This document shows, one piece after another, positions 1-64,000 of a stretch of 64,000 nt of DNA. Under the pieces are notes generated by a model. That model did no database searches, was not told where the DNA came from, and saw only the letters and a program-made list of their open reading frames with translations. The translations under genes were made by a program, and so were the position numbers. The stretch lies in assembly GCF_004352845.1 (NCBI RefSeq), contig NZ_SJRX01000001.1, forward strand, positions 1 through 64,000, read 5' to 3'. Within the stretch, counting starts at the first letter, position 1; each line of letters begins with the position of its first letter. The stretch comes from Luteimonas terricola. GTDB lineage: Bacteria > Pseudomonadota > Gammaproteobacteria > Xanthomonadales > Xanthomonadaceae.

Positions 1-140
1 GGGCTTCGCGGCTCATGTCCCCCGGCATCCGCCTGGCGGCGGATGCCTCCTCCTTTACTTCCCCGCGAAGCCCTCCCGGCCACGACGGGGCCCTCCAGGT
101 CACGGCAAGGCGTAGCGAAAGAAGCAGACACTCCTCGTCG
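1..140 (+). repeat. Composite structured repeat, copy A
   Basis: Positions 1-73 can fold into a two-stem structure. An outer 11-bp perfect stem pairs 1-11 with 63-73 and may extend beyond the window edge. An inner 10-bp perfect stem pairs 24-33 with 38-47 around a 4-nt loop. The unpaired blocks are CTCATGTCCCCC (12-23) and a TCCTCCTT-type tract (48-62). Positions 86-140 carry a second conserved block. Both blocks recur in the same order on the minus strand at 21773-22090, where the stems differ in sequence but the unpaired blocks are almost identical. I see no ORF supporting a protein here. It could be a REP/MITE-like element or a structured RNA. Confidence 0.7.
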
Positions 141-164
141 AAAAACCCCGCGGGATGCGGGGTT
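141..164 (-). terminator. Rho-independent terminator of the receptor gene
   Basis: A perfect 8-bp stem (144-151 with 157-164) with a 5-nt loop is followed, read on the minus strand, by a run of five T. It lies about 40 bp after the stop of the minus-strand TonB-dependent receptor gene. Confidence 0.75.
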
Positions 165-204
165 GTTCAATTTCAGCGCGGGGAAGTCCCCAACCGTCCT
201 TCGG

Positions 205-3014
205 TCAGAACTCGGTCGAGATGCTGAACGAGTAGGACACGCCCGGGTCGTAGCGCAGGACGTGGATCTTCTGGCCGCCGCCGCCCTCGATGTACTCGTC
301 GTACCCGGTGTCGAGGATGTTGCGCGCCGCGAAGCCCAGGGTCACCGGCGTATCGCCGAAGCGCATGGTCTTGTTCAATACCAGGTCCAGCGTCAGGCCC
401 GGCTCTTCCATGAGGTCCTGCCGCAGGTTGTTGCCGCGGGCCGAGATGCGCTCGCTGACGTAGTTGGCGATCAGCGTGGCCTGGAGGTCCTTTTCGGTGT
501 TCTCGATGCCGAACTGCAGGTTGGCGATGTGCTCCGACTGGCCCTGCATGTCGCTGCCGTCCAGGATCAGGCTGCGTGCGGGCTGCAGGTGGCCCGTGCC
601 GCCGTCTAGGGCCACCGTGTCGCTCGCGTCCGCGTTCACCTCGGACTGCGACCAGGTGTAGTTGGTGGCCAGGTAGAGGCGGCTGCCGTCCCACCAGTCC
701 GCGGCGATGCCCACGTCGAAGTACTTCTTGAACTCGAACTCGGCGCCGTAGACCGTGGCCTCGGGTGCGTTGACGAAGGTCTGCCAGAGGGTGTCGCCAC
801 CGCCGGTGAACATGATCGCTTCGATCGGGCTGTCGATCTGCTTGTAGAACAGGCCGGCGGTGAAGTACTCGCCCGAGCCGAAGAACCACTCGTAGCGGGC
901 GTCGAGGTTGGTCAGCTCGCTGTCGATCAGGTAGGGATTGCCGTACATCTGGCGATCCTTGTCGGGGTCGGTGTACAGCTGCGGCGACAGCTCGCGGAAC
1001 TGCGGACGGGCGATGGTCTGCGAGGCGCCGAAGCGGATCTGCCGGTTCTCTGCGATGTTCCAGGTCAGGGTCAGCGCGGGCAGGAAGTAGTCGTTCTCCA
1101 GCGGCGCCACGCTGCTGGCCACGCGGTTGCCGGTATAGATGTCGTACGGGTGCACCGCCTGGGTGGCGTCCTCGTAGCGGACGCCGAGGGTGCCGCGCAG
1201 GTTGGGGGTGATCTCGCCTTCGACCTGCGCGTAGGTGCCGAGGACCTTGAGCGTGGCGTCGTAGGCAGCCTGGCCGCCGGTGCCCGTGGTCTCCTCGAGC
1301 CTCAGCCAGCCCTGGCTCAGGTTGTAGTCGGAGAACAGGTAGTCGGGGCGCTGGTAGGGGAAGTAGAAGGGCATCTCGGCGCCGCCCCCCGGGCCGTCGC
1401 CCGCGAAGTACCTGAACTCGCGCGACCAGGCATTGCGGTCGTTGTCCATGTACGAGGCGCCGGCGGAAAGCGTGACGTCGCGCTGGACCGGAAGGCGCCA
1501 GGTCAGGTCGACGCCGCCGCTGGCGACCTCGTCCACGACCTCGCTGAAGCGGGTGTAGTTCTCCTGGTTCCGGACCGAGTAGGCCCAGTAGCCGTCACCC
1601 TCGTCGCGGAAGCCGATCTGCTTCTCGTAGGGCACGTCGCGGGTCGCGCGGGCCCAGGCGGCGCGCCATCGTCGCGGAAGCCGATCTGCTTCTCGTAGGG
1701 CACGTCGCGGGTCGCGCGGGCCCAGGCGGCGCGCCACTCGACCTTGAGGTCGTCGTACTCGCCAAAGGAGTGTTCGCCGCTGACCTGGTTGTTGATCATT
1801 TCGCGCTCGAACCAGCGGGTGTCGTCTTCGCGGACGCGATAGCCGCTGATGTTGTCCATGCCGGCGCGGCTGCGGGCTTCCTTGAGGGTGTCGTGCACGT
1901 ACAGGGTCGTCAGGTCGATCCTGTTGCGCCCCCATTCGTAGCCGGCGCCGAGCAGGGCGTTGACGCGGGCGTTGTTGCGGGTGGTGAGGAACTCGTAGTC
2001 CTTGCCGTAGGACAGGGTTTCCAGGTTGTCGCCGAGGAACACGCCCTGTTCCTGGTCGCCGAACGTGGTGCGCCACTTGTTGTCGAAGCCGGCCGCGGCG
2101 ATGAAGCCGATGCGCGCGTCATCGCCCATCTCGGCGGAATAGCCGGCGCTGAAGCCGAAGTTGACGTCCGGATCGATGTCGTCCTTTTCCTGCAGGACAT
2201 TGACGCTGGCGTTCTCGAGGCTGCGGCCGATCACCGCGAGCTCTTCATTGCTGAAGTTGTTGCGGTCGACCCGCTTGCCGGTGTCCATGGCATCGCGGAG
2301 CGCGCGCGGAATCTTGCGGGTGCCGTCGTCGTAGCCCCACCAGTCGTCGTCACCGCCGCCATAGTAGGTCAGGCCCTTCTCGCCGGTGGTGCCGTCATTG
2401 AAGCCGCCGCCCACGCTGATCTTGAAGAAGGGTTCTTCGGGGATGCTCAGCGACTGCAGGTCGATCACGCCGCCGCCGAACTCGCCGGGATACCTGGCCG
2501 AATAGGTCTTCTGCACGGTCATGCTCTGCAGGGCTTCGGCGGGGAACAGGTCCAGGGGCACGACGCGCTGCATCGGCTCCGGGCTGGGAAGGGGCGAGCC
2601 GTTGAGCAGCGCCGAGGAGTAGCGCTCGCCGAGGCCGCGAACGTAGACGTACTTGTCGCCGACGATGCTCACGCCGGACACGCGCTGCAGGGCAGCGGCC
2701 GCGTCGGAGTCGCCGGTGCGCTCGAAGTCCTCGCGGGTGACGAACGAGGCGACCTCGGCGGTCTGCAGCATCGGCTCGGGAATGTATTCGCCGCGCACTT
2801 CGACCGTATCGAGCGTCGCCGCCTGGTCGGCGGGCGCCTGCTGCGCGGTGGCCGTGGCGGCCGACTGCGCAATCGTGGCCTGCACGATCGTGGCCTGGGG
2901 CGGTACCGCGGCCTGGCCGCCGGGGCTTTCAGGCTGCTGGGCCCATGCGCCCTGGCATGCGATGAGGGTGGTGATCGCGACGAACAGGCCGCTGCGTGAC
3001 GGAGTGCGCTTCAT
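205..3014 (-). pseudogene. TonB-dependent receptor, frameshifted by a 68-bp tandem duplication
   Basis: An outer-membrane TonB-dependent receptor. It has a signal peptide (MKRTPSRSG start, cleavage near AWAQ), an N-terminal plug domain with YVRGLGERYSS and a GGGVIDLQS-type plug end, and a long beta-barrel ending in aromatic SFSISTEF. The reading frame breaks at a perfect 68-bp tandem duplication (1601-1736). Both halves encode the segment RAAWARATRDVPYEKQIGFR, one in each frame. Removing one copy restores an uninterrupted 913-residue receptor, a normal length for the family. It lies 91 bp downstream of the lipoprotein gene on the same strand, so the two are probably an operon. The ligand is unknown. 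The lesion could be a real recent mutation, a reversible slippage state or an assembly error. Confidence 0.85.
1601..1736. repeat. Perfect 68-bp tandem duplication
   Basis: Copy 1 is 1601-1668 and copy 2 is 1669-1736. They are identical at all 68 positions and directly adjacent. Because 68 is not a multiple of three, the duplication shifts the reading frame of the TonB-dependent receptor that contains it. Perfect identity implies a very recent origin. Confidence 0.95.
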
Positions 3015-3060
3015 ATTGGGACCTTGGGCTAGCGGATACGGGCCGGGGCGTAATGGGGCG

Positions 3061-3083
3061 GGGGCGGCCAAGCTGGCCGCCCC
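3061..3083. other. Intercistronic hairpin between lipoprotein and receptor genes
   Basis: A 10-bp perfect inverted repeat (3061-3070 with 3074-3083, 3-nt loop) sits in the 91-bp gap between the two minus-strand genes. There is no T-run on either side, so it looks more like an mRNA-stabilising or attenuating hairpin than a simple terminator. Confidence 0.5.
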
Positions 3084-3105
3084 CTGTTGGAGTGTCGAGC
3101 CCGGA

Positions 3106-4614
3106 TCAGCAGGAACTGTCGGCGGTGAGGCCGCAGGTCCAGCCCTGCCACCAGGTGTCGCTCGCGTCCTTCACGCCGCCGATGTAGTCGACCTGGCGGA
3201 AGAAGTCGTGCTTGCCGGGCAGGTCCGCAGCGGCTGGGACGGCGCTCTCGTTGGCACCGTTGACGAACACACTGGTCAGGGTCGAGTTGCCCGCGACCGT
3301 GTTGACGCCGGCAGCGAAGGCCGCTTCGGCATCGGCATTGTTGAAGTTGTTCGGGCAGCCGAAGAAGACCGATTCGAGGGTGGCGGCGCTGCCGCGCTCG
3401 GGGACGTGCTCGATGCTCAGGCAGGTCTCGCCCTTGCCCGTGCCGCCGGCCTTGCGGGTGACCACGGTGTTGTAGATCTCGGCGCGGGCACCCAGGTTGA
3501 CGGTGAAGCCCGAGCCGTTGCCGCTGCTGCCGCCGGCGCGACCGACATAGGTGAAGTTGGCGACGTGGGGGTTCGAGTACTGCTCGGGCGACAGCGGGAT
3601 GGGATTGCTGCTGTTGGTGCCGGACCACTCGTTCATGTTGTCGCCGGTGCTGTCGCGCTGGACCGCGATGCCGAACTGCACCCCGCCGTTCCAGCCGGAG
3701 TCGATGTCGAGGCTGTCGTCGCTGGCTCCGGTGATCACGATGTAGCGGGCGTTGACCGTGCCGCCAAAGATCTCGATGCCGTCGTCCGAGCTGTTGTGGA
3801 CGTGGATGTACTCGACGGTGGTGCCGTTGCCGACGCCGCCCATGGTCAGGCCCTGGAGCTCGTTGCCGCCCGAGAAGGCGAAGCCGGAGTACCTGATCTG
3901 CATGTACTGCACGGTGCCCGAGTTGTCGGTTGCCGAGTTGCCGCCGTACATGCCGAGGTCACCGCCCTCGATCCTGGTTTCGCACTGCGCGGTGCCCGGC
4001 GTGAAGTCGCCGATGCAGGTGTTGACCGGCGCGCGGCCGGCCAGCACGAGGCCGCCCCACCTGCCGTCGGTTTCAGGGCCGGCGCCGCCTTCGATGTCGA
4101 TCTTGGCGGTCATGATGATCGGCTCCTCGGCGGTGCCCAGGGCGTAGATCTTCGAGCCGCGGTTGACGATCAGCGCGTCGGGGCCGGCGGAGGCGTAGAT
4201 GGTCACGCCTTCCTCGATGTTGAGGATGCCTTCGCGGGCACCCGTCCTCGGGGCGGCAGGGTCACCGCCCATGTCTTCGCCGACGTGGACCGCGCCATTG
4301 ATGGCGTAGACCGTGCCGGCAAGCTTCGGGACGGTGAGCTCGCCGATGATGCGCTCCGGCAGTTCGCAGGCGCGGAGGTCGGCGATGATGCCGATGTTCT
4401 GGAAACCGGTCGGGCAGGACTCGGCGGGGCCAGCCGTCGGCGGCGGCTCGCTCGGCGGCGGCGGCGGCGGAGGCGGAGGCGGAGCGGCCGGCGGAGGCGG
4501 GAACGCACCCTCGCCAGGCGAGGCAACGCGGTCGGAACCGCCGCCGCAGGCGCTCAGCGCGAGCACCGCGCCGAAAGTCATGAGAAGGGCCTTGGAACTG
4601 TGGCGCATGGACAT
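3106..4614 (-). CDS. Surface lipoprotein, probable beta-helix, partner of TonB-dependent receptor
   Basis: A 502-residue secreted protein. The N-terminus has a lipoprotein signal with lipobox LSAC, then GGGSD, then a proline-rich linker of about 25 residues, a usual spacer for lipid-anchored surface proteins. The remainder is rich in short Gly/Asn/Asp strand-turn units (for example SSDDGIEIFGG and ASDDSLDIDSG), consistent with a right-handed parallel beta-helix or similar repeat fold. Four cysteines near the C-terminus may form disulfides. A gene with an adjacent TonB-dependent receptor downstream suggests a surface lipoprotein that captures or processes a ligand for that receptor. Pho-box-like sequences lie upstream. 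The start at 4614 has a GGAG about 10 nt upstream; 4608 is an alternative. The ligand and any enzymatic activity are unknown. Confidence 0.7.
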   Translation of the reverse strand: MSMRHSSKALLMTFGAVLALSACGGGSDRVASPGEGAFPPPPAAPPPPPPPPPPSEPPPTAGPAESCPTGFQNIGIIADLRACELPERIIGELTVPKLAGTVYAINGAVHVGEDMGGDPAAPRTGAREGILNIEEGVTIYASAGPDALIVNRGSKIYALGTAEEPIIMTAKIDIEGGAGPETDGRWGGLVLAGRAPVNTCIGDFTPGTAQCETRIEGGDLGMYGGNSATDNSGTVQYMQIRYSGFAFSGGNELQGLTMGGVGNGTTVEYIHVHNSSDDGIEIFGGTVNARYIVITGASDDSLDIDSGWNGGVQFGIAVQRDSTGDNMNEWSGTNSSNPIPLSPEQYSNPHVANFTYVGRAGGSSGNGSGFTVNLGARAEIYNTVVTRKAGGTGKGETCLSIEHVPERGSAATLESVFFGCPNNFNNADAEAAFAAGVNTVAGNSTLTSVFVNGANESAVPAAADLPGKHDFFRQVDYIGGVKDASDTWWQGWTCGLTADSSC

Positions 4615-4731
4615 CGGTAGGTCTCCGGGAGGAAAGGACTGCGGACGCAGCGGTGGAACCGCGGCCGGTGCGCGCCTGGCAAGGCGGCGTCCGCTGCGTT
4701 CCGGATGAATCGGGGATGAAGGCTAGAGGTC

Positions 4732-4753
4732 GTTCGTGACAGCTTTCTTGCAG
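4732..4753 (-). promoter_or_regulatory. Pho-box-like site facing the lipoprotein/receptor operon
   Basis: On the minus strand the site reads CTGCAAG, a 4-nt spacer, then CTGTCAC. The second half is a perfect PhoB half-site and the first is weaker (4 of 7). The 11-bp spacing is that of a Pho box. It lies about 120 bp upstream of the lipoprotein start. A weak -10-like TAGCCT/CTTCAT follows. Confidence 0.4.
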
Positions 4754-4812
4754 TTGTGGTCGGCATCGCCAACGCCGGTCACATGCGACATTCCGATGAC
4801 GGTTGCATGTCG

Positions 4813-4834
4813 CTGTCATGTCGCTGTCATGTGC
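4813..4834 (+). promoter_or_regulatory. Pho box (PhoB operator)
   Basis: Two exact CTGTCAT heptamers (4813-4819 and 4824-4830) are separated by 4 bp, giving the 11-bp period of the PhoB consensus. A degenerate third repeat in phase begins at 4802. The site reads toward the oxygenase gene starting at 4866. It could also serve the divergent lipoprotein/receptor operon. Confidence 0.65.
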
Positions 4835-4865
4835 TGCTGGCCTGCTTTGTGCCGTCAGGAGCTGG

Positions 4866-5732
4866 ATGGGGCGGGAGCGGATGGACAGGCCGGAAATCGA
4901 TGCGGCGTTGATGCAGTGGTTGCTGGAGCGTGTGCAGTCGGGTGCGTCGCCGGAGGATGTGGTCGCGGCGATGGTCGGGCGCGGCTGGAAGGAGGGCGAC
5001 GCGGTCGCTGCCCTCGAATCCGCGATGCGCGAGCACCTCGAGGCCCACGCCCGCGACAACGACCTGCCGCCGCCCGAGCGCGTGCCCGCGCCGCTGGCGT
5101 TGAACGGACCTTCGGTGATCGAGGCTGGTGACCGCCGGGTAACCGTGCTCGCCAACCTGCTGCACCCCCGGGTGGTGGTCTTCGGCAGCGTGCTGTCGGA
5201 CGCGGAGTGCGACGCCCTGGTGGCGATGGGGCGCGAGCGGCTGCGGCCGTCGTCGGTCATGAACATGGACACCGGCTCGGACGAGGTGCAGTCGGGGCGC
5301 ACCAGCGACGGCATGTTTTTTCGCCGCGGCGAGAACGCGCTCTGTGACCGGGTCGAGCGCCGCCTGGCTGCCCTGGTCGACTGGCCGCTGGAAAACGGCG
5401 AGGGCCTGCAGCTGCTGCGCTACGGCCCCGGCGCCGAGTACAAGCCGCACTACGATTATTTCGACCCTGCGCGGGTGGGCGCGAGCGGGACCCTGGCGCG
5501 CGGCGGCCAACGGGTGGCGTCGATCGTGATGTACCTCAACACGCCGGCGCACGGGGGTGCCACGACGTTTCCCGATGCGCGGTTCGAAGTTGCGGCGGTC
5601 AAGGGCAATGCGGCCTTCTTCACCTACGACCGCCCGCACCCGATGACGGGCAGCCTGCACGGCGGCGCACCGGTGATCGAAGGGGAAAAGTGGGTCGCGA
5701 CCAAATGGCTGCGGGTCGGTCGCTACGATTGA
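4866..5732 (+). CDS. Prolyl 4-hydroxylase-like 2OG-Fe(II) oxygenase
   Basis: A 288-residue protein whose C-terminal two thirds match the P4H-type 2-oxoglutarate/Fe(II) dioxygenase fold. The HxD pair is in KPHYDYFDP, and the distal iron-binding His and 2OG-binding Lys are in SLHGGAPVIEGEKWVATKW. The N-terminal 90 or so residues are a helical extension of unknown role. Such enzymes hydroxylate proline or other residues; the substrate here is unknown. An AGGAG lies 4 nt before the ATG at 4866; 4881 is an alternative start. A strong Pho box ends about 30 bp upstream, suggesting phosphate-responsive expression. It is transcribed divergently from the lipoprotein/receptor pair. Confidence 0.8.
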   Translation: MGRERMDRPEIDAALMQWLLERVQSGASPEDVVAAMVGRGWKEGDAVAALESAMREHLEAHARDNDLPPPERVPAPLALNGPSVIEAGDRRVTVLANLLHPRVVVFGSVLSDAECDALVAMGRERLRPSSVMNMDTGSDEVQSGRTSDGMFFRRGENALCDRVERRLAALVDWPLENGEGLQLLRYGPGAEYKPHYDYFDPARVGASGTLARGGQRVASIVMYLNTPAHGGATTFPDARFEVAAVKGNAAFFTYDRPHPMTGSLHGGAPVIEGEKWVATKWLRVGRYD

Positions 5733-5870
5733 GCTGCCGCTGGTCGGCAGCCTGCTACCGCTGATCAGCAATAGCGGTGTTTGTCATAGAGCTGTAACCC
5801 ACGGCTGGGCGCCGCGTAGTGAGATCGGTCCATCACTCACTGACAGGCGCCAGCGCGCGGGAGCACCATC

Positions 5871-6560
5871 ATGCAGCGGATCGCGATTCCCTTTCTTCTT
5901 TCCCTGGCACTGCCGTTCGCGGCGCAGGCCTCGGGTACGCCGGCGCCGTCCACGCAGCAGGTCTACACCTTCACCGTGGAACTTGGCGCCGATGGCCGGA
6001 TCGCCGGCATCGCACCCCACGGCATCGCGCCCGGCAACAGCGGCGACGCGCTGGCCGCGGAGATCCGCAACTGGGTGTTCAACCCCGGCGAGGGCGCTGG
6101 CGACACGGCCACCACCTTCCTGCGCGTGGTGGTGGACGAAGCCGCCGGCGGCGGCTACGACGTGGTCTCGGCCACCACCGGCCCGGCACTCGCGGCGATG
6201 ACCCCGCCCGAGTACCCGATGCGCGACCAGTTGGCGGGCAACGAAGGCATGGTGGTGCTGCGGCTCGAGGTCGGCGCCGACGGCGCGGTGCGGGCATCCG
6301 ACGTGCATGTCGCCACCGGTACGGTCTCGCGCGCGATGGCGGCGGCCGCGGCGGACGCGTCACGCCAGTGGCGCTTCTCGCCGGAGCACGTCGCCGGCAA
6401 GGCGGTGCCGTCGACCCTGTTGTGGCCGGTGTGCTACCTCGGCCCGGCGTCGAACACCTCGGCCTGCAGCTGGACCGGCCCCGACGCGCTGCGATTCTCC
6501 AGCAAGACCGTGTTGCCGCTGGATCCCAAGGTCACCGTGTCCTACACCGCGGCGCGCTGA
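5871..6560 (+). CDS. Periplasmic protein with TonB-C-like domain
   Basis: A 229-residue protein with a Sec signal peptide (cleavage near AAQA). The C-terminal half (about residues 100-190) resembles the TonB C-terminal domain: PPEYPMRDQLAGNEGMVVLR, then a VGADGAVRASDV-type strand and SRQWRFSPEH. Unlike a true TonB it has no Pro-rich spanning region and no retained membrane anchor, so it is probably a soluble periplasmic protein. A GGGAG lies just upstream of the ATG. It follows the oxygenase gene on the same strand with a 138-bp gap. Its role is unknown; association with a receptor or envelope complex is only an inference. Confidence 0.65.
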   Translation: MQRIAIPFLLSLALPFAAQASGTPAPSTQQVYTFTVELGADGRIAGIAPHGIAPGNSGDALAAEIRNWVFNPGEGAGDTATTFLRVVVDEAAGGGYDVVSATTGPALAAMTPPEYPMRDQLAGNEGMVVLRLEVGADGAVRASDVHVATGTVSRAMAAAAADASRQWRFSPEHVAGKAVPSTLLWPVCYLGPASNTSACSWTGPDALRFSSKTVLPLDPKVTVSYTAAR

Positions 6561-6585
6561 GCGCGCTGCATCGCGGCCCGCCGCA

Positions 6586-7299
6586 TCAGGCGGCGGGCCC
6601 GGTACCCGGGGGCGGCCGATCGAGGGGTGTGTCGGGCGGCGCCTTGTCGGGCCAGGTGCACAGGTCGCGGATCACGCACGGCCCGCACTCCGGCCGCCGC
6701 GCCTTGCAGACGTAGCGGCCGTGCAGGATCAGCCAGTGGTGGGCGTCGTGCAGGTACTCCGCCGGCACCCGTTTGAGCAGTCGGTCTTCCACCGCGCGCA
6801 CGTTCTTGCCCTGCGCCAGGCCGGTGCGGTTGGAGACGCGGAAGATGTGCGTGTCCACGGCCATGGTCGGTTCGCCGAAGGCGGTGTTGAGCACCACGTT
6901 GGCGGTCTTGCGTCCGACGCCGGGCAGCGCCTCGAGTTCAGCGCGCGTGCGCGGCACCTCGCCGCCGTGGCGTTCGAGCAGCAAGGTCGCCATCGCCGCT
7001 ACGTTGGCGGCCTTGGCGTTGTACAGGCCGATGGTGCTGATGTAGCGCTTGAGGCCGTCCTCGCCCAGGGCGGCGATCGCGGCGGGCGTATTGGCCACCG
7101 GGAACAGGCGCCGCGTGGCCTTGTTGACGCCGACGTCGGTGGCTTGCGCGGACAGCGTCACCGCCACCAGCAGTTCATAGGGCGTCGAGTATTCAAGCTC
7201 GGTGGTTGGCTTCGGGTCGAGTTCCGACAGGCGCGCGAACATCTCGCGCACGTGTGCGTTGGGCATCACCCGGCCGCGGCGTTCGCGCGCGGCGCTCAT
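6586..7299 (-). CDS. nth: Endonuclease III
   Basis: A base-excision repair DNA glycosylase/AP lyase that removes oxidised pyrimidines. The 237-residue protein has the helix-hairpin-helix LPGVGRKTANVV with the catalytic Lys, the catalytic Asp in AVDTHIFR, and the C-terminal 4Fe-4S cluster ligands C-x6-C-x2-C-x5-C in the CKARRPECGPCVIRDLC region. The start at 7299 overlaps the stop of the upstream small gene by 4 bp (ATGA), so the two are translationally coupled. A shorter start at the MPNAH methionine would match family length more closely. Confidence 0.95.
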   Translation of the reverse strand: MSAARERRGRVMPNAHVREMFARLSELDPKPTTELEYSTPYELLVAVTLSAQATDVGVNKATRRLFPVANTPAAIAALGEDGLKRYISTIGLYNAKAANVAAMATLLLERHGGEVPRTRAELEALPGVGRKTANVVLNTAFGEPTMAVDTHIFRVSNRTGLAQGKNVRAVEDRLLKRVPAEYLHDAHHWLILHGRYVCKARRPECGPCVIRDLCTWPDKAPPDTPLDRPPPGTGPAA

Positions 7300-7736
7300 G
7301 AGCGCGGCCCAGACGTGCGCGCCCTTGCGCGGGCCAGCGCGGCGGCGGCGGCGGGAGGCAGGGAGGGGCGATGCGGGATGGCCGGAGCAGTGGTGCCCGC
7401 GGCCAACCCGTCATCGGCAGCGGCCGGAGCGGGTGGAAGCGATCGCGCGCGCCTGCGCTCCTCGGCGATGCGCTCCAGGCGTTTTGCACGCGCGCGGTAG
7501 CGATCGCGCGCGGCCCAGGCCGCGAGCAGGCGGTCGCGCGCCGCGACCAGCAGGTCGTTGGTCGTGTCGTCCAGCCCCGGCAGCGCCACGAAGCCGGCGA
7601 GCCCGGCCCCGATCGCCGCATCGATGTCGTCGGCGCGCAGCAGCGCAAGGATGCGAAGCGACTGTGCCGCGTCGGGCGCAGCCGGGGCAGGACCGGCGTT
7701 GAAGCCGGGACCGGTCTCGGGACGGTCGGCCACCAT
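7296..7736 (-). CDS. Hypothetical protein coupled to nth
   Basis: A 146-residue protein that I do not recognise. The middle, about residues 25-95, is predicted helical (SLRILALLRADDIDAAIGAG, then a basic RYRARAKRLERIAEERRRAR helix). The ends are Ala/Pro-rich and likely disordered. Its stop overlaps the start of nth by 4 bp and it begins 8 bp after the upstream crotonase gene ends, so the three form one minus-strand transcription unit. The basic helix could contact nucleic acid, but nothing in the sequence establishes a function. Confidence 0.6.
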   Translation of the reverse strand: MVADRPETGPGFNAGPAPAAPDAAQSLRILALLRADDIDAAIGAGLAGFVALPGLDDTTNDLLVAARDRLLAAWAARDRYRARAKRLERIAEERRRARSLPPAPAAADDGLAAGTTAPAIPHRPSLPPAAAAALARARARTSGPRS

Positions 7737-7744
7737 GCCGTGGC

Positions 7745-8524
7745 TCAACGGTTGTCGAACGCCGGCTTGCGGCGCTCGAGGAAGGCGGTCATGCCCTCGC
7801 GTGCATCCGCGGTGGAGAACGCAAGGCCGAACTGCGCGCTTTCGTATTCGAGGCCGTCGTCGATGGCGCACTCGCCGCCGACGTGGATGGCATCGAGGAT
7901 CCCGCGCATCGCCAGCGGCGCGTTGGCGGCGAGCTTCGTGGCCAGGGCCATGGTCTCGGCGTCCAGCCCGTCGGCAGGCACCACGCGATTGACCAGGCCG
8001 AGCTCGAGCGCGCGCGCGGCATCCACCGGCGCGCCGGTCAATGTCAGCTCCAGCGCGAAGGCGCGGCCGACCAGGCGCAGCAGGCGCTGGCTGCCGCCGA
8101 AGCCGGGCAGCAGGCCAAGGGTGACCTCGGGCAGGCCGAGCTTCGCGGTGTCGGCGGCGATGCGCAGGTGGCAGCACATCGCCAGTTCCAGGCCGCCGCC
8201 CAGGGCGAAGCCGTTGATCATCGCCACCACCGGCTTGGGCATGCGCTCCATGCGCCGCATCAGGCGCTGGCCGACCAGCGAGAAATCACGCGCCTGGACC
8301 GCGCTCAGCCCGGACATCTCGGCGATGTCGGCACCGGCGACGAAGGCCTTGCCGCCGCTGCCGGTGAGGACCAGCGCACGCACCGCCTCGTCGGCCGCGG
8401 CGGCGTCGAAGGCGGCGTGCAGCGCTTCGAGCGTGGCCCTGTTGAGCGCATTCAGCTTGTCTGGACGGTTGATGGTGAGAACGCGGACGGCACCGTGGTC
8501 GGTCGTGAGAATGAGTTGGGACAT
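7745..8524 (-). CDS. Enoyl-CoA hydratase/isomerase family protein
   Basis: A 259-residue crotonase-fold enzyme. The oxyanion-hole segments are visible (GKAFVAGADIAEM and NGFALGGGLELAM), and both catalytic glutamates of a true hydratase are present, in GGGLELAM and in LPEVTLGLLPG. It most likely hydrates 2-enoyl-CoA in fatty acid or related acyl-CoA degradation. The length and start (MSQLILTTD) fit the family. The exact substrate chain length cannot be read from the sequence. Confidence 0.9.
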   Translation of the reverse strand: MSQLILTTDHGAVRVLTINRPDKLNALNRATLEALHAAFDAAAADEAVRALVLTGSGGKAFVAGADIAEMSGLSAVQARDFSLVGQRLMRRMERMPKPVVAMINGFALGGGLELAMCCHLRIAADTAKLGLPEVTLGLLPGFGGSQRLLRLVGRAFALELTLTGAPVDAARALELGLVNRVVPADGLDAETMALATKLAANAPLAMRGILDAIHVGGECAIDDGLEYESAQFGLAFSTADAREGMTAFLERRKPAFDNR

Positions 8525-8701
8525 GGGATTTCCGTGGTCGGGCCCGGTGCGGGAACTTCCGGCGCCGGGCAGGGTCGGATGCTGCGGTGTCAGTGGCGGT
8601 TAAGCGCTGGGGCCAGTATCCTAGCGTGTCCAGACGGGGCGGCCAGACCGCCCCGCCGCGTCTTGGACCCACCCAATCTGCAATTCCGGAGAGTCCCACG
8701 A

Positions 8702-9412
8702 ATGAAGTTGCGCCTGCTCGCCGCCGCCCTCGCGGCCACCACCCTGGTCGCCGGTACGGCCGCCGCCCAGGACATCACTTCCGAGAAAGGGAAGCTCAGC
8801 TATGCGATCGGTTACAACACCGGCGCAGAGCTCGCGGAGCTGACCGAGCGCGGTGAAGCCGTCGACGTCAACACCGTGGTCAAGGCACTGCAGGACGCCT
8901 ATGGCAAGAAGGATCCCGCGGTCCCCGTTGACGACCTGCGCACGGCCGTCGAGAACATGCAGAAGCGCCAGCAGGCCAAGATGGAGGCGGAGTTCAAGCG
9001 CATCTCCGACGCCAACAAGACGGCCAGCGACAGCTTCCTTGCGCAGAACCGCGCCAAGACGGGCGTGAAGGCCCTGCCCAGCGGCGTGCAGTACCGCGTG
9101 ATCGAAGTCGGCAACGGTGCCAAGCCCACCCAGGCCAGCGATGTCGCGCTGAGCTACAAGGGCTCGCTCCCCGATGGCACCGTGCTGATCGACACCAACC
9201 AGGTGCCGCAGGGCCAGACTCCCGGCCCGATCGAACTGAAGGTCAGCCAGGTTCCGCTCGAAGGCCTGCGCGAAGCGCTGCTGCAGATGCCGGCCGGCTC
9301 GCGTTGGGAAGTGGTGCTGCCGGGCGACAAGGCCTATGGCACCGACATCCGCGCCGGCCGCATGGCCAACCAGGCCGTGGTGTTCGACGTCAAGCTGGTC
9401 AGCGTCAAGTGA
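8702..9412 (+). CDS. FKBP-type peptidyl-prolyl cis-trans isomerase (FkpA/Mip-like)
   Basis: A periplasmic proline isomerase and chaperone of 236 residues. It has a Sec signal peptide (cleavage near TAAA-QD), an N-terminal helical dimerisation domain (about residues 25-125), and a C-terminal FKBP domain with VALSYKGSLPDGTVLIDTN and a PLEGLREALLQMPAGSRWEV segment. The FKBP active-site residues are partly altered compared with FkpA (no FDSS after the strand; VLIDTN instead), so catalytic activity may be low. It is transcribed alone and is followed by GC-rich hairpins. Confidence 0.88.
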   Translation: MKLRLLAAALAATTLVAGTAAAQDITSEKGKLSYAIGYNTGAELAELTERGEAVDVNTVVKALQDAYGKKDPAVPVDDLRTAVENMQKRQQAKMEAEFKRISDANKTASDSFLAQNRAKTGVKALPSGVQYRVIEVGNGAKPTQASDVALSYKGSLPDGTVLIDTNQVPQGQTPGPIELKVSQVPLEGLREALLQMPAGSRWEVVLPGDKAYGTDIRAGRMANQAVVFDVKLVSVK

Positions 9413-9416
9413 CCGC

Positions 9417-9437
9417 GGGGCGCCGCCGGCGCCCCTT
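9417..9437 (+). terminator. Hairpin after the FKBP gene
   Basis: An 8-bp perfect stem (9417-9424 with 9428-9435) begins 5 bp after the FKBP stop. The T-run is poor. A second 10-bp perfect hairpin (9481-9490 with 9496-9505) follows and has TTT a few bases downstream. One or both probably end the transcript. Confidence 0.45.
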
Positions 9438-9539
9438 GCACCAGTGCGCGGCCACCGCCGCGCACGCCAATGCACCAAGGACGCGCCGGCCCCGTGCCGG
9501 CGCGTTCGCGTTTCGAGACCCCGCAATCCGGTGGATACG

Positions 9540-9725
9540 ATGAGCACCGATTTCCGCGCCGTGCAGACTCCCTGCATCGGCGTGTGCACGATCAACGACG
9601 ACGGCCTCTGCGACGGCTGCCTGCGCACCGGTGACGAGATCGCCGGCTGGCTGGCGATGGAAGATGCCCAGCGTGAACAGCTGATGGACCTGGTGCTTCC
9701 CGCCCGCGAGGCGCGTCGCGCCTGA
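9540..9725 (+). CDS. DUF1289 small cysteine-rich protein
   Basis: A 61-residue protein with the DUF1289 pattern TPCIGVCTINDDGLCDGCLR, whose four cysteines could bind a metal. Function is unknown in this family. The start ATG at 9540 gives the normal short family length. Its stop overlaps the NUDIX start by one base (TGATG), so it is the first gene of a three-gene overlapping operon with the NUDIX hydrolase and the sulfurtransferase. Confidence 0.85.
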   Translation: MSTDFRAVQTPCIGVCTINDDGLCDGCLRTGDEIAGWLAMEDAQREQLMDLVLPAREARRA

Positions 9726-10360
9726 TGTCCCCCGGGCCCGCCGATGCCGCGCTGCAGGCCGCGCTGGAGCCGCTCAACGCGGTGCCCGCGGGTCCGGCCT
9801 GGAACCTGGACGAACTGCGCGACCTGCTGCCCCAGCGCGTCGCGCTGGCCGATGCCGCGGTGCTGGTGCCGCTGGTCGGCGATCGCGAGACCCGCGTCAT
9901 CCTGACCCGACGCGACGATGGCCTGCGCCACCACGGCGGGCAGGTGAGCTTTCCCGGCGGGCGCGTGGACCCGGGCGATGCCGGCCCGCTGGCTGCGGCC
10001 CTGCGCGAGGCGGAAGAGGAGATCGGCCTGCGGTCCTGCGATGCGCACGTGCTCGGCTACCTCGACCCGCTGGCGACGGTCACGGGTTTCCAGGTGCTGC
10101 CCGTGGTCGCGCGGGTACCGACGGGTTTCGTGCCGCGGCCGCGGCCCGGCGAAGTGGCCGAGGTCTTCAGCCTGCCGCTGCGCTGGCTGATGGCGCCGGA
10201 GAACCTGGAGCGGATCGCGATCCATTACCGTGGCCGCGATCGCGAGGTGTTCGAGTACCGTCGCCACGAGGCCGCGCCCGGGCAGCGCGTGTGGGGCGCC
10301 ACCGCATCGATCCTGTACAACCTGCGCCAGCGCCTGCTGGCCGCCGGAGGCCTGCCGTGA
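9725..10360 (+). CDS. NUDIX hydrolase, probable CoA pyrophosphatase
   Basis: A 211-residue NUDIX enzyme. The Nudix box is intact: GG-x-VDPGDAGPLAAALREAEEEIG, with the catalytic REAEEEIG core. The LTRRDDGLRHHGGQVSFPGG segment before it is typical of the NudL/CoA diphosphatase subfamily. It likely cleaves coenzyme A or its derivatives into phosphopantetheine and 3',5'-ADP. It overlaps the preceding DUF1289 gene by one base and the following sulfurtransferase by four, indicating coupled translation. Confidence 0.9.
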   Translation: MSPGPADAALQAALEPLNAVPAGPAWNLDELRDLLPQRVALADAAVLVPLVGDRETRVILTRRDDGLRHHGGQVSFPGGRVDPGDAGPLAAALREAEEEIGLRSCDAHVLGYLDPLATVTGFQVLPVVARVPTGFVPRPRPGEVAEVFSLPLRWLMAPENLERIAIHYRGRDREVFEYRRHEAAPGQRVWGATASILYNLRQRLLAAGGLP

Positions 10361-11217
10361 ACAGATCGCCCGACTGGACCACCCTGGTATCGCCCTCCGA
10401 TCTCGCGGCGCGCCTGGGCGACCCTTTGCTGGTGGTGCTCGATGCGCGCTTCTCGCTCGCGGACCCGGCTGCCGGCGAAGCGGCCTGGCGCGGTGGCCAT
10501 GTGCCCGGTGCGCACTACGTGCATCTCGACCGCGACCTCTCCGGTGCGCACCTGCCCGGCGGCGGACGCCACCCATGGCCAGGGGCGGCGGATTTCGGCC
10601 GCATGCTGGCGGCGCGTGGCATCACCCCGGCGCACCAGGTGGTGGCTTACGACGCGGCCGACGGCGCCTTCGCCGCACGCGCCTGGTGCCTGTTGCGGCT
10701 GGCCGGGCACGCGCGGGTGGCTGTGCTTGACGGCGGTTTCGAGGCCTGGAGCGCGCAGGGCTTGCCCGTGGACAGGGACGTATCGGAGGCGCAGCGGGCC
10801 GCGCCGTATCCGGTGGCCTACGACCGCTCGCGGCTGTACGACGGCGCCCGCGTCGAGATGCACCTGGCCGGCGGCGGCCTGCTGCTGGATGCCCGCGGCG
10901 GCGAGCGCTTCCGCGGCGAAGTCGAACCGATCGATGCGCGCGCAGGGCATGTGCCCGGCGCGGTCTCGCGCCCGTACGCATCCAACATCGCCGACGGCCG
11001 CTTCAAGTCGCGCGCAGCGCTGGCGGAAGAGTTCGCCGACCTGCTCGGTCCCCGTGCGCCGGCCGATGTGGTCGCGATGTGCGGCTCCGGCGTCACGGCC
11101 TGCCACCACCTGCTCGCGATGGCGCATGCAGGTCTGGACGGCGCCGGACTCTACACCGGTTCGTGGAGCGGCTGGATCGAGGACCCGGCGCGCCCGGTGG
11201 CCACCGGCGACCGCTGA
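10357..11217 (+). CDS. sseA: Sulfurtransferase (3-mercaptopyruvate sulfurtransferase-like)
   Basis: A two-domain rhodanese-family protein of 286 residues. The inactive N-terminal domain carries GGHVPGAHYVHLDRDL, and the C-terminal domain has the active-site loop MCGSGVTAC with the catalytic Cys. The CGSGVTA loop is the form found in 3-mercaptopyruvate sulfurtransferases rather than thiosulfate rhodaneses. It transfers sulfur to acceptors such as cyanide or thiols. The start is a GTG at 10357 inside the NUDIX stop region. Confidence 0.88.
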   Translation: MNRSPDWTTLVSPSDLAARLGDPLLVVLDARFSLADPAAGEAAWRGGHVPGAHYVHLDRDLSGAHLPGGGRHPWPGAADFGRMLAARGITPAHQVVAYDAADGAFAARAWCLLRLAGHARVAVLDGGFEAWSAQGLPVDRDVSEAQRAAPYPVAYDRSRLYDGARVEMHLAGGGLLLDARGGERFRGEVEPIDARAGHVPGAVSRPYASNIADGRFKSRAALAEEFADLLGPRAPADVVAMCGSGVTACHHLLAMAHAGLDGAGLYTGSWSGWIEDPARPVATGDR

Positions 11218-11236
11218 GTCCCCGGAGGACGCGGCA

Positions 11237-11995
11237 TTACTTGCCCAGCCGCGCCACCAGGGCGCGCAGGCCCGCCTGGGTATCGGGATCGTTCCACGCG
11301 TTCACGAAAGTGTCGATGTCGATGTGCTCCGGTGCCAGCGCCGCGTGCAGATCGGCACGCGCGATCGCGCGCGTGCGCAGCACGGGCTCCCGCGGCAGCG
11401 CCAGCAGCCCCTCGAGCCAGGTGACCGCGTGCGCGACCACGTCGGCGTGCGGCGCGAGTGCGTCGACCAGGCCGATCTCGAGTGCGCGCGCGCTCTCCAC
11501 CAGTTCGCCACCTACCAGCAGGCGCTCGGCGCGGTGGATGCCGACCGTGCGCCGCATCAGGTGCTGGATGCCGTCAGGCGCGACCAGGCCGACCTGGGTC
11601 TCGTTGAGGCCGATGCGGAACGGCCCTTCGGCCATCACCCGGTAGTCGCAGCACAGTGCGAGCACGCAGCCGCCGGCGGGCGAATGGCCGGTGATTGCTG
11701 CCGCCACGGGCACCTTCGATGCCGCCAGTGCGCGCGCGGCGGAAAAGAAGTCCGTCCACGCCGCGCCGAGTTCCTCGCGCGAGCGCAGCGACAGCAGGTG
11801 CGGCACGTCGAGCCCGGCGGAGAAGGCCTTCTCGCCGCCCGACAGCACGATGCCCCGTGCGCCCGCCGCGATGGCCGCCGGCACCGCCGCTGCAAGCGCC
11901 TTGCAGAGCTCCGGGTTGAGCGCGTTGACAGGCGCGCGTGCGAGCCTGAGCTCGGTGATCGCGCCGTGGCCGATGGTGTCGATGAGTGCAGTCAT
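11237..11995 (-). CDS. Enoyl-CoA hydratase/isomerase family protein
   Basis: A 252-residue crotonase-superfamily protein. The CoA-binding and oxyanion segments are GGEKAFSAGLDVPHLL and TGHSPAGGCVLALCC. The first hydratase Glu is replaced here (GGCVLAL), while the second acidic position is kept as a NETQVGL-type loop, a pattern seen in Delta3,Delta2-enoyl-CoA isomerase-like members. It is therefore more likely an isomerase than a hydratase. It is transcribed convergently with sseA and divergently from the copper chaperone gene. Confidence 0.8.
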   Translation of the reverse strand: MTALIDTIGHGAITELRLARAPVNALNPELCKALAAAVPAAIAAGARGIVLSGGEKAFSAGLDVPHLLSLRSREELGAAWTDFFSAARALAASKVPVAAAITGHSPAGGCVLALCCDYRVMAEGPFRIGLNETQVGLVAPDGIQHLMRRTVGIHRAERLLVGGELVESARALEIGLVDALAPHADVVAHAVTWLEGLLALPREPVLRTRAIARADLHAALAPEHIDIDTFVNAWNDPDTQAGLRALVARLGK

Positions 11996-12038
11996 GCGTC
12001 GTCGCGTCCGCGTCGGAGTGGACGGGTATCATAGGTGC

Positions 12039-12515
12039 ATGGGCATTCTCCTTCGCATCCTCCTTCCTGCCGCGCTGCTGTGTGCAGCGACCGCGGGCGC
12101 TTCCGCTTCGGATGCGACGGCCGCCGTCGATGCCGATGTCGCCTGCGTGCCGCGCGTGGTCGACGGCTGGCTGCGTTCGCCGCCGATGCCGATGCCGATG
12201 ATGGCGGGCTTCGCCCGCATCGAAAACCGGTGCGCGGCCGACACCATCGTCATCGGCGCGCGCAGTGACGCGTTCGCCAGCGTCGAGCTGCATGAGACGC
12301 AGGTGGTGGACGGCGTCAGCCGGATGCGCGAGGTCGCCGAGCTGCCGGTGGCCGCCGGTGGCGAGGTGGTGCTGCGCCCGGGCGGCCTGCACCTGATGCT
12401 GATGCGGCCGGTATCGCCGCTGGCGACGGGCGATGTCGCGCGCGTCGAGTTCACCCTGGCGGACGGCCGCAGCGTCGGCACGGACTTCGAGGTGCGCGCC
12501 GCCGACGCGCGCTGA
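12039..12515 (+). CDS. Periplasmic copper chaperone, PCu(A)C family
   Basis: A 158-residue secreted protein with a Sec signal peptide and a PCu(A)C domain. The metal-binding pattern H-(x)n-M-(x)n-H-x-M is visible as the His in VELHETQ, the Met in VSRMREV and LHLMLM. These proteins hand Cu(I) to cytochrome oxidase assembly factors in the periplasm. The MPMPMM run before the conserved core adds further methionines that could bind copper. No partner (Sco, CopC) is adjacent. Confidence 0.85.
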   Translation: MGILLRILLPAALLCAATAGASASDATAAVDADVACVPRVVDGWLRSPPMPMPMMAGFARIENRCAADTIVIGARSDAFASVELHETQVVDGVSRMREVAELPVAAGGEVVLRPGGLHLMLMRPVSPLATGDVARVEFTLADGRSVGTDFEVRAADAR

Positions 12516-12564
12516 GGGCTCCAGGCAGGGCCGCGAGCGGCGGCCAGGGGCGCGATTCTCAAGA

Positions 12565-12692
12565 ATGAAACATCAGCGCAGTGCGCCTCCAGGGCGGGCT
12601 GTGCCACGCCCTGGGCGGATCCGGCGTACCTGTCCGCGGGATCCCGCCCGAAGGCGACGGACCGCATGTTTCAGCGATGCAACATTTTCGCA
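12565..12692 (+). promoter_or_regulatory. Candidate activator-binding repeats upstream of the sigma-54 promoter
   Basis: Two direct repeats, ATGAAACAT-N3-CGCA (12565-12580) and ATGCAACAT-N3-CGCA (12677-12692), lie 112 bp apart. An inverted copy, ATGTTTCAG, lies at 12666-12674. They sit about 120-250 bp upstream of the predicted sigma-54 start site, where enhancer-binding proteins usually bind. The rest of the 364-bp gene-free interval (12516-12879) holds an imperfect GC-rich inverted repeat near 12612-12650 and the -24/-12 promoter. Confidence 0.5.
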
Positions 12693-12789
12693 GCCGGCGA
12701 TGCGGATGAATACGACATCGCCGCCAGCAGCAGGGATGGCGGCGAAAAAAACGCCGCGTGATCAATCACATGCGCGTGTCCCCGCGGTC

Positions 12790-12806
12790 TGGCATCAAAC
12801 CTGCAT
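12790..12806 (+). promoter_or_regulatory. Sigma-54 (-24/-12) promoter
   Basis: The sequence TGGCATCAAACCTGCAT has GG and GC separated by exactly 10 nt, as the RpoN consensus requires, and CTGGCA and CTGCAT elements close to consensus. The predicted start is near 12816, about 64 nt before the first gene of the secretion locus. A sigma-54 activator gene is encoded at the end of the same locus. Confidence 0.7.
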
Positions 12807-12879
12807 TAGACAGGGTCGCACCGGCGTGCGGCACCTCCCCCTTTGTGCGCTGGCGCGACATCCCCCTAGGAGAACGACA

Positions 12880-13761
12880 ATGCGCATCCACAAGAGCATG
12901 TTGGCCGCAGCGGTGCTGCTCGGCATCGGCCTGTCCGCCCAGGCATGGGCACAGGACCAGACCGAAGCCGGACCGGGCGACAACAACGCCAGCAATAGCG
13001 AAGACAACAGCAGCGGCGACAGCCGCGACAACGCCGGCATCGCGGCGGGCATCGGCCTGTCCAACGCATCGGCGAACAACGGCAGCAGTGCCAGCACGAG
13101 CATCGCGAGCTCGTTCAACACCTCCACGGCGGTCGCCGAGACCAACCTCCTGGGTGCGGTCACCGGCAACAGCGTGCTGGTGCTGGGAAACGTCGCGCTC
13201 AACGGCGGCAGCGCGGATGGCGGTGATGGTGGTGCCGGCATGGGTGGTCTTGCCCTGGCCGGCGGTGGCGACGGTGGCGACGGTGGCGACGGCGGCGATG
13301 CCGCTGCGATCAGCGCGCGCGACGGTGATGCCGCTGCGGCGGGCCTCGCAGGCGCGCTGGGCGCTGCCGGCTCGGACTCCGGCGATTCCATCGCCACCAT
13401 CGGGGACAGTGCCTCGGGCGACAGCAGCGCGACAGCTGACGCCAGCGCCACGGGTGGCGACACCACCGCCGACAACTCCGGCAGCAGCGGCGACGCGATG
13501 GCCACGGCCGGCACCGGCGGCGATGGCGGAGACGGCTCGGGCGGCAGCGCGACCGGCGGCGACGGGATGGGCGGAGCGGGTGGCGCGGGTGGCTCCAGCT
13601 GGGCCCATGGTGGCGTCTTCGATATGTCCAACTCGATGGACGGTTCGGCGAACGCAGCCGCGGGCATCATGGTGCTCGCGCAGAACAGCGGCGCGTCCTC
13701 GCTGATCCAGCAGGGCGTGACCGTGCAGGCCAATCTGAACCTCGGCACCAGCGGTCCGTAA
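12880..13761 (+). CDS. Secreted Gly/Asp/Ala-rich low-complexity protein, candidate fibre subunit
   Basis: A 293-residue protein with a clear Sec signal peptide (cleavage near AWAQ-DQ). The mature part is almost entirely G, D, A, S and N, with GDGG and GDSA runs, one more ordered segment (NTSTAVAETNLLGAVTGNSV) near residue 90, and a conserved C-terminus with AQNSGASSLIQQGVTVQANL. That C-terminal Q-N-S-G-A/L-I-Q motif recurs in the next gene product. The composition and Gln/Asn motif resemble extracellular amyloid-type subunits such as FapB/FapC or curlin-like proteins, but identity is inferred. It is the first gene behind the sigma-54 promoter and has a strong TAGGAGA ribosome site. Confidence 0.7.
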   Translation: MRIHKSMLAAAVLLGIGLSAQAWAQDQTEAGPGDNNASNSEDNSSGDSRDNAGIAAGIGLSNASANNGSSASTSIASSFNTSTAVAETNLLGAVTGNSVLVLGNVALNGGSADGGDGGAGMGGLALAGGGDGGDGGDGGDAAAISARDGDAAAAGLAGALGAAGSDSGDSIATIGDSASGDSSATADASATGGDTTADNSGSSGDAMATAGTGGDGGDGSGGSATGGDGMGGAGGAGGSSWAHGGVFDMSNSMDGSANAAAGIMVLAQNSGASSLIQQGVTVQANLNLGTSGP

Positions 13762-13830
13762 TCCGGGCACGGGCGCGCATCGCGGGTGCATGCCCGCGGT
13801 GCGTCGCCTGATCCTGTCAAGGAGGGCGCC

Positions 13831-14172
13831 ATGCCTGCCATCGCGATTCCTGTCCTCGCCAGCGCGCTCGCGCTGGCATCGCCGTCCGCCGAGCCGGGGC
13901 CTGTCGAAGGCTTCGGGCAGGCGGTGTCCGTCCCGGCCCTGGAGGCCCTGCGCGGCGGCGAATCCACGATCATCACCGTGGTCGACGTCGACAACCAGGG
14001 CCAGGTTGACGGCAACACCGCCGTCGGGACCGTCGGCGGCCCGAACACCGTCACCGGCGGCGCCTTCGGCAACGCCGCGGGCATCAACACCGTGATCCAG
14101 AACAGCGGTGCCAACGTCCTGATCCAGAACGGCACCGCGGTCAACGTGCAGTTCGGCGGGCCCGGTCCGTGA
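13831..14172 (+). CDS. Small secreted protein with RGG motif and Gln-Asn repeat
   Basis: A 113-residue protein. A hydrophobic N-terminus (residues 1-20) looks like a weak signal peptide. It is followed by VPALEALRGG (residues 34-43), which resembles the double-glycine leader end cleaved by C39 peptidases. The mature part has ITVVDVDNQGQVDGN and a C-terminal GINTVIQNSGANVLIQNG motif shared with the preceding protein. Ribosome site AAGGAGG lies 7 nt before the ATG. Its stop overlaps the start of the C39 peptidase gene by 4 bp, so the two are coupled. It may be a minor fibre subunit or nucleator in a Fap-like system. Confidence 0.65.
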   Translation: MPAIAIPVLASALALASPSAEPGPVEGFGQAVSVPALEALRGGESTIITVVDVDNQGQVDGNTAVGTVGGPNTVTGGAFGNAAGINTVIQNSGANVLIQNGTAVNVQFGGPGP

Positions 14173-14879
14173 TCCGCGCCGGCGCCGCACTCGGGACCTG
14201 CCTGGCAGCCGCCTGCATCGTGGGGCTGGCGACGGTTCCAGACGTGGCGCTGGCAGGCCGGGCCGACGTGCGCGTGCCCTACGGCGGCAGCTATTCGCTC
14301 CCCGTGACCAGCCTCAAGGCCGCGCGTTACCGCACCACGATCCCGCAGCAGTACGACTACAGCTGCGGCTCGGCGGCGGTGGCCACGCTGCTGACCTTCC
14401 AGTACGGGCAGGCGGTCAGCGAGGCGGACGTGTTCCGGCACATGTACCAGCATGGGGACCAGGCCCGGATCCGCCGCGAGGGCTTCTCGCTGCTGGACAT
14501 GCGTGCGTACCTGCAGGTGCAGGGCTATGTGGCCGACGGCTTCGAAGTGCCGCTCGACCGCCTGCTCGACGAAGGCCTGCCCGCGATCGTCCTGCTCAAC
14601 GACCGCGGCTACCGGCACTTCGTCGTAGTGAAGGGCATGCGCCACGGACGCGTGCTCATCGGCGACCCGGCGCGCGGGACGCGGCTGCTGCCACGGCGCG
14701 AATTCGATCGGCTGTGGGACAACCGGGTGCTGTTCGTCGTCCATAACCGCCGCGCACTCGCGGCCTTCAACCATCCGCGCGATTGGCGCCTGGCGCCGCT
14801 GGCGCCCCTGGCCACCGCGGTCCAGCGGCAGGGGCTGCAGGACGTGGTCATGCGCCGTCGCGGTCCCGGGGACATCTGA
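14169..14879 (+). CDS. Periplasmic C39-family cysteine peptidase (FapD-like)
   Basis: A 236-residue protein with an N-terminal signal or anchor (residues 1-30), then a C39-type papain-like domain. The catalytic Cys is about residue 66 in QYDYSCGSAAVATLL, His about 150 in YRHFVVVKG and Asp about 166 in IGDPARG. C39 peptidases remove leader peptides after Gly-Gly. Unlike bacteriocin exporters it has no ABC transporter domain, so it acts alone, probably in the periplasm. FapD of the Pseudomonas functional-amyloid operon is a stand-alone C39 peptidase and is the best analogue. Two neighbouring gene products carry RGG motifs that could be substrates. Confidence 0.85.
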   Translation: MIRAGAALGTCLAAACIVGLATVPDVALAGRADVRVPYGGSYSLPVTSLKAARYRTTIPQQYDYSCGSAAVATLLTFQYGQAVSEADVFRHMYQHGDQARIRREGFSLLDMRAYLQVQGYVADGFEVPLDRLLDEGLPAIVLLNDRGYRHFVVVKGMRHGRVLIGDPARGTRLLPRREFDRLWDNRVLFVVHNRRALAAFNHPRDWRLAPLAPLATAVQRQGLQDVVMRRRGPGDI

Positions 14880-14880
14880 G

Positions 14881-15405
14881 ATGAAGACTCCATTCGCAAG
14901 CCGGATCGGTTGGCAGGCCCTGGTCACCGCGCTGCTGGCGCTGGCGGCCGTGGGCTGGCCCTCCCACGGCAGGGCCTCCGAAACCAGGCTGCCGGAAGGA
15001 TGGGCGCCGCTGGATGCGGCCAGGCTCGATGCGATGCGCGGCGGGTTCGCATTGCCTTCGGGACTCGTGGTCTCGTTCGGCTTCGAGCGGATGGCCTGGG
15101 TCGACGGCGAACTGGTCGCATCGCTGCGCATCGACATCCCCGACATCGCGCGGATCACGCCCGTGCAGGCGCGCGAACTCGAGCAACTGCGCCAGGTGCA
15201 GGTCGTACAGGTGGGACCCGGCAATGCCTTCGATGCCGCCGGCAGCGCCGGCGCCGGCCTGGTACTCCAGAACACCCTCGACGGCGTGCACATCCGCGTG
15301 TCCACCAGCATCGATGCGGCGAGCAACACGCTGGGCCTGCTGCAGGCGATCAACTTCAGCGACGCCTTGGGCCATGCGGGCCTGATCGCGACCGGGACGC
15401 CATGA
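14881..15405 (+). CDS. Secreted protein with RGG motif, candidate peptidase substrate
   Basis: A 174-residue protein of unrecognised family. It has a Sec signal peptide (cleavage near GRAS), a short propeptide-like stretch, then ARLDAMRGG-FALPSG with the Gly pair at residues 54-55. The mature part begins with LVVSFGFERMAWVDGELV and contains LVLQNTLDGVHIRVSTSIDA, which aligns loosely with the Gln-Asn motifs of the two upstream proteins. It starts one base after the C39 peptidase gene stops and overlaps the outer-membrane protein gene by 4 bp. The position suggests a chaperone or minor subunit comparable with FapA or FapE, but homology is not proven. Confidence 0.6.
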   Translation: MKTPFASRIGWQALVTALLALAAVGWPSHGRASETRLPEGWAPLDAARLDAMRGGFALPSGLVVSFGFERMAWVDGELVASLRIDIPDIARITPVQARELEQLRQVQVVQVGPGNAFDAAGSAGAGLVLQNTLDGVHIRVSTSIDAASNTLGLLQAINFSDALGHAGLIATGTP

Positions 15406-16757
15406 TGCGCGCAGGGGGATGCCGGGCGATCGCACTGCTCGCCGCGGCCCTGGCGATGCCGCTGCCAGCGTGGCCGCAGGCGGTCGCTCCACCTGGCGCA
15501 CCGCCGGCGGACAACGAAGGCCGCATCAGCGCCCTCGAGGCGCGCCTGGACGCACAGGCGCGGGAGATCGAAGCGCTGCGCACCTACCTCCGGGGTCGAC
15601 AGGCGGACTGGGACCAGGATGCCGATGGCGTCGACGCGTGGCGCCTCGATGCGCTGCGCGCGCGCGGCGGGGTCGCGGGCGCGCTGCCCGCCGCCGTCCC
15701 GGCCGCGACCGCGGTGGCCGTGGCCCAACAAACAGGCGAACCGGTGCCGGTGGGGCAGGCACCGGAGGAGTCGACGCGGCCTCCGGAGGTGGCGCAGATC
15801 TTCGACCAGCCCGGCGTGCTGACGCCGCGCGGCGCGCTGATCCTGGAGCCCTCGCTGCAGACCGGCTATTACTCCAACGACCGCGTGGCGCTGATCGGCT
15901 ACACCGTGATCCCGGCGATCCTGATCGGCCTGATCGACATCCGCCAGGTCAAGACGACCAGCGTGACCGCGGCGCTGGCCGCGCGCTACGGCGTCGGCAA
16001 CCGGCTCGAGCTTGAGCTCAAGGTGCCCTATATGTACATCCGCGGCGACACCGTGAGCCGCGAGATCTTCACCGGGTCGGCGCAGGACAGCGTCTTCAGC
16101 GCCGACGGCAGCGGCCTGGGCGACCTCGAGCTGACCGCGCGCTACCAGCTGCCGAACAAGGGCGCGGACCGGCCGTTCTACGTGCTCTGGCTGCGCTACA
16201 AGACGCGCACGGGCAAGGACCTGTTCGAAGTCACCACCGACTGCGTCACGCGCTGCGTCGCCAACGCCACCGGCACCGGGCTGCCCCTGGAGCTGCCCAC
16301 CGGCAGCGGCTTCGCCTCGCTGCAGCCGGGCGTGACCTGGATGTACGCGTCCGACCCGGTGGTGTTCTTCGGCAGCCTGAGCTATCTGCACAACTTCGCC
16401 CGCGAGGACGTTTCGCGCACCACGCTCAGCGGTGCACCCGAGGGCTTCCCGCAGACCACCACCGAGTTCCTGGGCGAAATCGATGCGGGCGACATCTTCG
16501 GCTTCAACCTGGGCGTCGGCCTCGCCCTGAACGACCGGGCAGCGATCAGCATCGGCTACGACCACAGCATGGTCCAGCGCTCGCGGCAGAACGGCAGCGA
16601 CCTGCCGGGTTCGGTGCGCGTGGTGCTGGGCACGCTGATGCTTGGCGGCACCTACCGCATCAGCGATCGCACGAGCGTCAACATCGCGCTGGGCGCGGGC
16701 ATGACCCGCGATACCCCGGACGTCACCCTGGTGGCGCGGCTGCCGATCCGCTTCTGA
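15402..16757 (+). CDS. Outer-membrane barrel with N-terminal coiled coil (FapF-like exporter)
   Basis: A 451-residue protein with a signal peptide (to about residue 26), a short coiled coil (residues 39-67, heptads in RISALEARLDAQAREIEALR), a disordered linker, and a C-terminal domain of amphipathic strands ending in LVARLPIRF, as expected of a beta-barrel. A coiled coil preceding a barrel is the architecture of FapF, the trimeric amyloid exporter of Pseudomonas. It is the last gene of the five-gene operon and would be the outer-membrane channel. An alternative is a generic MetA-pathway-type porin. The start may be 15402 or 15405. Confidence 0.7.
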   Translation: MMRAGGCRAIALLAAALAMPLPAWPQAVAPPGAPPADNEGRISALEARLDAQAREIEALRTYLRGRQADWDQDADGVDAWRLDALRARGGVAGALPAAVPAATAVAVAQQTGEPVPVGQAPEESTRPPEVAQIFDQPGVLTPRGALILEPSLQTGYYSNDRVALIGYTVIPAILIGLIDIRQVKTTSVTAALAARYGVGNRLELELKVPYMYIRGDTVSREIFTGSAQDSVFSADGSGLGDLELTARYQLPNKGADRPFYVLWLRYKTRTGKDLFEVTTDCVTRCVANATGTGLPLELPTGSGFASLQPGVTWMYASDPVVFFGSLSYLHNFAREDVSRTTLSGAPEGFPQTTTEFLGEIDAGDIFGFNLGVGLALNDRAAISIGYDHSMVQRSRQNGSDLPGSVRVVLGTLMLGGTYRISDRTSVNIALGAGMTRDTPDVTLVARLPIRF

Positions 16758-16792
16758 GCCCCTGCGCCCTGTTCAGCCGGAGGGATGTCCGC

Positions 16793-18253
16793 TTGCTCCG
16801 CGACCCCGCGTTGGAAGGGGTGGACACGGGACGGGAGGCCATCTGCAGGGGGCGGGTGCAGCGCAGACGAATGCCTGGATGCAACGGTGTGCGCGATTTC
16901 ATTCACTGGGTGGTGGCCGGGGACCGCACGGCCGCGACCCTGCCATCGAGCCTTGGCGAGCGGGGCTGGCGGGCCTGTGTGGTCTCCAGCGCGGAGGCGG
17001 TTCCGGACCTCTCCGCCGATGGCGGTGGCCATTGCTGCGCCGGGCTGGTGGACCTCCGGGGCTGCCATGGGCCTGCGCCGGCGTCGCTGCAGCACATCCG
17101 TGACGTGCTTGGCAGCGGGCGGGCGTGGGTCGCGGGACTGTCGCCCGGGCAGGTCCGCCTGGATGTCGTGCGCAAGCTGGTCCGCGACCATTGCCACGAC
17201 TACGTCGTGCTGCCCTGCGAGGATGGCCTGCTGGCCACGGTGCTCGGACACGCACACGGCATGGCGCGACTGGGCGGGCGCGACGACGTCCTTGCTGCGC
17301 CGGCGCCCTCGCTGGACGGAATGATCGGCGACAGCGCAGCGATGCAGCTCCTGTACCGGCACCTGCGGCGCGTGGCCCTGACCGGAGCGCCGGTCTGCAT
17401 TGGCGGTGAGACCGGCACCGGCAAGGAGCTGGCGGCCGCGGCGATCCATCGCCACTCGGCGCGCCGGGACGGAGCGCTCGTGGTGATCAACTGCGGCGCG
17501 ATCCCCGACAGCCTCCTGCAGTCGGAGCTGTTCGGCTTCGAGCGCGGGGCCTTCACCGGCGCGATCCAGCGCAAGCGCGGCCGCTTCGAGCATGCCGACG
17601 GCGGCACCCTGTTCCTCGACGAGATTGGCGACCTGCCGCTGGAATCGCAGGCGTCGCTGCTGCGATTCCTCGAGCAGGGCACGATCCAGCGCCTGGGCGG
17701 GCACGAGGACATCGCGGTGGATGCGCGCATCATCTGCGCGACGCACGTCGACCTGGGGGAGGCGGTGGAGCGGGGGCGCTTCCGCGATGATCTCTACCAC
17801 CGGCTGCGGGTAATCGAGCTGCACATGCCGCCGCTGCGCGAGCGCGATGGCGACATCGCGCTGCTGGCGGCCTGGGCATTGGCACGGCACGTGGGCGAGG
17901 GCGGCAGCCACGTGCGCGGATTCACCCTCGATGCCCTGCGCGCGATGCACGACCACCCCTGGCCGGGGAACATACGCGAGCTGGTCAACCGCGTGCGCCA
18001 GGCGGTGGTGATGGCCGAGGGTCCCCGCATCACCGCGCGCGACCTGCGCCTGGCGGACGCTCCCGTCGCGATGCAGACCCTGGGCGAAGCGAGGTCGGAG
18101 GGCGAGCGCGTGGCCATCGAGCGCGCCCTGGCCCGCAACGGACGCCGCCTGCAGGCGGCGGCGCGTGACCTCGGCATCTCCCGGGTCACGCTGTACCGGC
18201 TGATGAATCGCCACGGCCTGCGCGGCCAGGCCGACGGGACCGGCACGGGTTGA
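16793..18253 (+). CDS. Sigma-54-dependent transcriptional activator, VpsR-like
   Basis: A 486-residue enhancer-binding protein. The N-terminal 170 residues resemble a degenerate receiver as in VpsR-type regulators, with no clear phosphorylation pocket. The AAA+ domain has Walker A GGETGTGKE, the sigma-54 contact loop GAFTGA, Walker B GGTLFLDEIGD and the arginine finger region LYHRLRV. A Fis-type helix-turn-helix (AARDLGISRVTLYRLMNRHG) ends the protein. The TTG at 16793 has GGAGG 8 nt upstream; an ATG at 16871 is the alternative. It lies 35 bp after the barrel gene and is the natural activator for the sigma-54 promoter at 12790. VpsR-type proteins often control biofilm matrix genes and can bind c-di-GMP; here that is inference. 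Confidence 0.85.
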   Translation: MLRDPALEGVDTGREAICRGRVQRRRMPGCNGVRDFIHWVVAGDRTAATLPSSLGERGWRACVVSSAEAVPDLSADGGGHCCAGLVDLRGCHGPAPASLQHIRDVLGSGRAWVAGLSPGQVRLDVVRKLVRDHCHDYVVLPCEDGLLATVLGHAHGMARLGGRDDVLAAPAPSLDGMIGDSAAMQLLYRHLRRVALTGAPVCIGGETGTGKELAAAAIHRHSARRDGALVVINCGAIPDSLLQSELFGFERGAFTGAIQRKRGRFEHADGGTLFLDEIGDLPLESQASLLRFLEQGTIQRLGGHEDIAVDARIICATHVDLGEAVERGRFRDDLYHRLRVIELHMPPLRERDGDIALLAAWALARHVGEGGSHVRGFTLDALRAMHDHPWPGNIRELVNRVRQAVVMAEGPRITARDLRLADAPVAMQTLGEARSEGERVAIERALARNGRRLQAAARDLGISRVTLYRLMNRHGLRGQADGTGTG

Positions 18254-18266
18254 ACCCGGGTGGGGC

Positions 18267-18682
18267 TCAGGCGCCGGCGATCCTCCGCACCGCGTCGGGC
18301 AGGGCGGTCGGGCGGCCGCTGCCGCGGTCGATCCAGACCATGACCACGTGGCCATCGGCATGCAGGACCGTACCGTCGGCGCTGGTGATGCGGTGGCCGA
18401 GGGTCACGCTGCTGGTGCCGACGCGGTCGGCGGTGAGCTCGACCACGATCGCACCGGGGTAGGGAATCGGATGCCGGTAGTTCATCTGCACCGCTGCCAG
18501 CAGCGGAGCGATCGCTTCGGTCACCCAGTCCTCGCCCAGCGATTCGAACCAGCGGATCCGCGCCTCCTCCAGGTAGGTCATGAAGTTGGAGTTGTTGACG
18601 TGGTTGAAGGCGTCGAGGTCGCGCCAGCGCAGTTCGATGGGCAGGCTGTGGAGCAGCTTGCCGTGCTCGGCGGGTTCGCGGT

Positions 18683-18686
<4 letters not shown>
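18267..18686 (-). CDS. Acyl-CoA thioesterase, 4HBT hotdog family
   Basis: A 139-residue single-hotdog thioesterase of the YbgC/4-hydroxybenzoyl-CoA type. The active-site segment is [20 protein letters not shown], with the catalytic Asp in the conserved D-x-x-x-H-V-N-N pattern. It hydrolyses acyl-CoA thioesters; the physiological substrate is unknown. Its start overlaps the uvrA stop by 4 bp, so it is co-translated with uvrA on the minus strand. Confidence 0.9.
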
Positions 18687-21637
<2,951 letters not shown>

Positions 21638-21772
21638 CGGGGTGGGGATCCGGAAAGGGGGAGGGCGGGCGATCGACCAGCCTACCGAGACCCATGGATG
21701 GGGGCAATCGGCCGGATTTCCAGAAGGCGGGGGATGAAAAGTGGTTCATCTCCCATCTTCGGGAAAACGGTT

Positions 21773-22090
21773 CCGACGAGGAGCGTCTGCTTCCTTCGCC
21801 ATGCGTCGCCGTGAGCTGGAGGGCCCCGCCGTGGGCGGGGGGGGGGGGGGGGCTCTGGCCCCCGCGCCCCCGCGTGGGGGGGGGGCCCCCCGCAGTGCCG
21901 CCCCCGCCCCGCCCTCCCGGCCACGACGGGGCTCGGCTTCGGCTGGAGTACGCACGATCCCCGGCTTTTGCTTCCGGGCCACAGCGTACTGCTCCGCACC
22001 GGGTGCCAAGGCCCTTGAGAGCGAAGTCAAGGAGGAGGCGATGGCCGCAAGGCCAGCGCCGGGGGACATGAGCACTCAAGGGCCTTGGCA
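21773..22090 (-). repeat. Composite structured repeat, copy B
   Basis: Read on the minus strand, 22090-22004 forms the same fold as copy A. A 16-bp perfect outer stem pairs 22075-22090 with 22004-22019. An inner stem of about 10 bp has one mismatch and a TTGC loop. The unpaired blocks CTCATGTCCCCC and TCCTCCTTGACTTC are nearly identical to copy A although both stems differ. The second conserved block is at 21773-21829. Between them lie G-runs of 16 (21837-21852) and 10 (21876-21885), and a 21-bp match to copy A in the opposite orientation (21911-21931). The gene-free interval 21638-22437 holds this element, an orphan terminator and the rplU promoter. Confidence 0.7.
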
Positions 22091-22148
22091 TCCGGCGCCC
22101 GCGCTGTATCTATAGGCGCGCCAGTCCCTCAGTCGGGAGAAGAGCCTG

Positions 22149-22175
22149 AAAAAAAGGGTCCGGCGAGCCGGGCCC
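22149..22175 (-). terminator. Orphan minus-strand terminator
   Basis: An 8-bp stem with one G-T wobble (22156-22163 with 22168-22175) is followed on the minus strand by seven T (A-run 22149-22155). No minus-strand gene precedes it. It may end a small RNA transcribed leftward from the region upstream of rplU. Confidence 0.6.
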
Positions 22176-22344
22176 CTCGTAACGCACCTTGCATCCTGGA
22201 TCAGCGGCGTGCCTGCTCGGCCAGCGCAAACCGCAGGTCCGTAGCGGTGGTCGTGGCGTCGTCGGGCCCTGCAGCCGCTCTGGCCTCGGTCGCCCCGGCG
22301 TTGCATGGCGCGATGTGGGTCGTTTCTGCCCGGAATCGCCGCTG

Positions 22345-22374
22345 TTGACCCTAAGTCAATGAATCCCCTACAAT
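22345..22374 (+). promoter_or_regulatory. Sigma-70 promoter of rplU-rpmA
   Basis: TTGACC (22345-22350) and TACAAT (22369-22374) are separated by 18 bp. The predicted start is about 57 nt upstream of rplU. Confidence 0.75.
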
Positions 22375-22437
22375 TCCGCTCCTGTCCGCCCTCGATGGCA
22401 GGCAGGCGACCACAATAACTACAGAGGAAGCTTGGTC

Positions 22438-22758
22438 ATGTACGCAGTCCTGGTAACGGGCGGCAAGCAGTATCGTGTGATGCAGGGCGAAACGCTCCGC
22501 GTCGAGCTGCTTGACGTCGAGGCCGGCAAGGAGATCACGTTCGACGACGTGCTCATGCTCGGCGACTCCGACGGCATCAAGGTTGGCGACGCGCTCAAGG
22601 GCGCCACCGTCACCGCCACCGTCAAGGCCCACGGCCGCGCCGACAAGGTGCGCATCGTGAAGTTCCGCCGCCGCAAGCACCATCGCAAGCAGATGGGCCA
22701 CCGGCAGCACTACACCGAAATCGAGATCACCGGCATTGCCGGTGGCGACAAGAAGTAA
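22438..22758 (+). CDS. rplU: Ribosomal protein L21
   Basis: A 106-residue 50S subunit protein. The N-terminus [14 protein letters not shown] and the basic [13 protein letters not shown] segment near the C-terminus are typical of L21. The ATG at 22438 gives the family length. It is followed after 12 bp by rpmA, the usual pair, and a good sigma-70 promoter lies upstream. Confidence 0.98.
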
Positions 22759-22770
22759 GGAGCAGCAGCC

Positions 22771-24241
<1,471 letters not shown>

Positions 24242-24265
24242 GGCGGGCGGGATGGAAAGAGCAAG

Positions 24266-24430
24266 AGCGTTCTTTTGCCACGGATTTGCGCGGATTGCGC
24301 GGATCTGGGTGCGGCCAGTCGGAACACTACGCGCTGCCCCTGCTTTTTCTTCAGATGGGGAGCCTATGGCTACAGGCTTGCCTCAGCCTGATCCGCGCAA
24401 TCCGCGCAAATCCGTGGCCAAGAACGCTTT
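24266..24430. repeat. Inverted-repeat element (MITE/REP-like)
   Basis: Two arms of about 40 bp (24266-24305 and 24390-24430) are inverted copies differing at one indel and very few bases. They flank an 84-bp unrelated centre. Each arm contains CCACGGATTTGCGCGGATT. No ORF is supported. It fills the gap between obgE and rpsT and could form a large cruciform or mRNA hairpin. Confidence 0.8.
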
Positions 24431-24446
24431 TCTCAACACCCACGCG

Positions 24447-24472
24447 AAAAGCCCGGCCAGGGCCGGGCTTTC
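24447..24472 (-). terminator. Rho-independent terminator of rpsT
   Basis: On the minus strand an AAAGCCCGGCC/GGCCGGGCTTTT hairpin lies about 25 bp after the rpsT stop. Confidence 0.85.
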
Positions 24473-24494
24473 GGGTGACGCGGTGCGACTCGCC

Positions 24495-24767
24495 TCAGGC
24501 GGCGGTGGCGAGCGCCTTGATGCGCGCGATCAGGCGGCTCTTGTGGCGGGCGGCCTTGTTCCTGTGGATCAGGCCGCGGGCGCTGAAACGGTCGAGCAGC
24601 GGCTGCGCGGAGGTGAAGGCCTCCTGGGCGCCGGCGGCGTCGTTGGAATCGAGCGCCTTGAGCACCTTCTTGACGGCGGTGCGCAGCTGCGAACGCTGGC
24701 TGTTGTTGCGCAGGTTGCGCACGACAGCCTGCTTGGCGCGCTTCTTGGAAGACTTGATGTTGGCCAC
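24495..24767 (-). CDS. rpsT: Ribosomal protein S20
   Basis: A 90-residue basic 30S subunit protein that binds 16S rRNA early in assembly. The N-terminus [13 protein letters not shown] and the [16 protein letters not shown] helix are diagnostic. It is monocistronic, with its own promoter at 24822-24850 and a terminator after the stop. Confidence 0.97.
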
Positions 24768-24821
24768 GGTGGGATCCTGGGAGCGGGTGTAAAGACGGAA
24801 TTCGGGTCGAGCGAGCCGGAA

Positions 24822-24850
24822 AGTATGGGGGAATCAGGAGTTTGGGTCAA
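24822..24850 (-). promoter_or_regulatory. Sigma-70 promoter of rpsT
   Basis: On the minus strand TTGACC (24850-24845) and CATACT (24827-24822) are spaced by 17 bp, about 55 nt upstream of the rpsT start. The -35 lies close to the divergent murJ start. Confidence 0.7.
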
Positions 24851-24877
24851 GAATCGCCCCGGCGCGGAGCGGGCGTC

Positions 24878-26446
24878 GTGAGCGGGCCCTCCAAAAGCGG
24901 GCTGCTGCGCTCCACCGCGGTCTTCAGCTCGATGACCCTGCTGTCGCGGATCGCCGGCTTCCTGCGCGATGCCCTGCAGTCGCGCGTGTTCGGGGTCTCG
25001 GTGGCGATGGACGCCTTCGTCATCGCCTACCGGATCCCGAACTACCTGCGCCGGATCTTCGCCGAGGGTTCGGTGCAGATGGCCTTCGTGCCGGTGTTCA
25101 ACGAACTGCGCGAGCGCGGCGACGAGCGCGCGCTGAAGGAGTTCCTCGATGCCATGGCCGGGGCGCTGCTGGCGGTGGTGCTGGTGTTCGCCGCGGTGGG
25201 AATGCTGGCCGCGCCGCTGCTGGCGCGGATGTTCGCCCCCGGGGCCATCGACGAGCCCGAGAAGCTGGCGCTGATCGCCGACATGTTGCGCATCACCTTT
25301 CCCTACCTGGTGGCCATCTCGCTGATGGCGCTGGTGGCCTCGGTGCTCAACAGCTTCGGCCGCTTCGCGCTGCCGGCGGTGACGCCGGTGCTGCACAACC
25401 TGGTGATGATCGTCGCCATCGTCTGGGTGTCGCGCTGGTTCGCCGAGCCGGTCGAGGCCCTGGCCTGGGGCGTGCTGGTGGCCGGCGTGCTGCAGCTGGC
25501 GGTGCTGTGGCCGGCGCTGGGGCGGCTGGGCCTGCGGCCGCGCTTCAAGCCCGGCTTCAACCATCCCGACGTGCGCCGGGTGGTCAGGCTGATGGTGCCG
25601 ACCCTGTTCTCGTCCTCCGTGGCGCAGCTCAACCTGCTGGTGGGCACGGTGTTCGCGTCGATGCTGGTCACCGGCAGCCAGACCTGGCTGTACCTGTCCG
25701 ACCGCCTGGTCGAGTTCCCGCTGGGCCTGTTCGGCGTGGCCATCGGCACGGTCATCCTCCCGCACCTGTCGCGCCGGCACGCCGCTGCGGACAGCGAGGG
25801 CTATGGCGCGACGCTGGACTGGGCGCTGCGCATGGCGCTGCTGGCCGGCGTGCCGGCCGCGATCGGGCTGCTGCTGCTGGCCGAGCCGCTGACTGCCGTG
25901 GTCTACCAGGGCGGACGCTTCACGCCGCACGACACGCGCATGGCCTCGATCAGCCTGGCGGCGATGAGCGTGGGCATCCCGGCCTTCATGCTGACCAAGG
26001 TGCTGGCGCCGGCCTTCTACGCCCGCCAGGACACGAAGACGCCGATGCGCGCGGCGATCATCACCGTGGTCGCCAACGTGGTGATGACCATCGCTTTCAC
26101 CACGCCGCTGTGGCTGTGGGACGTGCCGGGCGCGCACGGCGGCATCGCCCTGGCCACCGGGCTGGCGGGGATCGTCAACGCGTGGCTGCTGTGGCGCTAC
26201 CTCAAGCGTGCCGGGTTGATGCGGACACAGCCGGGCTGGGGCCGCTTCTGGCTGCGCCTGCTCGTCGCCTGCGCGGTGATGGCGGCGGCGGTGCTGGCGC
26301 TGCGGGGCTGGATCGGCGACTGGACGGCGATGGAGAGCCTGCTGTGGCGGGCGGCCTTGCTGCTGCTGGTCGTGGCGGCCGGCGCGCTCGCCTACGGCAC
26401 CGCGCTGCTGGCCCTGGGCCTGCGGCCGCGGGACCTGCGCCACTGA
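24878..26446 (+). CDS. murJ: Lipid II flippase MurJ
   Basis: A polytopic inner-membrane protein of 522 residues that moves the peptidoglycan precursor lipid II across the membrane. The N-terminus STAVFSSMTLLSRIAGFLRD with the conserved Arg residues and AFVIAYRIPNYLRRIFAEGS are typical of the MurJ/MviN family. About 14 hydrophobic segments are visible. The GTG at 24878 follows a purine-rich GGAGCGGG. The MurJ gene next to rpsT and upstream of ribF-ileS-lspA-ispH is a common arrangement in this group. Confidence 0.95.
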   Translation: MSGPSKSGLLRSTAVFSSMTLLSRIAGFLRDALQSRVFGVSVAMDAFVIAYRIPNYLRRIFAEGSVQMAFVPVFNELRERGDERALKEFLDAMAGALLAVVLVFAAVGMLAAPLLARMFAPGAIDEPEKLALIADMLRITFPYLVAISLMALVASVLNSFGRFALPAVTPVLHNLVMIVAIVWVSRWFAEPVEALAWGVLVAGVLQLAVLWPALGRLGLRPRFKPGFNHPDVRRVVRLMVPTLFSSSVAQLNLLVGTVFASMLVTGSQTWLYLSDRLVEFPLGLFGVAIGTVILPHLSRRHAAADSEGYGATLDWALRMALLAGVPAAIGLLLLAEPLTAVVYQGGRFTPHDTRMASISLAAMSVGIPAFMLTKVLAPAFYARQDTKTPMRAAIITVVANVVMTIAFTTPLWLWDVPGAHGGIALATGLAGIVNAWLLWRYLKRAGLMRTQPGWGRFWLRLLVACAVMAAAVLALRGWIGDWTAMESLLWRAALLLLVVAAGALAYGTALLALGLRPRDLRH

Positions 26447-26544
26447 GCGCGCGCCAGCGGCCCGGGTCGCGGCACGCCGTTATACTTGCCGGCCGACCCT
26501 GTACGGGCGCGCTGCCGCCGGCGGCGTCATACCACCTGGATTCC

Positions 26545-27495
26545 ATGAAGCAGCTGTTCCGCGACGTCGACGGCGGGCCCCTGTGCCCCGATGGCAGCGT
26601 GGCCTGCATCGGCGCCTTCGACGGCCTGCACCTGGGCCATCGCGCGCTGGTGCGCCACGCGGCCGAGCGTGCGCGTGCGCTCGGCGTGCCGCTGGCGGCG
26701 CTCAGCTTCGAGCCGCTGCCCCGCGAGTTCTTCGCGCGCGGGGCGCCGCCACCGCGGTTGATGCTGCCGCGTGCACGCGCCGAGGGCCTGTGCGCGCTGG
26801 GCGCGGACGTGGTGGGCCTGCTGCGTTTCAATGCCGGCTTCGCGGCCATGGCGCCGGACGCGTTCGCCCGGCGCGTGCTGTCCGCGCGCCTGCGGGTGCG
26901 GGAGGTCTGGGTGGGTCCCGGCTTCCGCTACGGCAATCGCCGTGCGGGAGACCTGGAGACCCTCCGTGAGTCCGGTGCGCGCCTGGGCTTTGAAGCCGGC
27001 GAGATCGAGCCCGTGCAGCTGGACGGCGAACGCGTGTCCAGCACCCGCATCCGCGAGGCCCTGGGCTCGGGCGATTTCGACACGGCTGCGCGCCTCCTCG
27101 GGCGGCCCTACGCCATTGGCGGGCGCGTGGCGCGTGGCCGCCAGCTCGGGCGCACGCTCGGCTACCCCACCGCGAACCTGCGCTTCGGCGGCAAGGTACC
27201 TGCGTTGCAGGGCATCTACGCCACGCGCGTGCACGGCGTCGGCGACGCGCCCTGGCCCTCGGTGTCGAGCTTCGGCACCCGGCCGACGGTGGACGGCGTC
27301 GAGCCGCTGCTCGAGGCCCACCTGTTCGATTTCGACGGTGACCTGTACGGTCGCCGCATCGAGGTGGAGTTCGTCGCGCGCCTGCGTGACGAAGAGAAAT
27401 ACCCCGACCTGCCGACCCTGGTCGCGCAGATGGATCGCGACGCCGCCCGGGCGCGCGACATACTGATGCAGACCCCCCAGCGAGCGACCGCGTGA
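26545..27495 (+). CDS. ribF: Bifunctional riboflavin kinase/FAD synthetase
   Basis: A 316-residue enzyme that converts riboflavin to FMN and FAD. The N-terminal nucleotidyltransferase domain has [10 protein letters not shown] and a [10 protein letters not shown] motif. The C-terminal flavokinase domain has [17 protein letters not shown] and a terminal [15 protein letters not shown] segment. A TATACT -10-like hexamer lies about 60 bp upstream. It overlaps ileS by 4 bp. Confidence 0.96.
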
Positions 27496-30335
27496 CCGAC
27501 GACAGCCAGCGCTACAAGCCGACCATCCTCCTGCCCGCGACGGCATTCCCCATGCGCGGCGACCTGCCGAAGCGGGAGCCGGACACGCTCGCGCGCTGGG
27601 AGGCGGACGGCCTGTACCAGCGCCTGCGCGAGCACGCCGCGGGCAGGCCGCGCTTCGTGCTCCACGACGGCCCGCCGTATGCCAACGGCGCGATCCACCT
27701 GGGCCATGCGGTCAACAAGATCCTCAAGGACATCATCGTCCGATCGAAGACGGTCGCCGGCTTCGACGCGCCCTATATCCCGGGCTGGGACTGCCACGGC
27801 CTGCCGATCGAGATCGCGATCGAGAAGAAGCACGGCAAGGTCGGCGTGAAGCTCGACGCCGCGGCCTTCCGCCAGGCCTGCCGCGAGTACGCGCTGGCGC
27901 AGGTCGAGCTGCAGAAGAAGGACTTCAAGCGCCTGGGCGTGCTTGGTGACTGGGACGATCCCTATCTTTCGCTGGACCCGCGCTTCGAGGCCGACGAAAT
28001 GCGCGCGCTGGCCAAGGTGATCGACAACGGCCACCTGGTGCGCGGCGCGAAGCCGGTGTACTGGTGCTTCGACTGCGGCTCGGCGCTGGCCGAGGCCGAG
28101 ATCGAATACCAGGACAAGGTGTCGCCGGCGGTGGACGTGGCCTATCCCGCGCGCGATCCGGCGGCCCTGGCACGCGCGTTCGGCGCGGTATTGCCCGACG
28201 GTGTCGAGGTCGCGGTGCCGATCTGGACCACCACGCCCTGGACGCTGCCGGCTTCGCTGGCGGTATCGCTGGGCCCGGACATCGAGTATTCGCTGGTCGA
28301 GGGCCCGGCACACGACGGGCGCCCGCGCTGGCTGCTGCTCGCCGCGTCGCTGGTGGAAAAAGTGCTGGCGCGCTACGGCGTCGACGGGGTCGTGGTGCAT
28401 GGCCACGCCACCGGCACCGCGCTGGAGCACATGCTGCTCGCGCATCCGTTCTATGCCGAACGCGACATCCCGCTGATCCTGGGTGGGCACGTCACCGACG
28501 ATGACGGCACCGGTGCCGTGCACACCGCGCCCGGCCACGGCCAGGAGGACTTCGCGGCCGCGCAGCACTACGGCATCAACGAGCGCTACACCGCCGGCCA
28601 GCTCAACCCGGTCGATGGGCGCGGCGTCTACCTGCCGTCCACGCCGGCCGCCAACGGCGTCGAACTGGCCGGCACGCACATCTGGAAGGCCAACGACGCC
28701 ATCGTCGAGCTGCTGCAGGCCAGCGGCGCGCTGCTGGCGCAGGCGAAGCTCGAGCACAGCTATCCGCACTGCTGGCGGCACCGCACGCCCGTGGCCTTCC
28801 GCGCCACGCCGCAGTGGTTCATCTCGATGGACAAGGCCGGGCTGCGCCGCGATGCGCTGGCCGCGATCGAGGGCGTGGAGTGGTTCCCCGGCTGGGGCGA
28901 GGCGCGCATCGCCGGCATGGTCGGGGGCCGGCCGGACTGGACGATCTCGCGCCAGCGCACCTGGGGCGTGCCGATCGCGCTGTTCATCCACCGCGAGAGC
29001 GGCGAGCCGCACCCGCGCTCCAGCGAGCTGATGCGCGCCGTGGCCGACCGGGTGGAGCAGGGCGGGATCGACGCCTGGCAGGCGCTGGATCCCGTCGAGC
29101 TGCTCGGCGATGACGCGCCGCAGTACGAGAAAGTCACCGACATCCTCGACGTCTGGTTCGATTCCGGCGTCACCCACGAGTGCGTGCTGGCCGCGCGCGG
29201 CCTGGGCAAGCCGGCCGACCTCTACCTGGAAGGCTCCGACCAGCACCGCGGCTGGTTCCAGTCGTCGCTGCTGACCGGCATCGCGATGGACAAGGCGGCG
29301 CCGTACCGGCAGTGCCTGACCCACGGCTTCACCGTGGACGAGCACGGCCGCAAGATGTCGAAGTCGCTCGGCAACGGCATCGAGCCGCAGGAAATCATGA
29401 AGACGCTCGGCGCCGACATCCTGCGCCTGTGGATCGCGTCCGCCGACTACAGCAACGAGATGTCGCTGTCGAAGGAGATCCTCAAGCGCAACGCCGATGC
29501 CTACCGCCGCATCCGCAATACCGCACGCTTCCTGCTCGGCAACCTGCATGGCTTCGATCCCGCTACGCACCTGCCGGCGCTGGACGACATGCTCCCGCTC
29601 GATCGCTGGATCGTGCATCGCGCCTGGGAAACCCAGGAGAAGATCGTCGATGCCTATGCGCGCTACGACTTCGCCGAGATCGTGCAGCTGCTGTTGAACT
29701 TCTGCAGCGTCGACCTGGGCTCGCTGTACCTCGACGTCACCAAGGACCGCCTGTACACGATGCGCGAGGACTCGCGCGGTCGCCGCAGCGCGCAGGGCGC
29801 GATGTACCGCATCAGCGAGGCCTTCACGCGCTGGATCGCGCCGATCCTGGCGTTCACGGCCGACGAGATGTGGGGCTACCTGCCGGGCGAGCGCGAAGGC
29901 AACGTGCTGTTCGCCACCTGGTACGAGGGCCTGGCCCCGCTGCCCGACGGTGCGCCGCTGTCCGCGCGCGAGTTCGACGACCTGCTGCGCCTGCGCGAGC
30001 AGGTGGCCAAGGTGCTGGAGCCGATGCGCGCCAGTGGCGAGATCGGCGCCGCGCTCGATGCCGAGATCACCCTGGCCTGCGGCGTGTCCGACCAGAACTG
30101 GCTGTCGGGCCTGCTCGACGAGCTGCGCTTCTTCTTCATCAGCGGCGACGTGAGGCTGGTGGCCGACGACGACGCCGAGGCGATCACGGTCGCGGCCGTG
30201 CCCACGGACAAGCCCAAGTGCGTGCGCTGCTGGCAGCGTCGCGGCGACATCGGCTCGGTCGCGGCGCATCCGGCGCTGTGCGCGCGCTGCGCATCCAACG
30301 TCGACGGACCGGGGGAGGACCGCCAATGGTTCTGA
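27492..30335 (+). CDS. ileS: Isoleucyl-tRNA synthetase
   Basis: A class I aminoacyl-tRNA synthetase of 947 residues that charges tRNA-Ile and edits valine. The HIGH motif appears as [19 protein letters not shown] as [11 protein letters not shown], and the C-terminal zinc ribbon as [10 protein letters not shown]...CARC. The GTG start at 27492 overlaps ribF. It also overlaps lspA by 10 bp, so ribF, ileS and lspA are translationally coupled. Confidence 0.97.
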
Positions 30336-30823
30336 AGCCCGGGCCCAACGCGCTGCCGTGGCTGCTGCTCTCGCTGCTGGTGCTGGTGCTCGACCAGCTC
30401 AGCAAGCAGTGGGTGCTGACCAGCCTGCCGGAATACACCGCAATCCCGGTGATCGACGGGTTCTGGAACTGGTACCGCACCTACAACACCGGCGCCGCGT
30501 TCAGCTTCCTGTCCGATGCCGGCGGCTGGCAGAAGTGGTTCTTCACCGTGCTGGCCTTCGGGATCAGCGGCCTGCTGGCGGTCTGGCTGTCGCGCACCCC
30601 GCGCAGCGACTGGCGCACGGCGCTGCCGTTCGCGCTGGTGATCGGCGGTGCCATCGGCAACGTGATCGACCGGCTGCTCCACGGCCACGTGATCGATTTC
30701 ATCCAGTGGCACTGGCGGGACCACTACTGGCCGGCCTTCAACATCGCCGACGCGGCGATCGTCGGCGGCGCCATCGGCATCGCCCTGTTCGGCTTCTTCG
30801 CCCCCAGGCCCAAGACCCCCTAG
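30326..30823 (+). CDS. lspA: Lipoprotein signal peptidase
   Basis: An inner-membrane aspartyl peptidase of 165 residues (signal peptidase II) that cleaves prolipoproteins. Four hydrophobic helices are visible, and the catalytic aspartates are in [16 protein letters not shown] and [16 protein letters not shown] lies upstream of the ATG at 30326. It is required for maturation of lipoproteins such as the one at 3106-4614. Confidence 0.96.
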
Positions 30824-30839
30824 AGGTACAATGGCGGGC

Positions 30840-31790
30840 ATGGATATCCTCCTCGCCAATCCCCGCGGTTTCTGCGCCGGCGTCGACCGTGCGATCGAGA
30901 TCGTCAAGCGCGCGATCGAAACCCTGGGTGCGCCGATCTACGTCCGCCACGAGGTGGTCCACAACCGCTACGTGGTCGACGACCTCAAGCAGCGCGGCGC
31001 GATCTTCGTCGAGGAGCTTGACGAGGTACCCGACGGCAATACGGTGATCTTCAGCGCCCACGGCGTCTCGCAGGCCGTGCGCAGCGAAGCCGACCGTCGC
31101 GGCCTGAAGGTGTTCGATGCCACGTGTCCGCTGGTGACCAAGGTGCACTTCGAGGTCGCGCGCCACTGCCGTGCCGGCCGCGACGTGGTGCTGATCGGCC
31201 ATGCCGGCCATCCCGAGGTCGAGGGCACGATGGGGCAGTGGAACCGGGAGCGGGGCAGCGGCTCCATCTACCTGGTCGAGGACGTGCAGGATGTCGGCGC
31301 ACTCGAGGTCGGGCAGCCGGAAAATCTCGCCTACACCACCCAGACCACGCTGTCGGTGGACGATACCCGCGGCGTGATCCAGGCCCTGCGCGAGCGCTTT
31401 CCAAAGGTCCAGGGGCCGAAGAACGACGACATCTGCTACGCCACCCAGAACCGCCAGGACGCTGTGCGCGAACTCGCCGCCGAGTGCGACCTGGTGCTGG
31501 TGGTGGGGTCGCCCAACAGCTCCAATTCCAACCGCCTGCGGGAGCTCGCCGAGCGCGTGGGCGTGGATGCCTACCTGATCGACGGCGCCGACGAAATCGA
31601 ACCGGACTGGGTCGTGGGCCGACGCCACATCGGCGTGACCGCGGGCGCGTCGGCGCCGGACGTGCTGGTCGAAGGCGTGTTGGCGCGGCTGTGCGAGCTC
31701 GGCGCCAGCGGCGTGCGCGAGCTGGCCGGTGAGCAGGAAAACATGGTGTTCGCCTTGCCGAAGGAGCTGCGGTTGCAGCTGGTCGACTGA
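30840..31790 (+). CDS. ispH: 4-hydroxy-3-methylbut-2-enyl diphosphate reductase
   Basis: The last enzyme of the MEP isoprenoid pathway, forming IPP and DMAPP. The 316-residue protein has the three 4Fe-4S cysteines in [19 protein letters not shown] and [11 protein letters not shown], plus the [10 protein letters not shown] and GASAPD motifs. The ATG at 30840 is preferred because GAGG lies 11 nt upstream; 30831 is too close to it. It ends the ribF-ileS-lspA-ispH run. Confidence 0.96.
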
Positions 31791-31850
31791 CGCGGCCACG
31801 CGCTACTTGCGCGAGACGCCGCGCGCCAGCCGTTAGCTCCGGTCAAAAGG

Positions 31851-31877
31851 AAAAGGCCGCCCCGCGGGCGGCCTTTT
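31851..31877. terminator. Bidirectional terminator between ispH and tRNA-Thr
   Basis: An AAAAGGCCGCC/GGCGGCCTTTT stem of about 11 bp can terminate ispH on the plus strand and tRNA-Thr on the minus strand. Confidence 0.85.
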
Positions 31878-31886
31878 CGATGGTGC

Positions 31887-31962
31887 TGGTGCCGGAAATA
31901 GGAATCGAACCTACGACCTACGCATTACGAATGCGCCGCTCTACCAACTGAGCTATTCCGGC
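31887..31962 (-). tRNA. tRNA-Thr (anticodon CGT)
   Basis: A 76-nt cloverleaf including encoded CCA. The acceptor stem is GCCGGAA/TTCCGGC, the D-arm has AGCTCAGTTGGTAGAGC, the anticodon loop is TTCGTAA with CGT, and the T-arm has GGTTCGATTCC. It reads ACG codons. Confidence 0.95.
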
Positions 31963-32006
31963 GGGGCCGCACATTGTAGGGGCGTGCCGGCGTCGCGGTC
32001 AAAGCA

Positions 32007-33671
32007 TCACACGCCCACGATCTCCAGCCCCGTGCGCAGGCGGTCGGCCAGGCGCATGGCCAGCGCGACGATGGTGAAGGTGGGGAAGGCCCAGCCGCCG
32101 GTGGGGAACACGGAACTGCCCGCCACGTGCAGGTTCTCCATCCCGTGGACCTTGCAGTCGCGGTCGACCACGCCGTCTTCGGGGCGTGCGGACATGCGGG
32201 TGGTGCCGATGTGGTGGGCGGTCCCCATGACCGCGGGCCGCAGCGCCGGGTCGCGGACCCAGGGTTCGGGCTCGAAGCGGCCGCCGCAGCAGCGGGCCGC
32301 CTCGTCGCCGAGCACGGAGGCGGCGGTGCGGTAGGAGGCGTAATCCAGGTCGGTGAAACGCCAGTCCACCCGCACCTTGCGCATGCCCATCGCGTCGCGT
32401 GAGTCGGCCAGGGTGATCCTGCTGTCGGGATTCGGGGACTGCTCGAAGTAGGCCATCAGATCCACGTGCCGGCAGCTGTCCACGGGGCGGTTGCGGAGTT
32501 TGCGCGCGACCGCACCGGCCACGTGGCCGGCGTTCATGCCCATGCGCAGCACCAGGTGCGCGCGTCGCACGTTGCCTGGAGGTGCGGGTCGGGACACTTT
32601 CGGCAGGCCCGCCGACAGTGCACGCTCCACCTTGTCTTCGACGTCGTCGCCGCCGGCAGCGGGGCGGAAGCTGGCACGCAGGTCGCGCAGGGCCTGCAGT
32701 CCGGGTGGGGTCGTGTCGGCGACCGGAATCGGCCGCGCGCGGGCATTGAGCAGGCGCAGCTGGCGCTGGGCGGCGTCGGCCAGAGCGAACTCGCGGTATA
32801 GAGAGTGCGGCCTGCGCTTGTCATCGCTGTCGTACGGTCGAAGCAGTGCGTGCAGGTCGCCATCCACGACCCGCCCCGCGACGCAGCGGGGATGGTCCAT
32901 GAAGTATCGTCCGACCTGGTCATGTCGATTGCCCAGGCCGCGCGGATAGATGCGGTTGGACTGCAGCAGCAGGCGTGCGTTCTCGATGCCGCCCGTGGCG
33001 AGCACGTAGTGGCGCGCGTGCACCACGCCGCGGCGTCCGGCCAGGCTGCCGATTTCAGCGGCCCGCACGTGGTCGGCGTCGGTTGCGGCGACCAGCTCCG
33101 TGAGATTGGCGTGCAACAGCAGGGTGATGTTGGCGGCGTTCTCGAACAGTTCCCGGTACCGGGACTGGAACATGACCGGGCTCAGGAAACACACGCGCTG
33201 GACGGTGTGCTCTTCCCGCAGGGGCAGCGAATCAACGAAGTCCGCGTTGCCGAATCCACCATCGCCGACATCGTGGCGCGGGTCGATCCCGAACACGTTC
33301 CTGGCGTGGCCGCCCCACACCGCGAGTTCATCGAAGTCGATCGGCCAGCCGCTTGAAGGGACCCAGTCGCGCGGCGCCATGTCCAGGCGCGCAAGCGGTA
33401 CGCAGCCCCCGCCCCACAGTCTGGAGCTGCCGCCGAGTGCCCGCAGGCGACACAGGCCGGGGTCGAAGTCGACCGGGCCGACCGACTCGCCGTCGTTGAG
33501 CGCCTGGGTCATGCGTTCGCTCTCGAGGCCCCCGCTCTCGAGCACGCATACGCTGAAGCGACTGTTTTCGAATGCGCTGGCGATCGCGATGCCGGCGGGC
33601 CCTGCGCCGATGATGCAGATATCGCATTGGTAGTTGTCGGGCGCCGATGGGTCGAGGTAGTCGAGGATCAA
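32007..33671 (-). CDS. GMC-family oxidoreductase
   Basis: A 554-residue FAD-dependent oxidoreductase. The N-terminal Rossmann motif is CDICIIGAGPAGIAIASAFE, with the flavin-linked GGSSRLWGGGC segment after it. The C-terminus has the GMC active-site region: MGTAHHIGTTRMS with the catalytic His pair, and VAGSSVFPTGGWAFPTFT. Such enzymes oxidise alcohols, sugars or sterols; the substrate here is unknown. It is monocistronic, flanked by tRNA-Thr and radA, with no obvious partner. Closest in style are GMC proteins found in polysaccharide or natural-product clusters. Confidence 0.85.
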   Translation of the reverse strand: MILDYLDPSAPDNYQCDICIIGAGPAGIAIASAFENSRFSVCVLESGGLESERMTQALNDGESVGPVDFDPGLCRLRALGGSSRLWGGGCVPLARLDMAPRDWVPSSGWPIDFDELAVWGGHARNVFGIDPRHDVGDGGFGNADFVDSLPLREEHTVQRVCFLSPVMFQSRYRELFENAANITLLLHANLTELVAATDADHVRAAEIGSLAGRRGVVHARHYVLATGGIENARLLLQSNRIYPRGLGNRHDQVGRYFMDHPRCVAGRVVDGDLHALLRPYDSDDKRRPHSLYREFALADAAQRQLRLLNARARPIPVADTTPPGLQALRDLRASFRPAAGGDDVEDKVERALSAGLPKVSRPAPPGNVRRAHLVLRMGMNAGHVAGAVARKLRNRPVDSCRHVDLMAYFEQSPNPDSRITLADSRDAMGMRKVRVDWRFTDLDYASYRTAASVLGDEAARCCGGRFEPEPWVRDPALRPAVMGTAHHIGTTRMSARPEDGVVDRDCKVHGMENLHVAGSSVFPTGGWAFPTFTIVALAMRLADRLRTGLEIVGV

Positions 33672-33837
33672 GAGGCGGTTCCTTCACGACGTCGCACGCC
33701 GTAAATGGCGGTGGCACCGATCTGTGACAACGCCAATCCGTTCCGGTAGCGGACACGTTTTCCCTTGTCGGAGGGCGAGTCTCGCTCCGCGCGACTGGCG
33801 ACCGGTATCCTGCCTTTCTTTCTTTCGGGTCTCCTTC

Positions 33838-35217
33838 ATGGCCAAGGCAAGGACGGCCTACGTCTGTACCGCGTGCGGCGCCGACTCCGGCAAGTGGCAG
33901 GGCCAGTGCGGCGCCTGCGGGGCCTGGGACACGCTGTCGGAAATCGTGCTCGAGTCCGCCGCTTCCGCGAAGGCGGCGGCGCCGGCGCGTCGCGGCGGCT
34001 GGGCGGGCAAGGTCGAGGCACCCAAGGTCACGCCGCTCAAGGACGTGCGCCAGGCCGACGACCTGCGCGTGTCCACCGGCATCGGCGAGTTCGACCGCGT
34101 GCTCGGCGGCGGCCTGGTCGAGGGCGCGGTGGTGCTGGTGGGCGGCGACCCCGGCATCGGCAAGTCCACCCTGCTGCTGCAGGCCGTGGCAAGCATGTCT
34201 TCCGAGCTGCCGGGGCTGTACGTGACCGGGGAGGAGTCGCTGGCGCAGGTGGCGGGTCGCGGCAAGCGCCTCGGGCTGCCGCTCGACGGAGTGAACGCGC
34301 TGGCCGAGACCTGCGTCGAGCACATCCTCGGCCACGCCGCCAGGCTCCGGCCCAAGCTGATCGTGGCCGACTCCGTGCAGACGCTGTGGACCGAGACGCT
34401 CACTGCGGCCCCCGGTTCGGTCAGCCAGGTGCGCGAGTCCGCCGCGCGGCTGGTGCGCTACGCCAAGGAGACCGGAACCGCGGTGTTCCTCGTCGGCCAC
34501 GTCACCAAGGAGGGTGGCATCGCCGGCCCGCGCGTGCTCGAGCACATGGTCGACGCGGTGCTGTACTTCGAGGGCGATTCCGGCAGCCGCTTCCGCGTGC
34601 TGCGCGCGTTCAAGAACCGCTTCGGCGCGGTCAACGAGCTCGGCGTGTTCGCGATGGGCGACAAGGGCCTGAAGGAGGTGCCGAACCCGTCGGCGATCTT
34701 CCTGTCCGGCGGTTCGCGCCAGCCCGGCAGCTGCGTGATGGTGACCCGCGAGGGCACGCGGCCGCTGCTGGTCGAAGTGCAGGCGCTGGTCGACAGTTCG
34801 CCCTTGTCCAACCCGCGGCGCGTGGCCGTGGGCATGGAGCAGAACCGGCTGGCGATGCTGCTGGCGGTGCTGCATCGCCACGGCGGCATCGCGGTCGGCG
34901 ACCAGGACGTCTTCGTCAACGTGGTCGGCGGCATCCGGGTGCAGGAGACGGCCGCCGACCTGCCGGTGCTGCTGGCGGTGTTGTCGTCGCTGCAGGACCG
35001 GGCGCTGGCGGAGAAGACCGTGGCCTTCGGCGAGGTCGGCCTGTCGGGCGAGATCCGCCCGGTGCCCAACGGCGAGGAGCGGCTGAAGGAGGCCGCGACC
35101 CACGGTTTCAAGCGCGCGATCGTGCCGAAGGCGAACGCCCCGAAATCCGGATCGTACAAGGGCCTGGACGTGGTGGCGGTGGAGCGGCTGGCCGACGCCA
35201 TCGACGCTGCAGGCTAG
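33838..35217 (+). CDS. radA: DNA repair protein RadA
   Basis: A RecA-related ATPase of 459 residues that promotes branch migration in recombination. It has the N-terminal zinc finger CTACGADSGKWQGQCGACG, Walker A GGDPGIGKSTLL, the KNRFG motif (FKNRFGAVNEL) and a C-terminal Lon-like domain (GEVGLSGEIRPV). The ATG at 33838 gives the family length. Confidence 0.97.
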   Translation: MAKARTAYVCTACGADSGKWQGQCGACGAWDTLSEIVLESAASAKAAAPARRGGWAGKVEAPKVTPLKDVRQADDLRVSTGIGEFDRVLGGGLVEGAVVLVGGDPGIGKSTLLLQAVASMSSELPGLYVTGEESLAQVAGRGKRLGLPLDGVNALAETCVEHILGHAARLRPKLIVADSVQTLWTETLTAAPGSVSQVRESAARLVRYAKETGTAVFLVGHVTKEGGIAGPRVLEHMVDAVLYFEGDSGSRFRVLRAFKNRFGAVNELGVFAMGDKGLKEVPNPSAIFLSGGSRQPGSCVMVTREGTRPLLVEVQALVDSSPLSNPRRVAVGMEQNRLAMLLAVLHRHGGIAVGDQDVFVNVVGGIRVQETAADLPVLLAVLSSLQDRALAEKTVAFGEVGLSGEIRPVPNGEERLKEAATHGFKRAIVPKANAPKSGSYKGLDVVAVERLADAIDAAG

Positions 35218-35239
35218 TGGCGCAGCCCTGTGGGAGCGG

Positions 35240-36019
35240 TCAGACCCGCTGCAGCACCAGCTCCAGCACGAACTTGCTGCCGAAGAAGGCAAGCACCAGC
35301 AGCGCCATCGCCGCCAGGGTCCAGTGCACCGCCGCGCGCCCGCGCCAGCCGCGGCGCCAGCGGCCCAGCAGCAGCACACCGAACACCAGCCACGACAGCA
35401 CGCTGAGCACGGTCTTGTGCAGCAGGTGCTGGGCCAGCAGGTCCTCGACGAACAGGGCGCCGGTCAACAGGGTGGCGCTGAGCAGTACGAAGCCGGTGGC
35501 GATGGTGCGGAAGAGCAGGGTTTCCAGCTCGACCAGGGGTGGCAGCGCGCGCAGCCAGTCGTGGATCTCGCGGCGGCTCAGGGCGCGCTCCTGCAGCCAC
35601 AGCATCACCGCGAGCAGCGCGGCCACGGCCAGGGTCGCGTAGGCGAGCAGGGCCATCCAGGCGTGCAGTTGCAGGCGCCAGTCGAGCGGCTCCGGCGGAA
35701 GGTGGCCGCGGAGGTGGTTGGCGAGCAGCACCAGCGCCGCAAGCGGGAACACCACCACGCCGAGCGAGGCCATGCGCCCGCGCGCGCCGACGATCGTGGT
35801 CAGCGCCGCCATGCCCAGCGTCACGAGTGAAATCGCGGCGAAGAAGTGCATGTCCGCGCCTCCGAGCTCGCGCCAGGCCAGCACGTGCTCCAGGGCGTGC
35901 ATCAGCATCGCGCCGGCAGCGACCGCAAGCCATGCGCGGCCGCCGCCGCGCCGGATCCCGGCCACCAGCAGGCCGGTGGCCACGAGATAGAGTGCGATCG
36001 AGACGAGGACGGGAATCAT
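35240..36019 (-). CDS. Cytochrome c assembly protein family (YpjD/CcsA-like)
   Basis: A 259-residue polytopic membrane protein with about eight hydrophobic helices. The pattern LQLHAWMALLAYATLA and HKTVLSVLSWLVFGVLL matches the CcsA/YpjD heme-handling family, with conserved His residues in the membrane. In this group the gene often lies near ffh, which is found 4.8 kb away here. A precise role in heme delivery is inferred. It is transcribed divergently from the moa operon. Confidence 0.8.
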   Translation of the reverse strand: MIPVLVSIALYLVATGLLVAGIRRGGGRAWLAVAAGAMLMHALEHVLAWRELGGADMHFFAAISLVTLGMAALTTIVGARGRMASLGVVVFPLAALVLLANHLRGHLPPEPLDWRLQLHAWMALLAYATLAVAALLAVMLWLQERALSRREIHDWLRALPPLVELETLLFRTIATGFVLLSATLLTGALFVEDLLAQHLLHKTVLSVLSWLVFGVLLLGRWRRGWRGRAAVHWTLAAMALLVLAFFGSKFVLELVLQRV

Positions 36020-36112
36020 CCGCGCAGTGTCGCATAGCGCGTGACCCGCCTGAACGGGTAGCGACGCCCCGCGCGTCGAGCAGCTATGCTGGCGGCAAGC
36101 GGGGCCGCGACC

Positions 36113-36215
36113 CCGTGAACCTCCAAGCCCGGCCGCCTGTGTCCTTCGTGATATGGCAACCGGGCCGTGGCCTTCACGGGCCACCGGGTCGGACTGGAAA
36201 CGGGCCGGCCTCCCT
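36113..36215 (+). promoter_or_regulatory. Putative molybdenum cofactor (Moco) riboswitch
   Basis: The 216-bp leader of moaA contains a structured region. A closing stem pairs CCGGCC (36129-36134) with GGCCGG (36203-36208), an internal hairpin pairs GTGGCC (36167-36172) with GGCCAC (36179-36184), and a GGAAAC loop-like segment (36195-36201) sits before the 3' stem. These features and the position before moaA fit the Moco RNA family. It would repress the operon when cofactor is abundant. Confidence 0.55.
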
Positions 36216-36235
36216 GTATCGGAATGGAGCACAAC

Positions 36236-37216
36236 ATGGCATCCCTGGTCGATCGTTTCGGGCGGTCGTTTCCCTATCTGCGCCTCTCGCTGACGGAGGC
36301 GTGCAACTACCGTTGCAGCTATTGCCTGCCCGACGGCTATCAGGCCGAGGGGCGTTCGCGCTTCCTCGAACTCGACGAAGTCCGGCGCCTGGTGCGCGGC
36401 TTCGCCGCCCTGGGCATGAGCAAGATCCGCCTCACCGGTGGCGAGCCCACCTTGCGCAAGGACCTGTTGCCGATCATCGGCGCGGTGTCCGCGGTGCCGG
36501 GTATCCGCCGCATCGCCATCACCACCAACGGCACCCTGCTGCCGAGGCACATCGGCGCCTGGCGCGACGCCGGGCTGACCGCGCTCAACGTCAGCCTGGA
36601 CACCCTCGACCCGCTGCGCTTCCACGCCATCACCGGCCACGACCGCTTTGCCGAGGTCACCGAGGGCGTGGAGATGGCGCTGGGCCTCGGCTTCGATTCG
36701 GTCAAGCTCAACGCCGTACTGCTGCGCGGCCGCAATGACGACGAACTGCCGGCCTGGTTCGACTACCTGCGCGAGCGCGACATCGCCATCCGCTTCATCG
36801 AGCTGATGCGCACCGGCGACAACCTCGAGTTCTTCGAGCGCCACCACCTGCGCGCCGAAGCCCTGGAAGAGCAGATCGTCGAAGCCGGCTGGACGCTGCG
36901 CCCGCGCGCGCCCGACGCCGGCCCCGCGCGTGAGTACTCGCATCCGGACTACCGCGGTCGCATCGGCATCATCGCGCCGTACTCGAAGGATTTCTGCGCC
37001 GGCTGCAACCGCCTGCGGGTGACCGCGCGCGGCGACCTGCGGCTGTGCCTGTTCGGTGACTTCGGCATCGGCCTGCGCGAGCTGCTGCAGTCCGACGACG
37101 ACTTCGACGCCCTGGTCGCGCGCATCAGCACGCAGCTCGGACTGAAGGCCGCCGGCCATGGCCTGCACCAGGGCGAGACCGGGCTGACCCCGCACCTGGC
37201 GTCCATCGGAGGATGA
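36236..37216 (+). CDS. moaA: GTP 3',8-cyclase MoaA
   Basis: A radical-SAM enzyme of 326 residues that starts molybdopterin synthesis from GTP with MoaC. The N-terminal cluster motif is CNYRCSYC and the C-terminal second cluster is CAGCNRLRVTARGDLRLC. The GGAG at 36226 is 6 nt from the ATG at 36236. It is the first gene of a tightly overlapping operon moaA-moaC/mogA-moeA-moaD-moaE and lies behind a probable Moco riboswitch. Confidence 0.96.
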   Translation: MASLVDRFGRSFPYLRLSLTEACNYRCSYCLPDGYQAEGRSRFLELDEVRRLVRGFAALGMSKIRLTGGEPTLRKDLLPIIGAVSAVPGIRRIAITTNGTLLPRHIGAWRDAGLTALNVSLDTLDPLRFHAITGHDRFAEVTEGVEMALGLGFDSVKLNAVLLRGRNDDELPAWFDYLRERDIAIRFIELMRTGDNLEFFERHHLRAEALEEQIVEAGWTLRPRAPDAGPAREYSHPDYRGRIGIIAPYSKDFCAGCNRLRVTARGDLRLCLFGDFGIGLRELLQSDDDFDALVARISTQLGLKAAGHGLHQGETGLTPHLASIGG

Positions 37217-38223
37217 ACCACGCAATGACCGAACCGCGCGCAGCGGCCTTCCACATGGCCGACATCCGCAACAAGCGACCCACGCGCCGGCGCGCGGTGG
37301 CGGTGGGCGAGCTGCTCGCGGGGGCGGAGGCCTTCCCGCTGATCGTCGAGCGTCGCCTGCCCAAGGGCGACGCCCTGGTGATGGCCGAGGTGGCCGGGCT
37401 GCAGGGCGCGAAGATGGCGTCGGCGCTGATGCCGCTGTGCCATCCGCTGCCGCTGGAGCTGGTGCAGGTGCGCTGCGTGCCGGTGCCCGAGCGCAACGCC
37501 ATCCGCGTGTACTGCGAATGCGCGACAGAGGCGCGCACCGGCGTCGAGATGGAGGCCCTGGCCGGCGCCAACGCCGCGCTGCTGACGCTCTACGACCTGA
37601 CCAAGCCGGTGGAGCCGGCGCTGGGCATCGACGGCATCCGCCTGCTGTTCAAGGAGGGCGGCAAGAGCGGGCTGTGGCTGCATCCCGAAGGCATGGACGA
37701 TGACGAGCTGGCGCACTACCGGCCGCGTGACATCGCCCGCCTGGACGACGTGCCCTGCGCGGTGCTGACGCTCAGCGATCGTGCCAGCCGGGGCGAATAC
37801 GAGGACCGCTCCGGCCCCGTGCTGGTCGAGGGCCTGCGCCGCCTGGGCGCGCGGGTGGCCGATCCGGAGGTACTGCCCGACGGCATCGAACCCCTGGCCG
37901 CGCGCCTGCGCGCGCTGGCCGGCGAGGGCGTGCGCATCTGCCTGTGCACCGGCGGCACCGGACTGGGACCGAACGACGCCACGCCCGAAGCGCTGCGCAG
38001 GGTCGCCGACCGCAGCATTGATGGCCTGGCCGAGATGTTCCGCAGCGAAAGCGCGAAGCACACCCCGCTGGCCTGGCTGAGCCGCGCCGAGGTGGTGCAG
38101 GTCGGCGGCATGCTGGTCTTCGCCCTGCCGGGCAGCCAGCGCGCGGCGAAGCAGGGCATGGATATCCTCGCGCCGCTGCTGGCGCACGCGCTGGCCATGG
38201 TCGACGGCGAGGGGCATCCGTGA
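37213..38223 (+). CDS. MoaC-MogA/MoaB fusion
   Basis: A 336-residue bifunctional protein. Residues 1-165 are MoaC (cyclic pyranopterin monophosphate synthase) with MPLCHPLPLE and the GGKSG end motif. Residues 175-336 are a MogA/MoaB-type molybdopterin adenylyltransferase with VLTLSDRASRGEYEDRSG and CTGGTGLGPNDATPEA. The fusion joins an early and a late step of cofactor synthesis. The MoaC segment reads DLTKPVEPALGIDG where many MoaC have a CKAVD-type sequence. It overlaps moaA by 4 bp. Confidence 0.95.
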   Translation: MNHAMTEPRAAAFHMADIRNKRPTRRRAVAVGELLAGAEAFPLIVERRLPKGDALVMAEVAGLQGAKMASALMPLCHPLPLELVQVRCVPVPERNAIRVYCECATEARTGVEMEALAGANAALLTLYDLTKPVEPALGIDGIRLLFKEGGKSGLWLHPEGMDDDELAHYRPRDIARLDDVPCAVLTLSDRASRGEYEDRSGPVLVEGLRRLGARVADPEVLPDGIEPLAARLRALAGEGVRICLCTGGTGLGPNDATPEALRRVADRSIDGLAEMFRSESAKHTPLAWLSRAEVVQVGGMLVFALPGSQRAAKQGMDILAPLLAHALAMVDGEGHP

Positions 38224-39482
38224 GCCAGGTGGTCGATTACGGGACGGCGCTGGCGCTGATCCTGCGCGAGGCCGCGCCCTTCGCGGTCGAGCGCCGCACG
38301 CTGGCCGAGGCCGGCGGCCTGGTGCTGGCCGAGGCGGTGGTGGCGGATGCCGACCTGCCGCCCTTCGACAATTCCGCGATGGACGGCTTCGCGCTTCGCG
38401 CCGAGGGCAAGGCGGTCGCCGCCGGCGCGGAGTTCGAGGTCGCCGGCGCCCAGGTCGCCGGCGACGAGGCCGCGCGGGCCGACGGCGGCGCCTGGGAGAT
38501 CATGACCGGCGCGCGCATGCCCGAGGGCCTGGACAGCGTGGTGCCGGTGGAGCGCGTGGAGGTGCTGGCGCGCGACGGCAAGGGGCGCCCGGCACGCATC
38601 CGCCTGTCCGCCGACGTGCAGCCCGGCGACAACGTGCGCCTGCGCGGCCAGGACGTCGAGCGCGGCACGACCGTGCTGCAGCCCGGCAGGCCCGTCGATT
38701 CCGCGGCGGTGATGGTGCTGGCCTCCCTGGGCGTCGACAGCGTGGCCGTGCGGCGCCGGCCGCGGGTGGCGGTGCTCAACACCGGGCGCGAGCTGGTCGA
38801 CGATCCGCGGCGGCCGCTGGCCTCCGGCGAGATCCGCAACAGCAACGGGCCATTCGTGTCCGCGCGGGTCGATGCCGCGGGCGCCGAGCTGGTGCTGCGC
38901 GAGACCGTGACCGACGAACCGGCGGACTTCCTCGCCGCGCTGGCGCGCGCGCTGGCGGCGGGCGCCGACGTGGTGCTGAGCACCGGCGCAGTGTCGATGG
39001 GCCGCCACGATTTCGTGCCCGACGCGCTGCGCGGGATCGGCGCCGACATCCGCTTCCACAAGGTCGCGATCCGGCCGGGCCGGCCGCTGCTGTTCGCGCG
39101 CCTGGCCGGCGGGCAGCTGTATTTCGGCCTGCCCGGCAACCCGGCGTCGGCGGCGGTGGGGCTGCGCTTCTTCGCCGAGGCCGCGCTGCGTGCGCTGACC
39201 GGCCTGGCACCGGAGCGGCCGCTGCGGATGCCGCTGGCCGCGCCCTGGCGCAAGCGCGCCGAGCTGCGCTTCCACCTGAAGGGACGGGTCGAGCTCGCCG
39301 ACGGTGCGCTGCGCGCGCGGGTGCTGCATGGCCAGGAATCGTTCAAGGTGCAGCCGCTGCTGGTGGCCAACGCCTGGATCGTGGTGCCCGCCGAGTCGAT
39401 GGCGCTCGAGGCCGGCGACATGGTGGACGTGTATGCACCGGGCCACGCCGAGGGCCTGAAGATCGAAGAGGTGATGCAGTGA
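38220..39482 (+). CDS. moeA: Molybdopterin molybdenumtransferase
   Basis: A 420-residue enzyme that inserts molybdate into adenylylated molybdopterin. Motifs include PPFDNSAMDGFALR, TGARMPEGLDSVVPVE, STGAVSMGRHDFVPDAL and FGLPGNPASA. The GTG start at 38220 overlaps the fusion gene by 4 bp, and the gene overlaps moaD by 4 bp. Confidence 0.95.
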   Translation: MSQVVDYGTALALILREAAPFAVERRTLAEAGGLVLAEAVVADADLPPFDNSAMDGFALRAEGKAVAAGAEFEVAGAQVAGDEAARADGGAWEIMTGARMPEGLDSVVPVERVEVLARDGKGRPARIRLSADVQPGDNVRLRGQDVERGTTVLQPGRPVDSAAVMVLASLGVDSVAVRRRPRVAVLNTGRELVDDPRRPLASGEIRNSNGPFVSARVDAAGAELVLRETVTDEPADFLAALARALAAGADVVLSTGAVSMGRHDFVPDALRGIGADIRFHKVAIRPGRPLLFARLAGGQLYFGLPGNPASAAVGLRFFAEAALRALTGLAPERPLRMPLAAPWRKRAELRFHLKGRVELADGALRARVLHGQESFKVQPLLVANAWIVVPAESMALEAGDMVDVYAPGHAEGLKIEEVMQ

Positions 39483-39739
39483 AAGTGGAGTTGAGTCTGT
39501 TTGGCGCGTTCCGTAGCCATGATCCGGCCGCGAAGCTGGTGCTGGAGGTGCCGGAGGGCGCGCGCGTGGCCGACCTGCGCGAGGCGCTGGACCGCCACGC
39601 CCGCGAGCACTGGCCCACGTATCGGCCGGAGTTGCTGAAGGTCTCGGCCTTCGCCAGCGAAACCACGGTGCTGCGCGACGCCGAGGCCCTGCCCGCGGGC
39701 GTGCCGATGGCGGTGCTGCCGCCGGTCAGCGGGGGCTGA
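39479..39739 (+). CDS. moaD: Molybdopterin synthase sulfur carrier subunit
   Basis: An 86-residue ubiquitin-fold protein. It ends in PPVSGG, the Gly-Gly that is adenylylated and thiocarboxylated to donate sulfur. It starts with GTG overlapping moeA and is followed after 2 bp by moaE, its partner subunit. Confidence 0.93.
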   Translation: MKVELSLFGAFRSHDPAAKLVLEVPEGARVADLREALDRHAREHWPTYRPELLKVSAFASETTVLRDAEALPAGVPMAVLPPVSGG

Positions 39740-39741
39740 GC

Positions 39742-40341
39742 ATGGAGCGCTTCCACTGCGCGGTGACCGACATCGCCGAGGGTCCGCTGGATCCTGCCGC
39801 GGCGCTGGACTTCGTCTCCGACCCCGGTTTCGGCGGCATCACGATGTTCGTGGGCCGGGTGCGCGATCTCAACCACGGCCGCGTGGTGACCGGGGTCAGC
39901 TACGACATGTTCGAGCCACTGGCGCTGAACGGCTTCAGGGCCATTGCCGCCGACATCGATACCCGCTTCGGGCCGAAGGTCCGGCTGTACGTCGCGCACG
40001 CGAAGGGCCGCCTGGGCGTGGGCGACCTGGCCGTGGTGGTGGCCGCCGGCACCCCGCACCGCGACGAGGCCTTCCGCGCCTGCCGCGAGCTGATCGAAGC
40101 GGTGAAGCACACCAGCCCGATCTGGAAGCAGGAGCACTACGAGGACGGTGACAGCGTCTGGAGCGAAGGTTGCTCGCTGTGTGGCGACGGCCAGCATCAG
40201 CACGATCACGATCACGATCACGGGCACGATCACGGGCAGGGCCAAGCCCACGCGAATGCGGATGCGGATGCGAACGCTGCGGCATCCGCCACAACGCCCG
40301 CGGAGCGGGTACCGCCTGCGGCCCGGCCCCGGACGCAATGA
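39742..40341 (+). CDS. moaE: Molybdopterin synthase catalytic subunit with His-rich tail
   Basis: A 199-residue protein. The first 145 residues are MoaE, which with MoaD converts cPMP to molybdopterin. The conserved MFVGRVRDLNHGR and KHTSPIWKQEHYEDG segments contain the catalytic lysines. A tail of about 50 residues follows, starting CSLCGDGQHQHDHDHDHGHD, with two Cys and many His/Asp, then Ala/Asp-rich sequence. This tail is absent from standard MoaE and could bind Zn, Ni, Cu or molybdate-related metal. It overlaps the next gene by 4 bp. Confidence 0.9.
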   Translation: MERFHCAVTDIAEGPLDPAAALDFVSDPGFGGITMFVGRVRDLNHGRVVTGVSYDMFEPLALNGFRAIAADIDTRFGPKVRLYVAHAKGRLGVGDLAVVVAAGTPHRDEAFRACRELIEAVKHTSPIWKQEHYEDGDSVWSEGCSLCGDGQHQHDHDHDHGHDHGQGQAHANADADANAAASATTPAERVPPAARPRTQ

Positions 40342-40700
40342 AGGTCCAGCTCCAGGGCCAGTCGCTGCGGCTGCGCATCGGCGAGGACGAGCTGGCGTGG
40401 CTGCTGGCCGGCGAGACCATCGGCAATGACACGCAGGCCGGGAGCGCCGCGCTGCGACAGCGGCTGCGGATCGTCCCGGGCGACGCGGCTGTCCTGGCCG
40501 TGGACGCTGGCGAGTGGGCTTTCAGCCTGCCTGAGGCCGCGGTGCGCGATTACGTGGCCCGGCTGCCCTGCCGCGATGCGTTGGAATTCGAACTGCCCGG
40601 CGATGGCGATGCGCTGCGGCTCTCTTTCGAGGTCGACGTGCGCGACAGCGTGCGCCGCCGCGGCCCGCCGCCGCGCCGCAAGGCCCAGCGGCCGGACTGA
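40338..40700 (+). CDS. Hypothetical protein at the end of the moa operon
   Basis: A 120-residue protein that I do not assign. It has alternating strand-like segments (MKVQLQGQSLRLRIGEDELA, FSLPEAAVRDYVARLP, LRLSFEVDVRDSV) and a basic C-terminal tail (RRRGPPPRRKAQR). There is no signal peptide. Its start overlaps the moaE stop by 4 bp, so it is co-translated with the cofactor genes, and a role linked to Mo metabolism is plausible. A short GC-rich hairpin region follows (about 40730-40780). Confidence 0.6.
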   Translation: MKVQLQGQSLRLRIGEDELAWLLAGETIGNDTQAGSAALRQRLRIVPGDAAVLAVDAGEWAFSLPEAAVRDYVARLPCRDALEFELPGDGDALRLSFEVDVRDSVRRRGPPPRRKAQRPD

Positions 40701-40828
40701 CCGGCAGCTCTACAGAAGCCGCCCCCATCCCCCGCTGCGCGGGTACTTCTCCCGCTTTGCGGGGGAAGGGGTCACGGGACGGAAGCTATACTTGGCGGTC
40801 CGCAGTCCCACGCACCAGGTCCCCCCGC

Positions 40829-42196
40829 ATGTTCGAATCCCTCACCCAGCGACTCTCCGGCACCATCGAGCGCCTGCGCGGCCGCGGCCGGCTGACCGAG
40901 GAGAACATCCGCGAGGCCACCCGCGAGGTCCGCATCGCGCTGCTCGAGGCCGACGTCGCGCTGCCCGTGGTACAGGCCCTGATCGAGCGCATCAAGGTGC
41001 GAGCGGTCGGCCAGGAAGTGCTGAAGTCGCTGACGCCGGGCCAGGCGCTGATCAAGGTCGTGCGCGACGAGCTCACGACGGTCATGGGTGCCGCCGCCGC
41101 CGACCTGAACCTCAACGTGCCGGCGCCGGCAGTCATCCTGATGGCTGGCCTGCAGGGCGCGGGCAAGACCACGACCGTCGGCAAGCTCGCCAAGCTGCTG
41201 AAGGAAAAGCGCAAGAAAAAGGTGATGGTGGTCAGCGCCGACGTCTACCGTCCGGCCGCCATCGAACAGCTGAAGACGCTGGCGGAGCAGGTCGACGTGC
41301 GCTTCTTCGCGTCCGACGCCTCGCAGAAGCCCGTCGACATCGTCCGCGCCGCGATCGCCGATGCGCGCAAGTCGTTCATCGACGTGCTGCTGGTCGACAC
41401 CGCCGGCCGCCTTGCCATCGACGAAGCGATGATGGCCGAGATCAAGGCCCTGCACGCCGCCGTGAACCCGGTCGAGACCCTGTTCGTGGTCGACGCCATG
41501 ACCGGCCAGGACGCGGCCAACACCGCCAAGGCCTTCAGCGAGGCGCTGCCGCTGACCGGCGTGGTGCTGACCAAGACCGATGGCGACGCCCGCGGCGGCG
41601 CCGCGCTGAGCGTGCGTTACATCACCGGCCGCCCGATCAAGTTCATCGGCACCGGCGAAAAGGTCGATGGCCTGGACGTCTTCCATCCCGACCGCATCGC
41701 GAGCCGCATCCTCGACATGGGCGACGTGCTGTCGCTGGTCGAGCAGGTCGAGGGCCAGGTCGACAAGGACAAGGCGCAGAAGCTCGCCGAGAAGGTCGCC
41801 AAGGGCAAGAAGTTCGACCTCAACGACATGCGCGACCAGCTCGAGCAGATGCAGGGCATGGGCGGCATCCATGGCCTGATGGACAAGCTGCCGGGCATGG
41901 GCCAGATCCCCGATGCCGTGAAGAACCAGGTCACCGGCAAGGAAGTGCCGCGCATGGTTGCGATCATCGGCTCGATGACGAAGAAGGAGCGCCGCAATCC
42001 GGCGCTGCTCAACGGCTCGCGGCGCAAGCGCATTGCCGCCGGCTCCGGCGTCACGCCGGCCGACGTCAACAAGCTGATGAAGCAGTACCAGCAGATGGAA
42101 AAGATGATGGGCAAGCTGGGCCGCGGCGGCATGAAGGGCATGATGCGCGGCCTGCAGGGGATGATGGGCGGCCGCGGCGCGATGCCGTTCCGCTGA
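40829..42196 (+). CDS. ffh: Signal recognition particle GTPase Ffh
   Basis: A 455-residue SRP protein that binds signal sequences and 4.5S RNA. It has the N domain, the G domain with GLQGAGKTTTVGKLAKLL, DTAGRLAIDEAMM and TKTDGDARGGAAL, and a methionine-rich M domain (MMGKLGRGGMKGMMRGLQGM). The ATG at 40829 matches the conserved MFESLTQRLS start. It precedes a PabC-like gene and rpsP-rimM-trmD-rplS, the conserved order. Confidence 0.97.
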   Translation: MFESLTQRLSGTIERLRGRGRLTEENIREATREVRIALLEADVALPVVQALIERIKVRAVGQEVLKSLTPGQALIKVVRDELTTVMGAAAADLNLNVPAPAVILMAGLQGAGKTTTVGKLAKLLKEKRKKKVMVVSADVYRPAAIEQLKTLAEQVDVRFFASDASQKPVDIVRAAIADARKSFIDVLLVDTAGRLAIDEAMMAEIKALHAAVNPVETLFVVDAMTGQDAANTAKAFSEALPLTGVVLTKTDGDARGGAALSVRYITGRPIKFIGTGEKVDGLDVFHPDRIASRILDMGDVLSLVEQVEGQVDKDKAQKLAEKVAKGKKFDLNDMRDQLEQMQGMGGIHGLMDKLPGMGQIPDAVKNQVTGKEVPRMVAIIGSMTKKERRNPALLNGSRRKRIAAGSGVTPADVNKLMKQYQQMEKMMGKLGRGGMKGMMRGLQGMMGGRGAMPFR

Positions 42197-42213
42197 GCGC
42201 GACGGTGGCCTCG

Positions 42214-42996
42214 ATGGACGTGGGCAATCCCGCGGCCGCCGGCCACTTCACCACGATGCAGGTGCGCGGCGGCGCGGTGCAAGGCCTGGACCTGCACCTG
42301 GCGCGGCTGCGCGATGCGACATTGGAAATGTTCGGCGTCGCCCTTGAGGAAGGCGCGCTGCGCTTGCGGCTGCGTGAGGCGCTGGCCGCCGACGCCGGAG
42401 CGGACGCAGAAAGGGCATGCACGCTGCGCGTGCTGGTGCGCGGCGCTGCTGCACGCGATGCTGCCTGCGCGACGGGCGAAGCGGGCATTGGTGCCGGCGT
42501 CGTCGACGTCAGCATCGAACTCGAGCCACCGCGCGATCCTGGCACCGCTCCGCTGAGGCTGCGCAGTTTTCGCGTCCTTCGCGAGAGTCCGCGCTTGAAG
42601 CACCTCGTCCTGGGTCCCCAGTTCGAAGCGCGGCGCGCCGCGCAGGCCGCGGGCTTCGACGACGCGCTGCTGGTCGATGCCGAGGGCTTCATCGCGGAAG
42701 GCACGTTCTGGAACGTCGCGTTCTGGGACGGCGCCGCCGTCACCTGGCCCGATGCGCCGTGCCTGGACGGCGTGACCCGGCGGCTGCTGCAGGCGGCGCT
42801 GGCTGCAAGGGACGTGCCGCAGCGTCGACGGCCCCTGCCGCTGGAGGCGCTGCCGGGCATGCGCGCCGCTTTCGCGCTGAATTCCCGCGGTGTCCAGGAG
42901 ATCGGCCAGGTCGACAGCTGCTCGTTCGCCGGCGATGCGCGCTTCGGCGCGGAGTTGCGAGCACTGCTGGCCGGCTGCGTCTGGCAGCGATTCTGA
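42214..42996 (+). CDS. Class IV aminotransferase, aminodeoxychorismate lyase-like
   Basis: A 260-residue PLP enzyme of fold type IV. The PLP lysine is in SPRLKHLVLG, and the cofactor-binding EGTFWNVAFWDG and LNSRGVQEI segments are visible. Members include PabC (4-amino-4-deoxychorismate lyase, folate synthesis), D-amino acid and branched-chain aminotransferases. PabC-like activity is most likely from length, but specificity cannot be fixed from sequence. It begins 17 bp after ffh. Confidence 0.75.
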   Translation: MDVGNPAAAGHFTTMQVRGGAVQGLDLHLARLRDATLEMFGVALEEGALRLRLREALAADAGADAERACTLRVLVRGAAARDAACATGEAGIGAGVVDVSIELEPPRDPGTAPLRLRSFRVLRESPRLKHLVLGPQFEARRAAQAAGFDDALLVDAEGFIAEGTFWNVAFWDGAAVTWPDAPCLDGVTRRLLQAALAARDVPQRRRPLPLEALPGMRAAFALNSRGVQEIGQVDSCSFAGDARFGAELRALLAGCVWQRF

Positions 42997-43100
42997 ACAC
43001 GGCTTGGGGCCAGTAAGGGGTGCGATGGGGTGCATGCGCCCAACCGGTGCCCCGGGTGCGCCGGCCTGGAGCGCGGGCCCGCCCGCGTCCGGGCGGGGGA

Positions 43101-43130
43101 TTCGCGCGGCGCAAAATCTTCCGCTACAAT
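43101..43130 (+). promoter_or_regulatory. Promoter of rpsP-rimM-trmD
   Basis: A good -10, TACAAT (43125-43130), lies 18 bp after a weak -35 (TTCGCG, 43101-43106), about 50 nt upstream of rpsP. Confidence 0.5.
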
Positions 43131-43178
43131 TCCCGGCTTACCTCGCCACCCTGGCGACTGGGCAACACGGAAACCACC

Positions 43179-43442
43179 ATGGTCAAGATCCGCCTCACCC
43201 GCGGCGGCGCCAAGAAGCGCCCCTTCTACCACATCATCGTCACCGACTCGCGCAGCGCGCGCGACGGCCGCAATATCGAGCGCCTGGGCTACTACAACCC
43301 CGTCGCGCAGGGCGCCGAGCAGCGCGTGGTGCTGGACACCGCCCGCGTCGACCACTGGGTCGGGCAGGGCGCACAGCTGAGCGACAAGGTCCGCGACCTG
43401 TACAAGGACGCGGTCAAGGCCACGGCGGCCACCGCCGCCTGA
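43179..43442 (+). CDS. rpsP: Ribosomal protein S16
   Basis: An 87-residue 30S subunit protein. The N-terminus [20 protein letters not shown] and [13 protein letters not shown] are diagnostic. It heads the rpsP-rimM-trmD operon. Confidence 0.98.
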
Positions 43443-43479
43443 CGGCCCGGCCGCGCCTCCGCGCGCGGCCGCCTTCCTC

Positions 43480-43992
43480 ATGGACACCGCCGGGCGCCGC
43501 ATCCTGCTGGGCAGGGTCCACGGCGCCTTCGGCGTGCGTGGCGAACTGAAGCTGGAATCGTTCACCGATCCGGCGCGCGCCATCTTCCGCTACCAGCCCT
43601 GGATCCTGCGCGACGCGCAGGGTCGCGAGCGCGAGCTTGCGGACGTGCGCGGCCGCGAAGGCGGCAAGGGCCTGGTGGCCACGATCCCCGGCATCGAGGA
43701 CCGCGATGCCGCCGAGGCGATGCGCGGCAGCGAAGTCTGGGTGCCGCGTTCGACACTCCCGCCGCCGGCCCCGGGTGAGTACTACTGGGTCGACCTTGAG
43801 GGCCTGCGCGTGGCCAACGTCGAGGGGGTCGACTTCGGCACCGTCTCGCACCTGTTCTCCACCGGCGCCAATGACGTGCTGGTGGCGCGCGGCGACCGCG
43901 AGCGGATGATTCCCTTCGTGACGCCCGACTATGTCGTCTCCGTCGACTTCGAGGCCGGCCTGGTCACGGTCGACTGGGATCCGGAGTTCTAG
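43480..43992 (+). CDS. rimM: 16S rRNA processing protein RimM
   Basis: A 170-residue ribosome maturation factor for the 30S head. It has the RimM N-terminal barrel ([20 protein letters not shown]) and a PRC-barrel C-terminus ([22 protein letters not shown]). It is 38 bp after rpsP and 4 bp before trmD. Confidence 0.96.
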
Positions 43993-43995
43993 GCG

Positions 43996-44778
43996 ATGCG
44001 CATCGACGTCGTCAGCCTGTTCCCGGACTTCGTGGCCCAGGTCGCCGGCCATGGCGTGGTCGGGCGCGCCGGCGAGCGCGGCCTGCTGTCCCTGCATGGC
44101 TGGAACCCGCGCGACTTTGCCGAAGGCAATTACCGCCGCGTCGACGACCGCCCCTTTGGCGGCGGTCCCGGCATGGTGATGCTGATCGATCCGCTGCGCG
44201 CAGCGCTGGCCGCGGCCCGGGCGGCCGATCCGGCGCCGGCGCGCGTGGTCTACCTGAGTCCGCAGGGACGGCCGCTGGACCAGGCCAAGGCCCGCGAACT
44301 GGCCGCGCTTCCGCGCCTGGTGCTGCTCTGCGGTCGCTACGAGGGGGTGGACGAGCGCCTGCTGGCCGCCGAGGTCGACGAGGAGCTGTCGATCGGCGAC
44401 TACGTGCTGTCAGGCGGCGAGCTGGCCGCGGCGGTGGTGGTGGATGCCGTCGCCCGGCTGCTGCCGGGGGCCTTGAACGATGCGGAATCCGCGGCCCAGG
44501 ACAGCTTCGAGCCGCCCGCGGATGGCAAGGGTGGGCCGCTGCTGCTGGATTGCCCGCACTACACCCGGCCGGTCGTACATGCGCTTGGGGCCGTGCCGCC
44601 GGTGCTGCTGTCGGGCAACCATGCCGACATCGCCCGCTGGCGCTACCAGCAGGCCCTGGGGAGGACCTGGCAGCGGCGCCCGGACCTGATCGACCTCACG
44701 GCGCTGTCGCCTGCCGACCGCCGCCTGCTCGACGCCTGGCTGGCCGAAGCCGGACTGCCGCCCGCCGGCCAGGACTGA
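43996..44778 (+). CDS. trmD: tRNA (guanine-N1)-methyltransferase
   Basis: A 260-residue SPOUT enzyme that makes m1G37 in tRNAs, preventing frameshifts. The trefoil-knot SAM site is in [14 protein letters not shown] and [19 protein letters not shown]. The start [13 protein letters not shown] is typical. Confidence 0.97.
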
Positions 44779-44782
44779 GCCC

Positions 44783-44812
44783 TGGCACGGAAGGCGAAAA
44801 CCGCGCTACAAT
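44783..44812 (+). promoter_or_regulatory. Promoter of rplS
   Basis: TGGCAC (44783-44788) and TACAAT (44807-44812) are spaced by 18 bp, about 80 nt upstream of rplS. This gives rplS its own promoter in addition to read-through from trmD. Confidence 0.5.
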
Positions 44813-44903
44813 GCGCGGCTAGCTATAACCACGCCAAGACGCGGGTCCACGTGCACTCGCGCTAAAACAGCCCACAGGGCACTACCAACAGGCATCCACC
44901 ACC

Positions 44904-45371
44904 ATGAACAAGCCCTCGCTCAATACGCTGCTGCAGAACTTCGAGACCGAGCAGGTCCAGCGCCAGCTCCCCGTCTTCGGTCCCGGCGACACTGTGATCG
45001 TCAACGTCAAGGTCAAGGAAGGCACCCGCGAGCGCGTCCAGGCCTACGAGGGCGTGGTCATCGCAAAGAAGAACGCCGGCCTCAACTCCTCGTTCACCGT
45101 GCGCAAGATCTCGCATGGCTACGGGGTCGAGCGCGTCTTCCAGAGCCACAGCGCCGCGATCGACTCGGTCGAGGTCAAGCGACGCGGCGCCGTGCGCGCG
45201 GGCAAGCTGTACTACCTGCGTGAGCTCGAGGGCCGCAAGGCGCGCATCAAGGAAGATCTCGCCGGCAACGCCAAGGCCCGCGCCAAGGCCGCTGCCGAAG
45301 CCGCTGCCGCCGCCAAGGTTCCCGTTGCCGAACCGGCTGCCGCTGCCGAGCCGGCTGCGTCGGCCGAGTAA
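44904..45371 (+). CDS. rplS: Ribosomal protein L19
   Basis: A 155-residue 50S subunit protein at the 30S interface. [35 protein letters not shown] and [20 protein letters not shown] are typical. The Ala/Lys/Pro/Glu-rich tail of about 35 residues is longer than in E. coli (115 residues) but such tails occur in this family group. Confidence 0.96.
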
Positions 45372-45408
45372 GCACGGCCCGCGCAGCACGCGCGAAAGGT
45401 GTTTCGCC

Positions 45409-45440
45409 GGACGGCCGCCCCAGGGTGGCCGTCCGCGTTT
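45409..45440 (+). terminator. Terminator after rplS
   Basis: An 8-bp perfect stem (45409-45416 with 45427-45434) is followed by GCGTTT. Confidence 0.6.
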
Positions 45441-45517
45441 CCGGGCCTTCGTTCGTGCCGCGCTGGATCCCGTTCGTTCCGGCGTGCCGGCTGCGTCCAG
45501 GTCGGATCCGCGTCCGC

Positions 45518-45990
45518 TCAGTCCCGGGTTGATGCAGTCGCCGTGGCCGTGGCCGGTGACAACACGTCGCCCAGGCCCCCCCGCGCCGCCGTGCGCGGGC
45601 AGGGATCCGCCACCGGCGCAGGCGGCTGCGCAGGCACTTCGGCCGCAATCGCCACCGCATCGGTATCGCCGGCGAGCATCCGTGCTTCGCGCCAGCCGCC
45701 CCAGCGGTAATAGGCCAGCGACATCAGCATCGCGCACAGCGCGCCCACCGGGAAGCTCAGCCAGATCGCGTCCGCGCCCAGCGCCGGCTGCAGCAGCTTG
45801 GCGAAGGGCACGCGGATGCCCACAGCGCGAACACGAGGATCAGCAGCAGCGGCGCGATCAGCGCGCCGGTCAGCAGGAAATTGAAGGCCACGCCCGCGCG
45901 CGTGGTGCCCTCGACCCGCCTCGGCCAGGACACCAGCAGGGTGGGGGCGATGGCGCCGTGGGTGAGGTCGCGTGTGGAAGGTGCTGCCAT
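45518..45990 (-). pseudogene. Degenerate MATE-family efflux transporter
   Basis: Remnants of a multidrug and toxin extrusion transporter. Residues from the N-terminus (DLTHGAIAPTLL, the conserved MATE start) run directly into a region near the C-terminus (RAGVAFNFLLTGALIAPLLL), so most transmembrane helices are deleted. A frameshift near 45820 then moves the reading frame to the final helices (PVGALCAMLMSLAYYRWGGW). An intact MATE protein has about 450 residues; only about 150 are left in two frames. It is non-functional and marks gene decay between rplS and hslR. Confidence 0.8.
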
Positions 45991-46039
45991 CGGGGCATCC
46001 TGCCAGAACCGCCCTCGCTGCCGGCGCTAGAATCCGCGC

Positions 46040-46456
46040 ATGGCAGAGCGATCAGGCGAACGGGAGACCTTGGACAGCGTCCGCATCGACATCTGGCTGT
46101 GGGCCGCGCGCTTCTTCAGGACGCGCACGCTGGCGAAGCAGGCGGTGGACACCGGCAAGGTCGAGGTGGCTGGGCAGCGGCCCAAGGCCTCGCGCGCGGT
46201 GCGCGTGGGCGATGCGCTGCGGGTGGTGCGCGGCGATGACGCGTTCGAGGTCGAGGTGCTGGGGCTGTCGGATGATCGCGGCCCGGCAGCGGTTGCACGG
46301 CAGCTCTATCGCGAATCGGAGGCGTCGGTGAAGGCGCGGGAAGAAGCGGCGCTGGTCAGGCGTGCCACCAGTGACGGCTACCGTGCGCCGGAGCATCGCC
46401 CGGACAAGCGGGCGCGGCGCTTGATCAGGGCGCTCGGCGATATCGATGCGGGCTGA
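46040..46456 (+). CDS. hslR: S4-domain RNA-binding protein (heat shock protein 15)
   Basis: A 138-residue protein with an S4 RNA-binding domain (RIDIWLWAARFFRTRTLAKQ, then GKVEVAGQRPKASRAVRVGD) and a basic C-terminal tail. Hsp15 binds free 50S subunits carrying nascent chains and recycles stalled ribosomes. Length and motifs match the family. Confidence 0.92.
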   Translation: MAERSGERETLDSVRIDIWLWAARFFRTRTLAKQAVDTGKVEVAGQRPKASRAVRVGDALRVVRGDDAFEVEVLGLSDDRGPAAVARQLYRESEASVKAREEAALVRRATSDGYRAPEHRPDKRARRLIRALGDIDAG

Positions 46457-46505
46457 GCCCGTCGGGATGTATCCGCGAGCTTGCCCGCATCTGTCCTTCG
46501 GGCAT

Positions 46506-46528
46506 CCTCCCCCGGGAAGCGGGGGAGG
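46506..46528. other. Hairpin between hslR and katA
   Basis: An 8-bp perfect stem (46506-46513 with 46521-46528, 7-nt loop) lies between the convergent hslR and catalase genes. It may end both transcripts, although no T-run is present. Confidence 0.4.
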
Positions 46529-46543
46529 AGTGCGCCGCTGGCC

Positions 46544-48058
46544 TTACTCGTCGCCCAGGCTGTTGGGCGACTGTTCGGCGGCGAAGGCGCCGAGCTTGCG
46601 CAGGGCCGCTTCCACGCCTGCGCCGTAGGCCGGGTCGGCCTTCGTGCAGTTGTCGACGTGGCGGCGCTTGATGAAGTCCGGCGCATCGCCCATGGCGCGG
46701 GCGGTGTTGTCGAACAGCAGCTGCTGCTTCTCCGGAGTGATCAGCCGGAACAGGTCGCCGGGCTGCTTGAAGTAGTTGTCGTCGTCGTCGCGGAAGTTCC
46801 ACCAGTCGGCGTCGCCGGTGATCTTCAGCGGCGGTTCGCGGTACTGCGGCTGCTCCTGCCACTGGTTGAAGCTGTTGGGCTCGTAGTGGGGCAGGCCGCC
46901 GTAGTTGCCGTCGACGCGGCCGATGCCGTCGCGGTGGTTGCTGTTGACCGGGCAGCGCGCGGCGTTGACCGGGATCTGCTGGTAGTTGGTGCCCAGGCGG
47001 TAGCGCTGCGCGTCGGCGTAGTTGAACAGCCGCGACTGCAGCATCTTGTCCGGCGACACGCCGATGCCCGGCACCAGGTTGCCCGGCGCGAAGGCGCTCT
47101 GCTCGACGTCGGCGAAGAAGTTCTCCGGATTGCGGTTGAGCTCGAACTCGCCGACCTCGATCAGCGGGTAGTCGCCCTTGGGCCACACCTTGGTCAGGTC
47201 GAAGGGGTGGTAGGGCACCTTCTCCGCGTCGGTCTCCGGCATGATCTGCACGTACATCTTCCACTTCGGGAAGTCGCCGCGCTCGATGGCTTCGTACAGG
47301 TCGCGCTGGTTGCTCTCGCGGTCGTTGCCGATGACCTCGGCCGCTTCGGCATCGCTCAGGTTCTTGATGCCCTGCTGGGTGCGGAAGTGGAACTTCACCC
47401 AGTAGCGTTCGCCGGCATCGTTCCAGAAACTGTAGGTGTGCGAACCGAAGCCGTGCATGTTGCGGTAGCTGGCGGGAATGCCGCGGTCGCTCATCACGAT
47501 GGTGACCTGGTGCAGGGCCTCGGGCAGCAACGTCCACCAGTCCCAGTTGTAGGTGGCCGAGCGCAGGTTGGTGCGCGGGTCGCGCTTGACCACCTTGTTG
47601 AGGTCCGGGAACTTGCGCGGGTCGCGGATGAAGAACACGGGGGTGTTGTTGCCCACCATGTCCCAGTTGCCTTCCTCGGTGTAGAACTTCAGCGCGAAGC
47701 CGCGGATGTCGCGCTCGGCGTCGGCCGCGCCGCGCTCGCCGGCCACGGTGGTGAAGCGGGCGAACATCTCGGTCTTCTTGCCGACTTCGGAGAAGATCGC
47801 GGCACGGGTGTACTTGGTGACGTCGTTGGTGACGGTGAAGGTGCCGAAGGCGCCGGAACCCTTGGCGTGCATGCGACGCTCGGGAATCACCTCGCGCACG
47901 AAGTTGCCGAGCTTCTCGTGCAGCCAGACGTCCTGGGCCAGCAGCGGACCGCGCGGGCCGGCGGTGAGGCTGTTCTGGTTGTCCGGCACGGGGGCGCCGA
48001 AATCGGTGGTCAGATGGGTGACGGGGCACTTCTTGCCGCTGTCGGAAGGCTTGCTCAT
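46544..48058 (-). CDS. Monofunctional heme catalase
   Basis: A 504-residue small-subunit catalase that degrades hydrogen peroxide. The distal His is in [16 protein letters not shown], the distal Asn in [13 protein letters not shown], and the proximal heme-ligand Tyr in [13 protein letters not shown]. Length indicates a clade 1/3 cytoplasmic enzyme. There is no signal peptide. A possible OxyR quarter-site pair lies about 100 bp upstream, which would fit peroxide induction. Confidence 0.95.
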
Positions 48059-48153
48059 GGTGCTGGCTCCCCTGATCGGGTGGTGGGCTAGGTCTGCAAC
48101 CGACTCTACGTCGGCCCGATAGAAAGGTGAAATCGAATAAAGGAGATCGATTG

Positions 48154-48168
48154 ATAGCGTTCTCCTAT
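48154..48168 (-). promoter_or_regulatory. OxyR-like ATAG-N7-CTAT half operator
   Basis: ATAG (48154-48157) and CTAT (48165-48168) are spaced by 7 bp, half of the OxyR consensus. The other two quarter sites are poorly matched. It lies about 100 bp upstream of the catalase start. Confidence 0.3.
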
Positions 48169-48178
48169 CGATCGCGAC

Positions 48179-48778
48179 TCACTTCTTGCCGAACAGGCCG
48201 CCCAGCTTCATCAGATCGCCGATGCCGAGCTGGCCGTCGCCGTCCTGGTCGAGCACGGCGCCGAGCAGGCCGCCACCGAGGCCGCCCTGCTGGCGGATCT
48301 GCTGCTGCTCCTGGCCGAGCAGGCCGCCCAGGGCTTCGGCGCCACTGGCCGGCTGCGAGGAAGCGCCGGACATCGCTTGCTTGGCGAGGTAGGCCATCAC
48401 GATCGGCGCCAGCATCTTCAGCAGCTGGCCGGCCTGGCCCTGGCCGAGGCCGGTGGCCTGCGCAACGCCGGTTTCGGCCCGCGCCTGGTTGCCGCCGAAG
48501 ATGTGGCCGAGGATGGCGCCGCCCTGGTCGCCGCCACCAAGCACCGAGCCCAGCACGCTGCCGACGTCGGCGCCGGCATGGTCCTTCTGCAGTGCGCCGA
48601 ACAGCGCCTGCGCACCCTGCGGCTGGCTGGCGTTCTTTCCGAGTGCGCCCATGAGCAGTGGCAGTGCGGCATTGATCGCGGCCGAGGACTGCTCCTGGCT
48701 GATGCCCAACCGCTGCGCGAACTGGCTGGCGGGTGCGCCCTGGAGCTGGGCGGCAAGGGTGTCGGTGAGGGTGGCCAT
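48179..48778 (-). CDS. DUF937 protein with C-terminal EF-hand-like loop
   Basis: A 199-residue protein of the YidB/DUF937 family: SQFAQRLGISQEQSSAAINA and MLAPIVMAYLAK segments are typical. The centre is Gly/Gln-rich. The C-terminus has DQDGDGQLGIGDLMKLGG, which matches an EF-hand/dockerin-type calcium loop (D-x-D-G-D-G). No signal peptide is visible. The function of the family is unknown; calcium binding is a reasonable inference. Confidence 0.8.
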   Translation of the reverse strand: MATLTDTLAAQLQGAPASQFAQRLGISQEQSSAAINAALPLLMGALGKNASQPQGAQALFGALQKDHAGADVGSVLGSVLGGGDQGGAILGHIFGGNQARAETGVAQATGLGQGQAGQLLKMLAPIVMAYLAKQAMSGASSQPASGAEALGGLLGQEQQQIRQQGGLGGGLLGAVLDQDGDGQLGIGDLMKLGGLFGKK

Positions 48779-48839
48779 GCGGGACTCCTGTCGTCGGGAC
48801 TCCCGATGGTACGCGCGGAGCGCGCAGGCGTGATGGCCG

Positions 48840-49550
48840 TCAGTGCTGCGGTGGGCCGTCGATGCGGCGCGTCCAGTCCTCGATCCGGCTGGAGTCCAGG
48901 CGGCGCGTGAGCAGCGTCCGCCAAGAGGGCACCAGCGGCAGCGCCAGCGCTTCGCCGAGCAGCGCGGGATCGAGCACGCGATCGGCGAGCAGGCGCATGA
49001 GCCTGCGCAGTGGCCAGGCAGGCCAGGGGCGCTCGAGCAGGACCAGCGCATCTCCGGCCTGTGCCGTGCCGGGCTGCAGCACGCGGTAATACCAGCCGCT
49101 GCGACCGGTGTGCTGCACGCGGCGCGCCATGTCGGGCACGCCGAAGCGGTCGTTGAGCTTCCAGCACGGCTGGCGGCCTTGGCTGACCTCCAGCACCGCG
49201 GCGCCGAGCGCATAGCGGTCGCCGAGGCAGACCGTGCCCTCGTCCAGGCCGCGGGTGCTGATGTTCTCGCCGAAGGCGCCGGGAGCGGCGAGCACCGGCA
49301 GTTCGCCCAGCTCCGCGCGCCAGGCCGCGTAGTGGTCGAAGGGGTAGTGGTGGACGGCCTTGTCGACGCCGCCGTGCACGCGGGTGTCGCCCTGTTCATC
49401 GCCCTCGAGGCCCAGCTCGCCGATGCGTACGGGGCCGCTGCGCGGAGTCTTGGCGATGCCGCTGCGGCTGCCGGGACGCGTATAGGGCACTACGACGCCG
49501 GTGAGCAGCGCCTCGACGCGCAGGCCTGTGTCGTCCGACGCCGCGCTCAC
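48840..49550 (-). CDS. MOSC domain protein, YiiM-like
   Basis: A 236-residue MOSC protein. The conserved catalytic-type Cys is in [14 protein letters not shown], with [20 protein letters not shown] and [13 protein letters not shown] earlier, as in YiiM. Such proteins use molybdenum cofactor to reduce N-hydroxylated compounds. The moa operon 9-13 kb away could supply the cofactor. It overlaps the mutS stop by 4 bp, so it is co-translated with mutS. Confidence 0.88.
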
Positions 49551-52117
49551 GACAGCGCCTTGAGCCGGTACAGGGCTTCCAGCGCCTGTTTCGGCGTGAG
49601 TTCGTCGGGGTCGATGCCCGCCAGCGCTTCCAGCGCCGCGGAGGAGGGTGCGAACAGCCCGAACTGCTGCGGCGAATCCAGCGTCTCCGCCGACAGCGGC
49701 GGCGATGCCGGCGGACCCTGCTGCTCGAGCTCGGCGAGCCGCGCGCGCGCCTGGCCCAGCACCGGCCTGGGCAGTCCGGCCAGCGCCGCCACCTGCAGGC
49801 CGAAGCTGCGGTTGGCGGGGCCGTCCTTGACGGCATGCATGAACACCAGCGCGTCGCCGTGCTCGACTGCATCCAGGTGCACGTTGGCGATGCCGCTGCC
49901 CGGCGTCGCCAGCGCGGTCAGCTCGAAATAGTGCGTGGCGAACAGCGTGTAGCAGCGGTTGTGCGCGGCCAGGTGGCGCGCGCAGGCCTCGGCCAGCGCC
50001 AGGCCGTCGTAGGTCGACGTGCCGCGGCCGATCTCGTCCATCAGCACCAGCGACTGCGCCGTGGCGTGGTGCAGGATGTGGCTGGTCTCGCTCATTTCGA
50101 CCATGAAGGTCGACTGCCCGCGGGCGAGGTCGTCGCCGGCACCGATGCGGGTGAGGATGCGGTCGATCGGCCCGATGCGCGCCGCGCTGGCCGGCACGAA
50201 GCTGCCGATGTGGGCCAACAGCACGATCAGCGCGTTCTGGCGCATGTAGGTGCTCTTGCCGCCCATGTTGGGGCCGGTGATCACCAGCATGCGGCGGTCG
50301 TCGCCGAGCATCAGGTCGTTGGGTTCGAAGGGGTCGTCGCGGACGGCTTCGACCACCGGGTGGCGGCCGCGCTCGATGTGCAGGCAGGACGCGTCGACCA
50401 GCTCCGGCCGCGACCAGTCCAGCGCCTGCGCGCGCTCGGCCAGGCCCGCGAGCACGTCGAGTTCGGCCAGTGCGCCCGCGCAGCGCTTGAGCGATTCCAG
50501 GTGCAGGTTGAGCTCGTCCAGCAGCTGCTCGTAGAGCAGGCGCTCGCGGGCGAGTGCGCGCTCACGGGCGGACAGCACCTTGTCCTCGAAGCCCTTCAGC
50601 TCCTCGGTGATGTAGCGCTCGGCGTTGGTCAGCGTCTGGCGGCGGGTGTAGTGCGTCGGTGCCTTTGCCACGTGCGCCTTGCCGATCTCGAGGTAATAGC
50701 CGTGCACGCGGTTGTAGCCGACCTTGAGCGTGGCGATGCCGCTGGCCTCGCGCTCGCGGGCTTCGAGGTCGATCAGGAACCGGTCGGCGTGGGTCGACAG
50801 GCGGCGCAGTTCCGCGAGTTCGGCATCGTGGCCATCGGCGAACACGCCGCCGTCGCGTGCCAGCACCGGCGGCTGCTCGACCAGGGCGTCGGCCAGCAGC
50901 CGCGCCTGCGCATCGTGCTCGCCCAGGCCGGCGACCAGCGCCTGCAGCCGCGGCGAATCCACCGTTGCCAGCAGTGCGCGCAGCGCCGGCAGCAGGCCCA
51001 GCGCGTCGCGCAGGGTCGACAGGTCGCGCGGCCGCGCCGAGCGCAGCGCAATGCGCGAGAGGATGCGTTCGACGTCGCCGAGCGCGCGGAACTGCTCGCG
51101 CAGGTCGCGTTCGACGCCGTCGTCGATCAGCGCGCCGACGGCATGGTGGCGCTGGGCGACCACTGTGCGGTCGCGCAGCGGACGGTGCAGCCAGCGGCGC
51201 AGCAGGCGCCCGCCCATCGGCGTGACCGTGCTGTCGAGCACGCCGAGCAGGGTGTGCTTCTGCTCGCCGTCCACGCGCGTGTCGAGTTCCAGGTGGCGGC
51301 GGGTGGCGGCGTTCATGGCGATGGCGCCGTCGCTGGATTCCACCGCGATCGCGGTCAGGTGCGGCAGGCGCTGCTTCTGCGTCTCCTCGACGTAGCCCAG
51401 CAATGCGCCGGCCGCGGCGATCGCCAGCGGACGCTCGTCGATGCCGAAGGCGGTCAGGTCGTGCAGGCCGAAGAAGCGCAGCAGCTGGCGGCGGCCGCTG
51501 TCGGCGTCGAACAGCCAGGGCGCGCGCCGGCGCAGGCCGCCGCGGGTGGTGGCGAAGGCCGGCCAGCCTTCCTCGTCGGGCAGCAGCAGCTCGGCGGGAT
51601 CCAGGCGCGCCAGTTCGGCTTCCAGCGCGTCGTCGCTGGCGACCTCGTTGGCCAGGAAGCGGCCCCCGGCCAGGTCTGCCCAGGCCAGGCCGTAACCGGA
51701 CTTCCCGCGGCTGACGGCCAGCAGCAGGGTGTCGCGGCGCTCGCTCAGCAGCGCCTCGTCGGTGACCGTGCCGGGGGTGACGATGCGCACCACCTTGCGC
51801 TCGACCAGGCCCTTGCTCGTGGCCGGATCGCCGACCTGTTCGCAGATCGCCACCGACTCGCCCAGGGCCACCAGCCGTGCCAGATAGCCTTCCGCCGCGT
51901 GGTGCGGCACGCCCGCCATCGGGATCGGCGCTCCGCCCGAGGCGCCGCGCTGGGTCAGTGTGATGTCGAGCAGCTTCGCCGCGCGTCGCGCGTCGTCGTG
52001 GAACAGCTCGTAGAAGTCGCCCATGCGGAAGAACAGCAGCACGTCGGGGTGCTCCGCCTTGTTGGCGAAGTACTGCTTCATGAGGGGGGTGTGTTCGGGC
52101 GTCTTGTCCAGCGTCAT
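49547..52117 (-). CDS. mutS: DNA mismatch repair protein MutS
   Basis: An 856-residue mismatch-recognition ATPase. The Phe-x-Glu mismatch-contact motif is in [11 protein letters not shown], Walker A is [13 protein letters not shown], and [16 protein letters not shown] and the FATHYFELT switch follow. The start [16 protein letters not shown] at 52117 matches the family. Confidence 0.98.
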
Positions 52118-52340
52118 CTGTCCGGTGGGCAGGGCGCGCAACGGGCGCGCCCGACCCGGGATTGTAGCGGGACCACCCTCGGCCGCGACCGCGGACAGGA
52201 GCAAGCGCACGGGTGGCTGGACAAGGCTCGGGGCAGCACCTTTCCGCGCACATACGCATGCGTCCGGAATTGTGCTAGCGTCGCATCAAGGCAGCGGAAT
52301 CGCCGCTCCGGGCCAGTCCCCCCACGCAGGCCCGGTGCGT

Positions 52341-52364
52341 GCCGCCATGGTGTTCCATGGCGGC
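52341..52364. other. Perfect 10-bp hairpin in the leader of the second receptor gene
   Basis: GCCGCCATGG (52341-52350) and CCATGGCGGC (52355-52364) form a perfect inverted repeat with a TGTT loop, 50 bp before the receptor start. It could be an operator or an mRNA stem. The rest of the 297-bp mutS-receptor interval shows nothing I can assign. Confidence 0.6.
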
Positions 52365-52414
52365 GTCCGCGCCGATACGACGACTGCGAAATCACCATCA
52401 GTAGGGGGACACCC

Positions 52415-55060
52415 ATGGTCTCAGGCCATCTGCAACGCCACGCGCTCGCCACCGCGCTCCTCGCCATCCTCGCAAGCCCCGCACTGGTGTCCACGGCGCA
52501 CGCCCAGGACGCCGCACCCGCGGCGGAAGAACAACCCACCACGCTGGCCGGCATCACGGTCACCGCGCAGAAGCGCGAGGAAGCACTGCAGGACGTGCCG
52601 ATCTCGGTCACCGTGCTCGACGAGCAACTGATCCAGGACACCGGTGTCCGCGACATCAAGGACCTGCAGGTCCTGGTGCCCGGCCTGACCGTGACCAGCA
52701 CCCAGAACGAGGCGATCACCACGGCCCGCATCCGCGGCATCGGCACCGTCGGTGACAACGTCGGCCTCGAGTCGTCGGTGGGCGTGGTCATCGACGGCGT
52801 CTACCGCCCGCGCAACAGCGTCGGCTTCGGCGACCTCGGCCAGATCGAGCGCATCGAAGTGTTGAAGGGCCCGCAGGGCACTGTGTTCGGCAAGAACACG
52901 TCCGCGGGCGTGATCAACGTCGTCACGCGCCGGCCGAGCTACACCCAGAGCGCCGAGGCGGAGATCACCGCCGGCAACTATGGCGCGCTTGGCGTCGCTG
53001 GCAGCTACAACGATGCCCTGGGCGAGAATGCCGCCTTCAGCATTTATGCCGCGAAGCGCAAGCGCGACGGCTGGATGGACGTGGAGACCGGCAGCGGTCC
53101 CCGCACCGAGGACAAGGACTACGACCAGGACTTCCACACGATCCGCGGCAAGCTGCTGTTCGAACCGACTGAAAACCTCGACATCCTGCTGTCGGGCGAC
53201 TTCACCAACCGCGACGAGAACTGCTGCACAGCGGTGCAGACGGTCGTGGGACAGAGCGCGCTGGCGCTCAACGCCGTCGCTGGCCATCAGACGGTGGCAG
53301 CGCCCGGCGACGATCCCTTCGACCGCGTCGCCTACAGCAACCGTCCGACCACGCAGAAGATCAAGGACAGCGGCGTCAGCGCGGAGGTCAACTGGGAGAC
53401 GGGCTGGTTCGGCGGCGCCACGCTGACCTCGATCACCGCCTCGCGCGAGTGGGAGAGCATCAATGGCCTCGACTACGACTTCAGCACGGCCGACATCCTG
53501 TATCGCAACGCCGACAAGGACGAGTCGTTCACCGGCTTCGATACCTTCAGCCAGGAGTTCCGCCTGACCGGCTCCACCGACCGGATCGACTGGATGTTCG
53601 GGCTGTTCTACTCGGACGAGGATCTGGACCGCACCGAGACCTATCGCGTCGGCGCGCATTACGAGCCGTATGTGTCGTCGCTGATCAGCAACCTCGTGCT
53701 CGGCACGCTGGCGCAGCAGTTGGCGCCGTTGGGTATCCCGGTCGACATGACGAACCCCGCGCTGTTCCTGTCACAGGTCAGCGGACAGCCCTTCGGCACC
53801 AACTTCGCCGGACTGGGCGCGCACGACCGCTACAAGCAGAACGCGGAGAGCCTGGCGCTGTTCACCAACAACACCTGGCACGCGACCGATGCGCTTGATG
53901 TCACCCTGGGCCTTCGCTACACGCGCGAAAAGAAGGAGCTGGTCTCCGACTACAGCAACCCCAACGGCAGCATCGGCTGCGGCTCGATGCTGGCCAACCC
54001 GGCCGCGCGCGTCGGCGGCGCGCTGTACCAGCGCATCCCCGGGCTGGCGATGCTGCCGCCGGAACTGCAGGCGCAGATCATCGGTGGCGCGGCCAGCCAG
54101 ATCGTCGGCTATTCCTGCCTGCCCTGGAGCAACGCGCTGCACAGCGGCCGTTCGACCGTGCAGGAAGGCGACGAGAAGGAGTGGTCGGGGACCGTGAAGG
54201 CGGCCTACCGCTGGAACGACAACGTGATGACCTACGGTTCGTTCGCGCGCGGCCACAAGGGTGGCGGCTTCAACATGGACCGCGTGCAGTCGGCCGACGG
54301 CAACTCCGCCAGCGGCGCCGGCATCATGCCGGTCAACGACACCTCGTTCGGCGGCGAGTTCGTCGACAGCTTCGAGCTGGGCGCCAAGACCACCTGGGCC
54401 GGCGGCACGCTGCTGCTGAACGCGACGCTGTTCCACCAGGAGTACGAGGACTTCCAGCTCAACAGCTTCCTCGGCACCAGCTTCGTGGTGCGTTCGATCC
54501 CCGAAGTCACCTCGTCGGGCATCGACGCCGAGCTGCTGTGGCAGCCCGCGGCGGTGCCGGGGCTGATGCTGCAGGGCGGACTGATGTACGCAAAGACCGA
54601 GTTCGGGAACGACATTCCCGGCCCGGACTTCGTGGAGCGCACGCCGCTGAGCACGTCGGGCGCGCTGTACAAGCTTCCCGGCGCGACGATGCCGTTCGCG
54701 CCGGAGTGGTCCGGCTCGCTGTCTGCGACCTACGAATGGGACTTCTCCAGCAGCCTGGTCGGCCGCTTCAACATCGGCGCCAAGTACATGGGCGACTACA
54801 ACACCGGGTCGGACCTGGACGTGGAGAAGCACCAGGATTCGTACACGGTGGTCAACGCGCGCTTCGGCATTGGTCGTGACGACGGCCGTTGGATGCTGGA
54901 GTTCTGGGGCACCAACGTCACCGATACGGAGTACGTGCAGGTCGGCTTCGACGGTCCGCTGCAGAACCTGTTCCCCGATCCGGGCAATCCGTTCAATACC
55001 TACAATGCGTTCCCGGCGGCGCCGCGCATGTACGGCGTGACCCTGCGCGTCCGCTACTGA
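52415..55060 (+). CDS. TonB-dependent receptor
   Basis: An intact 881-residue outer-membrane receptor. It has a signal peptide (cleavage near AHAQ), a TonB box-like region, a plug domain (DVPISVTVLDEQLIQDTGV, IERIEVLKGPQGTVFGKN, GVINVVTRRP) and a barrel ending in YGVTLRVRY with the terminal aromatic. The ligand is unknown. Plug sequences of this type are frequent in oligotrophs with many receptors and are not siderophore-specific by themselves. It is monocistronic with a terminator after the stop. Confidence 0.93.
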   Translation: MVSGHLQRHALATALLAILASPALVSTAHAQDAAPAAEEQPTTLAGITVTAQKREEALQDVPISVTVLDEQLIQDTGVRDIKDLQVLVPGLTVTSTQNEAITTARIRGIGTVGDNVGLESSVGVVIDGVYRPRNSVGFGDLGQIERIEVLKGPQGTVFGKNTSAGVINVVTRRPSYTQSAEAEITAGNYGALGVAGSYNDALGENAAFSIYAAKRKRDGWMDVETGSGPRTEDKDYDQDFHTIRGKLLFEPTENLDILLSGDFTNRDENCCTAVQTVVGQSALALNAVAGHQTVAAPGDDPFDRVAYSNRPTTQKIKDSGVSAEVNWETGWFGGATLTSITASREWESINGLDYDFSTADILYRNADKDESFTGFDTFSQEFRLTGSTDRIDWMFGLFYSDEDLDRTETYRVGAHYEPYVSSLISNLVLGTLAQQLAPLGIPVDMTNPALFLSQVSGQPFGTNFAGLGAHDRYKQNAESLALFTNNTWHATDALDVTLGLRYTREKKELVSDYSNPNGSIGCGSMLANPAARVGGALYQRIPGLAMLPPELQAQIIGGAASQIVGYSCLPWSNALHSGRSTVQEGDEKEWSGTVKAAYRWNDNVMTYGSFARGHKGGGFNMDRVQSADGNSASGAGIMPVNDTSFGGEFVDSFELGAKTTWAGGTLLLNATLFHQEYEDFQLNSFLGTSFVVRSIPEVTSSGIDAELLWQPAAVPGLMLQGGLMYAKTEFGNDIPGPDFVERTPLSTSGALYKLPGATMPFAPEWSGSLSATYEWDFSSSLVGRFNIGAKYMGDYNTGSDLDVEKHQDSYTVVNARFGIGRDDGRWMLEFWGTNVTDTEYVQVGFDGPLQNLFPDPGNPFNTYNAFPAAPRMYGVTLRVRY

Positions 55061-55076
55061 TCCACGCGGTACCGGA

Positions 55077-55110
55077 AGCCCGCGCATCCCCGGATGTGCG
55101 GGCTTTTTTG
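55077..55110 (+). terminator. Rho-independent terminator after the receptor
   Basis: A long GC-rich stem from AAGCCCGC to GCGGGCTT is followed by TTTTTT. Confidence 0.9.
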
Positions 55111-55186
55111 CGCGTCCGCGGGCGACAGGCTGGAACGATTGCGGTACAACGGCGCTCTCCCCCCGCCGCCGCCCTCGGACCTCCCG

Positions 55187-55693
55187 ATGCCCGTTCCCGT
55201 TCCTGTACCTACCGATGATGCCCTTCGCGAAATCGCGGAGAGTATCGGCACGCAGCTGCTCGGCGACCGCCACATGCTGGTCACTGCGGAAAGCTGCACG
55301 GGCGGCTGGATCGCCAAGACCGTCACCGACGTCGCCGGTTCGTCAGGCTGGTTCGACTGCGGCCTGGCGGCCTACAGCTACGAGGCCAAGCAGGCCCTGC
55401 TCGGCGTGCGCCCGCAGACCCTGGAGGAGCACGGCGCGGTCAGCCGCGAGACGGCGATCGAGATGGTGTCCGGCGCGCTGGTGCATTCCGGCGCCACGGT
55501 GGCGGTGGCGGTGACCGGCATCGCCGGTCCCGGCGGCGGCACCGGGGACAAGCCGGTGGGCACGGTGTGGATCGCCTGGAAGCGCCGCGGCGGCTATCCG
55601 CAGGCCGAAATGTTCGCATTCGCCGGCGACCGCGATGCGGTACGCAGGCAGACGGTGGCCGAAGCGCTGCGCGGCCTCGAGCGGCTGCTATGA
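55187..55693 (+). CDS. pncC: Nicotinamide-nucleotide amidase (CinA C-terminal domain)
   Basis: A 168-residue PncC-type amidase that converts NMN to nicotinic acid mononucleotide in the pyridine nucleotide cycle. The motifs LVTAESCTGGWIAKTVTDV, CGLAAYSYEAKQ and VAVTGIAGPGGGTGDKPVG are characteristic, with the catalytic Ser in AESCTGG. It is the single-domain form without the CinA N-terminal part. In many relatives pncC lies close to recA, as here. Confidence 0.95.
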   Translation: MPVPVPVPTDDALREIAESIGTQLLGDRHMLVTAESCTGGWIAKTVTDVAGSSGWFDCGLAAYSYEAKQALLGVRPQTLEEHGAVSRETAIEMVSGALVHSGATVAVAVTGIAGPGGGTGDKPVGTVWIAWKRRGGYPQAEMFAFAGDRDAVRRQTVAEALRGLERLL

Positions 55694-55709
55694 GGATGGC
55701 GCGGTGACG

Positions 55710-57392
55710 ATGCTCGACGCCCTCGCCGGCGTCCGCGACCTGGGACGCCTGCAGGAGATCGCCAGCGTGTTCGTGCGCCACGGCTTCGGCGACCTGGTGC
55801 GCCGTAGCGGCATGGCCGGGGTGCTTGAACGTGCCGGCCGGCTGCTGCACTGGGAGCAGACCGGGCACAAGGAACAGCTGAAGCCGCCGCAGCGCCTGCG
55901 CCGCGCGCTGCAGGAGCTGGGGCCGACCTTCGTCAAGCTCGGCCAGGTGCTGGCCACGCGCGTGGACCTGCTGCCGCCGGAGTGGATCGCCGAGCTGAGC
56001 CTGCTGCAGAACGCGGTGCCGGCGCTGCCCTGGGAGAACGTGCTGCCGCAGTTGGTCAAGGATCTCGGCGTCGAGCCGGACGTGGCCTTTGCGCGGGTGG
56101 AGACGGTGCCGGTCGCGGCCGCCTCGCTGGCCCAGGCGCACCGTGCCTGGCTGCACGACGGCACGGCGGTGATCCTGAAGGTGCGCCGCCCGGGCATCGT
56201 CGACGTGGTCGAGGCCGACCTGCGGCTGATGGTGCGGCTTGCGGAGGCGGTGGAATCGCAGCTGCCCGACCTGCGCCGCTATCGCCCGGTGGAGGTGGTG
56301 CGGCAGTTCCGCGACTCGCTGCGGCGCGAGCTCGACTTCGCGGCGGAGTGCCGCAGCGCCGAGCGGATTGCCGCCAACTTCGCCGATGACCCGGGCGTGG
56401 TGGTGCCGCGGGTGCATTGGCAGTGGACATCGGAGCGGCTCAACGTCCAGGACTTCATCGACGGCATTCCCGCCGGCGACCTTGCGGCGGTGGATGCCGC
56501 GGGCCTGGACCGCGTGGCGCTTGCGCGCGCCGGCACCGGCATCGTGCTCAAGATGGTGCTCGAGGACGGCCTGTTCCATGCCGATCCGCACCCGGGCAAC
56601 CTCTTCTTCCTGCGCGACGGTCGCATCGCGGTCATCGACTTCGGCATGGTCGGCCACCTCGGCGAGCGCCGGCGGCTGGAGATGGCACGCCTGCTGCACG
56701 GCATGGTGGTGCAGGACGCCGAGGCGGTCGCCGACATCCTGCTGGACTGGAGCATCGGCGGCGAGGTCGACGAGGAGCGCCTGGAGGCGGACACGGCGGT
56801 GGTGGTCGACCGCTACCGCGGCGTGCCGCTGAAGGACCTGCGCATGGGCACCATGCTGTCCGACGCCGCCGGCCTGCTGCGCAGCCACGGCCTGGTGCTG
56901 CCGCCGGACCTGGCGCTGGTGATCAAGACCTTCCTGACCCTGGAGGGCTTCGGTCGCCAGCTCGATCCCGACTTCGAGATGAGCACCGAGGCGCGGCCCT
57001 GGCTGGAGCGGGTGATGCGGCGCCGCTTCGCACCCTCGGCGCTGGCCCGGCGCGGACGGCGCGGCCTGGCGGGAATGCTCGAGCTCGGTACCGAACTGCC
57101 TCGCGACCTGCGCCGGTTGATACGCGCCGCGCGCGGCGGCCGGCTGGGCGCGCGCATCGATATCCCCACGCTGGAGACCTTCGGCGACCAGGTCGACCGC
57201 GCGGCCAGCCGGCTGACCATGGGCGTGATCACCGCAGCGCTGATCATCGGCTCGTCGATCGTGATGAACAGCGTCGGTGGCGGCACCGGCAACCGCTGGC
57301 TCATGGCCCTGGGCGTGGGCGGCTTCGTCGGCGCGGCGGCGGTGGGGGTGTGGATCGTCTATTCGATCTGGAAAGGCGCACACAGGCGTTGA
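55710..57392 (+). CDS. ABC1/UbiB-family atypical kinase
   Basis: A 560-residue protein. The ABC1/ADCK kinase-like domain includes LGPTFVKLGQVLATR, the Ala-rich nucleotide loop AAASLAQAHRA, GLFHADPHPGNLFFLRDGR and the IAVIDFGMVG metal-binding motif. The C-terminus has two hydrophobic helices (MGVITAALIIGSSIVMNSV and LMALGVGGFVGAAAVGVW), so it is membrane-anchored. UbiB supports ubiquinone synthesis, but without ubiquinone genes beside it this may be another UbiB-family member. A GTG at 55704 is an alternative start. Confidence 0.88.
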   Translation: MLDALAGVRDLGRLQEIASVFVRHGFGDLVRRSGMAGVLERAGRLLHWEQTGHKEQLKPPQRLRRALQELGPTFVKLGQVLATRVDLLPPEWIAELSLLQNAVPALPWENVLPQLVKDLGVEPDVAFARVETVPVAAASLAQAHRAWLHDGTAVILKVRRPGIVDVVEADLRLMVRLAEAVESQLPDLRRYRPVEVVRQFRDSLRRELDFAAECRSAERIAANFADDPGVVVPRVHWQWTSERLNVQDFIDGIPAGDLAAVDAAGLDRVALARAGTGIVLKMVLEDGLFHADPHPGNLFFLRDGRIAVIDFGMVGHLGERRRLEMARLLHGMVVQDAEAVADILLDWSIGGEVDEERLEADTAVVVDRYRGVPLKDLRMGTMLSDAAGLLRSHGLVLPPDLALVIKTFLTLEGFGRQLDPDFEMSTEARPWLERVMRRRFAPSALARRGRRGLAGMLELGTELPRDLRRLIRAARGGRLGARIDIPTLETFGDQVDRAASRLTMGVITAALIIGSSIVMNSVGGGTGNRWLMALGVGGFVGAAAVGVWIVYSIWKGAHRR

Positions 57393-57404
57393 TTCCCGCC
57401 GGAG

Positions 57405-57423
57405 TTAGTAGTATTACTACTAA
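57405..57423 (+). promoter_or_regulatory. LexA operator (Xanthomonadales type)
   Basis: TTAGTAGTATTACTACTAA is a near-perfect palindrome matching the TTAGTARTANTACTACTAA-type SOS box of Xanthomonadales. It ends only 2 bp before the lexA ATG. Confidence 0.92.
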
Positions 57424-57425
57424 CC

Positions 57426-58106
57426 ATGGATCTCACCGATACCCAGCAGGCCGTCCTCGCGCTGATCGCCGAGCGCATCGCGGAGGAGGGCATGCCGCCG
57501 TCGCAGGCGGAGATTGCCCGCGCCTTCGGCTTCAGCAGCGTGCGCGCCGCGCAGTACCACCTGGAGGCGCTGGAGGCCGCGGGCGCCATCGAGCGGGTGC
57601 CGGGGCGGGCGCGCGGGATCCGGGTGCTGCGTGCACCGGCGGTGCCGCAGGCGGTGCTGGAGTTTCCGCAGGCGCGGGCCGCGGCTGCAGCCGCCATGGC
57701 CGGATCTCCCCGGACGCCCGACGTGCTGGAACTCCCGGTGCTCGGGCAGGTCGCCGCCGGCGTGCCGATCGGCGCCGACATCGGCAGCGAGCAGATGGTG
57801 CTGATGGACCGCGCGTTCTTTTCCCCGGCGCCGGACTACCTGCTGCGCGTGCGCGGGGATTCGATGCGCGACGAGGGCATCTTCGACGGCGACCTGATCG
57901 GCGTGCACCGCACCGCCGACGCGCGCTCGGGGCAGATCGTCATCGCCCGCATCGACGACGAGGTCACCGTCAAGCTGCTGAAGCTGGGCAAGGACCGCAT
58001 CCGCCTGCTGCCGCGCAATCCGGACTACGCGCCGATCGAGGTCGCGCCCGGGCAGGATTTCGCCATCGAGGGTCTTTACTGCGGACTGGTGAGGCCGAAC
58101 CGGTGA
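57426..58106 (+). CDS. lexA: LexA repressor
   Basis: A 226-residue SOS repressor. The N-terminal winged helix has [20 protein letters not shown]. The autocleavage Ala-Gly is in [10 protein letters not shown], the catalytic Ser in [15 protein letters not shown] and the Lys in VTVKLLKLG. Its own operator abuts the start codon, showing autoregulation. A GGAG is visible only 21 nt upstream, beyond the operator, so initiation may be leaderless. It is followed by recA and recX. Confidence 0.97.
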
Positions 58107-58307
58107 TGGCCGGCTCCTCCGGGTCCGGGGCCGCCCGCAGGCCGAAGCCGGTGCGCGGGATTTCCCCACCGGCGCCCGCGGCCTGGACCGCTGACGCGCG
58201 CGTGCCGTCGCCATTAATTTCAAATGCCCGCCGCGAAGTCGCAGCCCCTGCGACCCCCGGCGGACACACTGCACACATTCCCGGATACACGAGCTGAGGA
58301 CACCACG

Positions 58308-59387
<1,080 letters not shown>

Positions 59388-59389
59388 GC

Positions 59390-59953
59390 ATGGCGCGGCG
59401 GCGTACCGGCAGCGCCGGGCCTGGGCAGGGTTCCGGCGAGGGATCCCCGGAGCCCGCAGGGCAGGGCGCTGGAGGCCAGCGCAGGCGGCGGCCGGAGCTG
59501 ACGCCTGCGCAGCGCGCGATGGGGCTCCTGGTGCGCCGCGAGCACTCGCGGAAGGAGCTCGCGCGCAAGCTCGAGGCGCGCGGCGTGGACGAGGCGGAGG
59601 CCGAAGCCACGGTCGCGCGCATGGCCGAGGCCGGTTGGCAGGACGATGACCGCTTCGCCGTCGGCCTGGCGCGGATGCGCTCGCATGCGGGCTATGGTCC
59701 GCTGCGCATTCGTGCGGAGCTGTCCACCCACGGGCTTGGCGACGACGCGATCCGGGCCGCGTTCGAGGCCCTTGCCGAGGCGGGCGACGACGACTGGCTG
59801 GCCGTGGCGCGCGACCTGGTGCGCCGACGGCATGGTCCGGGCGTGGCTGACGACCTGGCGTTGCGCCGCAAGGCCGCGGACTTCCTGTTCCGGCGCGGCT
59901 TCGGCGGGGACACCGTCCGGGCCGCCACGGCCTTCGATATCGACGAAGGCTGA
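59390..59953 (+). CDS. recX: Regulatory protein RecX
   Basis: A 187-residue inhibitor of RecA filament growth. The core [20 protein letters not shown]-like segment (here [19 protein letters not shown]) and [20 protein letters not shown] are typical. The first 40 residues are Gly/Arg-rich and longer than usual. It starts 2 bp after the recA stop, so it is co-translated. Confidence 0.93.
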
Positions 59954-60048
59954 CGGGCCGCGGCATAAGTGATTCGGGCCAGTCGCGTCCTGCTAACCTA
60001 GTGGAATCCGGGCGTAGCGCCCGGCACCCACTATTCAATCAAGCCCCG

Positions 60049-62706
60049 ATGCCAGCCCCCGAACAGACCCCCACGCGGCCCACCACGGCCGATATCCGCC
60101 GCGACTTCCTCGATTTCTTCAGCAGCCGTGGCCACACCATCGTGCCCTCGGCGTCGCTGGTGCCCGGCAACGACCCCACGCTGCTGTTCACCAACTCGGG
60201 CATGGTCCAGTTCAAGGACGTGTTCCTTGGCGCCGAGAAGCCCGGCTACGTGCGCGCCGCCGACGTGCAGCGCTGCCTGCGGGCCGGTGGCAAGCACAAC
60301 GACCTCGACCAGGTCGGCTACACCGCGCGCCATCACACCTTCTTCGAGATGCTGGGCAACTGGTCGTTCGGCGACTACTTCAAGCGCGACGCCATCGCCT
60401 GGGCCTGGGAGCTGCTGACCGGCGTGTGGAAGATTCCCGCCGAGCGCCTTGTGGTCACCGTTTACCACACCGACGACGAGGCCCACGGCATCTGGCGCGA
60501 CGTGATCGGCGTGCCGGAAGACCGCATCATCCGCATCGGCGACAACAAGGGCGCGCCCTTCGCCTCCGACAACTTCTGGCAGATGGCCGACACCGGCCCC
60601 TGCGGGCCCTGCACCGAGATCTTCTACGACCACGGCGCGCATATCCCCGGCGGCCCCCCGGGCTCGCCCGAGGAGGACGGCGACCGCTTCATCGAGATCT
60701 GGAACCTGGTGTTCATGCAGTTCGACCGCCAGCCCGACGGTCGCCTCGACCCGCTGCCGGCGCCCTGCGTGGACACCGGCATGGGCCTGGAGCGTCTGGC
60801 GGCGGTGCTGCAGGGCGTGCACGGCAACTACGAGATCGACCTGTTCCAGGCGCTGATCCGCGAGGCGGCGGTGCTGACTGCGACCGAGGACCTGGGCAAC
60901 AAGTCGCTGCGCGTGATCGCCGACCATGTCCGCGCCTGCAGCTTCCTCATCGTCGATGGCGTGCTGCCGTCCAACGAGGGCCGTGGCTACGTGCTGCGCC
61001 GGATCATCCGCCGCGCCCTGCGCCACGGCTGGATGCTGGGCGTGCGCAAGCCGTTCTTCCACAGCCTGGTCGCGACCCTGGACGCGCTGATGGGCGATGC
61101 CTATCCGGAGCTGCGCGCGCAGCGCGCCCTGGTCGAGCGTGCGCTGCTGGCCGAGGAGGAGCGCTTCGCCGAAACGCTCGACAGCGGCATGCGCATGTTC
61201 GACGAGGTGGCTTCGCGCAGCGTCGGCACGATCCCCGGTGCCGACGCGTTCCGCCTGTACGACACCTACGGCTTCCCGCTCGACCTGACCGCCGACATGG
61301 CGCGCGAGCGCGGCATGGAGGTCGACACGGCCGGCTTCGACGCCGCGATGGAGCAGCAGCGCGAGACCGCGCGCGCGGCCGGCAAGTTCGGCGGCGGCAC
61401 CACGCTGCCGGCGGAGCTGGTCGCCCGGATGGAGCCGACCGGCTTCCTCGGCTACGACAGCCTGCAGGCCGGTGGACTCGAGGTCGTGGCGCTGCTGCGC
61501 GACGGCCGCCCGGTGCAGCGCGTCGAAACGGGCGAAGAGGCGATCGTGTTCCTCGACCGCACGCCGTTCTACGCCGAGTCCGGCGGCCAGGTGGGCGACA
61601 CCGGCGAGCTCGACGGGAAGGGCGTGTCCTTCGTGGTGGAAGACACGCGCAAGTTCGCCGGCCAGTTCCACGGCCACATCGGCCGCCAGCGCGCCGGCGC
61701 CCTGGCGGTGGGCGACCATGTGCTGGCCAGCGTCGACGGCAAGCGTCGCGCCACCACGGTGCTCAACCACAGTGCCACCCACCTGCTGCACGGAGCGCTC
61801 CGGGAGCGTCTCGGCACGCACGTGGCCCAGAAGGGCTCGCTGGTCGCGCCCGACCGCCTGCGCTTCGACTTCTCGCACTTCGAACCGATCAGTGCCGAAG
61901 CGCTGCGCGGCATCGAACTCCAGGTCAACGATGAAGTCCGCGCCGACCACGGCGTCGAAACCCGCGAGATGGCGATGCAGGAGGCGATCGACGCCGGCGC
62001 CATCGCGCTGTTCGGCGAGAAGTACGGCGAGCGCGTGCGGGTGGTGAAGATGGGTGGCTCGGTCGAACTCTGTGGCGGCACCCACGTCGGCCGCACCGGC
62101 GAGATCGGCCTGTTCAAGCTGGTGTCCGAAGGCGGCGTGTCCGCCGGGGTGCGTCGCGTCGAAGCGCTGACCGGGCGCGCCGCGCTGGACCATGTCGCGG
62201 CGGAAGAAGCGCGCCTGTCCGAAGCGGCACGCCTGCTGGGCGGCACCACGGCCGAGGTCACCGACAAGCTGCGTGCGCTGCTCGACCGCCAGAAGAAGCT
62301 CGAGCGCGAACTCGAGGCGATGAAGGCGCGCGCCGCAAGCAGCGCCACCGCGGACCTGTCCGCGGGCGCGGTCGACGTGGACGGGATCAAGGTGCTGGCG
62401 GCCCGCATCGAGGGCCTCGACGCCCGGGCGCTGCGCGACGCACTGGACCGCTTCAAGCAGCAGCTCGGCGATGCCGTGGTGCTGCTGGCCGGTGCCAGCG
62501 ATGGACGGGCGGCCCTGGTCGCTGGCGTCAGCGGCTCGGCGCTGGGCCGGGTCAAGGCCGGCGAACTGCTGTCCCATGTCGCCTCGCAGGTCGGCGGCAA
62601 GGGCGGCGGCCGGCCGGACATGGCCCAGGGTGGTGGCGAGGACGGCCCCGCGCTGGAGGCCGCCCTGGCAGCCGTGCCGGCATGGATCGCCGCACGCCTG
62701 GCCTGA
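60049..62706 (+). CDS. alaS: Alanyl-tRNA synthetase
   Basis: A class II synthetase of 885 residues. The catalytic domain has [17 protein letters not shown] and [14 protein letters not shown]. The editing domain has [13 protein letters not shown] and [13 protein letters not shown] with its zinc ligands. The C-Ala domain ([15 protein letters not shown]) ends the protein. The ATG at 60049 precedes the conserved [29 protein letters not shown] hairpin lies just upstream (60008-60024). Confidence 0.98.
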
Positions 62707-62763
62707 ACCTGGCCGGTGTCCGTTACTTTTTGCATACACACCGCAGCCCGGTGGCTCGCTATC

Positions 62764-62785
62764 ATGGTTCACTTGTGTGAACCAT
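62764..62785. promoter_or_regulatory. Perfect inverted repeat upstream of csrA
   Basis: ATGGTTCAC (62764-62772) and GTGAACCAT (62777-62785) form a perfect 9-bp dyad with a TTGT centre, 72 bp before csrA and overlapping a possible -10 (TATCAT). It has the look of a repressor operator or an mRNA hairpin. Confidence 0.5.
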
Positions 62786-62856
62786 CACGGAAGGCCGCCG
62801 GACGGGAGCCTTCCACGCGCGACCGGGCGCAAGACCCGGCCCCAGGAGTTCCTTAA

Positions 62857-63063
62857 ATGTTGATTTTGACCAGGCGGGTTGGCGAGACGCTCATGATCGG
62901 AGACTCGGTCACCGTGACCGTGCTCGGCGTCAAGGGCAACCAGGTGCGTGTCGGCATCACCGCGCCCAAGGATGTCTCGGTCCATCGCGAGGAGATTTAC
63001 CAGCGCATCCAGCGCAACGAGCCGGCGACGCCTGCCAGCGACGGCAACGGCGACGAGGACTAG
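62857..63063 (+). CDS. csrA: Carbon storage regulator CsrA (RsmA)
   Basis: A 68-residue RNA-binding post-transcriptional regulator. [29 protein letters not shown] and [11 protein letters not shown] match the family, with the RNA-contact Arg at position 44 region. An acidic tail extends the usual 61 residues. In Xanthomonas the homologue controls biofilm and virulence. It follows alaS and precedes two tRNAs, the conserved order. Confidence 0.97.
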
Positions 63064-63147
63064 CGTCAAAGGGTTTGCCGGCTGCAGGTCGAGCCGGTAT
63101 TCTTACGCACCGCGTCGGCCTTCCAGTCCGCGGGAACCGCATCACCC

Positions 63148-63240
63148 GGAGAGTTGCCCGAGTGGCTGAAGGGGCTCCCCTGCTAAGGGAGTATAGGGTT
63201 TATAGCTCTATCGAGGGTTCGAATCCCTCACTCTCCGCCA
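63148..63240 (+). tRNA. tRNA-Ser (anticodon GCT)
   Basis: A 93-nt class II tRNA with long variable arm. The acceptor stem GGAGAGT/ACTCTCC, anticodon loop CTGCTAA with GCT, T-arm GGGTTCGAATCCC and encoded CCA are present. It reads AGC/AGT codons. Confidence 0.96.
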
Positions 63241-63304
63241 GTTTCAAGGCGGAACAGGATTGACGGGGCATGGCAGCCCCTGCATAATTCCGCTTCTGCG
63301 CAAC

Positions 63305-63381
63305 GCGCCCGTAGCTCAGCTGGATAGAGCACCAGGCTACGAACTTGGGGGTCGGAGGTTCGAATCCTTCCGGGCGCACCA
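63305..63381 (+). tRNA. tRNA-Arg (anticodon ACG)
   Basis: A 77-nt tRNA including CCA. The acceptor stem is GCGCCCG/CGGGCGC, the anticodon loop CTACGAA with ACG, and the T-arm GAGGTTCGAATCCTTC. It reads CGN codons after deamination to inosine. Confidence 0.96.
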
Positions 63382-63393
63382 TAAGAAAAGCAT

Positions 63394-63427
63394 AAGGGTC
63401 AACGGGTTAGCGCTCGTTGGCCCTTTT
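63394..63427 (+). terminator. Terminator after tRNA-Arg
   Basis: An 11-bp stem with one G-T wobble (63394-63404 with 63415-63425) is followed by TTTT. Confidence 0.85.
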
Positions 63428-63521
63428 GCATTCCAGGGCACGGCCCCGTCGCTGCTCATCGACGTCCCCATCCGCCCGCGAACCCCGTTGTTCATCACGG
63501 ACAAACCTCGGGAGTCGGCCA

Positions 63522-64000
63522 GTGGTGGCAGCGACTGCGGCGGACACTGTTCGCGTGGTGCCCGGCACGCCGCATGCACTGCTGCACGCGCCGGAAAGCG
63601 GAATCGACTTCCGGGGGAAGATCGTCGAGCTCGAGGGGCTGCGGGGTCTCGCGATCCTGATGGTCACGATCCACCACTTCTGGCCCAGGACCGGCGGCTT
63701 CTTTGAAGAATGGTCCCCGGTGGCCCATCTGGGATGGATCGGTGTCGACCTGTTCTTCGTCATCAGCGGCTTCCTGATCGGCGGGATCCTGCTGGACACC
63801 AGGAGCGACGGGAAGTACTTCTCCAACTTCTATGCGCGCCGCGTGCTGCGGATCTTTCCGCTCTACTACGCACTGCTGCTGTTGCTCTTCATCGTGGTGC
63901 CGGTCGGGCAGATGGTCATCCACGGCCTCGGGTACCTCGAGACAGGGTTCATCCAGGAGTCGGGCAGCCCGCTCTGGTACTTCCTGTTTGCGGGGAACAT
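63522..64000 (+). CDS. Acyltransferase 3 family membrane protein (partial)
   Basis: The first 159 or so residues of a membrane acyltransferase, cut by the window edge. The diagnostic VELEGLRGLAILMVTIHHFW motif holds the conserved R and HH, and GVDLFFVISGFLIGGILLD and FYARRVLRIFPLYYALLLLL follow. Such enzymes O-acetylate or otherwise acylate polysaccharides, lipids or peptidoglycan. The GTG at 63522 has GGGAG 7 nt upstream; GTG at 63525 or 63555 is possible. The frame is open to position 64000. It lies just downstream of tRNA-Arg, perhaps the first gene of an accessory or polysaccharide region. Confidence 0.85.
   Translation, partial: MVAATAADTVRVVPGTPHALLHAPESGIDFRGKIVELEGLRGLAILMVTIHHFWPRTGGFFEEWSPVAHLGWIGVDLFFVISGFLIGGILLDTRSDGKYFSNFYARRVLRIFPLYYALLLLLFIVVPVGQMVIHGLGYLETGFIQESGSPLWYFLFAGN

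Follow-up and report, generated by a model that had tools for sequence, protein, structure and literature searches.

A 68-bp exact tandem duplication interrupting a TonB-dependent receptor gene of Luteimonas terricola is probably a recent mutation

The loss of a surface function through a tandem duplication inside an open reading frame has its nearest precedent in the capsule genes of pneumococcus. In the available part of the source (PMC4022640), duplications in the type 3 locus, cap8E and tts (Waite et al. 2001, 2003) are reported as phase variation, and a tandem duplication in wchA switches off the serotype 8 capsule. The locus described here likewise carries an in-ORF duplication, but it is known from one genome and concerns another gene in another organism. 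A frame shift through a change in repeat number, in principle reversible without RecA, is also described for the tetranucleotide of Staphylococcus aureus icaC, which according to the accessible sections of that report is a standing simple repeat with differences between isolates (PMC4117637). In contrast, the orthologs of the Luteimonas receptor have no repeat at the site (36 of 36 loci). From the text available to us, plasmid-borne 101-bp tandem repeats in Escherichia coli are deleted at high frequency independently of RecA (PMC8378479), and promoter tandem repeats in Mycobacterium tuberculosis, two of them with units of 54-57 bp, change at rates of 1e-2 to 1e-3 per chromosome (PMC12817950).

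The type of mutation is already known and ordinary. Reversion of the capsule-gene duplications was reportedly measured by Waite et al. in 2001 and 2003. A limited search of open-licence papers showed no published report of the present locus among the papers listed. What the locus offers is a clean case of a young interrupting mutation, which annotation would call a pseudogene though every ortholog examined is open, and a natural construct for gauging the collapse rate of an exact 68-bp duplication in a bacterium with Ku and LigD. For the biology of receptors or of switches the locus holds no new lesson unless cultures turn out to be mixed in copy number.

The interrupted receptor gene and its neighbors

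We analyzed a window of 64,000 nucleotides (bases 1-64000). The contig it comes from is 1,002,475 bases long, and the assembly totals 3.04 Mb in 20 contigs. An earlier reading of the sequence alone had proposed two identical, adjacent 68-bp copies at 1601-1736, and both TRF (100% match, score 272) and a period-68 scan bear this out. Identity at period 68 extends over exactly 68 bases, with no homology outside the copies. Scanning the window at periods 12-2999 for exact runs at least as long as the period or 25 bases, whichever is smaller, yielded a single further run (period 12, 14 bases, at 40213). TRF also lists imperfect arrays elsewhere in the window, such as a 41-bp unit present twice with 80% match at 51035-51116.

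Read from 3014 to 205, the receptor gene measures 2810 bases with two copies and 2742 with one, the latter being exactly 913 codons plus a stop. The gene is thus an otherwise complete 913-residue receptor, as the sequence-only reading had it. Because 68 is not a multiple of 3, the duplication breaks the reading frame; a protein read from the native ATG ends after 503 residues and the two halves lie in different frames, which confirms the proposed frame shift. No second lesion splits the frame, which consists of an N-terminal ORF starting at the native ATG and an overlapping C-terminal frame that runs to 205 (Table 1). About 448 residues of the truncated product are native and the remaining 55 are out of frame.

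Table 1 Features at the interrupted receptor locus, in window coordinates.
Feature	Position	Strand	Basis or context
TonB-dependent receptor gene, interrupted, otherwise 913 codons	205..3014	-	Plug and barrel in two pieces; ortholog comparison
Truncated product ORF, 503 residues (N-terminus, plug, part of barrel, 55 out-of-frame residues)	1503..3014	-	ORF list; Plug match; translation
C-terminal barrel half, sequence intact, out of frame with the start	205..1599	-	ORF list; barrel match; orthologs
Copy 1 in reading direction, native frame	1669..1736	-	TRF; period scan
Copy 2 in reading direction, frame shifted	1601..1668	-	TRF; period scan; translation
502-residue lipoprotein-like protein, predicted beta-helix	3106..4614	-	Adjoins receptor in 21/21 species-assigned loci
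Divergent 2OG-Fe(II) oxygenase ORF, PF13640, start approximate	4803..5732	+	Near receptor in 20/21 species-assigned loci

Domain matches fall on either side of the break. The Plug domain (PF07715) scores 52.3 bits in the N-terminal piece, over its curated cut-off of 23.9, and the barrel (PF00593) scores 90.3 bits in the out-of-frame C-terminal piece, over its cut-off of 27. Plug and barrel share a single open frame in all 36 ortholog loci, not here. These loci represent 28 genomes, as 8 contigs are counted in both of the underlying sets (15 loci, and 21 species-assigned loci of which 11 are from Luteimonas). Among NCBIfam families, TIGR01782 (TonB-Xanth-Caul) matches both pieces best, and it is also the top family for two intact orthologs. 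None of them reaches its curated threshold of 310 bits: the pieces score 83 and 146 bits and the orthologs 208 and 224.

Barrels of TonB-dependent receptors that are incomplete and lack the C-terminal strand are expected not to assemble in the outer membrane. The truncated product is without the second half of the barrel and this strand, so its assembly should fail, and receptor function would be lost. Each search of the assembly returned one match, thus no second copy of the gene. The genome encodes roughly twenty outer-membrane uptake receptors of the TonB type, one of them broken: of the 21 Plug matches that pass the cut-off, 20 belong to frames of 687 residues or more, the exception being the interrupted receptor (555), while a 22nd match, below the cut-off, sits in a 188-residue frame.

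The lipoprotein-like and oxygenase genes accompany the receptor in Luteimonas, Lysobacter, Xanthomonas and others; the one species-assigned locus that lacks the oxygenase (L034) is a 7-kb contig, which stops short of where the gene would be. We take the N-terminal motif of the adjoining gene product to be lipoprotein-like. A Pfam search with this protein gave no match at E 0.1, and sequence searches for relatives of solved structure returned none for it (E 0.1) and none for the barrel piece (E 1e-3). Its model has a mean pLDDT of 81.5 and a predicted beta-helix, and matches beta-helix proteins weakly, with a best E of 8e-4 at a TM-score of 0.23 and a top query TM-score of 0.34 among the matches listed.

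Copy number in relatives and age of the break

Comparison with relatives, all of them other species, gave the one-copy state throughout. In the 36 ortholog loci both halves are in one open frame, and the gap between the reference pieces is 23 or 24 residues, enough for a single copy only; there is no repeat at the duplication site. A genus-wide search with the barrel piece (52 genomes, threshold 1e-30) found matches in 25: the source genome, 23 orthologs and one distant protein (34% identity, 917 residues, open). All 23 orthologs have open frames of 896-1315 residues, compared with 637 in the source genome. Leaving out the distant match, the receptor occurs in 24 of the 52 genus genomes including the source, and by this distribution it is an accessory gene. 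Among the species compared, the duplication appears to be private to the strain.

Codon changes private to the strain were counted on both sides of the break. Upstream there are 19 synonymous and 9 nonsynonymous changes and downstream 13 and 6, with no difference in ratio (p=1.0). In the absence of selection 0.23-0.29 of the changes would be synonymous, a share that the downstream 13 of 19 greatly exceeds (p=4e-5 to 4e-4). Judged by these counts, purifying selection is no weaker beyond the break than before it. Since the codons past the break still show purifying selection, with no decay, the break is probably not old; the private changes cover the whole branch, so that it would be young relative to that branch. 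For the downstream half, dN/dS between the source strain and four close relatives is 0.20-0.25, against 0.15-0.17 between L. granuli and the other three and 0.21, 0.18 and 0.17 for the pairs colneyensis-arsenica, padinae-arsenica and colneyensis-padinae. The slightly higher values of the source strain count against a young break, but its private-change counts do not differ from those of L. granuli (p=0.50).

Origin of the duplication and competing explanations

Of the three readings offered from the sequence alone, an on/off switch, a fresh mutation and an assembly artefact, the fresh mutation is the best supported, given single-copy orthologs at 36 of 36 loci, the lack of decay past the break and the identity of the copies. 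We consider it probable that this is a real and recent 68-bp tandem duplication, strain-private among the species compared, that arose by an illegitimate event and turned the receptor off through the frameshift. We infer both its reality in cells and its mechanism of origin. Template switching, or end joining that needs little or no homology, would have duplicated the 68 bp, and the resulting frameshift would have silenced the gene. Replication slippage could drop one exact, adjacent copy at some frequency; reversibility would then be a by-product of the mutation and not a selected device.

The junction itself is of limited help in choosing among mechanisms. Microhomology was considered as the cause and set aside, as there is none beyond the copies. 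However, 56% of random 68-bp duplications are likewise without homology at the junction, so a bare junction favors no one mechanism. Ku and the LigD primase-polymerase are both encoded in the source genome, and the pair could have joined the filled-in ends of a staggered break, a route compatible with the data; Ku is present in 47 of 52 genus genomes and is so common that its presence says little about the event. A hairpin was likewise rejected as the cause: the single strand of 1580-1760 folds modestly better than shuffled sequences (z -2.1, 6 of 200 as good), and much of this is due to the repeat itself.

The leading alternative is an error in the joining of contigs or reads, which would have introduced the second copy into the sequence of a culture that has one. 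The duplication lies just 1.6 kb from the contig end, and a homology-free junction is what careless concatenation of overlapping ends is expected to produce. This reading is weakened by the assembly's own overlaps. In 8 pairs of contig ends, three of these among the same three ends, the shared sequence is exactly 127 bases long (other end matches measure 83, 66, 65, 32 and 28 bases), which we take to be the signature of a de Bruijn graph with k=127 in a SPAdes-type assembly. An untrimmed overlap would then duplicate about 127 bases and not 68. In addition, none of the k values tried (69, 77, 99 and 127) gives a repeated k-mer in 1001-2400, so that a k=127 graph crosses the duplication unambiguously. 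All 20 junction 21-mers are absent elsewhere in the window, and the assembler would therefore have needed reads bearing the junction. The sampled stretches contain no N, and the nearby contig end is itself inside a dispersed repeat. The earlier suggestion of an assembly artefact is therefore unlikely, in view of the 127-base overlaps and the novel junction k-mers. The same graph could have collapsed an original array of three or more copies to two.

Chance reversion is plausible by analogy with the tandem repeats of other bacteria. Two further readings concern regulation. In one, the receptor would be a contingency locus without a standing simple repeat: unit-length duplications of unique sequence would arise and collapse often, for example under attack by phage or toxin via the receptor, and cultures would be mixtures of on and off cells. 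We regard this as quite improbable. In the other, which we hold to be very improbable, the two-copy state would be kept for its frequent reversion as an evolved phase-variation switch. The arithmetic permits a switch, as copy numbers 1 and 4 are in frame and 2 and 3 are out of frame. There are parallels in the M. tuberculosis promoter repeats, which vary within cultures in the portion of that study at hand (PMC12817950), and in the pneumococcal wchA duplication, which abolished the serotype 8 capsule in the part of the account available (PMC4022640).

Several observations speak against such a device. All 36 ortholog loci have space for one copy only, and 20 of the 21 Plug matches over the cut-off lie in long frames (at least 687 residues). 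We scanned a further 725,080 bases (15,629 of them counted twice; periods 12-1499), which together with the window make up a quarter of the genome, and found just two other exact duplications with runs of at least 20 bases, both with 18-bp units; none with a longer unit occurs in the sample or in the window. A control scan of 284,275 bases from relatives (loci L002-L041, some genomes represented twice) gave short or low-complexity units of up to 24 bp at 3 loci. The on/off switch of the sequence-only reading is hence unsupported as an evolved device, with no repeat at the site in 36 loci and no similar exact repeat in the scanned quarter. In the control scan, a low-complexity exact repeat run with overlapping periods of 12-24 was seen in a metagenome-assembled genome (locus L028:1249).

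Lastly, an original in-frame duplication of 69 bp at CTCG/CTCG, followed by loss of one junction base through mutation or base-call error, is hardly credible: CTCG does stand at both ends (1600-1603 and 1737-1740), shifted by one base relative to the 68-bp unit, but a match of at least 4 bases with this shift arises by chance at 8.8% of 4910 sites and the observed unit is plainly 68.

The dispersed repeat at the contig end

At window positions 1-104, where the contig starts, lies a palindromic repeat of about 91 bp that is dispersed in the genome. No match to it at E 1e-3 was found in two genomes of relatives (G018 and G015); a third (G003) has 10 weaker matches. The enzyme usually associated with REP elements, Y1 transposase (PF01797), is not evident, as a search of the genome did not find it. 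A contig of L. colneyensis (50,010 bases; L003 / L022) likewise starts about 200 bases past the 3' end of the receptor gene, though that genome showed no match to the repeat. Scoring 40 of the 97 candidates from a first look gave at least 40 near-full matches of at least 88% identity within the source genome. At least 11 of these lie no more than about 130 bases from an end of a contig, and there are 29 partial matches in addition. In the pairs examined, the partial match lies about 90 bases from a full copy and in the opposite orientation. The repeat is predicted to form a strong hairpin (z -4.4).
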